56,719 nucleotides of DNA, from the NCBI GenBank assembly GCA_017624735.1, contig JAGAMK010000014.1, positions 1 through 56,719 on the forward strand. Reading direction: 5' to 3'. The notes under the pieces were generated by a model. It had not been told where the DNA came from, made no database searches, and saw nothing but the letters and a program-made list of their open reading frames with translations. This document shows positions 1-56,719 of the stretch, in pieces (the first letter of the stretch is position 1; each line of letters starts with the position of its first letter). The translations under genes and the position numbers were made by a program. The DNA is from Clostridia bacterium. Lineage in GTDB: Bacteria; Bacillota; Clostridia; Oscillospirales; Acutalibacteraceae.

Positions 1-17
1 AGCGAATAAAGAAAAGT

Positions 18-52
18 AAAAGTGCCGAAAACACTGCATTTTCGGCACTTTT
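18..52 (-). terminator. Terminator of tRNA-Arg
   Basis: A 12-13 bp inverted repeat (AAAGTGCCGAAAA pairing with TTTTCGGCACTTT) lies immediately 3' of the tRNA on the minus strand and is followed there by a T-rich tract. It is placed to end the tRNA transcript. The dyad could also work on the plus strand for a gene left of the window. Confidence 0.75.
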
Positions 53-129
53 TGGCGCGCTTGCCCGGATTCGAACCGGGGGCGTTCCGCTTAGGAGGCG
101 GACCCTCTATCCTGCTGAGGTACAAGCGC
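53..129 (-). tRNA. tRNA-Arg (anticodon CCT)
   Basis: On the minus strand the 77 bases fold as a standard tRNA. The acceptor stem is GCGCTTG/CAAGCGC with discriminator G and an encoded CCA end. The anticodon stem is TCCGC/GCGGA around the loop CTCCTAA, giving anticodon CCT (reads AGG). The T arm carries GGTTCGAATCC. No clear promoter is visible upstream, between 130 and 256. That gap contains two short palindromes: CGCCTTT/AAAGGCG at 161-178 and GGGTGG/CCACCC at 241-256. The second may be the 3' end signal of the minus-strand operon. Confidence 0.95.
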
Positions 130-256
130 ATATACGATACAATTTGAACAGATTACCATTCGCCTTTTTGCAAAGGCGAGCGTCAAAACACCCACTTAGG
201 AGGGATTTATTATATCCATTTAACTAAGGAGGCATATATAGGGTGGAAAGCCACCC

Positions 257-1114
257 TTAATTAACTTTGTAATTCTGTGACCATTGGTCAACTAATGCGT
301 TGAAATCGTTTCCTTTCATTGCTCGTAAGCATTCTGTACGGTGAGTTCCGTAGTAGTTGTATGTTTCGTCAAAAACATCGATTCTCTGAACAAGGAAAAT
401 ATAATCACCAATAATAACCGTTGTTGCTCCGTTTATCTCAAGTTTTTCAACTTCCTTATAAAATCCACTCGGGAAGCTACCATCATTTGAAGAATTGATG
501 ATTGTATTGTGAACTTCTCTATCCGTTGTTGTTTCGATAAGTGAGCCTGTATTAACGAGGTCGGCAGAACGAGTGAAATTATTTATAATAGATGCTTTTT
601 CTGAGTCGGGCATTGAAACCATAGCACCGGTTTCGTTGATATTGAAAAGATAATCCGTTGCAAAATTTATTGCTATATAATTCTCTTTAAAATATTTCTT
701 TATAGCATCTTCACTTACGGGAGACTGACCTTCCGGACCATAGTAATAATCAAGAAGAGCATCTTCATAAAATTTGGATGTTTCAATTTTATATATAGTT
801 TGTTTTGAAACACCGATATTTGAATAGTGAACACTGTAAATATGCCACAAATCGTTTACTCTTTTGGATAGTTCAGATTTTTGAGCAGAAGAAAGTGTAA
901 GTGAGTTAGCAGCAAATTCGGAATTTATTGCCACATAACGAGAAATTGCTTTGTTTATTTGTATGTTGTCTTTTTTATATAAATCCTCAAAGTAATAATA
1001 TACTTCGTTGTCTATTTTTGTTCCGTTTACTTTTACCTTTGCGATTTGTGAGCAGGAGGAGAATGAAAGAACAAGAATTACAACAGTCAGAATAAGTGAG
1101 AAAACCTTTTTCAT
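257..1114 (-). CDS. Lipoprotein, SurA/PpiC-like with degenerate PPIase region
   Basis: 285 aa. A type II signal peptide (hydrophobic residues 5-20) ends in a lipobox F-S-S-Cys21, so the protein should be lipid-anchored outside the membrane. The mature part is alpha-helical at first, with a KVNGTKI-like start typical of SurA_N chaperone domains. Near the C terminus a strand pair around IIGDYIFLVQRIDV resembles the end of a parvulin domain, but the PPIase core between is short and poorly conserved. It is likely a foldase-like or substrate-binding lipoprotein related to PrsA; catalysis is doubtful. Its start overlaps the stop of the upstream membrane-protein gene by four bases (ATGA), so the two are translationally coupled. 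Confidence 0.75.
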   Translation of the reverse strand: MKKVFSLILTVVILVLSFSSCSQIAKVKVNGTKIDNEVYYYFEDLYKKDNIQINKAISRYVAINSEFAANSLTLSSAQKSELSKRVNDLWHIYSVHYSNIGVSKQTIYKIETSKFYEDALLDYYYGPEGQSPVSEDAIKKYFKENYIAINFATDYLFNINETGAMVSMPDSEKASIINNFTRSADLVNTGSLIETTTDREVHNTIINSSNDGSFPSGFYKEVEKLEINGATTVIIGDYIFLVQRIDVFDETYNYYGTHRTECLRAMKGNDFNALVDQWSQNYKVN

Positions 1115-1809
1115 TGTTTTTCCCCCTTTGACTCAAGGTGTTCACGATAGAGCTTTTCCTTTAAAAGACGTTGCTCATTAATTTGGCGACGTTCTTCTTT
1201 TACTGCTTCCTTATTCTTGCCGATAAGACCATTACGGTAGAATGCGACTAAAAGCATAGTCACAACTGCACCTATAGCACAGGAAATGAAGTCCATCATT
1301 GTGTCTGCATTACCTTTTTGCAAGGTCATACCATAAAGGCTGTCCATTGTGAATTCATAAACTTCCCAACCTACTGCAATTCCCAAAGCGAAAGTAATTG
1401 AGAAAAGAGAGGACATGGCAGGACCTAAATCCCCGCGTTTGCGATAGATAATGTTTGCAAAATCATATCCAAACCATGCAGAAAGCACACCTGATGCACA
1501 ATGGGTAACCAAATCAAAATGCTCAAATGTTGTGCGGTTGTTGATTGTTGAGCCAACACAGACACCAATGAAAATGAAAAGGGAAAGCATAGTTTGTGTT
1601 GATGCTTCAACCTCAATGATGAATGACTTTTTGCCAAAAATCTGGAAAAAATCCCAAAGGTGGGTGAAAATGATGGCAAAAATTGCTTCTAAAAACTCTA
1701 CAACTGAACCATGAAACAAGCCGAAAAGTCCCCAGCATAAAATAATTACACGGAGACAAATCCAGAGAATTCTTTGGTTTTTAGGTAACAAGCCATAAGA
1801 TTTAGTCAT
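1111..1809 (-). CDS. DUF2238/YjdF-like integral membrane protein
   Basis: 232 aa with about six membrane segments (about 14-34, 36-55, 70-89, 98-122, 131-153, 171-191) and a charged cytoplasmic tail. The pattern F-D-L-V-x-H followed by a small-residue helix, then W-E-x-Y-E-F and a late D-x-M-M-D-F, matches the layout of the YjdF/DUF2238 membrane family, whose function is unknown. A GGTGG ribosome binding site sits 7 bases before the ATG. It is third in a minus-strand operon behind the GH43 and GH13 genes and overlaps the lipoprotein gene, but nothing in the sequence ties it to sugar use. Confidence 0.7.
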   Translation of the reverse strand: MTKSYGLLPKNQRILWICLRVIILCWGLFGLFHGSVVEFLEAIFAIIFTHLWDFFQIFGKKSFIIEVEASTQTMLSLFIFIGVCVGSTINNRTTFEHFDLVTHCASGVLSAWFGYDFANIIYRKRGDLGPAMSSLFSITFALGIAVGWEVYEFTMDSLYGMTLQKGNADTMMDFISCAIGAVVTMLLVAFYRNGLIGKNKEAVKEERRQINEQRLLKEKLYREHLESKGEKQ

Positions 1810-1863
1810 TTTTTAACCACCAAATAAATTGTTCAAGAAAATAATATCATATAAAGAAAAATA

Positions 1864-3726
1864 TTACAAGGAAAGGATGACAAAAGAACATCCGTCAATG
1901 AAAACTTCGCCATTTTGTGGGTTAGCACCATAAAGAGCAATGGAGTTTTCAAAATCATATGGTAAACGATAGGAGATTGAATGTTCATTTCGATTTACAA
2001 TTACCATAATGTTGCCATTTTCATCGTGACGACGGTATGCTACACAACCAAGCATTGAGGAAACAGGGGAAAAATAGCCCTTTTTGAAAACAGAATTTTC
2101 CTTTCGTATTTTGCCCATGGTTTTGTAGAATTCAATAAGGTCACGGTTTTCATTACCCCAAGGGTAGCAACCACGGTTGAATGGGTCTTTGTAGCCTTCA
2201 AGTCCTGCTTCGTCGCCATAATAAACAGATGGCACACCTGGGAGAGTGTATTGCAAAGCAACAGCACATTTTAAAAGCCTGATGCCTTTTTCATATTTAT
2301 CACCCAAGGAATGACAGGATTGCCATTGACGGTCACGATATTCGCAGGATTCACCTGCAATTTTGGTAATTGCTCTTTCTGTGTCGTGAGTGCCGATATG
2401 ATTCATCATAACGTCAAGGCATTGTTTTGGATAGTTTTCAACAATCTGCATAATAGTTGACATAAAACTTTCTGCCTTACCACTACGACAAAAATCGAGA
2501 ATAGCATTTGCAAAGGGATAATTCATAACTGAGTCAAACTGACTACCAAGAAGATAGCGACGACGTGAGCCATAACTATGTTTTGTTGTGGCATCTTCCC
2601 AAACCTCGCCCATCAAAAGTGCATCGGGCTTGGTTTCTTTAAGTCTTGCTCTTAATTCATCAATAAATATATCGGGCAATTCGTCGGCAACGTCAAGACG
2701 GAAACCGTCAGCACCTGCTTTAAGCCACTTTTCAATTATTCCACCCTTACCATTGATGAATTCGCGATATTCTTCTCCTTCTTCAATGACTTCGGGAAGA
2801 GTTACAAACCCCCACCAACTCTGATATTTGTCAGGGTAGTTTGTGAATTTATACCATTTGTAATATGGGCTTTCAGGCGAATTGTATGCACCGAGAGTGC
2901 TGTATCTGCCTTTTCGGTTAAAGTAAACACTATCATCACCGGTGTGGGAAAAAACGCCGTCAAGAATTATATGAATTCCCAATTTTTTAGCCTCGTTACA
3001 AAGATTTTTAAAGTCCTTTTCTGTTCCTAAAAGAGGGTCAATTTTGCTGTAATCAGCAGTATCATAACGATGGTTTGAATGGGACTCGAAAATCGGATTG
3101 AGATAGATACAAGTTACTCCTAACTCTTTAAGATATGGGAGTTTTTCTGTAATTCCCTTTAAGTCACCACCAAAAAAATCGTTATTTAGAACTTTTCCGT
3201 CAGGAGTTGATCTCCATTCGGGCTCGTTGCCCCAATCAGTACGGAGTTTTCGGTCGTTGGGTACATTTTCTTTTTTATTTCCTGAATTGTAAAAACGGTC
3301 AGGAAAAATCTGATAGATAACTCCACCTTTAAGCCAATCGGGAGTTGTAAAAATCTTTTCAGTAACTGTTAACTGCCAGTCTTTTCGGGCAATTGGTGCT
3401 CCTACAAAATCGCCGATACCTTCTTCTGTTTGAAGAATTGAACTTCTGCCATAGGAAGAAACATAGTCGAAATGGTACCAATAGAGACCTTCTTTTTCTA
3501 TGACGGTGTGAATTCCCCAAATTTCGGTGTTTTCGTCAGCCAGACCTTCCCAAAGCATATTTCTTTCTTCATAATGCCCGTCATCACGACGAAGCATAAA
3601 AATAGCATTACTACAACAAAATGAGCGTGGAATACAAAGGCGAAGATGGATTTCTTCACCTGCAGAAATGCTACCGAATTTGTCTTTAAAGAATAAATCT
3701 CTTGAATTATAAGGGATAAAACTCAT
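1864..3726 (-). CDS. GH13 alpha-glucan hydrolase (neopullulanase/cyclomaltodextrinase-like)
   Basis: 620 aa, no signal peptide, so probably cytoplasmic. Residues 1-125 look like the N-terminal beta-sandwich (CBM34-like) of maltogenic amylases and neopullulanases. The (beta/alpha)8 barrel follows with all four GH13 regions: DGVFSH at 256-261, GFRLDVADE with nucleophile Asp345, GEVWE with acid/base Glu374, and GTHDTE with stabiliser Asp448. The all-beta domain closes the protein. It should hydrolyse alpha-1,4 (and perhaps alpha-1,6) links of maltodextrins taken into the cell. It lies 41 bases after the GH43 gene in the same orientation. Glycogen phosphorylase elsewhere in the window is consistent with alpha-glucan turnover. 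Confidence 0.92.
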   Translation of the reverse strand: MSFIPYNSRDLFFKDKFGSISAGEEIHLRLCIPRSFCCSNAIFMLRRDDGHYEERNMLWEGLADENTEIWGIHTVIEKEGLYWYHFDYVSSYGRSSILQTEEGIGDFVGAPIARKDWQLTVTEKIFTTPDWLKGGVIYQIFPDRFYNSGNKKENVPNDRKLRTDWGNEPEWRSTPDGKVLNNDFFGGDLKGITEKLPYLKELGVTCIYLNPIFESHSNHRYDTADYSKIDPLLGTEKDFKNLCNEAKKLGIHIILDGVFSHTGDDSVYFNRKGRYSTLGAYNSPESPYYKWYKFTNYPDKYQSWWGFVTLPEVIEEGEEYREFINGKGGIIEKWLKAGADGFRLDVADELPDIFIDELRARLKETKPDALLMGEVWEDATTKHSYGSRRRYLLGSQFDSVMNYPFANAILDFCRSGKAESFMSTIMQIVENYPKQCLDVMMNHIGTHDTERAITKIAGESCEYRDRQWQSCHSLGDKYEKGIRLLKCAVALQYTLPGVPSVYYGDEAGLEGYKDPFNRGCYPWGNENRDLIEFYKTMGKIRKENSVFKKGYFSPVSSMLGCVAYRRHDENGNIMVIVNRNEHSISYRLPYDFENSIALYGANPQNGEVFIDGCSFVILSL

Positions 3727-3767
3727 ATTTTCACCATTAAAAATAAGAATAATTCATTTTATCAAAA

Positions 3768-4676
3768 TCACAGATATATTGCAACTAACTTTTCATAGTC
3801 TTCGTTGGAAATTGCAACAACGGAACCGTGACGAGGGTTGAATGTCATACTGTAATCGTCGGGGTTAACGGGCAAAAAGTTTTCGAAATCAGTTGTCTGT
3901 TGCATAAAAAATCTGTCCGTGCCATATTCGTCCATAATCATAACCCATTGGTTCGTGCCAGTTATGTTATAGATTTCACTACCTTCAACACCTGTTTTTG
4001 CAAGAGAAACCACAACTGCATCGTCACAATACGGACCATTTAATTTATCAGCGGTCACATAAGCAATAGTCTGGTCCTCGTCGTGTTTGAAATAGAGATA
4101 GTATTTTCCGTTTATTTCACTATATGCAATATCACCATCAATAGTCTGGATGCCAGGTCTTTCAAATAAGAGTTTAGGTTCGGTTATAGTCTTAAAATCC
4201 GTTGTGTAGGCGTAATACATCTGTGCAACATCATTTTTTTCATCGGAATGCGCCCAGTAAACCATATATGCATTTTCTTCTTTGTCCCAATATGCCTGTG
4301 GTGCCCATGCTCGCGTAGTTGTGGCAAAATCACCACCAAAATCACGCATATCAATAATTGTTTCGTCCGTCCAACGGATTAAATCTTTTGATTTCCAAGT
4401 AACGAGAGAATGATTTGATGTCCAACCCTCAATACATTTCATATCCGTACCGATAATATAATAAAACCCGTCCTGACCTTTGAGAATGTATGGGTCGCGG
4501 ACACATTTTTTACCTTTTGTTTGAATAATTACAGGATTGTTTTCATTTAATGCTTTAAAATTATATCCATCTTCACTAACTGCAAAGTGAATTCTTTCTT
4601 GTTCAGGTTCATTTCCCACAAAGTAGGCGAAGAGATATTTTCCGCTTTTGCTTTCGGCAGGTGTTGCAAAATTCAT
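3768..4676 (-). CDS. GH43-like glycosidase (five-bladed beta-propeller)
   Basis: 302 aa from the ATG at 4676, which has a GGGGG ribosome binding site 7 bases upstream. The frame stays open to 4991, but that extension runs through a repeat element and is not coding. The core carries the GH43 landmarks V-R-D-P-Y-I (the Asp that modulates the general acid) and E-G-S-E (the general-acid Glu), with repeated blade patterns such as W-K-S-K-D-L-I-x-W. The first catalytic Asp of classical GH43 is not obvious near the N terminus. The likely substrate is an arabinose- or xylose-containing glycoside. No signal peptide is visible, so it probably acts on imported oligosaccharides. It is first gene of the GH43-GH13 operon. 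Confidence 0.82.
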   Translation of the reverse strand: MNFATPAESKSGKYLFAYFVGNEPEQERIHFAVSEDGYNFKALNENNPVIIQTKGKKCVRDPYILKGQDGFYYIIGTDMKCIEGWTSNHSLVTWKSKDLIRWTDETIIDMRDFGGDFATTTRAWAPQAYWDKEENAYMVYWAHSDEKNDVAQMYYAYTTDFKTITEPKLLFERPGIQTIDGDIAYSEINGKYYLYFKHDEDQTIAYVTADKLNGPYCDDAVVVSLAKTGVEGSEIYNITGTNQWVMIMDEYGTDRFFMQQTTDFENFLPVNPDDYSMTFNPRHGSVVAISNEDYEKLVAIYL

Positions 4677-4792
4677 AACGTAGTCCCCCGTGCGATAATT
4701 AAATAAAGTATAACTGAAAGATATGAAAAAGTCACTTGACGGGATGAATAAAATAGAAATTATAATTTTGTGCAGAATGTAATAGCGTAGTG

Positions 4793-5107
4793 AATAAATT
4801 GGGATTTGTCGGGATGTACTCCGTAGGGACGATACTCGGCTCCCCTTGTCAGGGGAGCTGTCAACAAAGTTGACTGAGGGGTAGTTAGTTTGTCTGTTCA
4901 CTATCTCTCCCTCCGTCTTTGCCTTGCGGCAAATCCACCTAAGTCTCGCCTGCCGGCTCGGTCGGTGCTTCTGCTTCGCAGAGGTGTCCACCGGACACCC
5001 GCACCTCGTCAGAGGGAGGCATTATAATTGCAACGCAGTTCCAACGTTTTGCACTTTGCACTTTGCATTTTGCGCTCGTTATTCATCCCGACAAATTCAA
5101 ATTTGTT
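4793..5107. mobile_element. MITE-like element with 24-bp terminal inverted repeats
   Basis: The ends at 4793-4816 and 5084-5107 are inverted copies of each other at 21 of 24 positions, both ending in ATTTGTCGGGATG reading inward. The interior is non-coding and packed with hairpins: GGCTCCCC/GGGGAGC near 4838-4857, then TGTCAAC/GTTGACT, then CTCCCTC...GAGGGAG as an outer fold, GGTGTCC/GGACACC, and a TTTGCAC microrepeat at about 5047-5070. A second element with related ends lies at 21861-22021. No transposase is present. The rest of the 523-base gap (4677-5199) holds only flanking promoter sequence. Confidence 0.7.
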
Positions 5108-5140
5108 GAACACATTGAGCGGTAATAAAATAGTTTCTTA

Positions 5141-5169
5141 TTGATTTTAGATATTCTATATGATAAAAT
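5141..5169 (+). promoter_or_regulatory. Sigma-A promoter of the GH36 operon
   Basis: TTGATT (5141-5146), 17-bp spacer, TAAAAT (5164-5169) with an extended TG at 5161-5162. It lies just after the MITE-like element. Confidence 0.75.
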
Positions 5170-5199
5170 ATTTTGAATAACTTTTTAAGGGGAATTTTT

Positions 5200-6906
5200 A
5201 TGTGTAAATTTTATGCAGAATTAATGGACAAAGACGCCGTTGTTGGTTGTAAAGAATTTAACAACGAGTATTTTTCATTTGATTATGAAAAGAAAGACGG
5301 CTTTATCAAAGGTGTTTTCACTGCAAAGAAAGACATTGAAATGAAAAGTCTTGCAGTAACATATGATAAGGACTTTGATGATGACGATTTGTTCTATGCA
5401 AATGGTTATCAGGCATGGACAACTTCCCGTGAATTCTCAAAAGAGGATAAGTTTGACGGACTTTTTGAACCTGCAAGAATTACAAAGTTCACAGCACATT
5501 TTGCAGGACTTTCAGGGGACTACCATTTCTCAGATTGTTACGGTGAAAAAGGTAAGTTCCACAGTTATACATATTGCTACTTCCGTGAAAAAGGCGAAAA
5601 CGAAATTAAACTCTACGGCTCAAAGAGTGAGCGTCAGGGCTTTACAATTTTTGAAGTTGATATGAACGGTGAAAAGTTCAGCATCAAAAAGGATGTTGAG
5701 GGTCTTCGTCTTAAAGCTGGTCAGGAATATGTAATGTTCGACCTTGCTGTTATTGAAGGCGGCATGGATGAAGTTATGGATAAATATTTCTTTGACTTTG
5801 TCGGATGTAAAAAGCCAAAAATCAAACACCTTTCAGGTTATACATCATGGTACAACTATTTCCAGAATATCAATGAAGATATTATCATTCGTGACCTTAA
5901 CGGTCTTGACAGAGCAAGTGAAGAAGTTAACATCTTCCAGGTTGACGACGGTTATCAGCACGCAGTTGGTGACTGGCTTGTTACAGACCATAAGAAATTC
6001 CCTAAGGGTATGAAATATATCGCAGACGAAATTCACAAGAAAGGTTATAAAGCAGGTATCTGGGTTGCTCCGTTCTCTGCACAATGCTCTTCTATGATTG
6101 CTAAAAAGCATCCTGACTGGCTTATCAGATGGAACAAAACAGGTAAAAAGATGCTTGGTTGCCAAGGCTGGGGCGGTGCATATACTCTCGACATTTACAA
6201 TCCTGAAGTTCGTGCATATATTAAGAAATTCTTTGACACAATCCTTAATGTATGGGGATATGACATGGTAAAACTTGACTTCCTTTACAGCCAGTGTATT
6301 GAGCCAAGAAACGGTAAAACTCGTGGTGAAATCATGTGCGACGGTGTTGATTTGCTCCGTGAAGCTTGTGGTGACAAGTGGATTCTTGGTTGTGGTGTGC
6401 CTCTTGGTGCTTGTATGGGTATCTTTGATGCTTGTCGTATCTCTTGCGATGTTAACAAGAACTGGAGATTTGAACTTAAAAAGAGTCTCAACATCAACTC
6501 AATCGTAACTGGTATCAGATTTAATGCTGAAATCCCATCATCTCAGAATGCAATTACAAATACAATCTTCCGTAATCACCTTGACGGCAGAGCATTCTGT
6601 AATGACCCTGACGTATTCTTCCTTCGTGACATCAATATTGGTTACAACTGGGAACAGAAGCTTCTTCACGGCAAGGTTAATTCTGTTTGTGGTAATGTCC
6701 TTTTCGTATCTGATAACGCAGGGGACTTTGACGACAACAGAATTGATGTTCTTAAAGATTTCTTCAAGGATAAGGCTTATAAAGTTAATATGGCAGAATT
6801 TGTTGGTGAAGACGAAATTCGTCTTGACTTTACAGAGGATGGCGTTGAAAAGAGCCTTACAATGAACCTTATTACAGGTGAAAGCAACGTTTTCGATGTG
6901 CTTTAA
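5200..6906 (+). CDS. Alpha-galactosidase, GH36
   Basis: 568 aa from the ATG at 5200, which has AAGGGGA about 7 bases upstream. An upstream in-frame TTG at 5173 has no ribosome binding site. An N-terminal beta-sandwich (about 1-205) precedes a TIM barrel. Y-x-S-W-Y-N-Y at 214-220 and Q-V-D-D-G-Y-Q at 247-253 are GH36 signatures. K-L-D360 is the catalytic nucleophile and S-C-D417 the acid/base. It should release galactose from raffinose-type oligosaccharides or galactomannan fragments. There is no signal peptide. It is the first gene of a plus-strand operon with GH4, PfkB kinase and MATE genes (12-base gap to GH4). Highly adapted codons suggest strong expression. Confidence 0.93.
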   Translation: MCKFYAELMDKDAVVGCKEFNNEYFSFDYEKKDGFIKGVFTAKKDIEMKSLAVTYDKDFDDDDLFYANGYQAWTTSREFSKEDKFDGLFEPARITKFTAHFAGLSGDYHFSDCYGEKGKFHSYTYCYFREKGENEIKLYGSKSERQGFTIFEVDMNGEKFSIKKDVEGLRLKAGQEYVMFDLAVIEGGMDEVMDKYFFDFVGCKKPKIKHLSGYTSWYNYFQNINEDIIIRDLNGLDRASEEVNIFQVDDGYQHAVGDWLVTDHKKFPKGMKYIADEIHKKGYKAGIWVAPFSAQCSSMIAKKHPDWLIRWNKTGKKMLGCQGWGGAYTLDIYNPEVRAYIKKFFDTILNVWGYDMVKLDFLYSQCIEPRNGKTRGEIMCDGVDLLREACGDKWILGCGVPLGACMGIFDACRISCDVNKNWRFELKKSLNINSIVTGIRFNAEIPSSQNAITNTIFRNHLDGRAFCNDPDVFFLRDINIGYNWEQKLLHGKVNSVCGNVLFVSDNAGDFDDNRIDVLKDFFKDKAYKVNMAEFVGEDEIRLDFTEDGVEKSLTMNLITGESNVFDVL

Positions 6907-6918
6907 TAGGTGAATATT

Positions 6919-8286
6919 ATGAAACTTGCAGTTATCGGTGGTGGCGGAGTCCGGTCAATGTTTTTGGCTAAAAGTATTGCGGGCAGAGCTGAAAAGATGG
7001 GGATAACAGACCTTGTCTTTATGGATAACAATGAAAAGAAACTGAATATTTACGGCAAGATGGCGAGAGAAGTCTCTCGCCGTCTTTGTCCTGCGTTGAA
7101 GTTTACCTTAACTACTGACGGTAAAGAAGCAATTACCGATGCGGATTATGTAATTACAACTATCCGTGCAGGCGGGGACAGAATGCGTTGCCGTGATGAG
7201 AGAATTGCTCTTAATATGGGTATTCTCGGTCAGGAAACAACTGGTGCAGCAGGTTTTTCCTTTGCTATGAGAAGCATTCCTGCCCTTAAAGAATATTGTG
7301 AACTTGTAAAGCAATATGCAAAGCCGAGTGCTATGGTGTTTAATTTCACAAACCCTGCAGGTGTTGTGTCACAGACACTTCGTGACATGGGATATGATTT
7401 TACATATGGTATTTGCGACGCACCAAGCGGAATGTTGCGTCGTTTTGAAGAGTTGTACGGATATTCTGAAAACTATCTTGATGCACTTTGCTATGGACTT
7501 AATCATTTGTCTTTCTTTAAATATATCAAGGCTGACGGTGTTGACATTACGAGAAAAATTGTAAGTGACGATAACGCTTATGAAAATACAGATTTACGTT
7601 ATTTCAGTAAAGAATTCTTAATGCGTAAACAGTATGTGCCAAATGAATATATGTACTATTTTTATAATCGTGAACAGGCTGTGGAGAATATTCTCAAGGC
7701 AGAGCGTACACGTGGCGAGCAGATTGCAGATATAAATGAGAAAATGACAGAAGAATTGTCAAAGGTTGATATCGAAAAGGACTTCGAAAAAGCACTTGAA
7801 ATTTTTGACTATTACTATGGACTTCGTGAAAATTCATATATGGCAAGTGAAACAGGGGAGAAAAGAAATTCCACATGGCATTTTGATATGTATGCTCCCG
7901 ATGACGGTGGCTACGCAGGTGTTGCACTTGGTATTATTGATGCTAAAAATTCTGTAAGCAACAAAAAAGTTATTGCTTGTGTTCCGAATGATAATGAAGC
8001 GATAGATTTTCTTGACGAGAGTGATACTGTTGAGATTTCTTGTGAAATTAAGGACGGAAAAGTAACACCAATAAAAATTGGTGATGTCCCATTTGAAAAT
8101 AAAGAAATTATCACAAGAGTCAAGGCTTATGAACGACTTGCATCAAAGGCGATTATAAATTGTGACAGAGAAAGTGCTGTTGACTGTTTGTATTTGCACC
8201 CTTTGGTTGGTTCATATTCACTTGCAGAAAAACTTGTGGACGAATATATTGAACTTAACAAAGACTTTACGGGAGAATGGAAATGA
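6919..8286 (+). CDS. GH4 NAD-dependent glycosidase (6-phospho-beta-glucosidase-like)
   Basis: 455 aa. The ATG at 6919 has AGGTG 6 bases before it; an in-frame GTG at 6910 overlaps that site. The N-terminal Rossmann fold starts I-G-G-G-G (6-10) with D36 as the ribose-binding acid. The GH4 metal site is present: Cys166 in I-C-D-A-P and His196 in G-L-N-H-L-S-F. GH4 enzymes oxidise C3 with NAD+ and eliminate the aglycone using Mn2+. Overall pattern is nearest the 6-phospho-beta-glucosidase branch, but no PTS genes are nearby, so the substrate could be a non-phosphorylated glycoside. It overlaps the kinase gene by four bases. Confidence 0.88.
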   Translation: MKLAVIGGGGVRSMFLAKSIAGRAEKMGITDLVFMDNNEKKLNIYGKMAREVSRRLCPALKFTLTTDGKEAITDADYVITTIRAGGDRMRCRDERIALNMGILGQETTGAAGFSFAMRSIPALKEYCELVKQYAKPSAMVFNFTNPAGVVSQTLRDMGYDFTYGICDAPSGMLRRFEELYGYSENYLDALCYGLNHLSFFKYIKADGVDITRKIVSDDNAYENTDLRYFSKEFLMRKQYVPNEYMYYFYNREQAVENILKAERTRGEQIADINEKMTEELSKVDIEKDFEKALEIFDYYYGLRENSYMASETGEKRNSTWHFDMYAPDDGGYAGVALGIIDAKNSVSNKKVIACVPNDNEAIDFLDESDTVEISCEIKDGKVTPIKIGDVPFENKEIITRVKAYERLASKAIINCDRESAVDCLYLHPLVGSYSLAEKLVDEYIELNKDFTGEWK

Positions 8287-9188
8287 GTTTTGTAGCAGCT
8301 TTTGGAAAATTAAATGTGGACTTGCTCTATTCAGGTATGCCAAGAATTCCAAACGAGGGTGAAGAAATTTACTGCAAGGATTTTAAGGTGTGTCTTGGCG
8401 GTGGTTTGCCTGCAACAATGATTAACTGTTCTCGTTTGGGCATACCCTCTAAAATCGGCACATTTTTAGGTGACGATATGTTTTCTCAGTTTGCAAAAGG
8501 TGAACTCCAAAAAAGTGGTACGAAATACGAAATTTTTAAAAGTAAGAATTTTCCGCTGAATGTTACGTCTGCAATTATTACGGAAAAAGACAGAACTTTT
8601 GTGTCATATGGTGGCACAGAAAACTATTCTGACGAGATGCTTGAGAAAATATATAATTGTCTTAAAGGTGCAAAAGTTGTTGCCATGCAGGAAAAACTTA
8701 TTCCTGTTTATAAAAAACTCAAAAAAGAGGGTACAATTTTAGTCCTTGATACGGGTTATAGTGATGATATGTCCTTTGAAAAGCATAAGGATTTAATTGA
8801 AATTGCAGATTATTACACTCCCAATATTGACGAAACTGAAAAACTCACCGGAACAAAAGACTACAAAGAAGCACTTAAAATTTTAGGCGAGCATTTTGAA
8901 AAGCCTATCGTGAAACTTGGCAAAGATGGTTGTGCAGGTTTTGATGGTGACTATTTTGTAATAGATAACATAGATGAATTCAAGTGCATTGATGCAACCG
9001 GTGCAGGGGATACCTTTCTTTCGGGATTTATCTATGGCTTATATAATGATTTTGATTTTAGAAAATGTATTTTAGCAGGTAATATTACCGGCGGAAAATG
9101 TGTTACAGGTGTAGGTTGTTTAACAGAATATTTGGATGAAAAAGAATTTGCGGAATATATAAAAAAACATGAGCATTTAATCAGGTGA
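8283..9188 (+). CDS. PfkB/ribokinase-family sugar kinase
   Basis: 301 aa. Start chosen at 8283 because the GGGAGA site (8271-8276) is 6 bases away; an ATG at 8277 abuts it. The protein has the PfkB N-terminal glycine patch (L-G-G-G-L-P-A-T near 38-45) and the C-terminal anion-hole motif T-G-A-G-D at 239-243 with catalytic Asp243. It overlaps the end of the GH4 gene (ATGA), so the kinase and hydrolase are translationally coupled and the kinase most likely phosphorylates the hexose or its 3-keto/anhydro relative released by them. The exact sugar cannot be read from sequence. Confidence 0.9.
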   Translation: MSFVAAFGKLNVDLLYSGMPRIPNEGEEIYCKDFKVCLGGGLPATMINCSRLGIPSKIGTFLGDDMFSQFAKGELQKSGTKYEIFKSKNFPLNVTSAIITEKDRTFVSYGGTENYSDEMLEKIYNCLKGAKVVAMQEKLIPVYKKLKKEGTILVLDTGYSDDMSFEKHKDLIEIADYYTPNIDETEKLTGTKDYKEALKILGEHFEKPIVKLGKDGCAGFDGDYFVIDNIDEFKCIDATGAGDTFLSGFIYGLYNDFDFRKCILAGNITGGKCVTGVGCLTEYLDEKEFAEYIKKHEHLIR

Positions 9189-9192
9189 TAAA

Positions 9193-10566
9193 GTGGATAA
9201 AAAACATGATATTTCAGGGCAGTTAGCTACTGCGCCTATATGGAAACTTATAATCAAATTAAGCGTTCCTGCAATACTGGCACAGATTGTAAATCTGCTT
9301 TATAATGTTGTTGACAGAATTTACATAGGTCATATGAAAGACGTGGGCACAGCAGCTCTTACAGGTGTAGGTCTTTGTGTGCCGATTATTACATTGATTT
9401 CAGCATTTACAATGCTTGTGGCCCAAGGTGGTGCACCGAGAGCGGCGATTGAAATGGGAAAAGGTGATATAAAAAGAGCGGAGAAAATTCTTGGTAACTG
9501 TTTTGTATTACTTCTTTTATTTTCAGTAATTCTAACAACTGTCTTTTCAATTTTTGGCGAAGTACTTTTAATGTTCTTTGGTGCAAGCGAGGATACGATT
9601 ATATATGCTTTGCCATACATGAAAATTTATGTTGCAGGCTCGATTTTTGTTATGTTAAGCATGGGACTTAATATGTTCATTACAACTCAAGGCTTTACAA
9701 AAATCAGTATGGCAACAGTACTTATTGGTGCAATTTGCAATATTGTTCTTGACCCAATATTTATTTTTGTTTTCAAAATGGGTGTTCAAGGTGCAGCACT
9801 TGCCACAATAATTTCACAGGCAATCTCGGCAATCTGGGTGCTTGCTTTTCTTATGGGAAAACAGACGAAACTTAAAATCAAAAAAGAGAACCTTTTGCCA
9901 AATGCAAAAATTCTTCTTCCCGTATTTGCTCTCGGCGTTTCTCCTTTTATTATGAATGTCACAGAAGCAGTTATAAATATTTCGTTCAATTCCTCTTTAC
10001 AAAAATATGGTGGGGACATTGCTGTTGGTGCTATGACAATCTGCACAACAGTATTCCAAATGGCTTGGGTACCGGCACAAGGTATTGGTCAGGGGGCTCA
10101 GCCTATTATTAGCTATAACTATGGTGCAAAAAATGCTGACAGAGTAAAACAAGCCTTTAAAGCATTTCTGATTATCTGCTTTACTTATATTTTTGTGTTC
10201 GGTGCATCTGTTGAACTGTTTCCACAGTTTTTTATAGGTATTTTCAACGACAATCCTGAACTTATGGACACAGCCACATGGACTATACGTCTTTACGGAT
10301 GTGCAATGACTTTCTTTGGAATTCAAATGGCAATTCAGCAGACACTTATCGCGTTGGGAAAAGCAAAGGCATCACTTTTTATTGCGTGTTTAAGAAAGGT
10401 GATACTTCTTGTTCCGCTGATTTACATTTTACCTAATTTCTTTGAGGATAAGGTTTTTGCGGTATTCCTTGCAGAGCCTGTATCCGATGCGATTTCCATT
10501 GTTACGGCATCACTTGTCTTTTTCTTTGTGTTCAGAAAAGAAATGAAACAAATGAAATCCGAATAA
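9193..10566 (+). CDS. MATE family efflux transporter
   Basis: 457 aa with about 12 membrane segments in two homologous halves of six, the MATE layout. Typical motifs are Y-N-V-V-D-R-I-Y-I-G near the end of helix 1, P-I-I-S-Y-N-Y-G-A-K in the second half, and two G-x-x-x-N-x-x-L-D-P-I-F-like stretches after helix 5. The start is GTG at 9193 with AGGTGA just upstream, four bases after the kinase stop. MATE proteins export cationic compounds with Na+ or H+. Its place as last gene of a glycosidase operon that lacks any sugar importer is unusual; no terminator is obvious after it. Confidence 0.92.
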   Translation: MDKKHDISGQLATAPIWKLIIKLSVPAILAQIVNLLYNVVDRIYIGHMKDVGTAALTGVGLCVPIITLISAFTMLVAQGGAPRAAIEMGKGDIKRAEKILGNCFVLLLLFSVILTTVFSIFGEVLLMFFGASEDTIIYALPYMKIYVAGSIFVMLSMGLNMFITTQGFTKISMATVLIGAICNIVLDPIFIFVFKMGVQGAALATIISQAISAIWVLAFLMGKQTKLKIKKENLLPNAKILLPVFALGVSPFIMNVTEAVINISFNSSLQKYGGDIAVGAMTICTTVFQMAWVPAQGIGQGAQPIISYNYGAKNADRVKQAFKAFLIICFTYIFVFGASVELFPQFFIGIFNDNPELMDTATWTIRLYGCAMTFFGIQMAIQQTLIALGKAKASLFIACLRKVILLVPLIYILPNFFEDKVFAVFLAEPVSDAISIVTASLVFFFVFRKEMKQMKSE

Positions 10567-10591
10567 AAAATACTGTACAAAAATAATTGTT

Positions 10592-10600
10592 TGTGATAAT
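10592..10600 (+). promoter_or_regulatory. Possible extended -10 promoter of the FGGY kinase gene
   Basis: TGTGATAAT (extended -10) about 40 bases before the start. No good -35 is seen (ACTGTA at 10572 in the right place). Confidence 0.45.
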
Positions 10601-10643
10601 ATTATTTAGTATACAACTTTTGTAGTTGAAGGAGAAAATGAAA

Positions 10644-12257
10644 ATGGAAAAAGAAATTTATGCTCTTGCGTTTGACATTGGTACAACTGGTGTTAAAACT
10701 TGTTTGTTTAAAATAGGCAAGACAATTGAACTTATTTCAGCAGCAAGTGAGGGCTATAAACTCTATATTATGCCTAATGGTGGTGCTGAACAGGACCCAA
10801 ATGAATGGTGGGCAGCAATGTGCTCAACATCAAAGAAGGTTATTGCAGAATCAGGTGTTGACCCTAAAGAAATTTATGGTATTTCATTCTGCTCACAGAT
10901 GCAGGGCTTGGTGCTTGTTGATAAAGACGGAAACCATGTTCGTCGTGCATTCAGCTATATGGACCAGAGAGCTACTGAAGAAATCAAAAAGGGTATGGCA
11001 TACGGACCACAAGTTGCAGGCGGTAACATCTTTAAGCTCCTCCCATCACTTGCAATTACAGGCGCGGCGGCATTAAGCGTTAAGGACCCTGTATGGAAAT
11101 ACAAGTGGACAGAGGCTAACGAGCCTGAAAACTTCAAGAGAGTACATAAATGGCTTGATGTTAAGGAATATCTTATCTGTCGTATGACAGGTGAGTTCGT
11201 AATGACAAAGGACTCTGCTTTCGGCGCACTTCTCTATGACCTAAAAAAGCAGGATTGGAGTCCTACGGTATGTAAACTTTTAGGTGTTGATATGAAGCAC
11301 CTTGCTCGTATCGCAGACTGTACAGAAAAAATCGGTGAGCTTCGTCCTCAACAGGCTGAGGAATTAGGTCTTGTTCCCGGAATTGCAGTTTATGGTGGTG
11401 GCGGTGATGCTACTCTTATCGGTGTTGGTGCAGGTGCAACAGAGCTTGGTGATACTCATATTTATCAGGGTACATCAGGTTGGGTTTCAACAGTTACTGA
11501 CAAGAGCGTTGTTGACTCAAACACAATGATGGCGGCGGTTGTAGGCGCAGAAGATGGCATTTATAACTACTTCGGTGAGCTTGAAACAGCAGGTAAGTGC
11601 GTAGAATGGGTTAAAGACCACTTGGCTCTTGACGAAATCGATATTTATCTTGACAAACAACATGCTCTCAAACGCAAAACTGCTGATATGGAGGTTGTTT
11701 ATACAAATCTTTATGACTATATGATGGCGGTTGTTGATTCAATTCCTGCAGGCAGTGGCGGAGTAATCTTCACACCATGGCTTCACGGCAACCGTTGTCC
11801 GTTTGAGGACCCGAATGCTCGTGGTATGTTCTTTAATATCAGTCTTGATACAGGTAAAACCGAGCTTATCAGAGCGGTTGTTGAGGGTGTTTGCTTCCAT
11901 CTCCGTTGGTTCATTGAAACAGAGGAAAAGAAGGTTAAAACTTCAAAGACAATTCGTTTTGTTGGCGGTGGTGCTTTGTCAGGTGTGACAGCTCAGATTC
12001 TTGCCGACTGCACAGGCAGAGTAATTGAAACCGTTGCAAGTCCTCAAAACGTTGGTTCTGTGGGTGCTGCTGTGCTTATTGCGGTTAATGCAGGTATCAT
12101 CCCAAGCGTTAAGGATGCAAAGAAGCTTATCCCTGCAACAAACACATATATCCCTAACAAGGAAAACAAGGCTGTTTACGACAGGAACTTTGAAGTGTTC
12201 AAAAAGCTTTATAAGTCAAACAAAGAAAACTTCAAGGAGCTTAACGAATTGAAATAA
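10644..12257 (+). CDS. FGGY-family carbohydrate kinase (xylulokinase-like)
   Basis: 537 aa from ATG 10644 (AAGGAG at 10629-10634, 9 bases away); ATG 10638 is a possible alternative. The actin-like ATPase fold begins F-D11-I-G-T-T-G. M-D-Q-R lies near 112-115, the catalytic base region is G-G-G-G-D255, and the C-terminal half carries H-G-N-R-C-P-F-E-D-P-N-A-R-G and a glycine-rich V-G-G-G-A-L-S-G ATP site. Xylulokinases have M-H-G in the substrate site; here it is M-Q-G, so the sugar may not be xylulose. It follows the GH36/GH4/PfkB operon with its own likely promoter. Confidence 0.85.
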   Translation: MEKEIYALAFDIGTTGVKTCLFKIGKTIELISAASEGYKLYIMPNGGAEQDPNEWWAAMCSTSKKVIAESGVDPKEIYGISFCSQMQGLVLVDKDGNHVRRAFSYMDQRATEEIKKGMAYGPQVAGGNIFKLLPSLAITGAAALSVKDPVWKYKWTEANEPENFKRVHKWLDVKEYLICRMTGEFVMTKDSAFGALLYDLKKQDWSPTVCKLLGVDMKHLARIADCTEKIGELRPQQAEELGLVPGIAVYGGGGDATLIGVGAGATELGDTHIYQGTSGWVSTVTDKSVVDSNTMMAAVVGAEDGIYNYFGELETAGKCVEWVKDHLALDEIDIYLDKQHALKRKTADMEVVYTNLYDYMMAVVDSIPAGSGGVIFTPWLHGNRCPFEDPNARGMFFNISLDTGKTELIRAVVEGVCFHLRWFIETEEKKVKTSKTIRFVGGGALSGVTAQILADCTGRVIETVASPQNVGSVGAAVLIAVNAGIIPSVKDAKKLIPATNTYIPNKENKAVYDRNFEVFKKLYKSNKENFKELNELK

Positions 12258-12263
12258 CAAAAT

Positions 12264-12297
12264 ATGGGGGTGGAAAAATCTGCCCCTATTTTTTTGT
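12264..12297 (+). terminator. Terminator of the FGGY kinase gene
   Basis: ATGGGG and CCCCTAT arms around a 12-base loop, followed by seven T residues. Confidence 0.8.
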
Positions 12298-12325
12298 TGC
12301 AATAAAATAATAAAGAATGTATAAT
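12297..12325 (+). promoter_or_regulatory. Sigma-A promoter
   Basis: TTGCAA (12297-12302), 17-bp spacer, perfect TATAAT (12320-12325), 29 bases before the TTG start of the next gene. It overlaps the T-tract of the preceding terminator. Confidence 0.85.
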
Positions 12326-12354
12326 AAATACACACATTCCACGGAGGTGTTATT

Positions 12355-14049
12355 TTGGAAGACAAAAAATCACTTTTTGAAAAATATAAAATTGTAAAAG
12401 ATGATGAAGGAACAATAGTTGAAAACAAAGAAACAGAGGAGCCTGTAACACAACCTGACCAACCTAAAGAAATTGTTTTACCATCTGTTGAAAATAACGA
12501 AGAAGATTTCTTTGAGTACAATTTTAAAGATGACGAAGAAATCAATGAGATTGTTAATTCTGTCCTTGGCAAGGAAGAACCTGTTGTTCCTGAAAACGAA
12601 CCGGTTTCTATGACGGTTGCACCTTTGGTTGTCACCGAAGAAAAGGAAGAACCAAAACAGGTCAAAGAAAAGAAAGTTAAAGAACCAAAGCCACCTAAAG
12701 AGAAAAAGGTGAAAGAACCAAAACCACCTAAAGAGAAAAAAGAAAAAGGTGAGTTGGCAGAGCCTGTAACCAAAAAAGACTATATTACAATAGTACTTGC
12801 TTTGGTTGCCGTTGTTCTTGCAATGGCTTTTGTTGTGGTAAAATATTTGCCTATGGATGGCTCTCCGACAAGCAGTGATGAGCAGACAACTGTTGCAGAA
12901 CAGGACCTTGCAAAAATTCAGGTTTCACGTGAAGGCTCTTTAAGAAACTATGTGCAGAGCGATATTCCAAACGTATTCTATATGTTCTCATCAGATTACG
13001 GTCTTCAGTATTACCAGTACAGAGATAATCAGATGGTACCTGTAAAGTCAACAGGAACGCTTAGTGCATCGGTTAACTTTGGGCCTGCGAAATTGCCTGT
13101 TACAATAGATTATGTTAAGGTTGGAGAAGATGTTTTCGGCGTAGGTTTGTTCCGTCCTGACCAGCATCAAAATATCAATCTTTTCAATATTCAACTGATA
13201 ATGTTTAAACTTACAAATATGCCAAAGGGCTATGGCTCAAGCGATGATGCACTTCTTGTTGCAAAGATAACATCGGCGGCCGACCTTGAAAAAGAATATG
13301 ACAGATGGACAGAAAGTTATACTGTTAATCTCAGTTCGGGCAAATGCTCAAGATTTTTAAGTGTTGCAAGCAGAGAAACCGACCCAACAACAGGTACTTA
13401 TGTTGAAGATTTCTGTGTCCTTACAACAGAAGGCTATAATGCTACAAACGGAAAAGTGCCATATCTTTCAGGCAGAAACTACGATATGTCTGCAGGTAAA
13501 GATGATATCTTTATCAAGAGTGGAAACAATGAAAAAGTAGCAATAAAGAATATCGCCAATAAAATGTTGCTTGTAGATGGTGATGCTGTAATATTTATGA
13601 GATATACAGAAACAGGCTTTAATGTTTACAAATATGCAGACGGCAAAGAGTCTGTGGTGTTTGAATTCACAGGGTCAACAAACAGATGTATCTTTGCTGA
13701 CGAATATATCCTTGATAAGGAAAAAGGCACTTTGTATAACCTTAAAACAGGTAAAGAAACCTTGCTTGTGGGATACAAGATGACATCACCTGAGATTATG
13801 AAAGTGAGTCCTGACGGTAAATACCTTGTGGTTATGGGTATAATGGATAACGTTATGGACTATCAGGTACATGTGTATAACATTCAGACAGGCGAATATG
13901 CAAAGTATCAGGAAGAAAACTATTCTAATGTCAACAACTTGTCAAAGAATCTTTCTTTTATAGATGACCATACAGTTATGTATATGTTGGCAGACCCTAA
14001 CCGCGGCAGAGAATGTGTAATTCTTGATTTGTCAAAGGCGTTTGAATAA
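12355..14049 (+). CDS. Single-pass membrane protein with charged KEKKVKEPKPP repeats and a large extracellular domain
   Basis: 564 aa; starts with TTG at 12355, justified by a strong GGAGGTG site 5 bases upstream and no better start. Residues 1-103 are acidic and disordered. Residues 104-125 contain two tandem copies of an 11-residue Lys/Pro repeat (KEKKVKEPKPP), ending in another Lys-rich run. One membrane helix spans 143-164. Residues 170-564 should be outside and look all-beta, with repeated Y-x-V/G-D turns and an S-P-D-G-K-Y-L-V-V-M-G blade motif near the C terminus, compatible with a beta-propeller. I do not recognise the family. Its position before the 5S rRNA and mre genes says nothing firm about its job. 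Confidence 0.75.
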   Translation: MEDKKSLFEKYKIVKDDEGTIVENKETEEPVTQPDQPKEIVLPSVENNEEDFFEYNFKDDEEINEIVNSVLGKEEPVVPENEPVSMTVAPLVVTEEKEEPKQVKEKKVKEPKPPKEKKVKEPKPPKEKKEKGELAEPVTKKDYITIVLALVAVVLAMAFVVVKYLPMDGSPTSSDEQTTVAEQDLAKIQVSREGSLRNYVQSDIPNVFYMFSSDYGLQYYQYRDNQMVPVKSTGTLSASVNFGPAKLPVTIDYVKVGEDVFGVGLFRPDQHQNINLFNIQLIMFKLTNMPKGYGSSDDALLVAKITSAADLEKEYDRWTESYTVNLSSGKCSRFLSVASRETDPTTGTYVEDFCVLTTEGYNATNGKVPYLSGRNYDMSAGKDDIFIKSGNNEKVAIKNIANKMLLVDGDAVIFMRYTETGFNVYKYADGKESVVFEFTGSTNRCIFADEYILDKEKGTLYNLKTGKETLLVGYKMTSPEIMKVSPDGKYLVVMGIMDNVMDYQVHVYNIQTGEYAKYQEENYSNVNNLSKNLSFIDDHTVMYMLADPNRGRECVILDLSKAFE

Positions 14050-14056
14050 AATTTAT

Positions 14057-14098
14057 GAGCAGAGTTTGGAGAATTTCGCAACTCTGCTCTATTTTATT
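14057..14098 (+). terminator. Terminator
   Basis: Perfect 10-bp stem GAGCAGAGTT/AACTCTGCTC followed by TATTTTATT. Confidence 0.9.
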
Positions 14099-14179
14099 GT
14101 ATATTTTTACTTAATATAATTGAGAAATTGTTGAGCATTTGTATAAAATGTAAAAAGTGAAAAAAATTGAAAAAAACAC

Positions 14180-14208
14180 TTGCATTTTGTATTTTGTTCT
14201 GTTAGAAT
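14180..14208 (+). promoter_or_regulatory. Promoter of the 5S rRNA gene
   Basis: TTGCAT (14180-14185), 17-bp spacer, TAGAAT (14203-14208), about 35 bases before the mature 5S sequence. The 5S gene therefore has its own promoter here. Confidence 0.8.
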
Positions 14209-14242
14209 ATCTCTTGCGTTCACGAGATAAAGTGTTTCGTGA

Positions 14243-14358
<116 letters not shown>

Positions 14359-14363
14359 CAAAC

Positions 14364-14402
14364 AAAAGCGTCTATCCATTAGGATGGGCGTTTTATTTTT
14401 TT
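14364..14402 (+). terminator. Terminator of 5S rRNA
   Basis: AAAAGCGTCTATCC and GGATGGGCGTTTT arms (one G.T pair) with loop ATTA, followed by ATTTTTTT. Confidence 0.92.
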
Positions 14403-14421
14403 GAAAAAAACATGAATTTTC

Positions 14422-14461
14422 AACTGCGGGTATTGTATAATATCCGCAGTTTTGTTATAAT
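14422..14461 (+). promoter_or_regulatory. mreB promoter overlapped by an ACTGCGG palindrome
   Basis: The likely promoter is TTGTAT (14433-14438), 17-bp spacer, extended TGTTATAAT with hexamer TATAAT at 14456-14461. A palindrome with perfect arms AACTGCGG (14422-14429) and CCGCAGTT (14444-14451) brackets the -35 and spacer. A second TATAAT lies inside it at 14436-14441. A repressor bound to the palindrome would block the promoter; it could alternatively be a transcribed hairpin from the inner start site. Confidence 0.65.
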
Positions 14462-14513
14462 AAAATAGATTAACTGTGTTTTTATTTCTTTATATAAATT
14501 AGGAGATGTTGAA

Positions 14514-15503
14514 ATGTTATTTGCACAAGATATCGGTATCGATTTGGGCACAGCCAACACAATTGTATATCTTAAAGGAAAAGGAATTGTCCTTCGTGAG
14601 CCTTCTGTTGTGGCAGTTAATGAAAAACTTGACCCACCTTCAGTTGTAGCAGTAGGAAACGAAGCAAAAGAGATGATAGGAAGAACACCGGGTTCAATTA
14701 CAGCGGTAAAGCCATTGAAGGATGGTGTTATTATCAATTCCGAAATCACATCTGATATGCTTAAAACATTCATTAAAAAAGTAATAAATCGTTCGCCTTT
14801 CGCAAGAGCAAGAGTTCTCATCTGTGTTCCGTCAGGTATCACAGAGGTTGAGAGAAAGGCTGTTCACGATGCAGCGAGAGATGCCGGTGCAAAATATGCC
14901 TCACTTATTCACAAACCATTGGCAGCAGCTATCGGTGTAGGCTTACCTGTTACTGAGGCTGTGGGAAGCATGATTGTTGATATCGGTGGTGGTACAACAG
15001 AGGTTGCAGTTGTTTCTTACAGAGATATTGTTACTGCAAAGTCATGTCGTATTGCAGGTGATGATTTTGACGAGGCAATCATTGAGTACATACGCAAAAA
15101 ACACAATGTGCTTATTGGTGAAAGAACTGCTGAAGAAATCAAAATTAAAATCGGTTCAGCAATGAGTTACGATGGCGAAGGTGCTATGGATGTTCGTGGC
15201 AGAGACCTTTTAAACGGCTTGCCAAAGAATGTGGAAATCACATCCGAAGATGTAAGAGAAGCATTATCCGAGCCACTTGCACAGATTCTTGCAGCAGTTC
15301 GTGCAACTCTTGAAAAAACTCCACCGGAATTACTTGCAGATATTGTTGATAACGGTATTATGCTTACAGGTGGCGGAGCATTACTTCGTGAGATTGATAA
15401 GCTTATTTCAAATGAAACAAAAATTCCTGTTCACGTTGCTGTTGACCCAATGGATTGTGTTGCAGCAGGTATGGGAATCTGCTTGGAAAAAGGAAATATT
15501 TAA
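14514..15503 (+). CDS. mreB: Rod shape-determining protein MreB (altered active site)
   Basis: 329 aa, the usual MreB length, with AGGAGATG 5 bases before the ATG. Phosphate-binding motifs are intact: [11 protein letters not shown] (6-16), D-I-G-G-G-T-T-E (156-163) and L-T-G-G-G-A-L-L near 290. MreB polymerises on the membrane and guides lateral wall synthesis. The motif normally I-E-E-P-(M/F)-A-A-A-I-G reads I-H133-K134-P-L-A-A-A-I-G here, so both acidic residues, including the Glu needed for ATP hydrolysis in studied MreBs, are replaced. It is first gene of the mreBCD-PBP2 operon (2 bases to mreC), so it should work with them. Confidence 0.95.
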
Positions 15504-15505
15504 TT

Positions 15506-16342
15506 ATGAACAATTTCTTTAAAAGTACAACATTTAAGGTTTTGATAACTGTTGCGATAGTTCTTCTTTCTGCATCAATTATGGCAACCCTTACTGCAAC
15601 ATCAACTTCACCGTTGACAAAGGTTGTAAGTGTGATTACATCCCCATTACAGGATGTTGCGTCATATTTTTCTGCAAAGTTCGATGCTTTGACAGGTGGA
15701 TTTATCTCATCAAAATCCTATCAGGACAGGCTAACAGAACTTGAAGAACAAGTAGCAGAATATCAAAAGCAATTGGTTGATTACGAAAAGACAAAAAAAC
15801 AACTTGCAACATATGAGGAGTTTCTTGATGTCCGTGAAAAAAACCCCGATTACAAATGGGTTCATGCAACTGTAATCGGCAGAGATTCTGCAGAGATATT
15901 TGGTTCTTTTACTATTGACCAAGGCTCTAAACACGGGGTAAAAGTTAATGATGCAGTTATTTCAGGTGAATATCTTATTGGTGTTGTAACGGAAGTAAAT
16001 CCAACATCATCCGTTGTGCGTTCAGTTTTTGACCCATCTGTTAATGTCGCAGCTTACGAAATCCGAACAGGTGAATTAGGCTATGTTTGTGCCGATTATA
16101 AATTATCTGTTGACGGTAAATGTAAACTTGCAGGGTTAAAGACAGATACTGCCATATCTCAGGGTGGTATTGTGTGCTCGTCTGGTACAGGTGGCATTTT
16201 CCCAAAAGATTTGATAATTGGTGTCGTAAAAGATGTTCAGAAAAGTGAAACAGACCTTTCCGCCTACGCAATAATCGAGCCGACTGTTAATTCAAAAGAA
16301 ATTCACGACTGCTTTGTTATTACATCTTTTGAGGAAGAATAA
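15506..16342 (+). CDS. mreC: Rod shape-determining protein MreC
   Basis: 278 aa from ATG 15506, two bases after the mreB stop; an in-frame upstream extension runs into mreB and is not used. A membrane helix at about 11-29 is followed by an outside coiled coil (about 72-108, Leu/Tyr heptads) and the MreC beta-barrel domain with V-I-G-R-D, D-Q-G-S-K-H-G-V-K-V-N-D-A-V and G-L-V/I-G-V-V patterns. It links the MreB filament to PBP2 in the elongasome. Confidence 0.95.
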   Translation: MNNFFKSTTFKVLITVAIVLLSASIMATLTATSTSPLTKVVSVITSPLQDVASYFSAKFDALTGGFISSKSYQDRLTELEEQVAEYQKQLVDYEKTKKQLATYEEFLDVREKNPDYKWVHATVIGRDSAEIFGSFTIDQGSKHGVKVNDAVISGEYLIGVVTEVNPTSSVVRSVFDPSVNVAAYEIRTGELGYVCADYKLSVDGKCKLAGLKTDTAISQGGIVCSSGTGGIFPKDLIIGVVKDVQKSETDLSAYAIIEPTVNSKEIHDCFVITSFEEE

Positions 16343-16347
16343 AAATT

Positions 16348-16875
16348 ATGACTGTTCAGACAAAAATAAAAACAAAGCGATATTTGACATACGCTTTAAT
16401 AATTTTTCTTGCTCATATATTTCAGAATACCATTTGCATTTTTCCTGAAATAGCATCAGTAAGACCACTTTTGCTGATTTCTGTTGCAGTTTGCATTTCA
16501 ATGTTTGAGGGTGAACTGGTAGGTGCCGGAGCAGGACTTTTAGCCGGTGCATTGTGGGATACAGTTACAGTTACAGCGGACGGATACAACGCCTTTTATC
16601 TTATGGGTGCTTGTGCCGTTTGTGGTGTGTTGTTAAGAATTTTTATGAGAAACAATATTGTGACTTATACCATTATGAATTCAGGAATAACCCTTATATA
16701 TTTAATTACCTATGTGTTATTCTTTATCTCTGCAAGGGGAATTGATGATGCAGGAGCAATATTCTTCAGATATTATATTCCAATGGCGATTTATACACTT
16801 GTTTTTACACCATTATGGTATCTTCTCATAAGAACTATTTATAGAAAATTTTCATTTGATTACACAGAATACTAA
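16348..16875 (+). CDS. mreD: Rod shape-determining protein MreD
   Basis: 175 aa, five to six membrane helices, the size and topology of MreD. The motif P-L-L-L-I-S-V-A-V near 40-48 and the G-x-x-x-G-L-L-A-G-x-L-W-D loop (58-71) are typical. It starts five bases after mreC and uses the GAGGAAG overlapping the mreC stop as ribosome binding site. Role: integral partner of MreC and PBP2 in lateral wall growth. Confidence 0.92.
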   Translation: MTVQTKIKTKRYLTYALIIFLAHIFQNTICIFPEIASVRPLLLISVAVCISMFEGELVGAGAGLLAGALWDTVTVTADGYNAFYLMGACAVCGVLLRIFMRNNIVTYTIMNSGITLIYLITYVLFFISARGIDDAGAIFFRYYIPMAIYTLVFTPLWYLLIRTIYRKFSFDYTEY

Positions 16876-16904
16876 TTGATAAGAAAAGAAAGGACGGTGG
16901 AAAA

Positions 16905-19010
16905 ATGAAGAAAGCATATAGCTTTAAAGTAAGAACAACAGCATTTGTTTCTGCTATTCTTTTTGCGTTTTCATTTTTTGCAGCCGACCTTTTTAGAATA
17001 CAGGTTTTGATGAGGGATGAATACTCATCAAAAAACTTCTTTCTTTCTTCTGCAAACACAAAAATTCAAGCGTTGCGTGGAGAAATTCTTGATAGCAACG
17101 GAAAAGCATTGGTGTATAACACAAGTTCAAATTCCGTTTTTATAGATGCATCATATTTTCCAAAAGCATCAAAGAAAAAGGAACGAAATGAAATAATACT
17201 TGCCTTATTAAAGACTTTCGATGAATATGAAGTAGAGTTTAATTCGCTCACTCCTTTGGACATTGTTAACGGTGTAATTGTTTATAAAGAAGACAGTGAA
17301 AGCTTAAAAACTTTCCTCTTCAAAAAGGATTATCTCAATCTTAACAGTTATGCAACAGCACAAAACTGCTTTGATGCGTTGTGCGATTATTATGATTTGA
17401 AAGAAATGTCAGTTGAAGATGCAATTCGAGTTTCTTCTGTTTATATTGCTATGGTAAGAGCAGATTTTTCCGTTAATAATCCTTATACAATAGCAGAAAA
17501 TGTGTCTGCTGAATTGGTCTCATACCTGAAAGAGCAAAGCAGATTCTTTTTAGGTGTTGACGTGCGTGTTGATACAGGACGAGCATATTATGACGGAGCA
17601 ATCGCACCTCATATTATCGGATACTACGATTCTATCAGTGCAGAAGAATATGCAAATGTTAATGAAGAATATCAGGAGGCCATTAAGGCAGAGGGATTAA
17701 CAGAAGAAGAACTCAAAATCCTGAAACTCCGCGCCTATGGAATGACGGACAAAATCGGTAAATTCGGTATTGAAAGTGCGTTAGAGGAAGAACTTCGTGG
17801 CACAAACGGAATTCTCACAACATCTACAAATTCTGACGGAAGCAAAACCGATGCTATTACAACACAACCTGTTAATGGTAATAATGTTATTCTGACAATA
17901 GACGGAGATTTCCAGAAAAAAGTTCAGGATATTTTGTCGTCAAAAATTCACAGTACAGTTGAGTCGGACAAGGTTGCAACTGCAGGTAGTATTGTTGTTA
18001 TGGACGTAAATGACTTTTCTGTTCTTGCCTGCGCTTCATATCCGTCATATAACTTGGAAACATATAAAGAAAACATAGTTGAACTTAATCAGGACAAAAC
18101 AGCACCATTGTGGAACAGAGCATTAAGAAGTACCTATGCTCCGGGCTCAACAGTAAAACCCATTGTTGGTATTGCAGGTCTTGAAGAAGGCATTGTAACA
18201 ACCGAATCCGGTATTAAGTGTAATCTTACTTACACATATTTTAAGGATTTGCCCCTTAATTGCGTTGGTTTGCATAACCATGGTGGAAAATATATAAATC
18301 TTACACAGGCTATAACCTATTCTTGTAACACATACTTTTATGAAGTGGGTAGGATGCTCGGTATTTCAAAACTTAACCACTATTTCACTATGTTTGGACT
18401 TGGACAGAAAACAGGTGTTGAGCTTACTGAAGCAAAGGGTGTTGTTGCAAGTAAGGAAAACCGTGAGGCAGCAGGCGGAATCTGGTATCCCGGTAATACT
18501 GTTCAGGCTGCCATTGGTCAGTCGGACAACCTTTTCACACCAATTCAACTCTGTGCTTATGCAGCGACCTTGGCAAATGGTGGAACAAAGTATAAAGCAC
18601 ATTTTGTCAAGAGTATAAAATCCTTTGACTACTCACAAACTTATTATGAGGCAGAGCCTGTTGTTTTAAGCAAGGTAACGGCATCACAGGAATCTATTAT
18701 GGCAGCAAAAAGAGGTATGGTTTCAATGGCTAATACTCTCTATGCGTTCCAAGCGCTTGACTATAGTGTTGCAGCAAAAACGGGTACTGCACAGGCAAAG
18801 AAAAAAGTGGGAGACGTATATGTTGCATATACTAATGGTTTTATGATTTCGTTTGCCCCTGCAGACAATCCACAGATTGCAGTTGTAATCGCGATTGAGA
18901 ATGTTTCATCAGGTGGTTTGGGCAATTATGTTGCAGAAGTTTACAAGGCATATTTTGACAAAAATTCAGATGTAACCAATTCACAGCAAAGCGGAACAAT
19001 ACTGAATTAA
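16905..19010 (+). CDS. mrdA: Penicillin-binding protein 2 (elongation transpeptidase)
   Basis: 701 aa class B PBP. A membrane anchor covers about 10-30, followed by the N-terminal pedestal domain starting R-G-E-I-L-D-S-N-G. The transpeptidase motifs are S415-T-V-K (acyl-serine), S473-C-N and K625-T-G-T-A. It cross-links peptidoglycan during cell elongation with the mreBCD products encoded just upstream (29-base gap). AAAGGACGG before the ATG is a good ribosome binding site. No terminator is visible before the rpsO promoter. Confidence 0.95.
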   Translation: MKKAYSFKVRTTAFVSAILFAFSFFAADLFRIQVLMRDEYSSKNFFLSSANTKIQALRGEILDSNGKALVYNTSSNSVFIDASYFPKASKKKERNEIILALLKTFDEYEVEFNSLTPLDIVNGVIVYKEDSESLKTFLFKKDYLNLNSYATAQNCFDALCDYYDLKEMSVEDAIRVSSVYIAMVRADFSVNNPYTIAENVSAELVSYLKEQSRFFLGVDVRVDTGRAYYDGAIAPHIIGYYDSISAEEYANVNEEYQEAIKAEGLTEEELKILKLRAYGMTDKIGKFGIESALEEELRGTNGILTTSTNSDGSKTDAITTQPVNGNNVILTIDGDFQKKVQDILSSKIHSTVESDKVATAGSIVVMDVNDFSVLACASYPSYNLETYKENIVELNQDKTAPLWNRALRSTYAPGSTVKPIVGIAGLEEGIVTTESGIKCNLTYTYFKDLPLNCVGLHNHGGKYINLTQAITYSCNTYFYEVGRMLGISKLNHYFTMFGLGQKTGVELTEAKGVVASKENREAAGGIWYPGNTVQAAIGQSDNLFTPIQLCAYAATLANGGTKYKAHFVKSIKSFDYSQTYYEAEPVVLSKVTASQESIMAAKRGMVSMANTLYAFQALDYSVAAKTGTAQAKKKVGDVYVAYTNGFMISFAPADNPQIAVVIAIENVSSGGLGNYVAEVYKAYFDKNSDVTNSQQSGTILN

Positions 19011-19018
19011 AAAAATAC

Positions 19019-19047
19019 TTGATTTTTGAAAAATCTTGTGTTATACT
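19019..19047 (+). promoter_or_regulatory. rpsO promoter
   Basis: TTGATT (19019-19024), 17-bp spacer, TATACT (19042-19047) with extended TG at 19039-19040. Start of transcription near 19054 leaves a leader of about 105 nt. Confidence 0.85.
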
Positions 19048-19070
19048 ATCAAGGCTATCTCTGTGCACTC

Positions 19071-19104
19071 GGGTGATTGAGCAATCCCAAAAGGGAGTTC
19101 ACCT
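19071..19104 (+). promoter_or_regulatory. Candidate S15 autoregulatory leader hairpin
   Basis: In the rpsO 5' leader, GGTGA (19072-19076) pairs with TCACC (19099-19103), enclosing an inner TCCC/GGGA hairpin with an AAAA loop (19085-19096). S15 represses its own mRNA through structured leaders in several bacterial lineages. Location fits; the structural class is not one I can name. Confidence 0.5.
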
Positions 19105-19158
19105 ACTTTCATCTGGGGCATTTGAGCATAAATTTATTATTTAATGAGGTGAAAATCA

Positions 19159-19422
19159 ATGACACAGGCAGAAAAGCAGGCTATCATGGCTGAATACGCT
19201 GCTCACGAAGGCGACACAGGTTCTCCAGAAGTTCAAATCGCTGTTCTCACAAAGAGAATTAACGACTTAACTGAGCACCTTAAGGCTAACAAGAAAGACC
19301 ACCACTCACGTCGTGGCCTTCTTAAAATGGTTGGTCGCAGAAGAAATCTTCTCGCATACCTTCAGAAGAAGGATATCGAAAGATACCGTGCAATCGTTGC
19401 AAAACTTGGTCTTCGTAAGTAA
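19159..19422 (+). CDS. rpsO: 30S ribosomal protein S15
   Basis: 87 aa, standard length. Contains the S15 signature L-T[10 protein letters not shown] and the [16 protein letters not shown] rRNA-binding helix. It binds 16S rRNA early in 30S assembly. GAGGTGA lies 7 bases before the ATG. It is followed by a terminator and then pnp, the classic rpsO-pnp order. Confidence 0.98.
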
Positions 19423-19434
19423 TCACAACAAATT

Positions 19435-19475
19435 AAGGCAGATAAGTTTTCGCTTATCTGCCTTGAATTGCTTTT
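19435..19475 (+). terminator. rpsO terminator
   Basis: Perfect 12-bp stem AAGGCAGATAAG/CTTATCTGCCTT with loop TTTTCG; the following TTGAATTGCTTTT is only moderately T-rich, so read-through into pnp is plausible. Confidence 0.8.
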
Positions 19476-19489
19476 AAAGCAAGTATTTT

Positions 19490-19579
19490 TCGGGGTGAAA
19501 ATTCAAAGCTTAGCGGTAAATAGAGCTTTTAATTTTGTGTTAAAGGTTGTATTTATTGCTAAACAGATTTTTACCCCGA
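19490..19579 (+). promoter_or_regulatory. Long double-stranded hairpin in the pnp leader
   Basis: A single 90-nt foldback. The outer arm TCGGGGTGAAAA (19490-19501) pairs with TTTTTACCCCGA (19568-19579). A small internal loop follows, then a 13-bp helix TTAGCGGTAAATA (19510-19522) with TATTTATTGCTAA (19550-19562, two G.T pairs), then an inner CTTTTAA/TTAAAG hairpin. It ends 36 bases before the pnp start. It resembles in position and form the RNase III-processed leader by which PNPase limits its own synthesis in E. coli. Confidence 0.7.
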
Positions 19580-19615
19580 TACAGAAAAAACAAATAGTAA
19601 AGGAAGGAAAAAAAT

Positions 19616-21811
19616 ATGTTTTTCAAGAATTTTAAAGTATGGGAAACTGAACTCGCAGGCAGAAAAATGACTCTTGAAACAGGCAAAATGGCAGGTCTTG
19701 CTAATGCGGCTATTCTTGCTCGTTACGGTGAAACAGAAGTTCTTTGTACAGTAACTGCTTCTGCAAAACCAAGAGAAGGTGTTGATTTCTTCCCACTTTC
19801 AGTTGACTATGAAGAAAAAATGTACTCAGTAGGACGCATTCCTGGCTCATTCCAGAGAAGAGAAGGCAGAGCAAGTGAAAAGGCAATCCTTACATCACGC
19901 TGCATTGACAGACCTATTCGTCCACTTTTCCCAAAAGACCTTAGAAATGACTGTTCAGTTGTTGCAACTGTAATGTCAGTTGACCCTGATTGCTCACCTG
20001 AAATCACAGCTATGATTGGTGTTTCAGCAGCAATCGCAATTTCAGATATTCCATGGGACGGCCCGGTTTCAGGTGTTAACGTTGGTCTTGTTGAAGGCAA
20101 AATCGTTATCAACCCAAATCTTGAAGAAAGAGCAAAGTCAGACCTTGTTTTGACAGTTGCTTCTACTGCTGACCTTGTTGCTATGATTGAAGCAGGCGCA
20201 AATGAAATCGATGATGATACAATGTTTGATGCTATCATGGCAGGTCACGCAGAAAACCAGAAAATCGTTAAATTCATTCAGGGTATTGTTGATGAAGTTG
20301 GCAAACCAAAGTTCAGTTATGAATCTTCTGACCCAGACCCAGAAATTATGGCAGAAATCGAAGAATTCTGCATTGAAGATGTTAAAAAAGCTCTTGATAC
20401 AGACGACAAGCTTGTTCGTGATGAAGCACTTCTTCCAATTTACGAAGCAGTTCACGAAAAGTTTGACGAAAGATTTGAAGGCAACGAAGCAAAGCTTGAC
20501 GAGATTATGTATCTTGTTCAGAAACACGTTGTTCGTGCATGGCTTAAAGACGAGCATAAGCGTGTAGATGGTCGTGGTATTGACGAAATCCGTCCTCTTA
20601 ATGCAGAAATTGACCTTATCACACGTGCTCACGGTTCAGGTATGTTTACTCGTGGTCAGACACAGGTTCTCTCAATCGCAACACTTGGACCTATGGGTGA
20701 CGCACAGCTTCTTGACGGTCTTGATGAGCAGACAGAAAAGAGATATATCCACCACTACAATTTCCCATCATACTCTGTTGGTGAAACAAAGCCATCTCGT
20801 GGACCAGGCCGTCGTGAAATCGGTCACGGTGCTCTTGCAGAAAAGGCTCTTGTTCCTGTTATCCCATCAGTTGATGAGTTTCCATATGCTATCCGTGTTG
20901 TATCAGAAGTCCTTTCTTCAAACGGTTCAACATCACAGGGTTCAATCTGTGGTTCAACACTTGCTCTTATGGCAGCAGGTGTTCCAATCAAGGCTCCTGT
21001 TGCAGGTATTTCTTGCGGTCTTATCACAGGTGATGAAGGCGTTTACGGCGACTTTATGACAATGGTTGATATTCAAGGTCTTGAAGACTTCTATGGCGAT
21101 ATGGACTTCAAAGTTGCAGGTACAAAGAAAGGTATCACAGCAATTCAGATGGACCTTAAAGTACACGGCCTTACACCTGAAATCATTAAAGAAGCATTTG
21201 CAAAGACACACAAAGCAAGAGAATATATTCTTGATGAAATTATGCTTCCTTGTATTTCAGAGCCAAGAGCAGAACTTTCAAAATATGCTCCCAAAATGCT
21301 CTCAACAAAGATTGACCCAGAAAAAATCGGTGATGTTATCGGTAAACAGGGTAAAGTTATCCAGAAGATTCAGGCAGATTGCGAAGTTAAGATTGACATC
21401 GAAGAAGACGGACGCGTATTCATTTCAGGTATTGACATTGACAATGCAAAACGTGCTCTTTCAATTGTTGAACTTATCGCAAAAGACCCAGAAATTGGTG
21501 CAATCTATAACGGTGTTGTAACTCGTCTTATGAGCTTCGGTGCTTTTGTTGAAATCGCTCCTGGTAAAGAAGGACTTGTTCACATCAGCCGTCTTGATGT
21601 TAAACGCACAGAAAAGGTTGAAGATGTTGTTAATGTTGGCGACACAGTGCTTGTAAAGGTACTTGAAATTGACGACCAGGGCAGACTTAACCTTTCTCGT
21701 CGTGACGCTCTTATCGAAGTTAAGGGACTTACTCCTGAAAACGAAATCGAAGAAGAACCAAAGAAGCGTGACAACAACCGTCGTTTCCACAAGAGAAGAA
21801 ACAACGACTAA
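19616..21811 (+). CDS. pnp: Polyribonucleotide nucleotidyltransferase (PNPase)
   Basis: 731 aa. Two RNase PH-like halves (about 10-225 and 315-545) flank an alpha-helical linker. The second half holds the active phosphorolytic site (F-T-R-G-Q-T-Q-V near 345 and the D-x-x-x-D-F-K-V-A-G-T region near 500). A KH domain with G-K-Q-G follows near 580 and an S1 domain at about 622-692 (G-A-F-V-E-I-A-P-G-K-E-G-L-V-H-I-S). It degrades RNA 3'-5' with phosphate. AAGGAAGG precedes the ATG. Expression is probably controlled by the leader hairpin. Confidence 0.98.
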   Translation: MFFKNFKVWETELAGRKMTLETGKMAGLANAAILARYGETEVLCTVTASAKPREGVDFFPLSVDYEEKMYSVGRIPGSFQRREGRASEKAILTSRCIDRPIRPLFPKDLRNDCSVVATVMSVDPDCSPEITAMIGVSAAIAISDIPWDGPVSGVNVGLVEGKIVINPNLEERAKSDLVLTVASTADLVAMIEAGANEIDDDTMFDAIMAGHAENQKIVKFIQGIVDEVGKPKFSYESSDPDPEIMAEIEEFCIEDVKKALDTDDKLVRDEALLPIYEAVHEKFDERFEGNEAKLDEIMYLVQKHVVRAWLKDEHKRVDGRGIDEIRPLNAEIDLITRAHGSGMFTRGQTQVLSIATLGPMGDAQLLDGLDEQTEKRYIHHYNFPSYSVGETKPSRGPGRREIGHGALAEKALVPVIPSVDEFPYAIRVVSEVLSSNGSTSQGSICGSTLALMAAGVPIKAPVAGISCGLITGDEGVYGDFMTMVDIQGLEDFYGDMDFKVAGTKKGITAIQMDLKVHGLTPEIIKEAFAKTHKAREYILDEIMLPCISEPRAELSKYAPKMLSTKIDPEKIGDVIGKQGKVIQKIQADCEVKIDIEEDGRVFISGIDIDNAKRALSIVELIAKDPEIGAIYNGVVTRLMSFGAFVEIAPGKEGLVHISRLDVKRTEKVEDVVNVGDTVLVKVLEIDDQGRLNLSRRDALIEVKGLTPENEIEEEPKKRDNNRRFHKRRNND

Positions 21812-21826
21812 TATTAATTAAAATTT

Positions 21827-21858
21827 AAAGCCTCCACAATTTTTGTGGGGGCTTTGTT
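21827..21858 (+). terminator. pnp terminator
   Basis: AAAGCCTCCACAA and TTGTGGGGGCTTT arms around a short T loop, followed by GTTGT. The tail is weak but the stem is strong. Confidence 0.8.
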
Positions 21859-21860
21859 GT

Positions 21861-22021
21861 ATAAATTGAGGTTTGTCGAACAAAACAACTAATTGGGTAG
21901 GTCATTCTGAGCGTAAGCGAAGAATCTCTACCAAAGGAATATATCAACCAACAGAGATTCTTCGTCACTTCGTTCCTCAGAATGACACAGACATAATTTA
22001 TCCCGACAGATTTAAATTGTT
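21861..22021. mobile_element. Second MITE-like element carrying a GTCATTCTGAG foldback
   Basis: The ends (ATAAATTGAGGTTTGTCG at 21861-21878; inverted TATCCCGACAGATTTAAATTGTT at 21999-22021) match the terminal repeats of the 4793-5107 element. The interior is a large foldback: GTCATTCTGAG (21901-21911) pairs with CTCAGAATGAC (21976-21986), and GCGAAGAATCTCT with AGAGATTCTTCG inside it. No reading frame is supported. The right end abuts the stop codon of the cysteine-rich gene at 22024. Confidence 0.65.
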
Positions 22022-22023
22022 CA

Positions 22024-22851
22024 TTAATCTCCACAAGCACAGGTTGGTCGATAGCTGTCTTTCAAGCAACCTTCTTTAGGTGGGAAAAATTCATCAATTG
22101 GGAATTGGATTCTTCTGAATGCGTCACATGGATTCTCATTGTCACAGGCACATTCTCTGCTTGGAATACAGAAATCATAGGCAGGAATGAGCATCTGCAC
22201 ATCTCTTTCAAGCTGAATAATTGTGAAAATACCAAGTGTAACGGTAACTGCTTTCTTTGGGTCATCGTCGTAGCAGTCAAAATCTCCCTCAAAGCAACGG
22301 CATACACAGCGGGGGAGTCGTGACGGTTGACAACAACAGCAATATGCTGAACACTCGTTGGCATTACGGAGTTTTGCATCAAGACAGATAGGGTCAACAG
22401 TCTGCACTTTTGCCTTTGGATTGGTGCTGACCATATCAAGTTGCTCGTCAATATCGTTGCATACAAATTCGGATGAAAAGACTTTTACATTACCTTCTGA
22501 ACCGTAAAGAATGCATTTCTTTGAGAATGATGCAAGACCTTCCACCATGCAGGGTGGGTTTGTGTGTCCAGTAAACACATCAAGACAGACTTTGAAATAA
22601 TAAGTAACATCAACGGAATAATAGCCTCTGTTAAAAGGCACTTTTTCAACTTCGATAAAGGCATTAAGTACTTCGGCACCCCTGCAACGGACATTTGTTG
22701 CTCGGTCAATGATACATTGTGCAGAATTCGTGAAATAAACTCTTAAATCTTCAAGACAGTCCTTGTCTGCACAGGAGTCGTAAACTCTGTTGGTATCAAT
22801 GCAGACAGCTTCTTTTATCTTTGTGGGTGTACAGTTTTTATTTTCTGACAT
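22024..22851 (-). CDS. Cysteine-rich hypothetical protein
   Basis: 275 aa from the ATG at 22851. An in-frame ATG 15 bases upstream is less likely because GGGAGGAAA sits between the two, spaced correctly for 22851. The protein contains 27 cysteines, including a C-C-C-C run near 170 and many C-x-C or C-x3-C pairs in the last third, with no signal peptide and no membrane segment. An opening region (V-Y-D-S-C-x-D-K-D-C-L-E-D-L-R-V-Y-F) looks like a conserved block. Composition and lack of export signal would suit a metal-binding or disulfide/coat-type protein in a spore-former, but that is speculation; I do not recognise the family. Confidence 0.7.
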   Translation of the reverse strand: MSENKNCTPTKIKEAVCIDTNRVYDSCADKDCLEDLRVYFTNSAQCIIDRATNVRCRGAEVLNAFIEVEKVPFNRGYYSVDVTYYFKVCLDVFTGHTNPPCMVEGLASFSKKCILYGSEGNVKVFSSEFVCNDIDEQLDMVSTNPKAKVQTVDPICLDAKLRNANECSAYCCCCQPSRLPRCVCRCFEGDFDCYDDDPKKAVTVTLGIFTIIQLERDVQMLIPAYDFCIPSRECACDNENPCDAFRRIQFPIDEFFPPKEGCLKDSYRPTCACGD

Positions 22852-22938
22852 AGCATTTCCTCCCATAAATTATCAACTGACAGTACCATATTATGAAAAG
22901 AAATGTTTATTGTTACACATATAAATATAATAAAGTGG

Positions 22939-22967
22939 TTGTTAAAGCGAAAAAAATATGTTAAAAT
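22939..22967 (+). promoter_or_regulatory. proB promoter
   Basis: TTGTTA (22939-22944), 17-bp spacer, TAAAAT (22962-22967) with extended TG (22959-22960), 39 bases before the proB start. Confidence 0.8.
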
Positions 22968-23005
22968 ATTATGATTAAACTTTTATAAGCAAGAAGGCAT
23001 AAATA

Positions 23006-23791
23006 ATGGCTGTTTTAAAAGATGTTAAAAGAATTGTTGTAAAGGTTGGCACATCAACACTTACATACAGTACGGGCAAAACAAATATTAGAAGAATGCA
23101 CAAACTTGTAAGTGTACTTTCTGATATTGTTAATTCAGGAATTGAGGTAGCCCTCGTTACAAGTGGTGCAATCGGTGTTGGTGTCGGTAAATTAGGACTT
23201 AAAGAAAAACCTGCCGATACAGCGGGCAAACAGGCTGCGGCAACAATCGGTCAATGTGAATTGATGTTTATGTATGACAAGCTTTTCGGTGAATATGGTC
23301 ATACAGTAGGACAGTTGCTTATAACAAAAAGTGACGTTGAAAATGAAGAGAGAAGACAGAATCTTGTTAATACATTCAATAAATTGTTCGATTTTGGTGC
23401 AATTCCCGTTATCAATGAAAATGACAGTGTTGCAGTTGAAGAAATTGTTTATGGTGATAACGATTCTCTTTCTGCAATCGTTGCAAAGCTTATAAATGCA
23501 GATGCACTCATTATTCTTTCAGATATTGATGGTCTTTACGACTCGAATCCAAACGAGAATGAAGATGCAAAATTAATTTCTCTTGTAACTGAAATTGATG
23601 ATGAGTTATATAAAATCGCAGGTGGTAAGGGCTCAACGCTCGGCACAGGCGGAATGGTAACAAAGCTTCATGCTGCAGAAATTACTATGGCTGCAGGAAT
23701 TGACACAATTGTTATGAATGGTGAAAACCCAACAGATATATATAAGGCTCTCGACGGAAAACAAGTCGGCACATTCTTTAAAGGTAAGTGA
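23006..23791 (+). CDS. proB: Glutamate 5-kinase
   Basis: 261 aa. Amino-acid kinase fold: V-V-K-V-G-T-S-T-L near the N terminus, T-S-G-A-I-G-V-G, I-N-E-N-D-S-V-A substrate/ATP loop and G-T-G-G-M-V-T-K-L-x-A-A near the end. It phosphorylates glutamate in the first step of proline synthesis. Many enzymes are about 360-370 aa with a C-terminal PUA domain; this one ends after the kinase domain, a short form known in other bacteria. The proA ATG follows four bases after its stop. Confidence 0.96.
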   Translation: MAVLKDVKRIVVKVGTSTLTYSTGKTNIRRMHKLVSVLSDIVNSGIEVALVTSGAIGVGVGKLGLKEKPADTAGKQAAATIGQCELMFMYDKLFGEYGHTVGQLLITKSDVENEERRQNLVNTFNKLFDFGAIPVINENDSVAVEEIVYGDNDSLSAIVAKLINADALIILSDIDGLYDSNPNENEDAKLISLVTEIDDELYKIAGGKGSTLGTGGMVTKLHAAEITMAAGIDTIVMNGENPTDIYKALDGKQVGTFFKGK

Positions 23792-23795
23792 TTTT

Positions 23796-25034
23796 ATGCT
23801 CACAGAAATCGGTAAACGAGTAAAAGATGCGTCAGTTAAGCTCGCGGTTGCATCAACTGATGATAAAAACAGAATACTTAAAGCAATTGCAACTGCTCTT
23901 CGTGAGAATTGTGACAAGATTTTAGAAGCAAATGCTCTTGACCTTAAAAACGGCAGAGAAAACGGGATGGCAGAGTCACTTTTAGACCGTTTGATGCTTA
24001 ATGTTGATAGAATTGAGAGCATGGCACAGGGTGTTGAAGGAGTAATTGCACTTCCTGACCCCGTTGGCAGAGTCCTTTGGGAAACCGAAAGACCAAATGG
24101 TATGAAAATCCAGAGAGTCAGCACTCCTTTGGGTGTAATCGGTATCATTTACGAGGCAAGACCAAATGTTACAAGCGATGCGGCTGCTCTCAGTATAAAA
24201 TCAGGTAATACAGCAATTCTCCGTGGTGGCAAAGAGGCTTTTAACTCGAATTCAGCCATTATGGACGTTATGAGAGATGCTATCGCAAAAGAAGGTTATA
24301 ATCCTGATATTGTTGAGTTGGTAAGGGACACATCAAGAGAAAGTGCGAATGCACTTATGAAGATGAATGGTTATATTGACATTCTTATTCCTCGAGGCAG
24401 CGCTAAGCTTATCAATGCAGTTGTGCAGAATTCAACGGTGCCTGTAATTGAAACCGGAGCAGGTAACTGTCATGTTTATATTGACGAATTTGCAGACATT
24501 GATATGGCTGTAAAAATTGTCAACAACGCAAAAACAAGAAGAATTTCGGTTTGTAACACTGCAGAAAGTCTTCTTATCCATAAGAATATTGCCGAGCTCG
24601 CTCTCATAGCAATTAAAGCAAAGCTTGATGAGAAAAATGTAATTCTTTATGGCGACGAGGTGGCCTGTGCTATTTGTCCTGATATCGAAAAGGCGACAGA
24701 AGAGGACTGGGCAACAGAATATCTTGACTATAAAATGTCTGTTAAAATTGTTTCTTCTGTTGACGAGGCAATTGAGCACATAAGAAAATACTCCACTAAT
24801 CATAGTGAGAGTATTGTTACAGACAATATGGAAATAGCAGAGAAATTTATGAATTCAGTTGATTCAGCAGCAGTTTATCACAATGTCAGCACTGCGTTTA
24901 CTGATGGTGGTGAATTTGGCTTTGGTGCAGAAATCGGGATTTCTACACAAAAACTCCACGCAAGAGGTCCCTTGGGACTTCCACAACTGAATACATTTAA
25001 ATATAAAATTTATGGTGACGGTCAGGTGAGATAA
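23796..25034 (+). CDS. proA: Gamma-glutamyl phosphate reductase
   Basis: 412 aa from ATG 23796 (AAGGTAAG upstream, overlapping the end of proB); the frame is open further upstream but that part lies within proB. Aldehyde-dehydrogenase fold with the ProA signature around the catalytic cysteine: R-I-S-V-C-N-T-A-E-S-L, and I-P-R-G-S-A-K-L-I. It reduces glutamyl-5-phosphate to the semialdehyde with NADPH. Operon partner of proB; no proC in the window. Confidence 0.97.
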   Translation: MLTEIGKRVKDASVKLAVASTDDKNRILKAIATALRENCDKILEANALDLKNGRENGMAESLLDRLMLNVDRIESMAQGVEGVIALPDPVGRVLWETERPNGMKIQRVSTPLGVIGIIYEARPNVTSDAAALSIKSGNTAILRGGKEAFNSNSAIMDVMRDAIAKEGYNPDIVELVRDTSRESANALMKMNGYIDILIPRGSAKLINAVVQNSTVPVIETGAGNCHVYIDEFADIDMAVKIVNNAKTRRISVCNTAESLLIHKNIAELALIAIKAKLDEKNVILYGDEVACAICPDIEKATEEDWATEYLDYKMSVKIVSSVDEAIEHIRKYSTNHSESIVTDNMEIAEKFMNSVDSAAVYHNVSTAFTDGGEFGFGAEIGISTQKLHARGPLGLPQLNTFKYKIYGDGQVR

Positions 25035-25724
25035 ATGGCTGAAAACGTTAAGAAAAAATCCAATCTGAAAAAGAAACTGGCGTTTCCTATCGGTTTAATA
25101 GTTGTGCTGTTAGCTTTGACAGGTCTAGTTACTGTGATAGTTGCGGTAGTTAATCTTATTGATTCGGCCGTTGAAAAATCAAAGAACTACGAACAATATG
25201 AAGCTTATTTTATGCCGGTTGTTCATATTGACCCCACAACTTTTGACGATGTTACCAAAGCCGATATGAATGAACTAATTGAGATTTCAATCTGGTCATT
25301 GTTAAAGAATGACAATACACCGGATAAATTTGAATCAAACGAAAAGGGACTGGCAATTCCGAAATCAGAGGTCGAAAAAGAATTTGTCGAGCTTTTTGGT
25401 AAAGAAGTAACACCGACTCATGGAAATGTTGAGGGCTATGGCATTGACTTCTTATATGATTCGGTTACGGGCATTTACACAGTTCCTTTGACAGGTGTTA
25501 CCCCTATTTATACACCCGATGTTGTGGCGGTTCAAAAGACATCAGACACAGTTGTGGTTACGGTTGCATGCCTTGCAGGTGATGCTTGGGCACAAGCAGA
25601 AAATGGTGAAATGGTAGCGCCATCACCTGATAAATATCTTAAAATAACTCTTAGAGAGACAGATGAAAACCTCTTTATTTCTGCTATTCAGAACACATCT
25701 GCTCCAGAGACAGCAAGCAAATAA
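25035..25724 (+). CDS. Hypothetical membrane-anchored protein downstream of proA
   Basis: 229 aa. A basic N terminus (K-K-K at 6-8 and 12-14), one membrane helix at about 15-39, then an outside domain of about 190 residues rich in Thr, Val and Asp with strands such as V-V-V-T-V-A-C-L-A-G, ending in a short Ser/Thr/Ala tail. Its ATG directly follows the proA stop codon, with AGGTGAG as ribosome binding site, so it is cotranscribed and probably coupled. I do not recognise the family and nothing suggests a role in proline synthesis. Confidence 0.72.
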   Translation: MAENVKKKSNLKKKLAFPIGLIVVLLALTGLVTVIVAVVNLIDSAVEKSKNYEQYEAYFMPVVHIDPTTFDDVTKADMNELIEISIWSLLKNDNTPDKFESNEKGLAIPKSEVEKEFVELFGKEVTPTHGNVEGYGIDFLYDSVTGIYTVPLTGVTPIYTPDVVAVQKTSDTVVVTVACLAGDAWAQAENGEMVAPSPDKYLKITLRETDENLFISAIQNTSAPETASK

Positions 25725-25736
25725 AAATATATTAAT

Positions 25737-25870
25737 CCGTTTAGAAAAAAAGGCTGTTTAAAAGGCTATGCCTACCTGATTTCATTGTAAACGGGAATCT
25801 TAATATATATTATGCTCGTTCTACGGACAAGTGACAAAACCAATCAAAATACATTAAGTGAGGATTATTT
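25737..25870 (+). promoter_or_regulatory. Structured prfB leader with short upstream reading frames
   Basis: CCGTTTA (25737-25743) can pair with TAAACGG (25788-25794), enclosing an AGGC-TAT-GCCT hairpin (25762-25772). A rival pairing, GATT/AATC, is also possible. Within it is a 3-codon frame ATG-CCT-ACC-TGA. A second frame starts at ATG 25812 and ends at TGA 25890-25892, overlapping the prfB start in another phase. None has a convincing ribosome binding site. Confidence 0.35.
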
Positions 25871-26992
25871 ATGCTTCAATTTGAAGAACTGAAATTAAGA
25901 CTTATTGCTCATGAAGAAGAACTTTCCAACCTTGCAGAAGCATTAGGTCTTGAAAAAATGAAAAGTGAAATTGCAAATCTTGAAGAGCAACAAGCTCAGG
26001 AAGGCTTTTGGGATGATATCCAGAATTCACAGAAGATTTTGCAAAGAACAAGTGTATTGAAAAATAAGGTTTCTGCTTATGAAAGATTGAAGGCAGATTA
26101 CGATGATGCTCTTGTAATGATTGAACTTGCAGACGAAGAAGAGGATGAAAGTCTTGTTGATGAGTGTACACAGGGTGTAGAAAAGTTTGAAAAAGACCTT
26201 GATGCACAAACTCTTTCAACGCTTCTTACAGGTGAATATGACTCAAAGAATGCTATTCTTACATTCCATGCAGGTGCAGGTGGCACAGAGGCTCAGGACT
26301 GGGCACAAATGCTTTTCAGAATGTATAATCGTTGGGGAGAACGTCACGGCTACAAGGTTTCAACCCTTGACTATCTTGATGGTGACGAGGCAGGACTTAA
26401 ATCTGCTTGTATTCTTATTGAGGGTGAAAATGCGTACGGATTTATGAAGAGCGAAGCGGGTATTCATCGTCTTGTTCGTGTTTCTCCATTTGACGCATCA
26501 GGCAGAAGACACACATCATTTGCATCGCTTGAAGTTATGCCAGAAATCGACGAAGATACAAATGTTGATATTAACCCTGACGATATTGAAATGGCAGTTT
26601 ATCGTGCAAGTGGTGCCGGTGGACAGAAAGTTAACAAAACATCTTCAGCTGTTCGTCTTACTCATAAGCCAACAGGTATTGTTGTTTCTTGTCAGGTTGA
26701 ACGCAGCCAGCATCAGAACCGTGAAGTTGCTATGACAATGCTTAAATCAAAGCTTATTGAGATTAAAGAGCGTGAGCATTTGGCAAAGATTGAAGATATT
26801 AAGGGCGACCATAAGGAAATTGCATGGGGTAGCCAGATTCGTTCCTATGTGTTTATGCCTTACACTCTTGCAAAGGACCACAGAACATCATTTGAAAATG
26901 GTAATATCAATGCCGTTATGGATGGCGATATTGACGGATTTATCAATGCATATCTTAAAATGCAGTCACAGAAGAATCTTGAAAACAGTTAA
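25871..26992 (+). CDS. prfB: Peptide chain release factor 2
   Basis: 373 aa. Contains the S-P-F tripeptide (205-207) that reads UGA/UAA stop codons and the G-G-Q motif (250-252) that triggers peptide release at the ribosomal peptidyl-transferase centre, preceded by the typical R-A-S-G-A. AGTGAGGA before the ATG is the ribosome binding site. The frame is continuous from the first codon: the in-frame UGA and +1 frameshift site found near codon 25 in many bacteria is absent, so the usual autoregulation by frameshifting cannot operate here. Confidence 0.97.
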
Positions 26993-26999
26993 CTGTGGT

Positions 27000-27029
27000 T
27001 TGACAAGCACAACATTAATGTGATATATT
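27000..27029 (+). promoter_or_regulatory. Promoter of the 27062 gene
   Basis: Perfect -35 TTGACA (27000-27005). The -10 is GATATA with extended TG (16-bp spacer) or TATATT (27024-27029, 18-bp spacer). Confidence 0.7.
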
Positions 27030-27061
27030 TAATTAATAAAATAAAAAGGTGATGATTAACA

Positions 27062-27682
27062 ATGGATACAAATTCACTTGCAGGAGTACTTGGTGTTGTT
27101 TCTGCGTCGGCAACCGCAATTGTGCTTATTGCAATAACAAACTATGTATTGGCATCAATTGGATATATGAAAATAGCAAAACGTAGAGAAATAAAAAATG
27201 CCGGACTTGTGTGGGTGCCAATTGCAAGAAACTGGACAATTGGTGCCATATCAGATAATTATGATGAGATTAATGGCATTAAGAGAAGAATTAAGGTTTT
27301 TCTTGTTGTTTTCTCCGTTATTAAGATAGCAATTTCAATAGCGGCGGGCTCCTATATTGGTATGTTGATGCCATATATAATTGAATATGGTTTGGACTTG
27401 TTTACATATGATATAGGAAACACAATGCTTCTCATTCCAGTTGCATTTGAAGTTTTAGGATTTGCCATAGCGTGTATAATCTATAAAGTGTGCTATGTAA
27501 TTGCACTATATAAGACCTTTGAATCAACAGAAATAAAAAAGAGTTTAATCTTTACAATTTTAAGCACAGTATTACCTTTTGCTTCTGGTTTGTTTATTTT
27601 CTTATCAAGAGAAAAAGACAGTTTTAGCAAGAATATGGTAATTGAAGACCGTGTAGAAATAGAAAATAAAGAAATACAATAA
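27062..27682 (+). CDS. Hypothetical membrane protein
   Basis: 206 aa with four or five membrane helices (about 7-34, 76-100, 118-148 and 158-180) and a charged C-terminal tail. A cytoplasmic loop R-x-E-I-K-N-A-G-L-V-W-V-P-I-A-R-N-W follows helix 1; such I-P-x-x-N/W segments are common in small clostridial membrane proteins of unknown function. AAAGGTGA lies before the ATG. It is monocistronic, with its own promoter and terminator. Family not recognised. Confidence 0.75.
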   Translation: MDTNSLAGVLGVVSASATAIVLIAITNYVLASIGYMKIAKRREIKNAGLVWVPIARNWTIGAISDNYDEINGIKRRIKVFLVVFSVIKIAISIAAGSYIGMLMPYIIEYGLDLFTYDIGNTMLLIPVAFEVLGFAIACIIYKVCYVIALYKTFESTEIKKSLIFTILSTVLPFASGLFIFLSREKDSFSKNMVIEDRVEIENKEIQ

Positions 27683-27692
27683 ACAAAAGATA

Positions 27693-27725
27693 AACAGAGC
27701 ATCTCAATTTGAGATGCTCTGTTTT
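27693..27725. terminator. Bidirectional terminator between convergent genes
   Basis: ACAGAGCATCTC and GAGATGCTCTGT form a near-perfect 12-bp stem with T-rich tails on both strands (GTTTTTATG on plus, GTTTATCTTTTG on minus). It serves the 27062 gene and the minus-strand operon ending at 27745. Confidence 0.92.
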
Positions 27726-27744
27726 TATGCGTTTATAATTATCC

Positions 27745-28449
27745 TTATTTCTTTATTGATTTCTTTTCAGCTTCATCACTTGCATTAACAAGTAAAACAC
27801 ATAATGACCAAAGGCAAATGCCGAGCATTATGAACATTACTGAGAAGAAAGCTTCTCGTGGGCTGATTGCCGTTATTTTTCCAATATACTGTAACGCAAG
27901 AGAACCTAAGATGTTGTTTACCTTGAAAAGTTCAGGAAGCGAAACAGTTCCGTCAATGATTGGCTTTGCAAAGGCTTCGTTGAAGATTCCAAGAGAGATA
28001 AGTGTTGAAACAAATCCCGCAGCAGAAATGCCTGCAATCGCTTTGATATTTCTAGAAAAAGCGGCAAACCCGATTACTACAAGACCAAGCACAAGTGCCA
28101 AAGCAAGGAAACCAGCCGCAATAATTGCAGGCCTGAAATGTTCATAACTCCAAATATTAACAGAAGCATCTCCACTGCCAAAGCTTGAAAGTGTATCAAT
28201 TAATTCAGGAAGTTTTGCGAGAGAAATTTCTTCGTAGGTAACACCTAATTCAGGGTTATCGTTTTGTGTAAGAGACCCCCAAAGATTTGCAATTTGAGTA
28301 TGGTCCATTTGAACATAAATCATATTTGCGAAATAGCAGAGAGGGAACATAGCCATTGCCATAATTATTGTTATGACTTTATACATAATGTCAAACCCTG
28401 TGAGTTTTTCTTTTTTCTTTAAAGACTTAGTTTGTTTAGCATTACTCAT
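27745..28449 (-). CDS. Hypothetical membrane protein, last gene of the gltX-glnS operon
   Basis: 234 aa from ATG 28449 (AGGGTG 6 bases upstream); an in-frame GTG at 28458 overlaps that site. A lysine-rich start is followed by membrane helices at about 20-44, 106-130, 134-155 and 198-222, with an external loop of about 60 residues between the first two. It begins 15 bases after the glnS stop codon, so it should be cotranscribed with the synthetases. I do not recognise the family. Confidence 0.75.
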   Translation of the reverse strand: MSNAKQTKSLKKKEKLTGFDIMYKVITIIMAMAMFPLCYFANMIYVQMDHTQIANLWGSLTQNDNPELGVTYEEISLAKLPELIDTLSSFGSGDASVNIWSYEHFRPAIIAAGFLALALVLGLVVIGFAAFSRNIKAIAGISAAGFVSTLISLGIFNEAFAKPIIDGTVSLPELFKVNNILGSLALQYIGKITAISPREAFFSVMFIMLGICLWSLCVLLVNASDEAEKKSIKK

Positions 28450-28464
28450 ATTTGTCACCCTACC

Positions 28465-30126
28465 TTATTTTCCCCATGATGAGTTAAGCTGTACTGTTCT
28501 GTTGAACACAACATTATCATCAGTTGAGGTGATATCTACACAGAAGTAGCCCTGACGCATAAATTGGAATGTATCTCCAACCTTAAGACCATCTTTAAGG
28601 CCACCTTCAACAAGGCAATCTTTAAGAATAATAAGGGATTCAGGATTAAGATTTTCTGTGAATGCTCCTGCACTTTCGTCAGATGGATTTTCTTTATTGA
28701 AAAGTCTGTCATAAAGACGAACTTCTGCTTTGAATGAGTCTGCTTCACTTACCCAATGGAGTGTACCCTTAACCTTTCTTCCGTCAGGTGAGTTACCACC
28801 ACGGCTTTCGGGGTCATAAGTACAGTGAACACAAGTTACATTACCATTTTCATCTGCATCGTATCCAACACACTTAACAAAATATGCGCTTTTAAGACGA
28901 ACTTCATTACCTGGGAAAAGTCTGAAATACTTTTTAACAGGCTCAACCATAAAGTCTTCCTGCTCAACATAGAGTGTTTTACCAAAAGTAACTTTTCTTG
29001 TTCCCATTTCAGGATGGTCCGGATGAATTTCAACGTCGAGAGTTTCTGTTTGTCCTTCGGGATAGTTATCAATAACAACCTTTAATGGGCGAAGAACTGC
29101 CATTGCACGTGGAGCATTTGCATTGAGTTCGTCACGAACACAAGATTCCAAAAGACCATAGTCAACAACTGAATAAGCCTTTGAAACACCAATTTTTTCG
29201 CAGAAATTACGAATTGCAGCTGCCGGATAACCACGTCTTCTCATACCGCTGAGAGTTGCCATTCTTGGGTCATTCCAACCGTCAACAATACCTTCGTTCA
29301 CAAGTGCCAAGCACTTTCTTTTACTTGTAAGACAGTAGTTAAGGTTAAGACGAGCAAACTCGATTTGTCTTGGTGGAGTTGGAATGTCAAGTGCCTGTAA
29401 GAACCAGTCGTAAAGTGGTCTGTGGTTTTCAAATTCAAGTGAGCAAAGTGAGTGTGTAACACCTTCTTTAGCATCTGACAACGGATGAGCAAAGTCATAC
29501 ATTGGGTAAACACACCATTTATCGCCTGTCTGGTGATGTGGCACATGAGCAATTCTGTAAATAACAGGGTCACGCATATTGATGTTAGCGGCAGCCATAT
29601 CAATCTTTGCACGAAGAACTCTTGCACCGTTAGGGAATTCTCCGTCAGTCATTCTCTTGAATAAATCAAGGTTTTCTTCAATGCTTCTTTCACGATAAGG
29701 GCTGTTTTTACCAGGCTCTGTAAGAGTGCCGCGATATTCTCTGATTTCATCAGCAGAAAGGTCGTCTACATAAGCAAGACCTTTTTCGATGAGTTTTACT
29801 GCACATTCATAGATGAAATCAAAATAGCTTGATGCGAAAAGGCACTTGTTCCACTTGAAGCCAAGCCATTCGATGTCTTCTTTAATAGCATCAACATATT
29901 CTGTATCTTCTTTTTGAGGATTAGTGTCATCAAGACGAAGATTACATTCGCCCTTATACTTTTTACTTGTTGCAAAGTTAATGCAGATAGCCTTTGCGTG
30001 ACCGATATGAAGATAACCGTTTGGTTCAGGTGGGAAACGAGTCTGTACTTTATTGTACACACCATTTTCCAAATCTTCATCAATGAAGTCGTGAATAAAA
30101 TTTGAAATCTTTGTTACTTCTTCCAT
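28465..30126 (-). CDS. glnS: Glutaminyl-tRNA synthetase
   Basis: 553 aa class I synthetase. [12 protein letters not shown] (HIGH at 40-43) and the KMSKS-type loop T-S-K-R-K (267-271) frame the catalytic core, followed by the two beta-barrels of the anticodon-binding part. It charges tRNA-Gln directly, so this organism need not rely on the GatCAB amidotransferase route for Gln-tRNA. It lies 15 bases after gltX in the same operon. Confidence 0.96.
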
Positions 30127-30141
30127 TGTTTTGCGCCCTCT

Positions 30142-31797
30142 TTATGCTTTATATGAATTTATTGTGTTATCAATTCTGTTCATTACTTCGTCCACACCTA
30201 AAATTTGCATAATGTAATACAAATCAGGAGTGTTTGTGCGAGAAGTAATTGCAATACGAATAACAGTTGAAACATCACCCACGTGGCCTTTGAAGGCATC
30301 CGGATTCTGTTTGTATTCCTTAACATTTGGAGTAAATCCACAAGCAGAGCAAAGCTCTTTGATTTTGTTAAACCATTCTTCCTTGCCGTCGTTTGCTGAA
30401 TAAACTTCTTTATATTTTGTAAGAATTTCTATTGCATCATCTTTTTTGATATGTTCGGGGAGTGTGCTGTCTGCATCATAAAGCTCATTGTAAAAATATG
30501 AAACATAATTTTCCACTTCTTCCCAACATGCAATATCTTTTCTTGGTTTTGGATTATCACGGTCAATGTTTAAAATTGCCGTTGCTTTTTCTTTATCGTC
30601 AACAAAGAGTGCATAAAGAACTTCATTGTAATCCATAGCCCAATCTGTAACGAGCTTATAAACTTGCTTTGCGGTCATAACAGAGATAACATTTTTTGAT
30701 ACATCGTTGAATTTAACCATATCAAAAAGTGCACCTGAAACACTCATCTTTTTAAGATTGAATGGGAATTTACTGATATCTTCTGTTTTATTAGCCTTTC
30801 TCCACTCTTCAAAGTTAGAGTTGAGAATTGTAAGCATATATTCTTTAACAGAAGCCTCGGGATAACCTTTTTCAATGTAGTAAGAAACATTTGCCTCAGG
30901 GTCTTTTCTCTTTGAAAGTTTACGCTTGCCACCATTTTCTTCTTTCATGATTGGAGCAATATGAGCGTATTTAAGAGGTTTGTTGCCAAGTGCTCTAAAA
31001 AGTTCGATATGAACAGGCACGGATGCAATCCACTCGTCACCACGTACAACATGCGTTGTTCTCATAAGGTGGTCATCAACGGCATGAGCAAAGTGATAAG
31101 TTGGAATGCCGTCTGCCTTTAAAACAACAACATCATTCACGTTTTCACTCATTTCAATTTTGCCCTTAATCATATCTTCAAACTTGATTTTTCTCTGTAT
31201 GTCACCTGTTGAACGAAGACGAACAGTAAATGGAACACCTGCGTTGACTTTTTCAATGATTTCTTCGTCGGTAAGGTCACGGCATTTTGCATAAGAGCCA
31301 TAATAACCCTTGATGTCTTCATTTTCCTGCTTTGCACGAATTTCATCCAGGTCTTCAGGAGTGCAGAAACAAGGATAAGCCTTGCCTTCTTCCATAAGCT
31401 TCTTTGCAAAAGCACGGTAGATTTCTCTGCGGTGACTTTGTGTGTAAGGACCATAGTTACCGTATTCGACATTGTAACCCGTTACACCTTCGTCGGGAGC
31501 AACACCGAAAGCACGAAGTCCTGTTACAATACCTGTAACACCGTCTTCAACTTCACGTTTTTTGTCAGTATCTTCAATGCGGAGCATAAACACACCATTT
31601 GTTGTGTCCGCAGTAAGCTTTGATGCAAAACCCGCGTAAAGTCCGCCAAAGTGGAGATATCCCGTTGGACTTGGAGCAAATCTTGTTACTCTTGCACCTT
31701 CGGGTAAATCTCTTGCAGGGTAGAGTTCTTCATAATATTCTGTGGACTTGTCCACATCATTAAAAATTAAATCAGCAATTTTTTTGCAGTCTGTCAT
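30142..31797 (-). CDS. gltX: Glutamyl-tRNA synthetase
   Basis: 551 aa class I synthetase. R-F-A-P-S-P-T-G-Y-L-H-F-G-G (HFGG at 49-52, the HIGH equivalent) and K-L-S-K-R-K (293-298, KMSKS equivalent) are both present, as is the R-I-E-D-T-D motif typical of GluRS. The C-terminal half is the helical anticodon-binding region. The form is longer than the usual 470-490 aa, with an N-terminal extension of about 35 residues before the Rossmann fold. It is directly upstream of glnS. Confidence 0.95.
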   Translation of the reverse strand: MTDCKKIADLIFNDVDKSTEYYEELYPARDLPEGARVTRFAPSPTGYLHFGGLYAGFASKLTADTTNGVFMLRIEDTDKKREVEDGVTGIVTGLRAFGVAPDEGVTGYNVEYGNYGPYTQSHRREIYRAFAKKLMEEGKAYPCFCTPEDLDEIRAKQENEDIKGYYGSYAKCRDLTDEEIIEKVNAGVPFTVRLRSTGDIQRKIKFEDMIKGKIEMSENVNDVVVLKADGIPTYHFAHAVDDHLMRTTHVVRGDEWIASVPVHIELFRALGNKPLKYAHIAPIMKEENGGKRKLSKRKDPEANVSYYIEKGYPEASVKEYMLTILNSNFEEWRKANKTEDISKFPFNLKKMSVSGALFDMVKFNDVSKNVISVMTAKQVYKLVTDWAMDYNEVLYALFVDDKEKATAILNIDRDNPKPRKDIACWEEVENYVSYFYNELYDADSTLPEHIKKDDAIEILTKYKEVYSANDGKEEWFNKIKELCSACGFTPNVKEYKQNPDAFKGHVGDVSTVIRIAITSRTNTPDLYYIMQILGVDEVMNRIDNTINSYKA

Positions 31798-31811
31798 TTT
31801 TTTACCTCTTC

Positions 31812-31839
31812 GTAGGGGTCGGCATCCTCGACGACCCGT
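31812..31839. repeat. Small palindromic repeat between gltX and the DUF2750 gene
   Basis: GGGTCG (31816-31821) and CGACCC (31832-31837) inverted arms, in the 45-base gap upstream of gltX on the minus strand. Confidence 0.5.
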
Positions 31840-31842
31840 GAA

Positions 31843-32199
31843 TTATTCAACCAAGATTAATTCTTCTTGTATATCGTTAAAAATCTTATTTGCATCTGCC
31901 CAATAAGCATCTTTTCCGTTATAGAAAACTAAAAATCCAATATTATTATCAAGCATTTCTTTGCAACGTTCACAGAAATCGTGTATTTCTATTGATACAG
32001 CAGTATCTCCATCAGCAAACATTTCTGCAAATTGTTTTTTTGACCATACAAGTAAGTTAGTATAATTTTCATCATTGTAAGTTGCATAACCATCTTCGCT
32101 TGATAAAAGCCAAACTTCTTCACGGTCAACAACCGTACTTATGAAATTTCTATATCTTTTTTCGGGTGAGGCAGATAAAAGTCCTTCATTTCGGTTCAT
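31843..32199 (-). CDS. DUF2750 domain protein
   Basis: 118 aa from ATG 32199. The frame continues upstream to 32256, but that part is translated from a palindromic repeat and is unlikely to be coding. The match to DUF2750 rests on the R-Y-R-N-F-I-S-T-V-V-D-R-E-E-V-W-L-L opening, then a D-G-Y-A turn and a W-S-K-K-Q-F-A-E-M segment followed by an acidic C terminus. Family function is unknown. The ribosome binding site is weak (TGAAG). It sits between gdpD and gltX in the minus-strand operon, with palindromic repeats in both flanking gaps. Confidence 0.75.
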   Translation of the reverse strand: MNRNEGLLSASPEKRYRNFISTVVDREEVWLLSSEDGYATYNDENYTNLLVWSKKQFAEMFADGDTAVSIEIHDFCERCKEMLDNNIGFLVFYNGKDAYWADANKIFNDIQEELILVE

Positions 32200-32225
32200 T
32201 TTTATCTTCACATCAATTCTTGATA

Positions 32226-32253
32226 TACGGGCGGGCACGGAGACCCGCCCGTA
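32226..32253. repeat. Perfect 10-bp palindromic repeat
   Basis: TACGGGCGGG (32226-32235) and CCCGCCCGTA (32244-32253) with an 8-base loop. It is much more GC-rich than its surroundings, and lies between gdpD and the DUF2750 gene. On the minus strand it is followed by few T residues, so termination would be weak. Confidence 0.7.
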
Positions 32254-32275
32254 CAAATTTTGTTATATGTTTTAT

Positions 32276-33139
32276 TTATTCAGGAAGGATTGCATTTGTT
32301 GTGATGTATTTAACGCCGTGGTCGAGCATTAAGTTAAGCATTTCTGCTGTGTCAACTGTCCAACAAGCAGCAGTAAGCTGGTTATCGTGAATTTTCTGAA
32401 TCATTTCAGGATTCTTTGCCACTTTCTTTGCTTCAAATGCAACACCAAAGCCGTTTTCAATGCATTCAAGAAGCTGTTCATCCTTAATGTTATGAACAAG
32501 AAGCCAAAGTGTCATATTTGGTGAAAGTCGCTTAAACTCACGAAGGACGGATGCGTGGAATGAAATAAGAATAACATCATCTTCAATATCATAAGCACGG
32601 ATAATATCAAGAAGACTCTTTACTTTTTCAATACGCTTGTCCTTAACCTCAATCATAGGCTTAATGTTTGCTTCTTTACAGATTTCAATATATTCTTCAA
32701 CAAGGCAAACACCTGCATTTGGATAGTTCTCAATGTTTGCTCCGTTTGTGAATTTAACCTTTTTAAGGTCCTCGTATGACCAGTTTTTAACGTCGCCCTT
32801 TTCTTCTGCCATTGACTGGAGCATATAGTCGTGAATAATTACCCATTTACCATCAGTTGTACAGTGAACGTCACACTCGAGAGCGTAGTAGTTATATTTT
32901 GCAGCCTCTTTAAAAGCTTCAATTGTATTTTCGGGCACAATTGATGAAAGACCTCGATGTGCTGTAAAATGAACATCGGACAAATCTTTATTGGTAGCTT
33001 GTACAGATGGAAGAGTTTCTTTTGCTTTCTTTTCCCCATATCGGATTTCAGTATAAGCTTTTCTGAGTGCAATAGCAAGAGCAGCAGGAACTGCTAATCC
33101 GACACCGAGCTTCAACCATTTTTTTGTAGAGTTTTTCAT
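32276..33139 (-). CDS. Membrane-anchored glycerophosphodiester phosphodiesterase
   Basis: 287 aa. One hydrophobic helix (about 9-26) anchors a GDPD domain with the conserved active site: H61-R62-G, E70-N-T, E88-x-D90 (Ca2+ ligands) and H103-D104. The domain hydrolyses glycerophosphodiesters to glycerol-3-phosphate and an alcohol; it may work on lipid head groups or polyglycerol-phosphate polymers. GAAGGTGGACGG precedes the ATG. It is first gene of the minus-strand operon leading to gltX and glnS and has its own promoter, divergent from the M23 operon. Confidence 0.92.
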   Translation of the reverse strand: MKNSTKKWLKLGVGLAVPAALAIALRKAYTEIRYGEKKAKETLPSVQATNKDLSDVHFTAHRGLSSIVPENTIEAFKEAAKYNYYALECDVHCTTDGKWVIIHDYMLQSMAEEKGDVKNWSYEDLKKVKFTNGANIENYPNAGVCLVEEYIEICKEANIKPMIEVKDKRIEKVKSLLDIIRAYDIEDDVILISFHASVLREFKRLSPNMTLWLLVHNIKDEQLLECIENGFGVAFEAKKVAKNPEMIQKIHDNQLTAACWTVDTAEMLNLMLDHGVKYITTNAILPE

Positions 33140-33181
33140 AGTCCGTCCACCTTCATTTTTTATTAATCACAATTATAGAAT

Positions 33182-33210
33182 ATTATACTATATAATTAGA
33201 AAAAAGTAAA
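33182..33210 (-). promoter_or_regulatory. gdpD promoter
   Basis: On the minus strand TTTACT (33205-33210), 17-bp spacer, perfect TATAAT (33182-33187). Confidence 0.7.
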
Positions 33211-33274
33211 CTCTATATTTGCAAAAATTACATCAAGTTTTTGAAAGGGAAATATAGTCAAAACCTATATGAAC

Positions 33275-33303
33275 TTGCGTTTTTTTAGCATGTGTGATAT
33301 AAT
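33275..33303 (+). promoter_or_regulatory. Promoter of the M23-HprK-PqqD-ABC operon
   Basis: TTGCGT (33275-33280), 17-bp spacer, perfect extended -10 TGATATAAT (hexamer 33298-33303), 62 bases before the M23 gene start. Confidence 0.85.
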
Positions 33304-33365
33304 ACACAGAGAATGGCTTATTATGAGTAATTATGTAGATTTTTAGGAAAGGAGCGATAACAGTT

Positions 33366-35081
33366 ATGGAATTTCTGGAAATGCTGTATGATGCAATATA
33401 CTTTGTTGGAATACAGACATTGAGATACGGAAAAAGATTTTTAAGATGGCTGTTGTCGCTGATTTTAAAACCAATTAAGGCTATTAGCACAATGTTGATA
33501 ACATTGGCAATTATTATCAATAAATATGCCTTAAAAACATTTCGTAAGACTGTGAATGAGATTAAAAATCTTATTGCTGATGCGAAAGAAGTATTCTCAA
33601 AAAAATCAAAGGATTATGAAAAAAAAGAAAAGAAAAAATTATCTTATTATGTTTCCGTAGCGGTAAAAAAATATAAGACTGCGTTCACTTATACAATGAA
33701 TCTTGTAATACCGGCTGTTTCACTTGTTTTGCTTTTGAATGTGGTGGGACTCTGGTCAGAAACAAAATTTGCGTTACAAATTAGTTACAAGGATGAAGTA
33801 ATCGGATATGTACAGAATGAGGATGTGTACAAAGAGGCAAGAAAACTTGCGTATGACCGTCTTGATACAGGGACAAATACACTGACGATTGATGGTGATA
33901 ATTCTCAAAAAACACCGATTATTAACACTCCTGAATATAAGATTGTTCCGGTAAAACGAAGCCAGATAAACACAGCGACAGAAATATGTGATAAGCTTAT
34001 TGAAAAATCTAATAGTAAAATCACAAATGCCTGTGGAGTTTATATTGATGGAGAATTCGTTTGTGCAGTAAAAAATGAGACAGATGCTTTGAGCGTTTTT
34101 GATACAATTTTGTCGGAAAATGAAACCGGCGATGCAAATGCAGTTGTAAGCTTTGTGGAAAATATCGACTATATTCAAGGTCTTTATCCTGACAACGAAA
34201 ACACAATTAAGGATGCTGCTTTCTTGCAACAAAAACTCAAAACAAACAAGCGAGATGCAAAATACTATACCGTTTTAGACGGCGATACTCTTTCTAAAGT
34301 TGCCGAGAAATTCGAGTTGTCAGCTTCATATATATCGGAATTAAATCCTCATATCACAGAGGATTTGCTTCCAGGAGAGAATCTTCTTGTGCAAAAGGAA
34401 GAAAAATATATACAGGTACAAACAACCAAGACTGAATATAGCGAAGTTGAAATACCTTTTGAAACTATAAAGATTAATACAGACACTCTCTATATAGGTG
34501 ATAGCAGAACAGTTACCAAAGGTCAAAAAGGATTGGAAAAAGTTACCCAATTGGTTACATATATCGATGGGGCTGTTGTTTCTTCAAGAGAGGTTTCCAG
34601 AACGGTTGTTAAGGAGTCTGTAAGTGAAAAGATTCATGTGGGAACAAAAAAGAGTCCATATTCTTCAGGTGGAGCAGTATCCTTTGGTGGTAAGTTTGTT
34701 TGGCCCGCAATAGGTGCTTTTGAAATTTCATCATATTATGGTGCTCGTGATTTGGGCGATGGATGGCACGACGGAATTGATATTGTGCGACCGGGCGGAA
34801 GTACAGGTTGTACCATTATTGCTGCAGAAAGCGGAACAGTTGTTCATGCAGGTTGGAAAAACACTGCAGGATATGCAGTTATCATTGACCACGGAAACGG
34901 AATTCAAACTCGTTATTATCACATGAAGCAGGGTTCAATTGTTGTGTCAGCAGGGCAGAAAGTTTCCCGAGGACAACCAATTGGACAAATAGGTGCAACT
35001 GGATTTGTAACAGGTCCTCATCTTCATTTTGAAGTGAGAGTAAATGGTAAGGGCGTTAATCCGCTACCATATTTAAAATAA
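33366..35081 (+). CDS. Membrane-anchored LysM-G5-M23 cell-wall endopeptidase
   Basis: 571 aa. A long basic/amphipathic N terminus with a hydrophobic stretch (about 26-51) is followed by a clear membrane helix at about 108-128. Outside lie a helical linker, a LysM domain (about 299-343), a G5 domain (about 349-425) and a C-terminal LytM/M23 peptidase (about 445-571). Zinc ligands and catalytic residues are H468-x3-D472, H552-x-H554 and H519. It should cut peptidoglycan cross-bridges at the cell surface. Thirteen bases separate it from the HPr-kinase-like gene, which places a wall hydrolase at the head of a peptide-processing-like operon. Confidence 0.92.
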   Translation: MEFLEMLYDAIYFVGIQTLRYGKRFLRWLLSLILKPIKAISTMLITLAIIINKYALKTFRKTVNEIKNLIADAKEVFSKKSKDYEKKEKKKLSYYVSVAVKKYKTAFTYTMNLVIPAVSLVLLLNVVGLWSETKFALQISYKDEVIGYVQNEDVYKEARKLAYDRLDTGTNTLTIDGDNSQKTPIINTPEYKIVPVKRSQINTATEICDKLIEKSNSKITNACGVYIDGEFVCAVKNETDALSVFDTILSENETGDANAVVSFVENIDYIQGLYPDNENTIKDAAFLQQKLKTNKRDAKYYTVLDGDTLSKVAEKFELSASYISELNPHITEDLLPGENLLVQKEEKYIQVQTTKTEYSEVEIPFETIKINTDTLYIGDSRTVTKGQKGLEKVTQLVTYIDGAVVSSREVSRTVVKESVSEKIHVGTKKSPYSSGGAVSFGGKFVWPAIGAFEISSYYGARDLGDGWHDGIDIVRPGGSTGCTIIAAESGTVVHAGWKNTAGYAVIIDHGNGIQTRYYHMKQGSIVVSAGQKVSRGQPIGQIGATGFVTGPHLHFEVRVNGKGVNPLPYLK

Positions 35082-35093
35082 GGTAGGGTAAAA

Positions 35094-35813
35094 ATGGAAC
35101 AATTTATAATTGCCGGGCTAAAAACTGAATATGAAGTTCAGGGCGAACTCTTGAGAAGTCGTTCAAAGGGATATAAAGCAAGTTTTGATAGCGCAGAAGC
35201 TCAGATTAGTTTCAGAATAAAAAAGGAGTTTCTTCAGAAAAAACAGCAGGAACTTCCCCATCTTTCAGCGGATGAGCATGAATACATGTGGACGGGTGAA
35301 GCATTTTATAATGAGTTAATCAAGCACAACGGAATGATGTTACATTCATCATGTGTGGAAAAGGATGGTCAAGCATATCTTTTCTCTGCAAGAAGTGGCA
35401 CGGGTAAATCAACCCATACTCATTTGTGGCTTGAGAATTTGTCGGGAACACGAATTATAAATGATGACAAACCTGCGTTAGTGTGCGAAGATGGTAAATG
35501 GTATGTGTGGGGAACACCTTTTTCAGGAAAAACCGACGAGAATGTCAATGTTAAAATTCCTGTAAGAGCAATAATTTTCTTGCACAGAAGTGAAGAGAAT
35601 AAAGTTGAAAAATTGTCTCCGGCAAGGTCGGTAGGACTTTTACTTGAACAGACAATAAACCCTGTAAATAGGGAAATGGCAGAAAAAATGTTGGATTTGG
35701 TGGATATGCTTTTGAGGAGAGTGCCTACATTTTCGTTAGGATGCAATATGGACCCTCAGGCAGCAGTCATTGCATATAGTGAAATTGAAAGGATAATAAA
35801 CAATGAAGATTAA
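35094..35813 (+). CDS. HPr-kinase-like P-loop protein of the PqqD-linked type
   Basis: 239 aa. Walker A is S-G-T-G-K105-S-T, preceded by H-S-S-C; I-N-D-D-K-P-A (122-128) is the HprK-style acidic motif and G-T-P-F-S-G-K (140-146) follows. It lacks the N-terminal domain of true HPr kinase/phosphorylase. Such short HprK homologues occur next to PqqD-like genes in RiPP clusters, where some phosphorylate peptides. Here the gene overlaps the PqqD gene by 11 bases, so the two products are made together. The target is unknown: kinase of a peptide, of PqqD or of a surface protein are all open. Confidence 0.82.
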   Translation: MEQFIIAGLKTEYEVQGELLRSRSKGYKASFDSAEAQISFRIKKEFLQKKQQELPHLSADEHEYMWTGEAFYNELIKHNGMMLHSSCVEKDGQAYLFSARSGTGKSTHTHLWLENLSGTRIINDDKPALVCEDGKWYVWGTPFSGKTDENVNVKIPVRAIIFLHRSEENKVEKLSPARSVGLLLEQTINPVNREMAEKMLDLVDMLLRRVPTFSLGCNMDPQAAVIAYSEIERIINNED

Positions 35814-36069
35814 AGATGGATTTATATTAAAGGATGTTGCAGGTAGTAAAATTGTTATCGCAACAGGTGAACAGAGAATGAATTTCAATGGTGTTATCAC
35901 CTTTAACGAAGTTGGTGCAGAGGTTTTTAATCTTCTTGACGGAACTAATTCTGTGGAAGATATAGTTGCGAAGATTTCAAGTGATTATAACGCACCTGTT
36001 GAAATCGTAAAAGCAGACATAGAAAAACTTATAGAGAAAATGAAAAAACACAATCTTATTGAAGAATAA
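35803..36069 (+). CDS. PqqD-like RiPP recognition element (RRE) protein
   Basis: 88 aa, the normal length of free-standing PqqD. Pattern: an N-terminal beta-strand pair, the F-N-G-V-I-T-F-N-E-V-G-A-E-V-F-N-L-L-D-G core, then a winged-helix end with V-x-x-D-I-E-K-L-I-E-K-M. PqqD/RRE domains bind leader peptides and present them to modifying enzymes or kinases. AAAGGA precedes the ATG inside the kinase gene. No radical SAM enzyme, cyclase or peptidase is present nearby. Confidence 0.85.
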   Translation: MKIKDGFILKDVAGSKIVIATGEQRMNFNGVITFNEVGAEVFNLLDGTNSVEDIVAKISSDYNAPVEIVKADIEKLIEKMKKHNLIEE

Positions 36070-36079
36070 GGATATTGAG

Positions 36080-37720
36080 ATGAAGGAAAAATCAACTTTT
36101 AAATGGATGTATAGAAACTGTGGCGGACGCATAAAAGAGGGTGTAGTGCTTGTTGTACTTAACGCCTGGTCTGCTGTGTGTGTAACTATATTTGCGCTTT
36201 TATCGCAAAAGGTTATGGACAGTGCTCAAATTGGTGACAAGACATCTTTGATAAGGAATTCAGTATATCTTTTACTTTTGATTTTATCTCAGATTTTATC
36301 AAGAGTTGTGGCTTCGTTTGTTGAGGCCATAAGCCAAGGAAAAGCAGAAATCAATTTGAGAACAAGTGTTTTTTCTAATATAATTCGTGGAAATTATGCA
36401 GATTCAGTTGAAAATCACAGCGGAGATTTAATGACGCGTTTAACTGCAGATGTACAGACAGTAAGCGATAACTACGTTCATATTTTTCCTGCGGCAATTG
36501 CTTTTGTTGTGAGAATTCTCAGCGGCGCAATAGCTCTTTATCAAATTGACAAAAACTTTGCCACTATATTTGTTTTTTGTGGAGCATTAATCGTTGTTGT
36601 AGCAGCACTTTCGAGAAAACATTTAAAGAAATTGCATCGCAGAGTGCAAGAAAAAGATTCAAAAGTACGTTCTTTTATGCAGGAAATGATTGAGAATCTC
36701 TTTGCTATAAAGGTTTTTGGAATTGAAGAGAAAATTATAAAAATCTCTGCTAAGCAACAGAAAAAATTCTATCGTGAAAAAGTAAGAAAAAAAGGTTTTT
36801 CAATAATTGCAGGAATTGGTTTTTCTCTTGCTTTTGCAGTAGGCTTTTTAGCAGCGGTAGCATATGGCTCATACGGTGTTTTGAATGGGACAATGACGTT
36901 TGGTGCAGTTGTTGCTATTGTGCAGCTTGTAAACCAGTTACAGTCTCCAGTTGTGGGAATAACTGGAATTTTACCCTCGCTTTTTGCCATGACTACATCT
37001 GCTCAACGTCTTATGGAAATCTGTGGTGAAAGTAAAGAAACAACAAAAGATATCTCTGTTGATTATGACGATTTCGTGAGGATTAAGGTTAGAGATGCAG
37101 TTTTTGGTTATGGTGACGAGAAGGTTTTTTCCAATGCGTCATTTACTGTTAACAAGGGTGAATTTATTGGAATAAAAGGTCCTTCAGGTTCAGGAAAATC
37201 CACGGTGTTAAAGCTCATAACCGGTTTGTATCCCGTTGATGGGGGAAAATTTACTATTGAAACAAGGGGAAAAGAATACGATTGTAAACAGATAAAGAAT
37301 TTGTTTTCATTTGTGCCACAAGGAAATATGCTTTTCAGCGGTACTGTAAAAGAAAATCTTACACTTCTTAATCCCAATGCAACAGACGAGGATATAAAAA
37401 GTGCATTGACAACGGCATCGGCTGAGTTTGCTTATGAACTTGATGATGGTCTAGACTTTGTTTTGGGCGAAGCTGGCGCAGGAGTTTCTGAAGGACAAGC
37501 ACAGAGAATTGCTATTGCAAGAGCTCTTTTAGCGGGAAACGGAGTCCTTCTTATGGATGAATCCACCAGTGCTCTCGATGCAGAAACAGAGGAAAAAGTA
37601 ATAAACAACTTGAAAGAGAAAAAGAATTTAACCGTATTGATTATTACGCATAGGGAATCGGTTCTGGAAAAGTGTAACAGAGTAATTACGGTTGCTAATG
37701 GTATTATTGAAGAAAATTAA
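36080..37720 (+). CDS. ABC exporter (fused membrane and ATPase domains)
   Basis: 546 aa from ATG 36080 (AAGGAT 6 bases upstream); an in-frame TTG at 36059 lies in the PqqD gene. Six membrane helices (about 20-315) precede the nucleotide-binding domain: Walker A G-P-S-G-S-G-K-S at 367-374, Q-loop Q414, signature V-S-E-G-Q at 469-473 (variant of LSGGQ), Walker B L-L-M-D-E at 490-494, and the T-H-R H-loop. The half-transporter should homodimerise. There is no N-terminal C39 peptidase domain, so it does not cleave leader peptides itself. The order suggests it exports whatever the HprK/PqqD pair handles. Confidence 0.92.
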   Translation: MKEKSTFKWMYRNCGGRIKEGVVLVVLNAWSAVCVTIFALLSQKVMDSAQIGDKTSLIRNSVYLLLLILSQILSRVVASFVEAISQGKAEINLRTSVFSNIIRGNYADSVENHSGDLMTRLTADVQTVSDNYVHIFPAAIAFVVRILSGAIALYQIDKNFATIFVFCGALIVVVAALSRKHLKKLHRRVQEKDSKVRSFMQEMIENLFAIKVFGIEEKIIKISAKQQKKFYREKVRKKGFSIIAGIGFSLAFAVGFLAAVAYGSYGVLNGTMTFGAVVAIVQLVNQLQSPVVGITGILPSLFAMTTSAQRLMEICGESKETTKDISVDYDDFVRIKVRDAVFGYGDEKVFSNASFTVNKGEFIGIKGPSGSGKSTVLKLITGLYPVDGGKFTIETRGKEYDCKQIKNLFSFVPQGNMLFSGTVKENLTLLNPNATDEDIKSALTTASAEFAYELDDGLDFVLGEAGAGVSEGQAQRIAIARALLAGNGVLLMDESTSALDAETEEKVINNLKEKKNLTVLIITHRESVLEKCNRVITVANGIIEEN

Positions 37721-37749
37721 CATTGTAGGGTGTTTTTTATTAAAAATTG

Positions 37750-37778
37750 TTGCAATAATTTTATTGCTTTGGTATAAT
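37750..37778 (+). promoter_or_regulatory. Promoter of the tyrosine kinase gene
   Basis: TTGCAA (37750-37755), 17-bp spacer, extended -10 TGGTATAAT with TATAAT at 37773-37778. No hairpin terminator is seen between the ABC gene and this promoter. Confidence 0.85.
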
Positions 37779-37819
37779 TAAATAGCTTATGAAAATATTA
37801 TGAGTTTAGGAGTAATGAT

Positions 37820-39331
37820 ATGGAATACAATACAAAAAATGCTCAAGTTAATGATGGCATAGATTTTCAGGTCATAGCGCAGTATGCCGTTCGAATTGTT
37901 CAGAAATGGTGGGCTATTTTGCTTAGCGCAGTAATTTGTGCAAGCGTTGGCTTTATTATCGCTAAGGTTACTTATGTTCCTAAGTATACATGCACAATGG
38001 AATTTGCTGTAAGCAACCGAGCAGAAAATACAAGTTCTGCTGGTCAGACATCATCTGACATCAATGCAAGTACTATGCTTGCGAAAAACTATTTGCGTTT
38101 AACAACATCTGCTGACTTTATGAATACTGTTGCAAGTCAGTCTGGTTACACAGTAAACGGCAAACCTCTTACAGGTGCAGCGGTTAAGAAAATGATTAAA
38201 TCAACACATATTGAAGATACATCATTTATCGTTGTTACGATTACATCATCAGACCCTAAAGTTTCTTATAGTGTTGCAAAAAGTTATGTAAACAACTTTG
38301 AAAACTTTGCAAAAGGAATTTTGCCAAGCACAAACGCTAAGGTTTCTGAACTTCCTGTAGAGCCAGAGTATGCTAATCCTAACAATACTACACTTTTATA
38401 CTCTCTTTTAGGTTTCGTTTTTGGTGCTGCTATTGTTATGCTTGCAATTTGCATTATCATTTTCATTAAAGATACTGCTAAAGTTCCTGATGACATTACA
38501 AATAAACTTGGTCAGAAAATCATTGGCTCCATCGTTCATCTTAAAAAGCCAACAGAAAATAAGAGCCTTCTTATTACTGACAAGAAAACAGGATTTATGT
38601 TTATCGAGTCATTTAAATTGATTCGTACAAAACTTGAAAATATCGCTAAGAGACATGATTATAAAGTGTTTGTTTTCACAAGTACAATGGAAAATGAAGG
38701 TAAAACAACAATTGCAACAAATACAGCTCTTGCTCTTGCAAAAACCGGTAAATCAGTTCTCTTGATTGATGCGGACCTTCGTAAACCATCAGTTTGTAAA
38801 GAACTTGGTATTTCAGCTGCTAATGATTTAGGTCTTCCCGGCGTTGTTTCAGGTGAAAGAACATTAAGCGACTCAATCAAGTATTTTGAAAAATTCAATC
38901 TCTTCCTTTTGGTTACAAGTCAGCCAATCGCAGAATCAGCTGAACTTTTATCTGCAGATGAAATGTCAGACGTAATGGATGCTGTAAGAAACGAGTTTGA
39001 CTACGTTATTATTGATACTCCTCCTGCAGGTCTTGTTGCTGACGCAAGTATTATTGCACAGTATGCAGATGCTAACGTTATGGTTGTTCGTAGAGACCGC
39101 GCATCAATGCGTAGAATCAGAAGAACAATTGACGATATGTCTGGTACAGGTAAAGAGGTTGTTGGTTGTATTTATAACGATGCTGAAAACGGTTCGGTTC
39201 TTAGCTTTATTAAGAAGAATAAGAAGGGCAAAAAAGGCTACGGTTATGGATATGGCTACGGTTATGGATATGGCTATGGTTATGGTTATGGATATGGTCA
39301 TGACAATGAAAGCAAAAAACCCAAGAAATAA
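37820..39331 (+). CDS. Wzz-type bacterial tyrosine kinase with (Gly-Tyr)10 tail
   Basis: 503 aa. A Wzz-like chain-length domain with membrane helices at about 31-50 and 193-215 encloses an outside loop. It is fused to a cytoplasmic BY-kinase: Walker A S-T-M-E-N-E-G-K295-T-T, Walker A' L-L-I-D-A-D-L (314-320) and Walker B V-I-I-D-T-P (396-401). Residues 473-492 are ten Gly-Tyr pairs, followed by His and a Lys-rich end; this replaces the usual autophosphorylated tyrosine cluster. Such proteins control polysaccharide chain length and export. No glycosyltransferase, Wzx/Wzy or phosphatase gene is nearby, which makes it an orphan member. Confidence 0.92.
   Translation: MEYNTKNAQVNDGIDFQVIAQYAVRIVQKWWAILLSAVICASVGFIIAKVTYVPKYTCTMEFAVSNRAENTSSAGQTSSDINASTMLAKNYLRLTTSADFMNTVASQSGYTVNGKPLTGAAVKKMIKSTHIEDTSFIVVTITSSDPKVSYSVAKSYVNNFENFAKGILPSTNAKVSELPVEPEYANPNNTTLLYSLLGFVFGAAIVMLAICIIIFIKDTAKVPDDITNKLGQKIIGSIVHLKKPTENKSLLITDKKTGFMFIESFKLIRTKLENIAKRHDYKVFVFTSTMENEGKTTIATNTALALAKTGKSVLLIDADLRKPSVCKELGISAANDLGLPGVVSGERTLSDSIKYFEKFNLFLLVTSQPIAESAELLSADEMSDVMDAVRNEFDYVIIDTPPAGLVADASIIAQYADANVMVVRRDRASMRRIRRTIDDMSGTGKEVVGCIYNDAENGSVLSFIKKNKKGKKGYGYGYGYGYGYGYGYGYGYGHDNESKKPKK
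39236..39295 (+). repeat. Coding hexanucleotide repeat (Gly-Tyr)10
   Basis: Ten tandem GGN-TAY units with drifting third positions (GGC TAC, GGT TAT, GGA TAT in a partly 18-base higher-order pattern). Copy-number change would lengthen or shorten the kinase tail without frameshift. Confidence 0.9.
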
Positions 39332-39355
39332 TATTTAATTAAAAAAATTATTTGG

Positions 39356-39401
39356 CTCGCAGACGGATGATAAAACATCTGTCTGTGGGCATAATTTATG
39401 C
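39356..39401 (+). promoter_or_regulatory. Strong hairpin in the leader of the second MATE gene
   Basis: A 14-bp stem (39356-39369 with 39376-39389, three G.T pairs) with loop ATAAAA, followed by an overlapping GCATAA/TTATGC hairpin (39389-39401). No T-run follows either, so it is not an ordinary terminator. It lies between the tyrosine kinase stop and the MATE ribosome binding site, and could be an attenuator or mRNA-stability element. Confidence 0.5.
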
Positions 39402-39417
39402 AAAAAGGACAGTAAAA

Positions 39418-40800
39418 ATGGCAGAAGCAAAAATGATTCCTCCGCAGGAAAATAAAATGGGCACAATGCCCATAGGGCGATTGTTGGCAACAATGTCGAC
39501 ACCAATGATGATTTCAATGTTGGTGCAGGCATTTTATAATGTTGTTGATAGTGTTTTTGTATCCCAGATAAGCGAAGACGCACTGAATGCAGTTTCTTTG
39601 GCTTTCCCGCTACAGCAACTTATTATTGCAGTTTGTGGCGGTACAGCAGTCGGTATGAATGCCTTGCTTTCTCGCTCTTTAGGAGCAAAGCAATTTGATA
39701 GAGCGAACAAAATTGCAAATTCAGGAATCTTCCTATTTCTCTGTAGTGCAATTGTGTTTTCACTTATAGGAATTTTTCTTTCAAAACCATTCTTTCAGGC
39801 ACAGACTGATGTGGAACAAATTGTGAACTATGGTATAGATTATGTTTCAGTTTGTCTTGGTTGTTCTATCGGTATCTGTAGCCAGTTTTGTTTTGAAAAG
39901 CTTTTGCAATCAACGGGACGCACAATGCTTTCCATGGTTGCTCAGTTGGTTGGTGCAGTAATAAACATAATTCTTGACCCGATTTTAATCTTTGGTCTTT
40001 TTGGTTTGCCACGCCTAGAGGTTTTAGGTGCAGCAATTGCTACAGTGTCAGGTCAAATTGTGGCAGCAATCCTTGCAATCACCTTTAATGTAAAATTCAA
40101 TAAAGACATACACATCAGTTTTAAACTTATCCGTTGGGATTCTCATATTATCAAGGATATTTATAAAATTGGTTTGCCATCAATCATAATGCAATCAATC
40201 GGCTCTGTAATGACATTTACAATGAACAAAATATTGATTTCATTTACCACAACAGCAACCGCAGTTTTTGGCAGTTATTTTAAATTACAAAGTTTTGTTT
40301 TTATGCCGATTTTTGGACTCAACAACGGAATGGTGCCAATTATTGCATATAACTATGGTGCGAAAAGATATGACCGAGTAAAGAAAACCATTACTATTAC
40401 AATTATAACAGCAATCAGCATAATGTTTGTTGGATTGTTGGCATTTGAATTGATTCCGCATGTTTTGTTGTCATTCTTTAATGCGTCCGAGGAAATGTTA
40501 AGAATTGGTGTGCCAGCATTAAGAATAATCGGTACACATTATATATTTGCAGGCTTCTGTATTATTGCAGGTTCTGTTTGTCAGGCAATAGGAAAGCCGG
40601 TTTATAGTCTGATAGTTTCCGTTTGCCGACAGCTTGTAGTTCTTTTACCGTCAGCATGGTTGTTGTCATTGAGTGGAAGACTTGAACTTGTGTGGTTCTG
40701 TTTCCCTATTGCAGAAACTGTTTCGCTCATCCTGAGTTCAATTTTCTTAAGCAAGACAATGCGCCGTGCAAAAGAAAAGATGAAGGATATTATTATATAA
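39418..40800 (+). CDS. MATE family efflux transporter
   Basis: 460 aa from ATG 39418 (AAAGGA 8 bases upstream); the open frame upstream to 39352 runs through the leader hairpin and is not used. Twelve membrane helices in two bundles. Typical segments: F-Y-N-V-V-D-S-V-F-V-S, I-N-I-I-L-D-P-I-L-I-F-G and P-I-I-A-Y-N-Y-G-A-K-R. It should extrude drugs or other cations in exchange for Na+ or H+. It is only distantly similar to the MATE protein at 9193. It ends at a terminator shared with the convergent DUF3472 gene. Confidence 0.93.
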   Translation: MAEAKMIPPQENKMGTMPIGRLLATMSTPMMISMLVQAFYNVVDSVFVSQISEDALNAVSLAFPLQQLIIAVCGGTAVGMNALLSRSLGAKQFDRANKIANSGIFLFLCSAIVFSLIGIFLSKPFFQAQTDVEQIVNYGIDYVSVCLGCSIGICSQFCFEKLLQSTGRTMLSMVAQLVGAVINIILDPILIFGLFGLPRLEVLGAAIATVSGQIVAAILAITFNVKFNKDIHISFKLIRWDSHIIKDIYKIGLPSIIMQSIGSVMTFTMNKILISFTTTATAVFGSYFKLQSFVFMPIFGLNNGMVPIIAYNYGAKRYDRVKKTITITIITAISIMFVGLLAFELIPHVLLSFFNASEEMLRIGVPALRIIGTHYIFAGFCIIAGSVCQAIGKPVYSLIVSVCRQLVVLLPSAWLLSLSGRLELVWFCFPIAETVSLILSSIFLSKTMRRAKEKMKDIII

Positions 40801-40816
40801 CAAAAGGGAAAAAAAG

Positions 40817-40850
40817 AAGGTAGATACCGAAGTATCTACCTTTTATTTAT
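40817..40850. terminator. Bidirectional terminator overlapping the DUF3472 stop codon
   Basis: AAGGTAGATAC/GTATCTACCTT stem with CGAA loop, TTTATTTATT on the plus side and TTCTTTTTTTCCC on the minus side. The TAG stop of the minus-strand gene (40836-40838) lies in the stem. Confidence 0.93.
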
Positions 40851-41747
40851 TGTTTCTCTCGCGGGATAAGTTTTGTCGTTAGGAGTATCGTCATATCCTC
40901 CTGCTTGAATCCATATGGACTCACCATTGTTTTTGTATTCACAGTCAAAGGAAATATTTTCCATAGCCCCGTTTTCCCATGTTGCATCATCTGTTGGGAA
41001 GAAAGAATTAGTAATTTCACATTCTGTCCATGTTTCCCATATATCCGTATTGGCGATTAATCCACCAGCGTTTCTTACCTCACAACTACGACTACGATTG
41101 TTAAAGGTAAAATCTTCTTGAAAAACATGAGTTGCCTCAAGCCAATGAGCCTCTATGGGGTAACTGATTGAAGCGGTTTTAAGCCATTCTCCGTTTTCCT
41201 CTCTTATATATTGGGTAAAGTATGTCTTGTCATTTTCGTAAGTTCGCTCAATCTTCATTGAATACCAGGTGTTTACTTTCCAGTCATAGTTAGTGTAGAC
41301 ATGCTTACCTTCACCTTCGCCACCAAAATCACCATGATAGCCGTCGTATGAATATTCAACAGTAGGGCGTGTGCCATCCTCCATGTCCCAGAGCGAAAGC
41401 AGGAGAACGTGTTTGCCTAAAAAATTCTGAAAACCTGCATATCCATAAGACCAGTTGTGTACAGCCCAATATGTATCCCACGCATCTTCTGTGCATTTCC
41501 AATCAATGGTTACTGCATCAAATTGAGAATTTTCAGAAATCCATTGAATGTACATATTCGGAGCATGTCTTAAAAGCAAGGAGGGGAGCAGGTGCTTTTC
41601 TGTTGTGTTTTCCTGTTCTTCAGTTGTCGTATCAACGGTTGCATTGGCTGAGTCAGTTTCTAATGGCTTCCAAAGAAACAATCCTGAAAACGCAACTGCA
41701 ACCACAAGGGTTAAGAGAATAATACCAATAATTATTTTCTTGTTCAT
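40836..41747 (-). CDS. Membrane-anchored DUF3472 domain protein
   Basis: 303 aa from ATG 41747; an in-frame TTG lies nine bases further out. An N-terminal helix (about 5-24) acts as anchor or uncleaved signal, then a Thr/Glu-rich linker. The domain shows the DUF3472 pattern: Y-A-G-F-Q near the start, L-S-L-W-D, and F-G-G-E-G-E-G-K followed by W-x-x-N-T-W-Y. DUF3472 proteins are beta-sandwich-like and often extracellular in gut bacteria; function unknown. The gene starts 12 bases after the galU stop without a clear ribosome binding site, so it probably depends on readthrough from galU. Confidence 0.8.
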   Translation of the reverse strand: MNKKIIIGIILLTLVVAVAFSGLFLWKPLETDSANATVDTTTEEQENTTEKHLLPSLLLRHAPNMYIQWISENSQFDAVTIDWKCTEDAWDTYWAVHNWSYGYAGFQNFLGKHVLLLSLWDMEDGTRPTVEYSYDGYHGDFGGEGEGKHVYTNYDWKVNTWYSMKIERTYENDKTYFTQYIREENGEWLKTASISYPIEAHWLEATHVFQEDFTFNNRSRSCEVRNAGGLIANTDIWETWTECEITNSFFPTDDATWENGAMENISFDCEYKNNGESIWIQAGGYDDTPNDKTYPARETINKR

Positions 41748-41759
41748 AATAATCAATGA

Positions 41760-42635
41760 TTAAAGATTTTTAGCAAGTTCTTTAATATATGCTTTGAAAT
41801 CCTCACTGATTTCAGGGTGTTTAAGAGCAACCTCACAGTTCGCCTTCATGATACCCATTTTATTACCCATATCGTAACGAACGCCTTCGTAATCAAGAGC
41901 AATAACTCCTTTTGTTTGAGCAAGAGTTTTCATAGCATCTGTAAGCTGAAGCTCGTTACCTGCACCCTTTGGTGTGTTTTCAAGAATTTCAAATATTTCA
42001 GGTGGCATAACAACACGACCTAAAATTGAGTAGTTTGACATGATTTCTTCTGGCTTAGGTTTCTCAATCATATCTGTACAGTTGAATGCTTTGTCTTCAA
42101 GTTGTTCAACTTTGAGAGAACAGTATTTGCAAACATCTTTTTCAGGAACTTCTTTAACACCAACAACACCCTTGCCGTATTTTTCGTAAGCATCAATGAG
42201 CTGTTTTGTAACGGGTTCGCCTTCGGAAATGAAAACATCGTCACCGTAAAGGATTGCGAAAGGCTCGTTGCCAATGAAGTTCTTTGCACAAAGAACAGCA
42301 TGACCTAAGCCACCTGTTTCTTTCTGGCGAAGAAAATATGTATTGCAAAGCTGTGAGCATTCAAGAACAGAATCATAAAGTTCTTTCTTGTCAGGATTTT
42401 TACTTAATTTGTCTTCAAGCTCATAAGCGTGGTCAAAATGGTCTTCAATAACGCCTTTACCACGGTTTGTAATGATAAGAACATCTGTAATTCCTGATTT
42501 TGCTGCTTCTTCAACAAGATACTGAATAGCGGGTTTATCAACAATGTTGAGCATTTCCTTTGGAACTGCTTTAGATGCGGGGAGAACTCTTGTGCCAAGA
42601 CCTGCGGCAGGAATAATAGCTTTTGTGATTTTCAT
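41760..42635 (-). CDS. galU: UTP-glucose-1-phosphate uridylyltransferase
   Basis: 291 aa, typical length. Nucleotidyltransferase signature A-A-G-L-G-T-R (10-16) with catalytic Lys26 in V-P-K-E-M-L, and E-K-P-K-P-E-E region near the end of the sugar site. It makes UDP-glucose for polysaccharides, glycolipids and galactose metabolism. AAGGAG precedes the ATG. It is third in the ahcY operon (40 bases after the RING/DUF2628 gene). Confidence 0.96.
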   Translation of the reverse strand: MKITKAIIPAAGLGTRVLPASKAVPKEMLNIVDKPAIQYLVEEAAKSGITDVLIITNRGKGVIEDHFDHAYELEDKLSKNPDKKELYDSVLECSQLCNTYFLRQKETGGLGHAVLCAKNFIGNEPFAILYGDDVFISEGEPVTKQLIDAYEKYGKGVVGVKEVPEKDVCKYCSLKVEQLEDKAFNCTDMIEKPKPEEIMSNYSILGRVVMPPEIFEILENTPKGAGNELQLTDAMKTLAQTKGVIALDYEGVRYDMGNKMGIMKANCEVALKHPEISEDFKAYIKELAKNL

Positions 42636-42675
42636 ATTAAGAACTCCTTAAAGTTTTATTTATTCAAAATTAATA

Positions 42676-43635
42676 TCAGTGACCAAGAGTCATTAATATT
42701 AATTCAAATCCAAGAATAATTGCTTTTTCAGCAAGTACCGCCAGAAAAGTTATGCCGAAAGCATATCCGCCAGCTTTGTATATGCGTTGCTTTATAGTAT
42801 CCGTATCTGTTTCGTTTGAACGGATTTCACGGATGTTTTTAGTAGTATGTTTATAATACCAAGTGTTTGCGTTTAATCCAATATAGATACTGAGAGCAAG
42901 TGATGTGACGCTTTGTCCAAGAACGATGCAAACCCCAACTTTGTTCTCATTGACTATTGTTTGTGATTTTGCAATAAGTTCATTCAAGGTTTGTGAGTAT
43001 GCTTCGTCACTAGTATCCATTTCTTGTAAGGATGAGAGTTCGGTATAATATTCCTGTGAAGCATTTTCGAATCTTTCTACCGGAGGTAAAAGTGAAAGGA
43101 ATGACAGGATTAGCATAAGTGCCATAACAATTGCACCGTGTTTATATAATTTTCTATAGAAAAACCAATAGGGAGCAAAGAACATAGCCGCCCAGTTGAT
43201 TCTCTTTCTGCCCTGCTTAATGCTAAAAAACTTTTGAATATATCTTGTCGCATCCTGCTGAACAAAAACAGCAACATCTTCTGTGGACACGCCTTCCTCC
43301 AATTCAGGGGGATACATAGAAAGTGGATTAGCAATAAGATTTTTATAGGGAAGGTTAAAATCCTGAATGTTTCCAAAAGGAGTATTGAAAGAATCGCCTG
43401 TTTTTTCATTTGTAACTTCTTCGTTTACAGGATTTGTTTCTGGTTGTGATGTGGATTCCCAACGAAAATTATCACTGTGTTTATCCACATTGCCACAAGC
43501 ACCATTCTGTTTGTAACATTCACGGTGATGTGGTGTTCCGCATACGGGACATACGACTATATCGTCATCTGTCTGGAAATTTTTATTGCAAACAGGACAA
43601 TTATCGTGTGAATATCTGAATTTGATTTCTGCCAT
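42676..43635 (-). CDS. Zinc-binding RING-like/DUF2628 membrane protein
   Basis: 319 aa. The N terminus is a treble-clef zinc module with ligands C13-x2-C16, C29-x2-C32, H36-H37, C40 and C47, close to the prokaryotic RING-finger pattern. After a disordered linker, residues about 125-210 match DUF2628 (R-Y-I-Q-K-F, then F-F-A-P-Y-W-F-F-Y-R-K-L-Y). Membrane helices fill the rest of the C-terminal half (about 165-185, 240-260, 290-315). Function unknown. It starts three bases after the ahcY stop codon, so it is tightly coupled to ahcY. Confidence 0.82.
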   Translation of the reverse strand: MAEIKFRYSHDNCPVCNKNFQTDDDIVVCPVCGTPHHRECYKQNGACGNVDKHSDNFRWESTSQPETNPVNEEVTNEKTGDSFNTPFGNIQDFNLPYKNLIANPLSMYPPELEEGVSTEDVAVFVQQDATRYIQKFFSIKQGRKRINWAAMFFAPYWFFYRKLYKHGAIVMALMLILSFLSLLPPVERFENASQEYYTELSSLQEMDTSDEAYSQTLNELIAKSQTIVNENKVGVCIVLGQSVTSLALSIYIGLNANTWYYKHTTKNIREIRSNETDTDTIKQRIYKAGGYAFGITFLAVLAEKAIILGFELILMTLGH

Positions 43636-43638
43636 AGT

Positions 43639-44883
43639 TTATACATTCCAACTGTTAATATATTTTTCTTGCTCGTCAGAAAGAACATCAATAGAAGTTC
43701 CCCAACTATTAAGCTTTCTCAAAGCAACCTTTTTATCGATTTCTTCAGGAACATCAATAACGGATGCAGTGAGATTTTCGTGATTTTTCACGATGTATTC
43801 TGCACAAAGAGCCTGAATAGAGAAGCTCATATCCATAATTTCTGCAGGGTGACCGTCACCGGCAGCAAGGTTTACAAGTCTGCCCTCTGCAATAATGCTG
43901 ATTGTTCTGCCATCGGGAAGAACATAACCCATAATATTGTTTCTTTGTGCTTTGATTTCAACCGCCATTTTTTCAAGGTCGGGAAGGTTGATTTCAACGT
44001 TAAAGTGACCTGCGTTACAGCAGATTGCACCATCTTTCATATTCTTAAAGACTTTTTCGGTAATAACGTCCTTACAACCTGTGACAGTAACGAAAAAATC
44101 ACCTTCTTTTGCAGCTTCGGTCATTTCCATTACAGAGAATCCGTCCATTCTTGCTTCCATAGCCTTAATCGGGTCGATTTCTGTAACAATTACCTGCGCG
44201 CCAAGAGCATTTGCACGCATTGATACACCTTTTCCACACCAACCGTAACCTGCAACAACAACCTTTTTACCTGCAACAATCAAGTTTGTAGTGCGATTGA
44301 TGCCGTCCCATACGGATTGACCTGTGCCATAACGATTATCAAAGAGATATTTACATTTTGCATTGTTAACAGCAATCATAGGGAATTTGAGAGCACCGTC
44401 CTTGTGCATCGAAACAAGACGGATAATGCCGGTTGTTGTTTCTTCGCAACCACCAAGAACATTTGGTAAAAGTTCAGGGTATTCATTGTGAATGAGATTA
44501 ACAAGGTCACCGCCGTCGTCAATTATAACGTCAGGACCAACCTTGATAACTTCACGAAGATGTGCCATATATTCTTCACTTGTTGCGTTATACCAAGAGA
44601 AAACATTCAATCCATTATGAGCGAGTGCTGCAGCAACATCATCCTGTGTGGAAAGGGGATTTGAGCCTGTTACGTACATTTCTGCACCGCCTGCAGCCAA
44701 AACTGTGCAGAGATAAGCTGTTTTGGCTTCAAGGTGAATTGAAAGAGCAACTTTCATGCCATTAAAAGGCTTGCTTTCTCTAAAATCCTTTTCGATACTT
44801 CTCAAAACGGGCATGTGTGCTCTTACCCAATCAATTTTCTGTTGACCTGATGGGTAAAGGTCTATATTACGAACAAGACTCAT
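43639..44883 (-). CDS. ahcY: Adenosylhomocysteinase (S-adenosylhomocysteine hydrolase)
   Basis: 414 aa from ATG 44883 (GGAG 8 bases upstream); the frame remains open to 44949 but without a start signal. Active-site segment S-I-H50-L-E-A-K-T, the substrate/NAD loop N-A-K-C-K-x-x-F-D-N-R-Y-G-x-G-Q-S, and Rossmann motif G-Y-G-W-C-G-K-G are all present. It splits S-adenosylhomocysteine to adenosine and homocysteine with tightly bound NAD+. The short form lacks the insertion of plant/proteobacterial enzymes. Most Firmicutes use the Pfs/LuxS route, so an AhcY is notable. Confidence 0.95.
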   Translation of the reverse strand: MSLVRNIDLYPSGQQKIDWVRAHMPVLRSIEKDFRESKPFNGMKVALSIHLEAKTAYLCTVLAAGGAEMYVTGSNPLSTQDDVAAALAHNGLNVFSWYNATSEEYMAHLREVIKVGPDVIIDDGGDLVNLIHNEYPELLPNVLGGCEETTTGIIRLVSMHKDGALKFPMIAVNNAKCKYLFDNRYGTGQSVWDGINRTTNLIVAGKKVVVAGYGWCGKGVSMRANALGAQVIVTEIDPIKAMEARMDGFSVMEMTEAAKEGDFFVTVTGCKDVITEKVFKNMKDGAICCNAGHFNVEINLPDLEKMAVEIKAQRNNIMGYVLPDGRTISIIAEGRLVNLAAGDGHPAEIMDMSFSIQALCAEYIVKNHENLTASVIDVPEEIDKKVALRKLNSWGTSIDVLSDEQEKYINSWNV

Positions 44884-44920
44884 TTTATATTCTCCAATAC
44901 TTAATACATTATAATTAAAT

Positions 44921-44949
44921 ATAATACCATAATATACTACAAAAATCAA
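44921..44949 (-). promoter_or_regulatory. ahcY operon promoter
   Basis: On the minus strand TTGATT (44944-44949), 17-bp spacer, extended -10 TGGTATTAT with TATTAT at 44921-44926. Confidence 0.8.
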
Positions 44950-44986
44950 CAGAATTAAATTGGATAAAATATGCAGTCGGAAATCA

Positions 44987-45015
44987 TTGACATTAAAATA
45001 AATTTATGGCATAAT
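44987..45015 (+). promoter_or_regulatory. Promoter of the DUF4474 lipoprotein gene
   Basis: Perfect TTGACA (44987-44992), 17-bp spacer, extended -10 TGGCATAAT (hexamer 45010-45015). Divergent from the ahcY promoter about 40 bases away. Confidence 0.85.
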
Positions 45016-45060
45016 ACAATGTGTATGTGGTGGACACAAGAAAATTACGGAGGAATAACG

Positions 45061-46173
45061 ATGAAATCACAGCTTTTAAGAATTGTAGTAGTCATTATGG
45101 CAATTAGCTTAATGGTTTGTAGCTTTGCATCTTGTCAAATTGCTATTGAGGAAGAACCTGCAGGCGGAAACGATGTAGATATTGCAGGACCATCTGACAT
45201 CTTTGATGACCCAAGTAGTGATGCTGATGTAGATAATGGCAATAATGGTAATAATAGCAATAATAGCAACAGCAACAATAACGGAAATAATGGCGGTAAT
45301 TATTATCCAAACAATGGCGGTAATAGTGGAAATACCAATAACGGTGGAAACAGCGGTAATAACGGCAACAATAACAACAATAATAATTCTGGTGGAAACA
45401 TCAATATTCCACAAATTGACTGGGCAGGAACAGCAAATGATGCTGAACAGGCATTAAAAGATTTCTATACCCATTTTGATACTCCAGAAGAAAGAATAGC
45501 AATTCTTAGAATGGCTGGTTACGAGTATGATGCTGAACAGCAGATTTTCTATACTCACTTAAATCCATGGCAGAGATATTTTGGCTTCCACGATATCTAT
45601 GACCGTGCTGCTCCTATCACAAATATGTGGTACTTAACTCTTAAGATTGACTTTACTTATGGCGACTATGATTGGAGACTTCAGTGGTGGAAAGGTCAGT
45701 ATGGTATCCTTGAAGGTGCTGAACTTGGTGTTTACACAAAGGATGTAGGTGTGCCGGGTGATTTCTATGAATGTGCTGCTGACGAAAACCTTCTCAAGAT
45801 GGAGTTTTCATATTATCAGTCTGCAGCAGATTACAACAAGCAGAATCCTCTTTTCATCAGATATGAACAGGAACACTGGTGGCTTACAGGCTTTAAATTC
45901 GGTGTTACACAGCCACAAAAGAACGTTGTAAAAGCGGTTCTTTATGCGAGAGATGAAGATATGGCTGACAAGATTGAAGTTGGTCTCCAGAATGTTACTG
46001 ACGACAAGGGTAACTGGAACGGATTCACTTCATACAGACCTGGTTCAAATCAGGTGAATTTCTACGTGAGAAATGGTAACGTATTCGAAATCGTATGGAA
46101 AACAGCAGGTTATGTTAACTACAGCTATATGATGGATGGTAATGAAGACGACGCTGACATTCCAACAGAATAA
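45061..46173 (+). CDS. DUF4474 lipoprotein with Asn/Gly-rich linker
   Basis: 370 aa from ATG 45061 with GGAGG upstream; an open frame from 44971 is leader sequence. Signal peptide ending S-F-A-S-C (lipobox Cys25 or so), then an Asp-rich segment, then about 58 residues almost entirely Asn, Gly and Ser, then a domain with the DUF4474 pattern: Y-D-A-E-Q-Q-I-F-Y-T-H, N-P-W-Q-R-Y-F-G-F, L-Q-W-W-K-G-Q-Y-G, G-A-E-L-G-V-Y and H-W-W-L-T-G-F-K-F-G. The protein is presented on the outside of the membrane on a flexible spacer. DUF4474 function is unknown. Codons suggest good expression. Confidence 0.85.
   Translation: MKSQLLRIVVVIMAISLMVCSFASCQIAIEEEPAGGNDVDIAGPSDIFDDPSSDADVDNGNNGNNSNNSNSNNNGNNGGNYYPNNGGNSGNTNNGGNSGNNGNNNNNNNSGGNINIPQIDWAGTANDAEQALKDFYTHFDTPEERIAILRMAGYEYDAEQQIFYTHLNPWQRYFGFHDIYDRAAPITNMWYLTLKIDFTYGDYDWRLQWWKGQYGILEGAELGVYTKDVGVPGDFYECAADENLLKMEFSYYQSAADYNKQNPLFIRYEQEHWWLTGFKFGVTQPQKNVVKAVLYARDEDMADKIEVGLQNVTDDKGNWNGFTSYRPGSNQVNFYVRNGNVFEIVWKTAGYVNYSYMMDGNEDDADIPTE
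45234..45405 (+). repeat. Coding AAT/GGN-rich low-complexity tract
   Basis: Tandem AAYAAYGGN/AGY-type codons encode the Asn/Gly/Ser linker of the lipoprotein. The tract is internally repetitive and prone to length variation in steps of three bases. Confidence 0.85.
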
Positions 46174-46189
46174 AATTTAAAATTAATCG

Positions 46190-46220
46190 ACCCACAATGC
46201 GATTGTATTGTGGGTTTTTG
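46190..46220 (+). terminator. Terminator of the DUF4474 gene
   Basis: ACCCACAAT/ATTGTGGGT perfect 9-bp stem followed by TTTTGTTTG. Confidence 0.92.
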
Positions 46221-46270
46221 TTTGTAAAATAACATATAATAAAAATATATTAAAAACTTTCTTCTTATAG

Positions 46271-46299
46271 TTGAAAAATCACTTTTTTTAGTGTAAAAT
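46271..46299 (+). promoter_or_regulatory. glgP promoter
   Basis: TTGAAA (46271-46276), 17-bp spacer, TAAAAT (46294-46299). Confidence 0.75.
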
Positions 46300-46354
46300 A
46301 GACAAACAGAGTTTATTATTTAACTAATTTCACAATCTTTTTTGGAGGAATTGT

Positions 46355-48769
46355 ATGAATTATACACTTACAAAGAAACAAGCAAAAGAACTTATTGAGT
46401 CAAAGCTTTCTCACTTTATTGGGGTTAATCCTAATGAAGCTACAAATGAGCAGTTCTATAAGGCGATTGCACTTATCGTAAGAGATATGATGAGTCAAGG
46501 CAGAGCAGAGTTCTCAAAGAAGGGTTCTGAAAAAGGAACAAAAAGAGTTTACTATCTCTGCATGGAATTCCTTATGGGTCGTTCACTTAAAAACAACCTT
46601 TACAACCTTAACCTTACAAAAGTTTTTGAAAGCGTTTTAAAAGATTACGGTATCAAGATGGACGCAATCTATGACTGTGAGCCAGACGCAGGTCTTGGCA
46701 ACGGTGGCCTTGGTCGTCTTGCTGCTTGTTACCTTGATGGTCTTGCAACTCAAGGCTATGTTGCAAAGGGTTACACAATTCTTTATGAATATGGTATCTT
46801 TAAACAAAAGTTAGTTGACGGTTGGCAGACAGAACTTCCTGATTTCTGGCTCCCTGGCGGTGATGTGTGGCTTGTACCACATGAAGAACAGGCTATGGAA
46901 ATCAAATTCGAGGGTGGAGTAAAAGACATTTGGGAAGAACACTATCACCACGTTGAAATTGAAAATCCAACAGTTATTCAGGCTATTCCATACGATATGC
47001 ATGTTGCAGGTAAGGACGGTAAAGGTGTTTCTGTTCTTCGACTTTGGTCTGCAAAGGCTCCCGGACTTGATATGGCGCTCTTTAATCAGGGTGACTATAT
47101 GAGGGCTATGGAAAGAAATGCTATGGCAGAGGTTATCAGTAAGGTCCTTTATCCTGCAGATAATCATCCTGAAGGAAAGTCACTCCGTCTTCGTCAGCAA
47201 TATTTCCTTGTTTCCGCATCTGTTCAGGATATTGTTCAGCATCATCTCCGTGAATTCGGTACAATGGATAACTTTGCAGACAAGGTTGCAATCCACGTTA
47301 ACGATACTCATCCTACTATGGCTATTCCCGAGCTTATGAGAATTATGCTTGACGAGTGTGGTTACGGCTGGGATGAAGCATGGAATATTGTTACAAAAAC
47401 AGTTGCTTATACAAACCATACAGTTATGAAAGAGGCTCTTGAATGTTGGCCGGAGGACCTTTACAAGCGTCTTATGCCTCGTCTTTGGCAGATTACAAAG
47501 GAAATCGACAATCGTTTCCGTTCTTATGTATGGGAAAGTACTCATAATGCAGATATGGTTGAGAGAATGGCTGTTATTTCAAACGGTGTTGTAAGAATGG
47601 CTAACCTCTGTGTTGCAGGTTCACACTGTGTAAACGGTGTTTCTGCTCTTCATAGTGACATTCTTAAGGATACAGTTTTCTCTGATTTCTATGCACTTAC
47701 TCCTGACAAGTTCACAAATGTTACAAATGGTATTGCACACAGACGTTGGCTCTGTCAGGCTAACCCAAAACTTACAAACTACCTTACAGATTTAATCGGC
47801 GACGGTTTTGTTAAGGATGCAGACAAACTTCTTGATTTAAGAAAATATAAGGACGATAAAGCAGTCCTTGATGAACTTGGAAAGATTAAGAGAGCAAACA
47901 AGGAAGAATTTGCTAAATATGTTCTTAAACACAATGGCATCAAGCTTGACCCGGACTCAATTTTTGATGTTCAGGTTAAACGTCTTCACGAGTATAAGCG
48001 TCAGCACCTTAATGCACTCAATATTCTTTCACAGTACCTTGCAATTAAAGAAAATCCAAATGGTGAGTTCATTCCTCACACATACATTTTCGGTGCAAAG
48101 GCTGCATCGGGTTACTTTGTAGCAAAGAAGATTATTTCTTTCATCTGTGCACTTGCTGATGTAATCAACAACGACCCCGACGTTAAGGGCAGACTTAAAG
48201 TTGTTTATGTTGAAGATTATAATGTTACACTTGCTGAAAAACTCATGCCTGCTGCAGATATTTCAGAGCAGATTTCACTTGCAGGTACAGAAGCATCAGG
48301 TACAGGTAATATGAAGCTTATGCTTAATGGTGCAGTAACCCTCGGCACAATGGACGGTGCTAATGTTGAGATTTACGATGCAGTCGGTGAAGATAATATC
48401 TATATCTTCGGTATGAAAACACCTGAAGTTCAGCAGTTACAGAAACGTGGTTATGTTCCACAGGATTTCTATAACGCAAACGCTGAACTCCAGAAGATTC
48501 TCAACTTTGCTAACCATAACGGAATCGGTGGCAAGATGTTCCACGAGGTAACATCAACAATTATCCACCATGACCCATATATGGTACTTGCAGACTTCGA
48601 GGATTACAGAAATACACAGTTGAGAATTTCAAAGGATTTCCTTGACCGTGATAACTGGAATAAGATGTCATTTATGAATATCTCAGGTGCAGGACGTTTC
48701 GCAGCAGACCGTGCTATTAACGAATACGCCGCAAATATCTGGAACGCAAAATCAGCACTTAAAAAATAA
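46355..48769 (+). CDS. glgP: Glycogen/starch phosphorylase
   Basis: 804 aa, full family length. GT35 fold with G-L-G-N-G-G-L-G-R-L-A-A-C near 115 and the PLP-binding segment E-A-S-G-T-G-N-M-K-L-M-L-N-G with the Schiff-base lysine. It releases glucose-1-phosphate from alpha-1,4-glucans. TTTGGAGGAA is a strong ribosome binding site. No other glycogen (glgA/B/C) genes are adjacent, but with the GH13 enzyme it supports alpha-glucan use. Highly biased codons indicate high expression. Confidence 0.98.
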   Translation: MNYTLTKKQAKELIESKLSHFIGVNPNEATNEQFYKAIALIVRDMMSQGRAEFSKKGSEKGTKRVYYLCMEFLMGRSLKNNLYNLNLTKVFESVLKDYGIKMDAIYDCEPDAGLGNGGLGRLAACYLDGLATQGYVAKGYTILYEYGIFKQKLVDGWQTELPDFWLPGGDVWLVPHEEQAMEIKFEGGVKDIWEEHYHHVEIENPTVIQAIPYDMHVAGKDGKGVSVLRLWSAKAPGLDMALFNQGDYMRAMERNAMAEVISKVLYPADNHPEGKSLRLRQQYFLVSASVQDIVQHHLREFGTMDNFADKVAIHVNDTHPTMAIPELMRIMLDECGYGWDEAWNIVTKTVAYTNHTVMKEALECWPEDLYKRLMPRLWQITKEIDNRFRSYVWESTHNADMVERMAVISNGVVRMANLCVAGSHCVNGVSALHSDILKDTVFSDFYALTPDKFTNVTNGIAHRRWLCQANPKLTNYLTDLIGDGFVKDADKLLDLRKYKDDKAVLDELGKIKRANKEEFAKYVLKHNGIKLDPDSIFDVQVKRLHEYKRQHLNALNILSQYLAIKENPNGEFIPHTYIFGAKAASGYFVAKKIISFICALADVINNDPDVKGRLKVVYVEDYNVTLAEKLMPAADISEQISLAGTEASGTGNMKLMLNGAVTLGTMDGANVEIYDAVGEDNIYIFGMKTPEVQQLQKRGYVPQDFYNANAELQKILNFANHNGIGGKMFHEVTSTIIHHDPYMVLADFEDYRNTQLRISKDFLDRDNWNKMSFMNISGAGRFAADRAINEYAANIWNAKSALKK

Positions 48770-48779
48770 TAAAACATTA

Positions 48780-48846
48780 AAAAAGGCTCCCTTATGTTGA
48801 AGTGAACTTTTTGGGGTTCACTTCACTTAAAGGGAGCCTTTTTAAT
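48780..48846. terminator. Long bidirectional terminator
   Basis: AAAAAGGCTCCCTT pairs with AAAGGGAGCCTTTTT and an inner GAAGTGAAC pairs with GTTCACTTC. T-runs occur on both strands. It separates convergent glgP and the 48865 gene. Confidence 0.93.
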
Positions 48847-48864
48847 CAATATTCAATTTGTAAT

Positions 48865-49155
48865 TTAATCAAATTTCGCTTTCATGATTTCACGTTGAAT
48901 TTCACACAGCAATTCAATATTATCTTCTTCAACCCAGTAAGAATGGCATCCGTCGGCATACAGAGAAAGTTTGCCTCTTTCTACATGTAATTTACTGAGA
49001 TTGTTTATAAGTATTATGTCTATTGTGTTTTTATCAAAAACAATAATCCTATATGGGGTTATATAAAGCGTGTAATCATTGTATAAGCCGCTTTTCCAAA
49101 AAACTTGATATTTAATTTCTTCCCCAGGAATAAGCAATGATTTTATATCTAACAT
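48865..49155 (-). CDS. Small PH-like domain protein
   Basis: 96 aa, AAGGAG 8 bases before the ATG. The pattern G-E-E-I-K-Y-Q-V-F ... L-Y-I-T-P-Y-R-I-I-V-F-D ... G-K-L-S-L-Y, a run of short beta-strands with a final helix (N-I-E-L-L-C-E-I-Q-R-E-I-M), resembles bacterial PH-like (bPH) domains. No membrane segment. Separated from the next minus-strand gene by the palindromic array. Function unknown. Confidence 0.65.
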   Translation of the reverse strand: MLDIKSLLIPGEEIKYQVFWKSGLYNDYTLYITPYRIIVFDKNTIDIILINNLSKLHVERGKLSLYADGCHSYWVEEDNIELLCEIQREIMKAKFD

Positions 49156-49183
49156 AATTATTCTCCTTAAACTTAGGTTTTTT

Positions 49184-49346
49184 CGATATGTTCACGTTGT
49201 TCACTCGATATTTTTGGTTTACAAAATCGATATGTTTGCTTTGCAAACACGATATAAATTCTCATTCGCGAAGCGAATATATCGTGCACAGTATATCGAA
49301 TTGCGATAGCAATATATTGAAAGTTCTGTAAGGAATTTATATCGAT
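49184..49346. repeat. Array of CGATAT-spaced short palindromes with 22-bp period
   Basis: CGATAT occurs at 49184, 49206, 49228 and 49250, exactly 22 bases apart, then in inverted form (ATATCG) at 49279, 49293 and 49339. Between them lie unrelated small palindromes: TTTTG/CAAAA (49212-49226), GTTTGC/GCAAAC (49234-49248), ATTCGC/GCGAAT (49264-49278) and ATTGC/GCAAT (49300-49313). The 22-base unit is conserved in length while the palindrome sequences differ but keep self-complementarity. No reading frame. Confidence 0.75.
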
Positions 49347-49381
49347 GTAAAATGCCACAGGCATTTTACTGCTGTGGCATT
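49347..49381 (-). terminator. Hairpin over the stop codon of the 49366 gene
   Basis: AATGCCACAG (49351-49360) and CTGTGGCATT (49372-49381) form a perfect 10-bp stem; on the minus strand it is followed by TTTACATCG. It includes the last codons of the gene. Confidence 0.65.
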
Positions 49382-50244
49382 GAGTTTTGCATTGCTTGAG
49401 CCATCATACCCTGCTTTTTCTTAGGTGGTTTGTAAGCAGGAGGATTTTTCATGAGTTCCTTTGCTTTTTTACCTGCAGGAGAAGCGAGATACTTGTTAAC
49501 AGCAACAAGTGTTTCATAGAAATCTTCGTCTGTGATTTCTTCGCGACATTTTGCAATAAGTTTTTCGTCGTTGTCAAGTTCACCTAAAATTGTAACAACA
49601 ACAAGGTCCTGAACATCGTTTGAGCCGTTTTCGTAAATATCACTTAAAATTTTGAAGAGTTTCTTCATCTGCTGTTTGTCGTTACCACGGATTGTTTCCA
49701 TAATATACTTGTTAGCGTGGTTTACGAAGAAATCATCACCAAGGAATTCATCATAAGTCTGGAAATTCTCTTTGTATGCATCCTTAAGTTCAGGATAAAG
49801 AGTAGAAATTCTGCTTGCAAGAGTATTTGCATCATATTCTGTACCATTTTTAGCAGCAGATTTTGAAATTGTGTGTGGAGTTTTCTTTGTTGCAACCTGA
49901 CGAGCCTTTTTACCGTAAGATGTGCCTACTGTATCGCAGATTTCGTTACAGAGAGACTTGATATCTCTTTCTTCAAACTCATCTAAATCGAGAAGGTTTG
50001 ATTCTGTTTTAACGAAATCGCCGTCACCTGATTTTTCAGTAACATCAAGAAGATTATCGTGGCTTATAAGACGGAGTGTAATATCGTCCTTTGTGAATTC
50101 AAGATATGCTTCTTCTTCACCTACAAAAACAGGAGCAGCACCTTTTTCGAGATTTTGTGGAACAACAGTTGTAAAACCGATTTGTTCAAATTTTTCTGTA
50201 CAACCCTTTAAAATAAGAGCAAGGGCATCATTTCTGTTGAGCAT
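49366..50244 (-). CDS. Hypothetical soluble protein (292 aa)
   Basis: No signal peptide or membrane segment. Residues 1-110 form one domain with charged strands (E-E-A-Y-L-E-F-T-K-D-D-I-T-L-R-L) and residues about 140-265 a helical domain opening Y-P-E-L-K-D-A-Y and containing Y-D-E-F-L-G-D-D-F-F-V; a basic, Met/Gln-rich tail closes it. The helical part looks like small domains of unknown function in clostridial proteins (possibly DUF7674); I am not sure. Monocistronic, ending in a hairpin. Confidence 0.7.
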   Translation of the reverse strand: MLNRNDALALILKGCTEKFEQIGFTTVVPQNLEKGAAPVFVGEEEAYLEFTKDDITLRLISHDNLLDVTEKSGDGDFVKTESNLLDLDEFEERDIKSLCNEICDTVGTSYGKKARQVATKKTPHTISKSAAKNGTEYDANTLASRISTLYPELKDAYKENFQTYDEFLGDDFFVNHANKYIMETIRGNDKQQMKKLFKILSDIYENGSNDVQDLVVVTILGELDNDEKLIAKCREEITDEDFYETLVAVNKYLASPAGKKAKELMKNPPAYKPPKKKQGMMAQAMQNSMPQQ

Positions 50245-50335
50245 TTTTTATACCTCAAATCATTTATTTTTATATATCCCATATAATATAACACATTTAT
50301 TTTGATTTGTCATCAAAAATTTGTGAATATTATAA

Positions 50336-50364
50336 TTGATTACTTAAATATATTGTGTTAAAAT
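50336..50364 (+). promoter_or_regulatory. ddl-argS operon promoter
   Basis: TTGATT (50336-50341), 17-bp spacer, extended -10 TGTTAAAAT (hexamer 50359-50364). Confidence 0.8.
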
Positions 50365-50405
50365 AAATATATCTATGACTATCAGTCAATTACGGAGCGA
50401 AAAAT

Positions 50406-51485
50406 ATGAAAAATGCACTTATAATTTTTGGTGGTGTTTCTTCTGAACACGATGTTTCCTGCGTTTCTGCAACATCTGTTATCAGAAATATCCCAAAGGA
50501 TAAATACAATGTAATTATGATGGGAATCACCAAACAGGGTGAAATGTTCCTTTATGAAGGGGACTACAACAATCTTCCCAAAGATGGTTGGCTCGAAGAT
50601 GAGGCACATCTCAAAAAAGCAGTTATTTCAAGTGACCGTGCCGACCGTGGCATTATCGTTTTTAGCGAAAATGGTTATGAAAAAGTTAAGATTGATGTTT
50701 GTTTCCCTGTGATGCACGGTAAGAATGGTGAGGACGGCACAATGCAAGGACTTCTCACAATTGCAGGAATTCCTTATGTTGGTTGTAACACAATGGCATC
50801 TGCTGTTTGTATGGATAAGGCTATGACAAACGCAATCTGCGACATTAACGGAATTCAACAAGCAAAGTGGAAATACATAACAAAATACGATTTTGAACGT
50901 CGTGGCAGAGAATTCGCAAGAGAATGTGAAGAATATTTGGGACTTCCCGTATTCATTAAACCTGCAAATGCAGGGTCATCAGTTGGAGTTGTTAAGGCAA
51001 AAACACTTGAAGAAATTCAGCGTGGACTTGACTATGCTTTGCAATTTGACTCACGAGTTGTAGTTGAAGAAGCAATTTTGGGAGCAGAGGTTGAATGTGC
51101 TGTAATGGGTAATGACGAGCCATTCGCAGGTGCCGTTGGTGAAATCGAGCCGAGTAATGAATTCTATGATTTTGAGGCAAAATATGAGTCCGACAGCGGA
51201 CTTCATATTCCTGCAAGAATCGGTGAAGATAAAATCAAAGAAGTTCAGGCACAGGCAATCAAGGCATATAAGGCTTGGGGCTGTTCAGGTCTTGCACGAG
51301 TTGACTTCTTTGTAAGATATTCTGACGGAGCAGTGCTTCTCAACGAGCCTAACACTCTTCCTGGATTTACAAATATCAGTATGTACCCAATGCTTATGGA
51401 TAAAGCAGGAATTTCCTATGGTGATTTAATCGACAAACTTTGCACATTCGCTATGGAAAAATGGGAAAAGGAATTTGCACAATGA
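50406..51485 (+). CDS. ddl: D-alanine-D-alanine ligase
   Basis: 359 aa ATP-grasp enzyme. F-G-G-V-S-S-E-H-D-V-S at the N terminus (D-Ala site 1), H-G-K-N-G-E-D-G-T, K-P-A-N-A-G-S-S-V-G-V ATP loop and L-N-E-P-N-T-L-P-G-F-T metal/phosphate site. It makes the D-Ala-D-Ala dipeptide for peptidoglycan. First gene of an operon with the DUF1934 gene (overlapping ATGA) and argS. Confidence 0.97.
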   Translation: MKNALIIFGGVSSEHDVSCVSATSVIRNIPKDKYNVIMMGITKQGEMFLYEGDYNNLPKDGWLEDEAHLKKAVISSDRADRGIIVFSENGYEKVKIDVCFPVMHGKNGEDGTMQGLLTIAGIPYVGCNTMASAVCMDKAMTNAICDINGIQQAKWKYITKYDFERRGREFARECEEYLGLPVFIKPANAGSSVGVVKAKTLEEIQRGLDYALQFDSRVVVEEAILGAEVECAVMGNDEPFAGAVGEIEPSNEFYDFEAKYESDSGLHIPARIGEDKIKEVQAQAIKAYKAWGCSGLARVDFFVRYSDGAVLLNEPNTLPGFTNISMYPMLMDKAGISYGDLIDKLCTFAMEKWEKEFAQ

Positions 51486-51901
51486 GAACAAACGCAGTTA
51501 TAAGAATTGTCAGTAAACAACGCACAGAAAATGGTGACCACGCAGGTGAAATGTCCGTTTTAGGTCGTATTACTTATGAAGACAACAAGAATATAATTGA
51601 ATATATTGAGAATAATGAAGAAACAGGTCCTGAAGAAACAACAATCACAGTTTTCCAAAATGATACTGTAAGCATTGTCCGTAATGGTCAATTCAGTTCT
51701 GAAATGATGGTCGAAAAAGGCAAACGCCATCACACATTTTACAAAACACCTTATGGTGAATTGACGATGGGTATTTACGGAAATCAGGTTGATTGGTCAA
51801 GGGACGAAACAGGGGCAGTTCTCAAAATGAGATATTCTCTTGATTTCAATAACGGATTTGTATCAGAAAACACAATGATTATATATGTTGAAGAAAAATA
51901 A
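51482..51901 (+). CDS. DUF1934 (YwiB-like) lipocalin-type protein
   Basis: 139 aa from ATG 51482, overlapping the ddl stop codon (ATGA); an in-frame start at 51440 lies inside ddl. All-beta pattern with I-T-V-F-Q-N-D-T-V-S-I-V-R-N-G and a final L-K-M-R-Y-S-L-D-F-N strand match DUF1934/YwiB, a small lipocalin-like barrel. The same gene sits upstream of argS in Bacillus, so the order here is conserved. Function unknown. Confidence 0.88.
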   Translation: MRTNAVIRIVSKQRTENGDHAGEMSVLGRITYEDNKNIIEYIENNEETGPEETTITVFQNDTVSIVRNGQFSSEMMVEKGKRHHTFYKTPYGELTMGIYGNQVDWSRDETGAVLKMRYSLDFNNGFVSENTMIIYVEEK

Positions 51902-51913
51902 GGAGAAAAAAGG

Positions 51914-53659
51914 ATGTCAAAATTAGTTAAACAGGCTACTAACGAATTACATACACTTATTGTTGATGCACTTGGTAAGGCAGTTGCACAGGGCGAAATC
52001 CCTGCAGAGCCAATTCCTGCATTTAATATTGAAGTTCCTGCGAATCGTGATAATGGTGACTACTCATCAAATATCGCATTCGTTTGTGCAAAAGTTTTCC
52101 GTCGTGCACCTAAAATGATTGCGGATTTAGTTGCAAAATATATCCAACTTGACGGCACATATTTTGACTCTTGCACAGTTGCAGGTGCAGGCTTTGTAAA
52201 CTTTACACTTTCCAAGGATTTCTATGCGGATATTCTTCTTGATGTCAAGGCACAGGGCAAGGATTACGGCAGAAGTGACTACGGTGAAGGTAAGAGAATA
52301 AATGTTGAGTTCGTTTCTGCCAACCCAACAGGTCCAATGCATATGGGTAATGCTCGTGGTGGTGCTTTGGGTGATTGCTTGGCAGCCGTACTTGATATGG
52401 CAGGCTATGAGGTAGAAAGAGAATTCTATGTTAATGATGCAGGTAATCAGATTGAAAAATTTGGTCTTTCACTTGACGTTCGTTATCAGCAGATTTTCAA
52501 GGGTGAGGACGCAGTAGAATTGCCTGAAGACAGCTACCACGGTGAAGATATTAAAGAAAGAGCACAACAATTTGCCGATGTTTACGGTGACGAATATATG
52601 AATAAGAGTGAAGACGAAAGAAGAAAAGCACTCGTTGAATTTGCTCTTCCTAAAAATATCGACAACATGAAAGCCAATATGGCAAAGTATAGAATTGAGT
52701 ATAATACCTGGTTTATGGAAAGTCAGCTTCACAACAGCGGTGCTGTTAAAGAGGTTATTGATTATCTTACAAATAAAGGCTTGACTTACGAAAAAGACGG
52801 TGCAGTTTGGTATAACAACATCAAAGTGCAGACAGAAATGCTCTTAAAACAGGGTAAAACTCAAGAGGAAATCGACAAACTTGAACTCAAAGACGATGTT
52901 CTTATCCGTCAGAATGGCAACCCAACATATTTCGCAGCAGATATTGCTTATCATAAGAACAAACTCGTTACTCGTGGCTTTGACAAGGCTATTAACATTT
53001 GGGGTGCTGACCACCACGGTCACGTTGCACGTCTTAAGGGTGTTCTTGAAGCACTTGACCTTGACAGTAGCCGTCTTGACATAATTTTAATGCAGTTAGT
53101 TCGTCTTACTCGTGACGGTGAAGTTGTAAGAATGTCAAAGAGAACAGGTAAAGCAATCACACTTGTTGACTTGCTTGAAGATATTCCGGTTGATGCAGTT
53201 CGTTTCCTCTTCAATATGCGTGAACCGGGTTCACAGATGGATTTTGACCTTGATTTGGCAGTTGAACAGTCAAGCCAGAACCCTGTTTACTATTGTCAGT
53301 ATGCAAATGCCCGTATTCACAGCATTTTGCGTAAGATTGAGGCAGATGGCGTAACAGTTCGTGACTGCACAAAGGATGAACTCAAACTCCTTACTGCACC
53401 TGAAGAAATCGAACTTATTCGTCACCTTGCATCTCTTACTGACGAAATCGTGAACTCTGCAAAGAACTATGACCCTGCAAAAATTACTCGTTATTGCATC
53501 GACCTTGCAACACTTTTCCACAAGTTCTATAATGCTTGCCGTGTTGCTGTGGAAGACGAAGCACTTATGCAGGCTCGAATCTTCCTTTGCACTTGTGTTA
53601 TGAATGTAATAACAAATATTCTCGAAACATTTAGTATCAGCACACCAGAATCAATGTAA
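51914..53659 (+). CDS. argS: Arginyl-tRNA synthetase
   Basis: 581 aa class I synthetase. The N-terminal additional domain is followed by A-N-P-T-G-P-M-H-M-G-N-A-R-G (HMGN at 143-146, variant of HIGH) and R-M-S-K-R in the KMSKS position, then the DALR anticodon-binding domain. AAGGAG lies 6 bases before the ATG. Third gene of the ddl operon, closed by the terminator at 53730. Confidence 0.97.
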   Translation: MSKLVKQATNELHTLIVDALGKAVAQGEIPAEPIPAFNIEVPANRDNGDYSSNIAFVCAKVFRRAPKMIADLVAKYIQLDGTYFDSCTVAGAGFVNFTLSKDFYADILLDVKAQGKDYGRSDYGEGKRINVEFVSANPTGPMHMGNARGGALGDCLAAVLDMAGYEVEREFYVNDAGNQIEKFGLSLDVRYQQIFKGEDAVELPEDSYHGEDIKERAQQFADVYGDEYMNKSEDERRKALVEFALPKNIDNMKANMAKYRIEYNTWFMESQLHNSGAVKEVIDYLTNKGLTYEKDGAVWYNNIKVQTEMLLKQGKTQEEIDKLELKDDVLIRQNGNPTYFAADIAYHKNKLVTRGFDKAINIWGADHHGHVARLKGVLEALDLDSSRLDIILMQLVRLTRDGEVVRMSKRTGKAITLVDLLEDIPVDAVRFLFNMREPGSQMDFDLDLAVEQSSQNPVYYCQYANARIHSILRKIEADGVTVRDCTKDELKLLTAPEEIELIRHLASLTDEIVNSAKNYDPAKITRYCIDLATLFHKFYNACRVAVEDEALMQARIFLCTCVMNVITNILETFSISTPESM

Positions 53660-53667
53660 AACCACTT

Positions 53668-53729
53668 CGGCTCCCTCTGACGAGGGAGCTGTCATTTTCG
53701 CAGAAAATGACTGAGGGAGAGATAGTAGT
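53668..53729. repeat. Foldback repeat GGCTCCC...GGGAGC
   Basis: GGCTCCCTC/GAGGGAGC hairpin followed by TGTCATTTTC/GAAAATGACT and GAGGGAG. The same order of motifs (GGCTCCC, GGGAGCTGTCA, TGACTGAGGG) is found inside the 4793-5107 element at about 4838-4881, but here the terminal repeats are absent. Confidence 0.7.
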
Positions 53730-53756
53730 GGACGCCGAATCGGCGTCCCGTTTTTG
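53730..53756 (+). terminator. argS operon terminator
   Basis: GGACGCCG/CGGCGTCC stem with a 3-base loop, then CGTTTTTG. Confidence 0.88.
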
Positions 53757-53870
53757 TTGACAAATTATTTTTGAAATGATATATTTGAGTTAAAGCTAGG
53801 ACGTTTTTGGGAATCAAATTCTAATTATAGAATGGTTTCTTGATGGTGCTTATTTTGATGAGGTGACACT

Positions 53871-54383
53871 ATGGAGCACTTGAAAATATTGAGAAAAGAT
53901 AAAAAATGTGCGTTTTGGATAGTTACAAGTTTTACGATATTATTAGTAGTGCTCTATCCAATATGCATTAAAAATATATACTCGTATCTCTTGACCACTT
54001 ATAATGAAGTTCCCACCACAGGATTTCTAGATAGCCTATACATTGTATTTATGGCAGTTCCTTTTGTTTCGGTAATATGTGTACCTCGTATTGTGCAATA
54101 TATTTCTATCTTAATAGATATAAAGAAAGGAACATCAATTAAGGAAATAATAGTATCATGCGAAAAACCGGATACGCGAGTATTTGATTTATATATGCTA
54201 GGTGTCAATAAGGAAAATGACATGTATTATGTTTGGAAAGTCAAGGACGAAAATGGTAAAAAGATGAAAATGATATATTTAAAGGGTGTTTTTTCGTTTG
54301 TTGGAAAGACGATTGGACATACATATGAGGTTACATATTATAAACATTCAAAAGTAATTGTTGATGTGAAAAAGATAAAATAA
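53871..54383 (+). CDS. Orphan two-helix membrane protein
   Basis: 170 aa with GAGGTGA 7 bases before the ATG. Membrane helices at about 15-36 and 54-77, then a cytoplasmic beta-rich domain of about 85 residues (E-I-I-V-S-C-E-K, Y-Y-V-W-K-V-K-D-E-N-G, Y-E-V-T-Y-Y-K-H-S-K-V). Codon use is more AT-rich and less biased than the adjacent argS and NifU-like genes, and it lies between repeat/terminator hairpins, which would suit recent acquisition. Family not recognised. Confidence 0.65.
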   Translation: MEHLKILRKDKKCAFWIVTSFTILLVVLYPICIKNIYSYLLTTYNEVPTTGFLDSLYIVFMAVPFVSVICVPRIVQYISILIDIKKGTSIKEIIVSCEKPDTRVFDLYMLGVNKENDMYYVWKVKDENGKKMKMIYLKGVFSFVGKTIGHTYEVTYYKHSKVIVDVKKIK

Positions 54384-54392
54384 AAAAAGCAA

Positions 54393-54420
54393 GGGGCGAT
54401 ATAAGCATCGTCCCGTTTTT
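54393..54420 (+). terminator. Terminator of the orphan membrane gene
   Basis: GGGGCGAT/ATCGTCCC stem (one G.T pair) with loop ATAAGC, then GTTTTT. Confidence 0.88.
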
Positions 54421-54478
54421 CTGCATTATAATGGAAAAACTGCTCATAATACAATTATGACTATAATTTTTATTTTCA

Positions 54479-54533
54479 TTGTCAATCTTTTGTCAAAATA
54501 ACTATTGAAAAATTTTGACAGTAATTGTATAAT
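54479..54533 (+). promoter_or_regulatory. Promoter with TGTCAA operator-like repeats
   Basis: TTGAAA (54505-54510), 17-bp spacer, perfect TATAAT (54528-54533). TTGTCAA occurs at 54479 and 54490 (11 bases apart). A perfect 9-bp inverted repeat, TGTCAAAAT (54491-54499) with ATTTTGACA (54512-54520), brackets the -35 and enters the spacer. This is a likely binding site for a regulator of the following pair of genes. Confidence 0.7.
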
Positions 54534-54583
54534 TTACAAGATAGGAATTTTTCCGTAAAATATGAAAGGAGTTTTCATTTATT

Positions 54584-55279
54584 ATGATTCACTACTCACA
54601 TGAAGTTGAAAAAATGTGCTGTGTTGCAAAAGGTCCTCACCATGGTCCTGCTCCAATCCCTGAAGAGGGCAATTGGGTAAAAGCATATGAAATCAAAGAC
54701 ATTTCAGGCTTTTCACACGGCATCGGCTGGTGTGCTCCTCAGCAGGGTACATGTAAGCTTACACTTAACATTAAAGAAGGTATTGTTGAAGAGGCTCTTG
54801 TTGAAACACTTGGTTGTTCAGGTATGACTCACTCAGCTGCTATGGCTGCTGAAATTCTTCCCGGCAAAACTCTTCTTGAATGCCTTAACACAGACCTTGT
54901 TTGTGACGCTATCAACACAGCTATGAGAGAAATCTTCCTCCAGCTCGTTTACGGTCGTTCACAGTCTGCTTTCTCAGAAGACGGTCTTGTTGTTGGTGCA
55001 GGTCTTGAAGACCTTGGTAAAGGACTTCGTTCACAGGTTGGTACAATGTTCTCAACAAAGGTTAAGGGCGTTCGTTATATGGAAATGGCAGAAGGCTATA
55101 TCACAAGAATGGCTCTTGACGCTGATGACCAGGTTATCGGTTATGAATTCGTTAAGCTTGGCAAGATGATGGAAGACATCCGTCATGGTATGGATGCTGC
55201 TACAGCACTTAAAAATAACACAGGTTCATACGGCCGTTTTGCAGATGCTGCAAAATACATTGACCCAAGAGAAGAATAA
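54584..55279 (+). CDS. NifU/IscU-like scaffold protein linked to GGGtGRT
   Basis: 231 aa. Residues about 38-150 follow the IscU/NifU-N layout: C50 and C57 in W-C-A-P-Q-Q-G-T-C-K-L, then L-G-C78-S-G-M-T-H-S-A-A-M-A-A-E-I-L-P-G-K-T, matching the second conserved Cys region. The usual third ligand Cys further on is not apparent, and there is an extra N-terminal C12-C13 and a C-terminal extension of about 80 residues. It may hold an Fe-S cluster or another metal. AAAGGAG before ATG, very biased codons. Gene order with the GGGtGRT gene (18-base gap) is the known pairing for this family. Confidence 0.85.
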   Translation: MIHYSHEVEKMCCVAKGPHHGPAPIPEEGNWVKAYEIKDISGFSHGIGWCAPQQGTCKLTLNIKEGIVEEALVETLGCSGMTHSAAMAAEILPGKTLLECLNTDLVCDAINTAMREIFLQLVYGRSQSAFSEDGLVVGAGLEDLGKGLRSQVGTMFSTKVKGVRYMEMAEGYITRMALDADDQVIGYEFVKLGKMMEDIRHGMDAATALKNNTGSYGRFADAAKYIDPREE

Positions 55280-55297
55280 GAGAAGGAGGATACTAAA

Positions 55298-56305
55298 ATG
55301 GCTAATGATGTAAGATTTGAAGGCAAAGAAAGAAGAATGGCTAAAATCGAGAAATGTCTTGCTGAATACGGTATTGCTTCTCTCGAAGACGCAAAGGCTC
55401 TTTGCGAATCAAAAGGTATCGATGTTGAAGGCATCGTTAAAGGTGTTCAGCCAATCGCATTTGAAAATGCTGTTTGGGCTTACACACTCGGTGTTGCACT
55501 TGCACTTAAATCAGGTGTAAAAACTGCTTCTGAAGCTGCTGCAGTTATCGGTAAAGGTCTTCAGGCTTTCTGTATCCCTGGTTCAGTTGCTGAACAGAGA
55601 GACGTTGGTCTTGGCCACGGTAACCTTGGCGCAATGCTTCTTAAAGAAGAAACAAAGTGCTTTGCATTCGTTGCAGGTCACGAATCATTTGCTGCTGCTG
55701 AAGGTGCTATCGGTATCGCAAAGACAGCTAACAAGGTTCGTAAAGAACCACTTCGTGTTATCCTTAACGGTCTCGGCAAAGACGCTGCTATGATTATCTC
55801 AAGAATTAACGGTTTCACATATGTTCAGACTGAGTATGATTTCTACACAGGCGAACTTAAAATCGTTAACGAAACAAAATATTCAGACGGCGAAAGAGCT
55901 GCTGTTCGTTGCTACGGCGCAAACGACGTTCTTGAAGGCGTTGCTATTATGAAGAAGGAAGGCGTTGACGTTTCTATCACAGGTAACTCAACTAACCCAA
56001 CTCGCTTCCAGCACCCAGTTGCAGGCACATACAAGAAGTGGGCTATGGAAAATGGCGTTAACTACTTCTCAGTTGCTTCAGGTGGCGGTACAGGTCGTAC
56101 ACTTCACCCTGACAACATGGCTGCAGGTCCTGCTTCTTATGGCCTTACAGATACAATGGGCAGAATGCACGGTGATGCTCAGTTCGCTGGTTCATCTTCA
56201 GTTCCTGCTCACGTTGAAATGATGGGTCTTATCGGTATGGGTAACAACCCAATGGTAGGCGCAACAGTTGCATGTGCAGTTGCTGTTGAAGAAGCAAGCA
56301 AATAA
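55298..56305 (+). CDS. GGGtGRT family protein
   Basis: 335 aa, named for the motif S-G-G-G-T-G-R-T at 261-268, followed by L-H-P-D-N-M-A-A-G-P-A-S-Y-G. Other conserved-looking blocks are G-L-G-H-G-N-L-G-A-M-L-L (104-115) and A-G-H-E-S-F-A-A-A-E-G-A-I-G (126-139). No signal peptide or membrane segment, so cytosolic. The glycine-rich motif suggests nucleotide or phosphate binding; the biochemical role of the family is not known. AGAAGGAGG is the ribosome binding site. Codon bias among the strongest in the window. Confidence 0.9.
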   Translation: MANDVRFEGKERRMAKIEKCLAEYGIASLEDAKALCESKGIDVEGIVKGVQPIAFENAVWAYTLGVALALKSGVKTASEAAAVIGKGLQAFCIPGSVAEQRDVGLGHGNLGAMLLKEETKCFAFVAGHESFAAAEGAIGIAKTANKVRKEPLRVILNGLGKDAAMIISRINGFTYVQTEYDFYTGELKIVNETKYSDGERAAVRCYGANDVLEGVAIMKKEGVDVSITGNSTNPTRFQHPVAGTYKKWAMENGVNYFSVASGGGTGRTLHPDNMAAGPASYGLTDTMGRMHGDAQFAGSSSVPAHVEMMGLIGMGNNPMVGATVACAVAVEEASK

Positions 56306-56383
56306 GAACCTGACTACGGCAGAACCTTGTTACTCGCAAGGCTCGTAATAATCCTTGATATATAAGGGTTTGTAAGCATCTTT

Positions 56384-56411
56384 AAGATTTTTGTAGTTTT
56401 GTAAAAATCTT
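56384..56411 (+). terminator. Hairpin after the GGGtGRT gene
   Basis: Perfect AAGATTTTT/AAAAATCTT 9-bp stem; its tail is not T-rich. It is probably an mRNA 3'-end or processing element, with the true terminator just downstream. Two smaller hairpins (CCTTG/CAAGG near 56322 and CCTT/AAGG near 56353) lie before it. Confidence 0.55.
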
Positions 56412-56438
56412 ATTGTGTAAATTTTAATAAATAAAAAG

Positions 56439-56488
56439 TTAGACACATCATTTTGGAGTTTTTCTCTATGATGTGTCTAATATTTTTT
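56439..56488 (+). terminator. Strong terminator
   Basis: TTAGACACATCAT/ATGATGTGTCTAA perfect 13-bp stem followed by TATTTTTTTG. Confidence 0.95.
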
Positions 56489-56531
56489 TGTAGGGGATAT
56501 TAATTTTATGTGGTGATTCTAAGGAGTGAAA

Positions 56532-56695
56532 TGTTTCTTGCAAAAAGAGGGGATATGTGTTGCCATAAATTTACGATATTTATGGAGATGGTTTTATGAA
56601 AAAAATTAGCAAAATTTTTCTTTAATTTCATTCTTTTCTTCCAAAGACTTTTCGGTTCAAATAAAGAATGTACTTGTGGAGTAGCACACTATTAA
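56532..56695 (+). other. Tiny reading frames near the right edge
   Basis: AAGGAG precedes ATG 56532, a 22-codon frame ending at 56600 with two adjacent Cys. Overlapping its end, ATG 56596 (GGAG 8 bases upstream) opens a 9-codon frame that stops at 56625. One base out of phase, the sequence stays open to TAA 56693-56695 and would encode a hydrophobic stretch ending G-S-N-K-E-C-T-C-G-V-A-H-Y. A shift in the A or T run would join them into a peptide of about 32 residues. The window ends at a new GGAG, apparently the site of the next gene. Real translation is not shown. Confidence 0.25.
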
Positions 56696-56719
56696 TAATA
56701 AACAAGGGAACGGAGTAAT

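Follow-up and report, generated by a model that had tools for sequence, protein, structure and literature searches.

RiPP mining usually seeks a precursor and its enzymes within one cluster. The operon described here raises the question of what substrate a kinase, a leader-binding protein and an exporter might serve when no precursor lies beside them. It is located in the window (the whole 56.7-kb contig analysed), where four genes form a plus-strand unit with gaps of 12, -11 and 10 bases, the last gene being read from the ATG at 36080. The first gene (33366..35081) encodes a LysM-G5-M23 endopeptidase, with Pfam matches to G5, M23 and LysM, and is the upstream neighbor of the second (35094..35813), which encodes a 239-residue LppK-like serine kinase of the HprK type recognized by its ATP-site motifs and its orthologues in the genus. 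The third (35803..36069) encodes an 88-residue LppB-like PqqD/RRE protein (PF05402, over cut-off at 56 bits) predicted to bind leaders, and the fourth (36080..37720) a 546-residue LppD-like ABC exporter of the MsbA type, with ABC_membrane and ABC_tran domains and no C39 peptidase. A sequence-only reading of the window had described both this unit and the pairing of a PqqD/RRE protein and a short HprK-type kinase with such an exporter, and Pfam and motif searches agree with it.

The operon and its enzymes

The same reading placed the four genes behind one promoter, which the promoter search did not confirm: a consensus scan returned 13 promoter-like sites against 15.7 in shuffles, and no plus-strand site directly upstream of 33366. 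An extended -10 element (TGaTATAAT, plus strand, 33295..33303) can be read by eye upstream of the M23 gene and was not flagged by the scan. The scan did identify a promoter-like site at 37750-37778, which precedes a plus-strand gene for a Wzz/BY-kinase-type capsule chain-length protein (37820..39331; Pfam Wzz, AAA_31); from its sequence context this gene is probably its own transcription unit. Its product carries a GYGYGY run close to the C-terminus. A Wzz-type gene stands close to lppK in 14/16 window-clade loci and in 18/19 loci of other species in the genus.

In agreement with the earlier reading, the stretch from 33.1 to 37.8 kb yielded no precursor-like ORF: a regular-expression scan of ORFs of 25–220 aa gave five matches in the whole window and none in this interval. 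The accompanying statement that no modifying enzyme is present is correct locally and incorrect overall, the kinase being the primary modifying enzyme in the pathways for linear polyphosphorylated peptides (LPPs). The LPPs, a kind of RiPP, were reported from Bacillota in May 2026 (PMC13381572), and lppAKBSDN of P. alginolyticus is the LPP system of that report.

The kinase has no Pfam match over cut-off, and its top NCBIfam matches, ScmC (48 bits, cut-off 125) and HprK_rel_A (28 bits, cut-off 200), are sub-threshold. No match to the HPr(Ser) kinase model was listed at E <= 1, and a PDB sequence search gave only E values above 0.4 (HprK 1ko7 at E 0.46), so that kinship to HprK appears to be at the level of fold and is indicated by motif only. 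ATP binding, on which the earlier proposal depended, is predicted from a Walker A sequence (SGTGKST, residues 101–107, 35394-35414) and an NDDKP motif (35460-35474), both intact. Within the cluster of 38 kinase sequences GKST and DDKP are each present in 38/38, and the fuller G.GKST in 37/38. Orthologues are present in 35 of the 38 other genomes of the genus, and thus in 36/39 genus-wide, which argues for a house role over a sporadic weapon.

The PqqD profile matches the LppB crystal structure 9x8z (E 1.3e-7), and N35 and D72 of the window protein align with N33 and D70 of LppB, both invariant in 11/11 rows. For the exporter an MsbA model is among the best matches, with a score under its cut-off.

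Relatives and the genes at other loci

We compared 35 loci from a genus sample of 39 genomes, 16 in the window's clade and 19 in other species. There are several features of note. First, kinase and PqqD genes are together in all 35. Second, the order in all 19 loci of the other species is lppK-lppB-lppS-lppD, with the SipW-like leader peptidase LppS in place; the construct that PMC13381572 expressed has these genes in the same order (lppA-K-B-S-D-N). Third, an LppA-like precursor lies just upstream of lppK in 4 of these 19 loci. Such ORFs stand 78–455 bp upstream on the same strand in these four genus loci and in three loci of other genera; in a fourth other-genus locus the distance is 731 bp and an ORF lies in between. 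Fourth, lppD is linked to lppK-lppB in 13/16 clade loci and in 19/19 others. It is absent from the locus in 3/16 clade loci, and the three species concerned have an ABC gene elsewhere, its product 34–35% identical in G004 and G020 and 32% in G030.

Conservation of the neighborhood, a check proposed in the earlier reading, is seen for the kinase-PqqD pair and, in some relatives, for a small upstream ORF of the LppA type; the linkage of the M23 gene is confined to the window's clade. There the M23 gene is directly upstream of the kinase in 16/16 loci, and one could suppose a surface-modification unit in which the peptidase or the wall is the target of kinase and RRE. Within the stretches fetched, however, M23 is beside the kinase in none of the 19 other loci; 18 of the 19 genomes carry it at a different position (the exception is G031), and in 7/12 loci of other species it follows a RecG-like gene, as judged by eye. 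It is a genus-core gene (38/39 genomes), and a search of its product for a [YW]xxP motif found none. We rejected M23 as functional head of the system on its non-linkage in other species and the lack of this motif; it is probably not a pathway component, and a unit built around it is very improbable.

The genes that the window lacks are present in the same genome. Because that genome is in 69 contigs, 'unlinked' means only absent from the window's 56.7-kb contig. One LppA-like ORF of 40 aa, MKYMTPDFDVTVYEIEDVITLSFGNSDPDTDAGMGDGWWG, with a YxxP leader and the conserved TxS, was found on contig C30 (E 3.4e-7) using a profile of linked LppA-like ORFs that included zero sequences from the window's clade. 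On contig C65 lppN (16610-17755; NTP_transf_5, PF14907, 154 bits, E 7.3e-45), single-copy in the genome, overlaps lppS (17752-18279; genus profile E 7.3e-55) by 4 bp, in surroundings that from their sequence look like a capsule locus. The best public model for LppS, TIGR02228, scores 31 bits, below the cut-off of 51.85; the Ser and His of LppS are invariant in the LppS alignment. The proposal that this is a phosphopeptide-type system with a substrate encoded elsewhere is thus supported by an apparently suitable precursor on C30 and by putative leader peptidase and NTP-transferase genes on C65. The window's clade has lost linkage, not genes.

The departure of lppS and lppA from the locus, and of lppD in 3/16 clade loci, would also be expected of a decaying remnant on its way out. 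The coding sequences argue otherwise. Between the window and its nearest relative dN and dS are 0.108 and 1.111 for the kinase and 0.042 and 0.907 for PqqD, and the dN/dS ratios of kinase, PqqD and ABC, none above about 0.1, indicate purifying selection; the catalytic motifs are intact, and lppS is kept elsewhere in 15/16 other genomes of the clade. The precursor gene, under weaker constraint than the pathway enzymes (dN 0.163, dS 0.46 over its full length), is nonetheless constrained, and the constraint is tighter across codons 1–22 (0.092/0.566). Simple decay is disfavored by these selection figures and intact motifs, and we give it scant credence.

The precursor, its neighbors and the proposed pathway

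We therefore consider it quite probable that kinase, PqqD and ABC correspond to lppK-lppB-lppD of an LPP-type RiPP pathway, the remaining genes of which are on C30 and C65. Co-occurrence across relatives is consistent with this. Among 59 genomes outside the genus, 10 have kinase and lppA, five kinase only, one lppA only and 43 neither (Fisher 4.8e-7), and without four seed genomes the counts are 6/5/1/43 (p 1.0e-4). Two further genomes with LPP-type kinases (L039, L040), reached through a separate scan of named contigs, have lppA matches. Within the genus, 4/39 genomes have no lppA match at E <= 0.001, three of which carry the kinase (G005, G006 and G007), and two have lppA with the kinase unmatched, G016 (81% complete) and G036 (68% complete).

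A second system in the same genome has to be weighed here. Contig C53 encodes an ABC protein, PqqD, a radical SAM protein, an HprK-like kinase and a 90-aa candidate precursor with YxxP, and the C30 peptide could conceivably be handled by its kinase, PqqD and ABC proteins. In that case the C30 ORF would encode the substrate of C53, and the window's kinase and PqqD would act on some other, unseen peptide or protein. One genome outside the genus, G056, has lppA and a kinase only of the radical-SAM type, as this would predict. Nevertheless, C53-type clusters encode their own candidate precursors (L004, L041, L042), linked LppA-like ORFs stand upstream of window-type kinases, and lppA is absent from three of four relatives with only the radical-SAM-type kinase (G041, G053, G072), as it is from the L041 and L042 genomes, which have kinases of that type and were searched for lppA with negative results. 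We regard this alternative, with the C30 peptide assigned to C53 and an unseen substrate for the window's enzymes, as unlikely.

What the comparison shows is gene content, with its conservation, linkage and co-occurrence, and the residues of the binding site; we infer binding, phosphorylation, cleavage, export and all surface roles. In the most probable course of the LPP-type pathway, the window PqqD/RRE would bind MKYMTPDFDVTVYEIEDVITLSFGNSDPDTDAGMGDGWWG via its YMTP motif and the kinase would place at least one phosphate on the conserved Ser of ITLS. LppS would then remove the leader, perhaps by cutting on the C-terminal side of the conserved Thr. A further group may be added by LppN, and the acidic core, some 20 aa long, would leave the cell through the window ABC protein. 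Once outside, the peptide probably works at the surface together with the capsule, with the secreted protein whose gene directly precedes its own, or with both.

The C30 gene does adjoin a gene for a large secreted protein, and genus precursors are usually directly downstream of secreted proteins that share a C-terminal domain. Only 9/46 secreted neighbors matched a regular expression written for the C-terminal motif, and a profile was used instead. Of 45 domain matches 40 are followed by a precursor, with none found downstream of the other five, and 22/68 precursor matches have no domain match upstream. Among 1130 background ORFs the profile gave four strong matches, which correspond to the four genus loci where a precursor is linked. 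It reaches only 4/17 upstream proteins outside the genus (E <= 0.01), which limits confidence in the shared domain to the genus itself. At L071 the upstream gene resembles, by eye, that of a prolyl-tRNA synthetase; the lppA candidate there is weak and was retained in the counts.

This pairing is a testable lead on the purpose of LPPs, whose role is stated as unknown in PMC13381572. A more adventurous idea, which we hold to be doubtful, is that LPPs in these Clostridia are core surface components and not conflict antibiotics, each made with a secreted protein bearing a dedicated C-terminal domain. The kinase and NTP transferase would prepare phospho-Ser as an attachment point joining protein or cell to capsule glycan, with the shared domain as receptor for the mature peptide.

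Comparison with known systems

The gene set resembles paeninodin-like lasso clusters in its HprK-type kinase, discrete PqqD/RRE, NTP transferase and ABC exporter. It differs in its RRE, which has the Asn/Asp of the YxxP type and not the Gly/Gln of paeninodin RREs. No B2 leader peptidase (PF13471) scores over cut-off in the genome (one partial match, 23.1 vs 26 bits), on which ground we rejected a lasso peptide of the paeninodin type, and there is no Asn-synthetase-like macrolactam cyclase among six products scanned at 33.4–40.8 kb. The SynChlorMet (ScmC/ScmD) and HprK_rel_A systems of NCBIfam share a PqqD-like partner, and ScmC is the top kinase model, although both models are far below their curated cut-offs; no radical SAM gene is among the products scanned at the window locus.

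The closest likeness is to the P. alginolyticus LPP system. The window's genome has the same six gene types, sister species share the local order K-B-S-D, and polysaccharide genes are nearby. The precursors share a YxxP leader and a conserved Ser at the leader/core border, and the RRE has equivalents of N33 and D70. In the lppA alignment (22 rows) Y, T and S are each present in at least 90% and P in all. The genus leader, YxxPDFDVxxYExEDVITxS, retains the YxxP and border Thr/Ser of the published consensus (YxxPxVLxHQxIxFETxxS; PMC13381572), whereas the HQ..FET middle is not kept and the consensus differs (PDFDVxxYExEDVITxS). Relative to the main text of PMC13381572, three features are new: the split of the genes over three loci; near-universal presence in a Clostridia genus (kinase in 36/39 genomes, against a patchy 80/9173 genomes of Bacilli); and a precursor mostly downstream of a secreted protein, a pairing for which a term search of that main text shows no counterpart. 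LPPs are thereby extended to a genus of Clostridia, the host being a gut bacterium, and an orphan-looking kinase/RRE/exporter operon now accounts for a third of a complete gene set, which came to light through species that have kept the genes side by side.

Arrangement of the kinase locus across the genus

The four genes (M23 peptidase, HprK-type kinase, PqqD/RRE protein and ABC exporter) lie on the plus strand at 33366..37720, and the gene calls agree with the sequence-only reading both on these genes and on the gaps of 12, -11 and 10 bases between them. That reading held that it would fail if the kinase lacked ATP binding, an objection that does not apply since the Walker A and DDKP motifs are intact. 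The source genome comprises 2.04 Mb in 69 contigs (the window is contig C68) and is 97.5% complete; among named records the closest is a 'Clostridia bacterium' MAG from water-buffalo cecum (L036), with 84% kinase identity. A kinase orthologue is present in 35 of the 38 other genus genomes, and the three without one are 68–88% complete.

Among the first 40 kinase loci compared (L043–L082), 35 belong to the genus, and the genus loci have two arrangements. In the window's clade, all 16 loci besides the window carry M23-kinase-PqqD, with ABC in 13 and Wzz/BY-kinase genes in 14, and the processing peptidase gene is absent from the kinase locus in these 16, whereas the other 19 loci have the order kinase-PqqD-peptidase-ABC without exception, with Wzz in 18 and no M23 gene found near the kinase within the stretches compared. 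The M23-headed kinases form one clade (100/99; 16 rows, window included) in a 38-row tree from which one window-clade locus is missing, having dropped out of the gene calls. The M23 gene is nearly genus-wide (38 of 39 genomes, E <= 1e-40), and at 7 of 12 loci in other species the gene ahead of it is, by eye, RecG-like; its position in front of the kinase therefore looks rearranged in the window's clade.

Near its C-terminus the window's BY-kinase-like protein carries an extended GYGYGY run (39230-39331), presumably a Tyr autophosphorylation cluster, and its paralogue on contig C53 has a similar GYGYKYGYG tail. C53 also holds a second kinase/RRE system (C53:2937-10004, equivalent to L004:2438-9505) of two Wzz/BY-kinase-like genes, ABC, PqqD, a radical SAM protein, an HprK_rel_B-like kinase and a candidate 90-aa precursor (MKKEYVPPKSYLYSIKF...). 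Relatives have comparable sets, some of which include an S26 peptidase; the system resembles a kinase-bearing radical-SAM RiPP pathway. A SCIFF-type radical SAM maturase with a PqqD-like N-terminus on contig C10 (L005:6438-7805; TIGR03974, 776 bits) is an ordinary ranthipeptide-type gene.

Candidate precursor genes and their secreted neighbors

A motif scan of all loci collected to that point, with [YWF]xxP built into the search pattern, identified ORFs resembling LppA, the precursor of linear polyphosphorylated peptides (LPPs), 5′ of lppK on the same strand at four genus loci (L069, L073, L077 and L078, the last two with two ORFs each) and four loci of other genera (L080 with two, L084, L091 and L092). 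They lie 78–455 bp from the kinase, except in L091 (731 bp, with a 212-aa ORF between). A profile of these 11 linked ORFs, none from the window's clade, matches the window's own genome at C30:34457-34567 (E 3.4e-7), in an ORF at C30:34454-34576 (MKYMTPDFDVTVYEIEDVITLSFGNSDPDTDAGMGDGWWG) with the ribosome site AGAAAGGAG ahead of it. Precursor-like ORFs (E <= 0.001) are present in 35 of 39 genus genomes, and the 52 peptides collected have several common features: YxxP in 51, a net acidic core in all 52, and a Ser 13–18 residues past the motif Pro in 50.

The gene directly 5′ of the precursor usually encodes a large secreted protein: a crude signal-peptide rule identifies 39 of 46, against 100 of 606 background ORFs (the 46 leave out three precursors that had no ORF close enough upstream; three second ORFs are not double-counted). 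Outside the genus the rule picks out 8 of 14, and a further three precursors have no gene upstream. Among the eight is one next to a precursor frame interrupted by a stop; the six that miss the rule include an ABC-transporter-like gene (by eye). When the C-terminal 170 aa are compared by BLAST, 37 of the 46 proteins fall into one linked group whose members differ in length and full-length family, although 34 upstream proteins are also linked by the sequence ahead of this segment, so that some N-terminal parts are related as well. A profile built from nine of these C-terminal domains has 45 matches in 32 of 39 genus genomes, and a precursor ORF lies within 700 bp 3′ on the same strand in 40 of the 45, or in 31 of 36 without seed-row contigs, the fairer figure because the domain was defined from precursor neighbors. 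The domain is upstream of 46 of 68 precursor matches (E <= 0.001); outside the genus the profile matches weakly, reaching 4 of 17 upstream proteins at E <= 0.01.

In the window's genome the C30 order is a 1,850-aa protein, a 472-aa domain protein with no Pfam family listed, lppA, and a dockerin protein. The dockerin domain of the last (L145:8448-9536, C30) is over the cut-off, and the 1,850-aa protein (L145:823-6375) has a weak dockerin match below it, which may point to a surface assembly of the cohesin/dockerin type. The main text of the LPP paper (PMC13381572), searched for the terms secreted, surface and adhesin, contains none of them, and the phrase 'linear polyphosphorylated peptide' occurs in one paper of the open-access literature searched. 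Related literature, covered through titles, abstract openings and matching passages of PMC12710340 and PMC13289728, showed no other report; the pairing may be new.

Several further precursor-like loci were seen. Three species (L155, L177 and L180) share a closely similar set of a response regulator and sensor kinase (by eye), a secreted protein of ~1,100 aa, an LppA-like ORF (MKKEYIKPDFEILIFETDDIIT...) and a lipoprotein-like ORF, which suggests that this version of the precursor locus is mobile and linked to signalling. Extra LppA-like ORFs also lie behind ORFs of 94–130 aa (L196, L198, L199), a 736-aa secreted-looking protein (L195) and a 385-aa protein whose N-terminus includes a signal-like stretch (L197).

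Completeness of the gene set and co-occurrence

The LppS gene of the window's genome is at C65:17752-18279 (E 7.3e-55), overlapping by 4 bp the LppN gene at C65:16610-17755 (PF14907, 154 bits), the only NTP_transf_5 gene in this genome; nucleotide-sugar and capsule-polysaccharide-like genes (by eye) surround them. LppS resembles SipW-like signal peptidases (the best model for this copy, TIGR02228, gives 31 bits, under the 51.85 cut-off), and its Ser and His are invariant in the alignment. Within the genus, 36 of 39 genomes have LppS and 37 have LppN. Of the 16 other genomes in the window's clade, 15 carry LppS at a site apart from the kinase, and the search detected none in the last (G005, 85% complete). 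With lppA on C30, LppS and LppN on C65 and the window's genes, this genome thus holds putative members of all six LPP gene types, spread over three loci.

Among 59 genomes outside the genus, 15 have a window-type kinase (E < 1e-25, a cut-off picked after the list was seen), 11 have lppA, 10 both and 43 neither (Fisher 4.8e-7). Without four seed genomes the counts (both/kinase only/lppA only/neither) are 6/5/1/43 (p 1.0e-4), and with any kinase at E < 1e-3 they are 11/8/0/40 (p 2.7e-7); all these p values overstate the case because related genomes are not independent. The test says little inside the genus because both genes are nearly universal there, the exceptions being G016 and G036 (lppA without a kinase match), G005, G006 and G007 (kinase without lppA) and G023 (neither). 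Of five genomes reached via named contigs (L038–L042), three have lppA (E <= 0.01): those of L039 and L040, which carry an LPP-type kinase, and that of L038, which belongs to the genus and to the main set. The L041 and L042 genomes, with a radical-SAM-type kinase, gave no lppA match. Between the window's genome and G027 (NG86), dN and dS, as separate values, are 0.163 and 0.46 for lppA, 0.108 and 1.111 for the kinase, 0.042 and 0.907 for PqqD, and 0.068 and 1.163 for ABC.

Comparison with the LPP pathway

According to the main text of the LPP paper (PMC13381572), LppK phosphorylates one precursor Ser several times, LppB binds a leader with a YxxP motif, LppS cleaves that leader off, LppD is the exporter, and LppN, an NTP transferase, was without effect in the authors' system; the biological role is declared unknown. 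The PqqD profile matches the LppB crystal structure 9x8z (E 1.3e-7), and the lasso RRE TbiB1 scores higher (E 8.4e-11). The specificity residues N35 and D72, both invariant in 11 of 11 rows, align with LppB N33 and D70.

The identity of the genes, their conservation, the genome-wide completeness of the set and the pairing with a secreted protein are evident from the sequences; the chemistry is predicted, and the system would work like the LPP pathway. On that model (PMC13381572), the PqqD/RRE protein would bind the precursor leader, the kinase would phosphorylate the precursor Ser, cleavage would occur past a conserved Thr (IT/LS here versus ET/AQS in the LPP paper), and the product would be exported, perhaps, speculatively, acting together with the secreted protein or capsule. 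The kinase-RRE-peptidase-exporter order of the other genus loci is that of lppK-lppB-lppS-lppD in the published text (PMC13381572). The middle part of the leader differs, and the window's system shares five sequence features with LPP.
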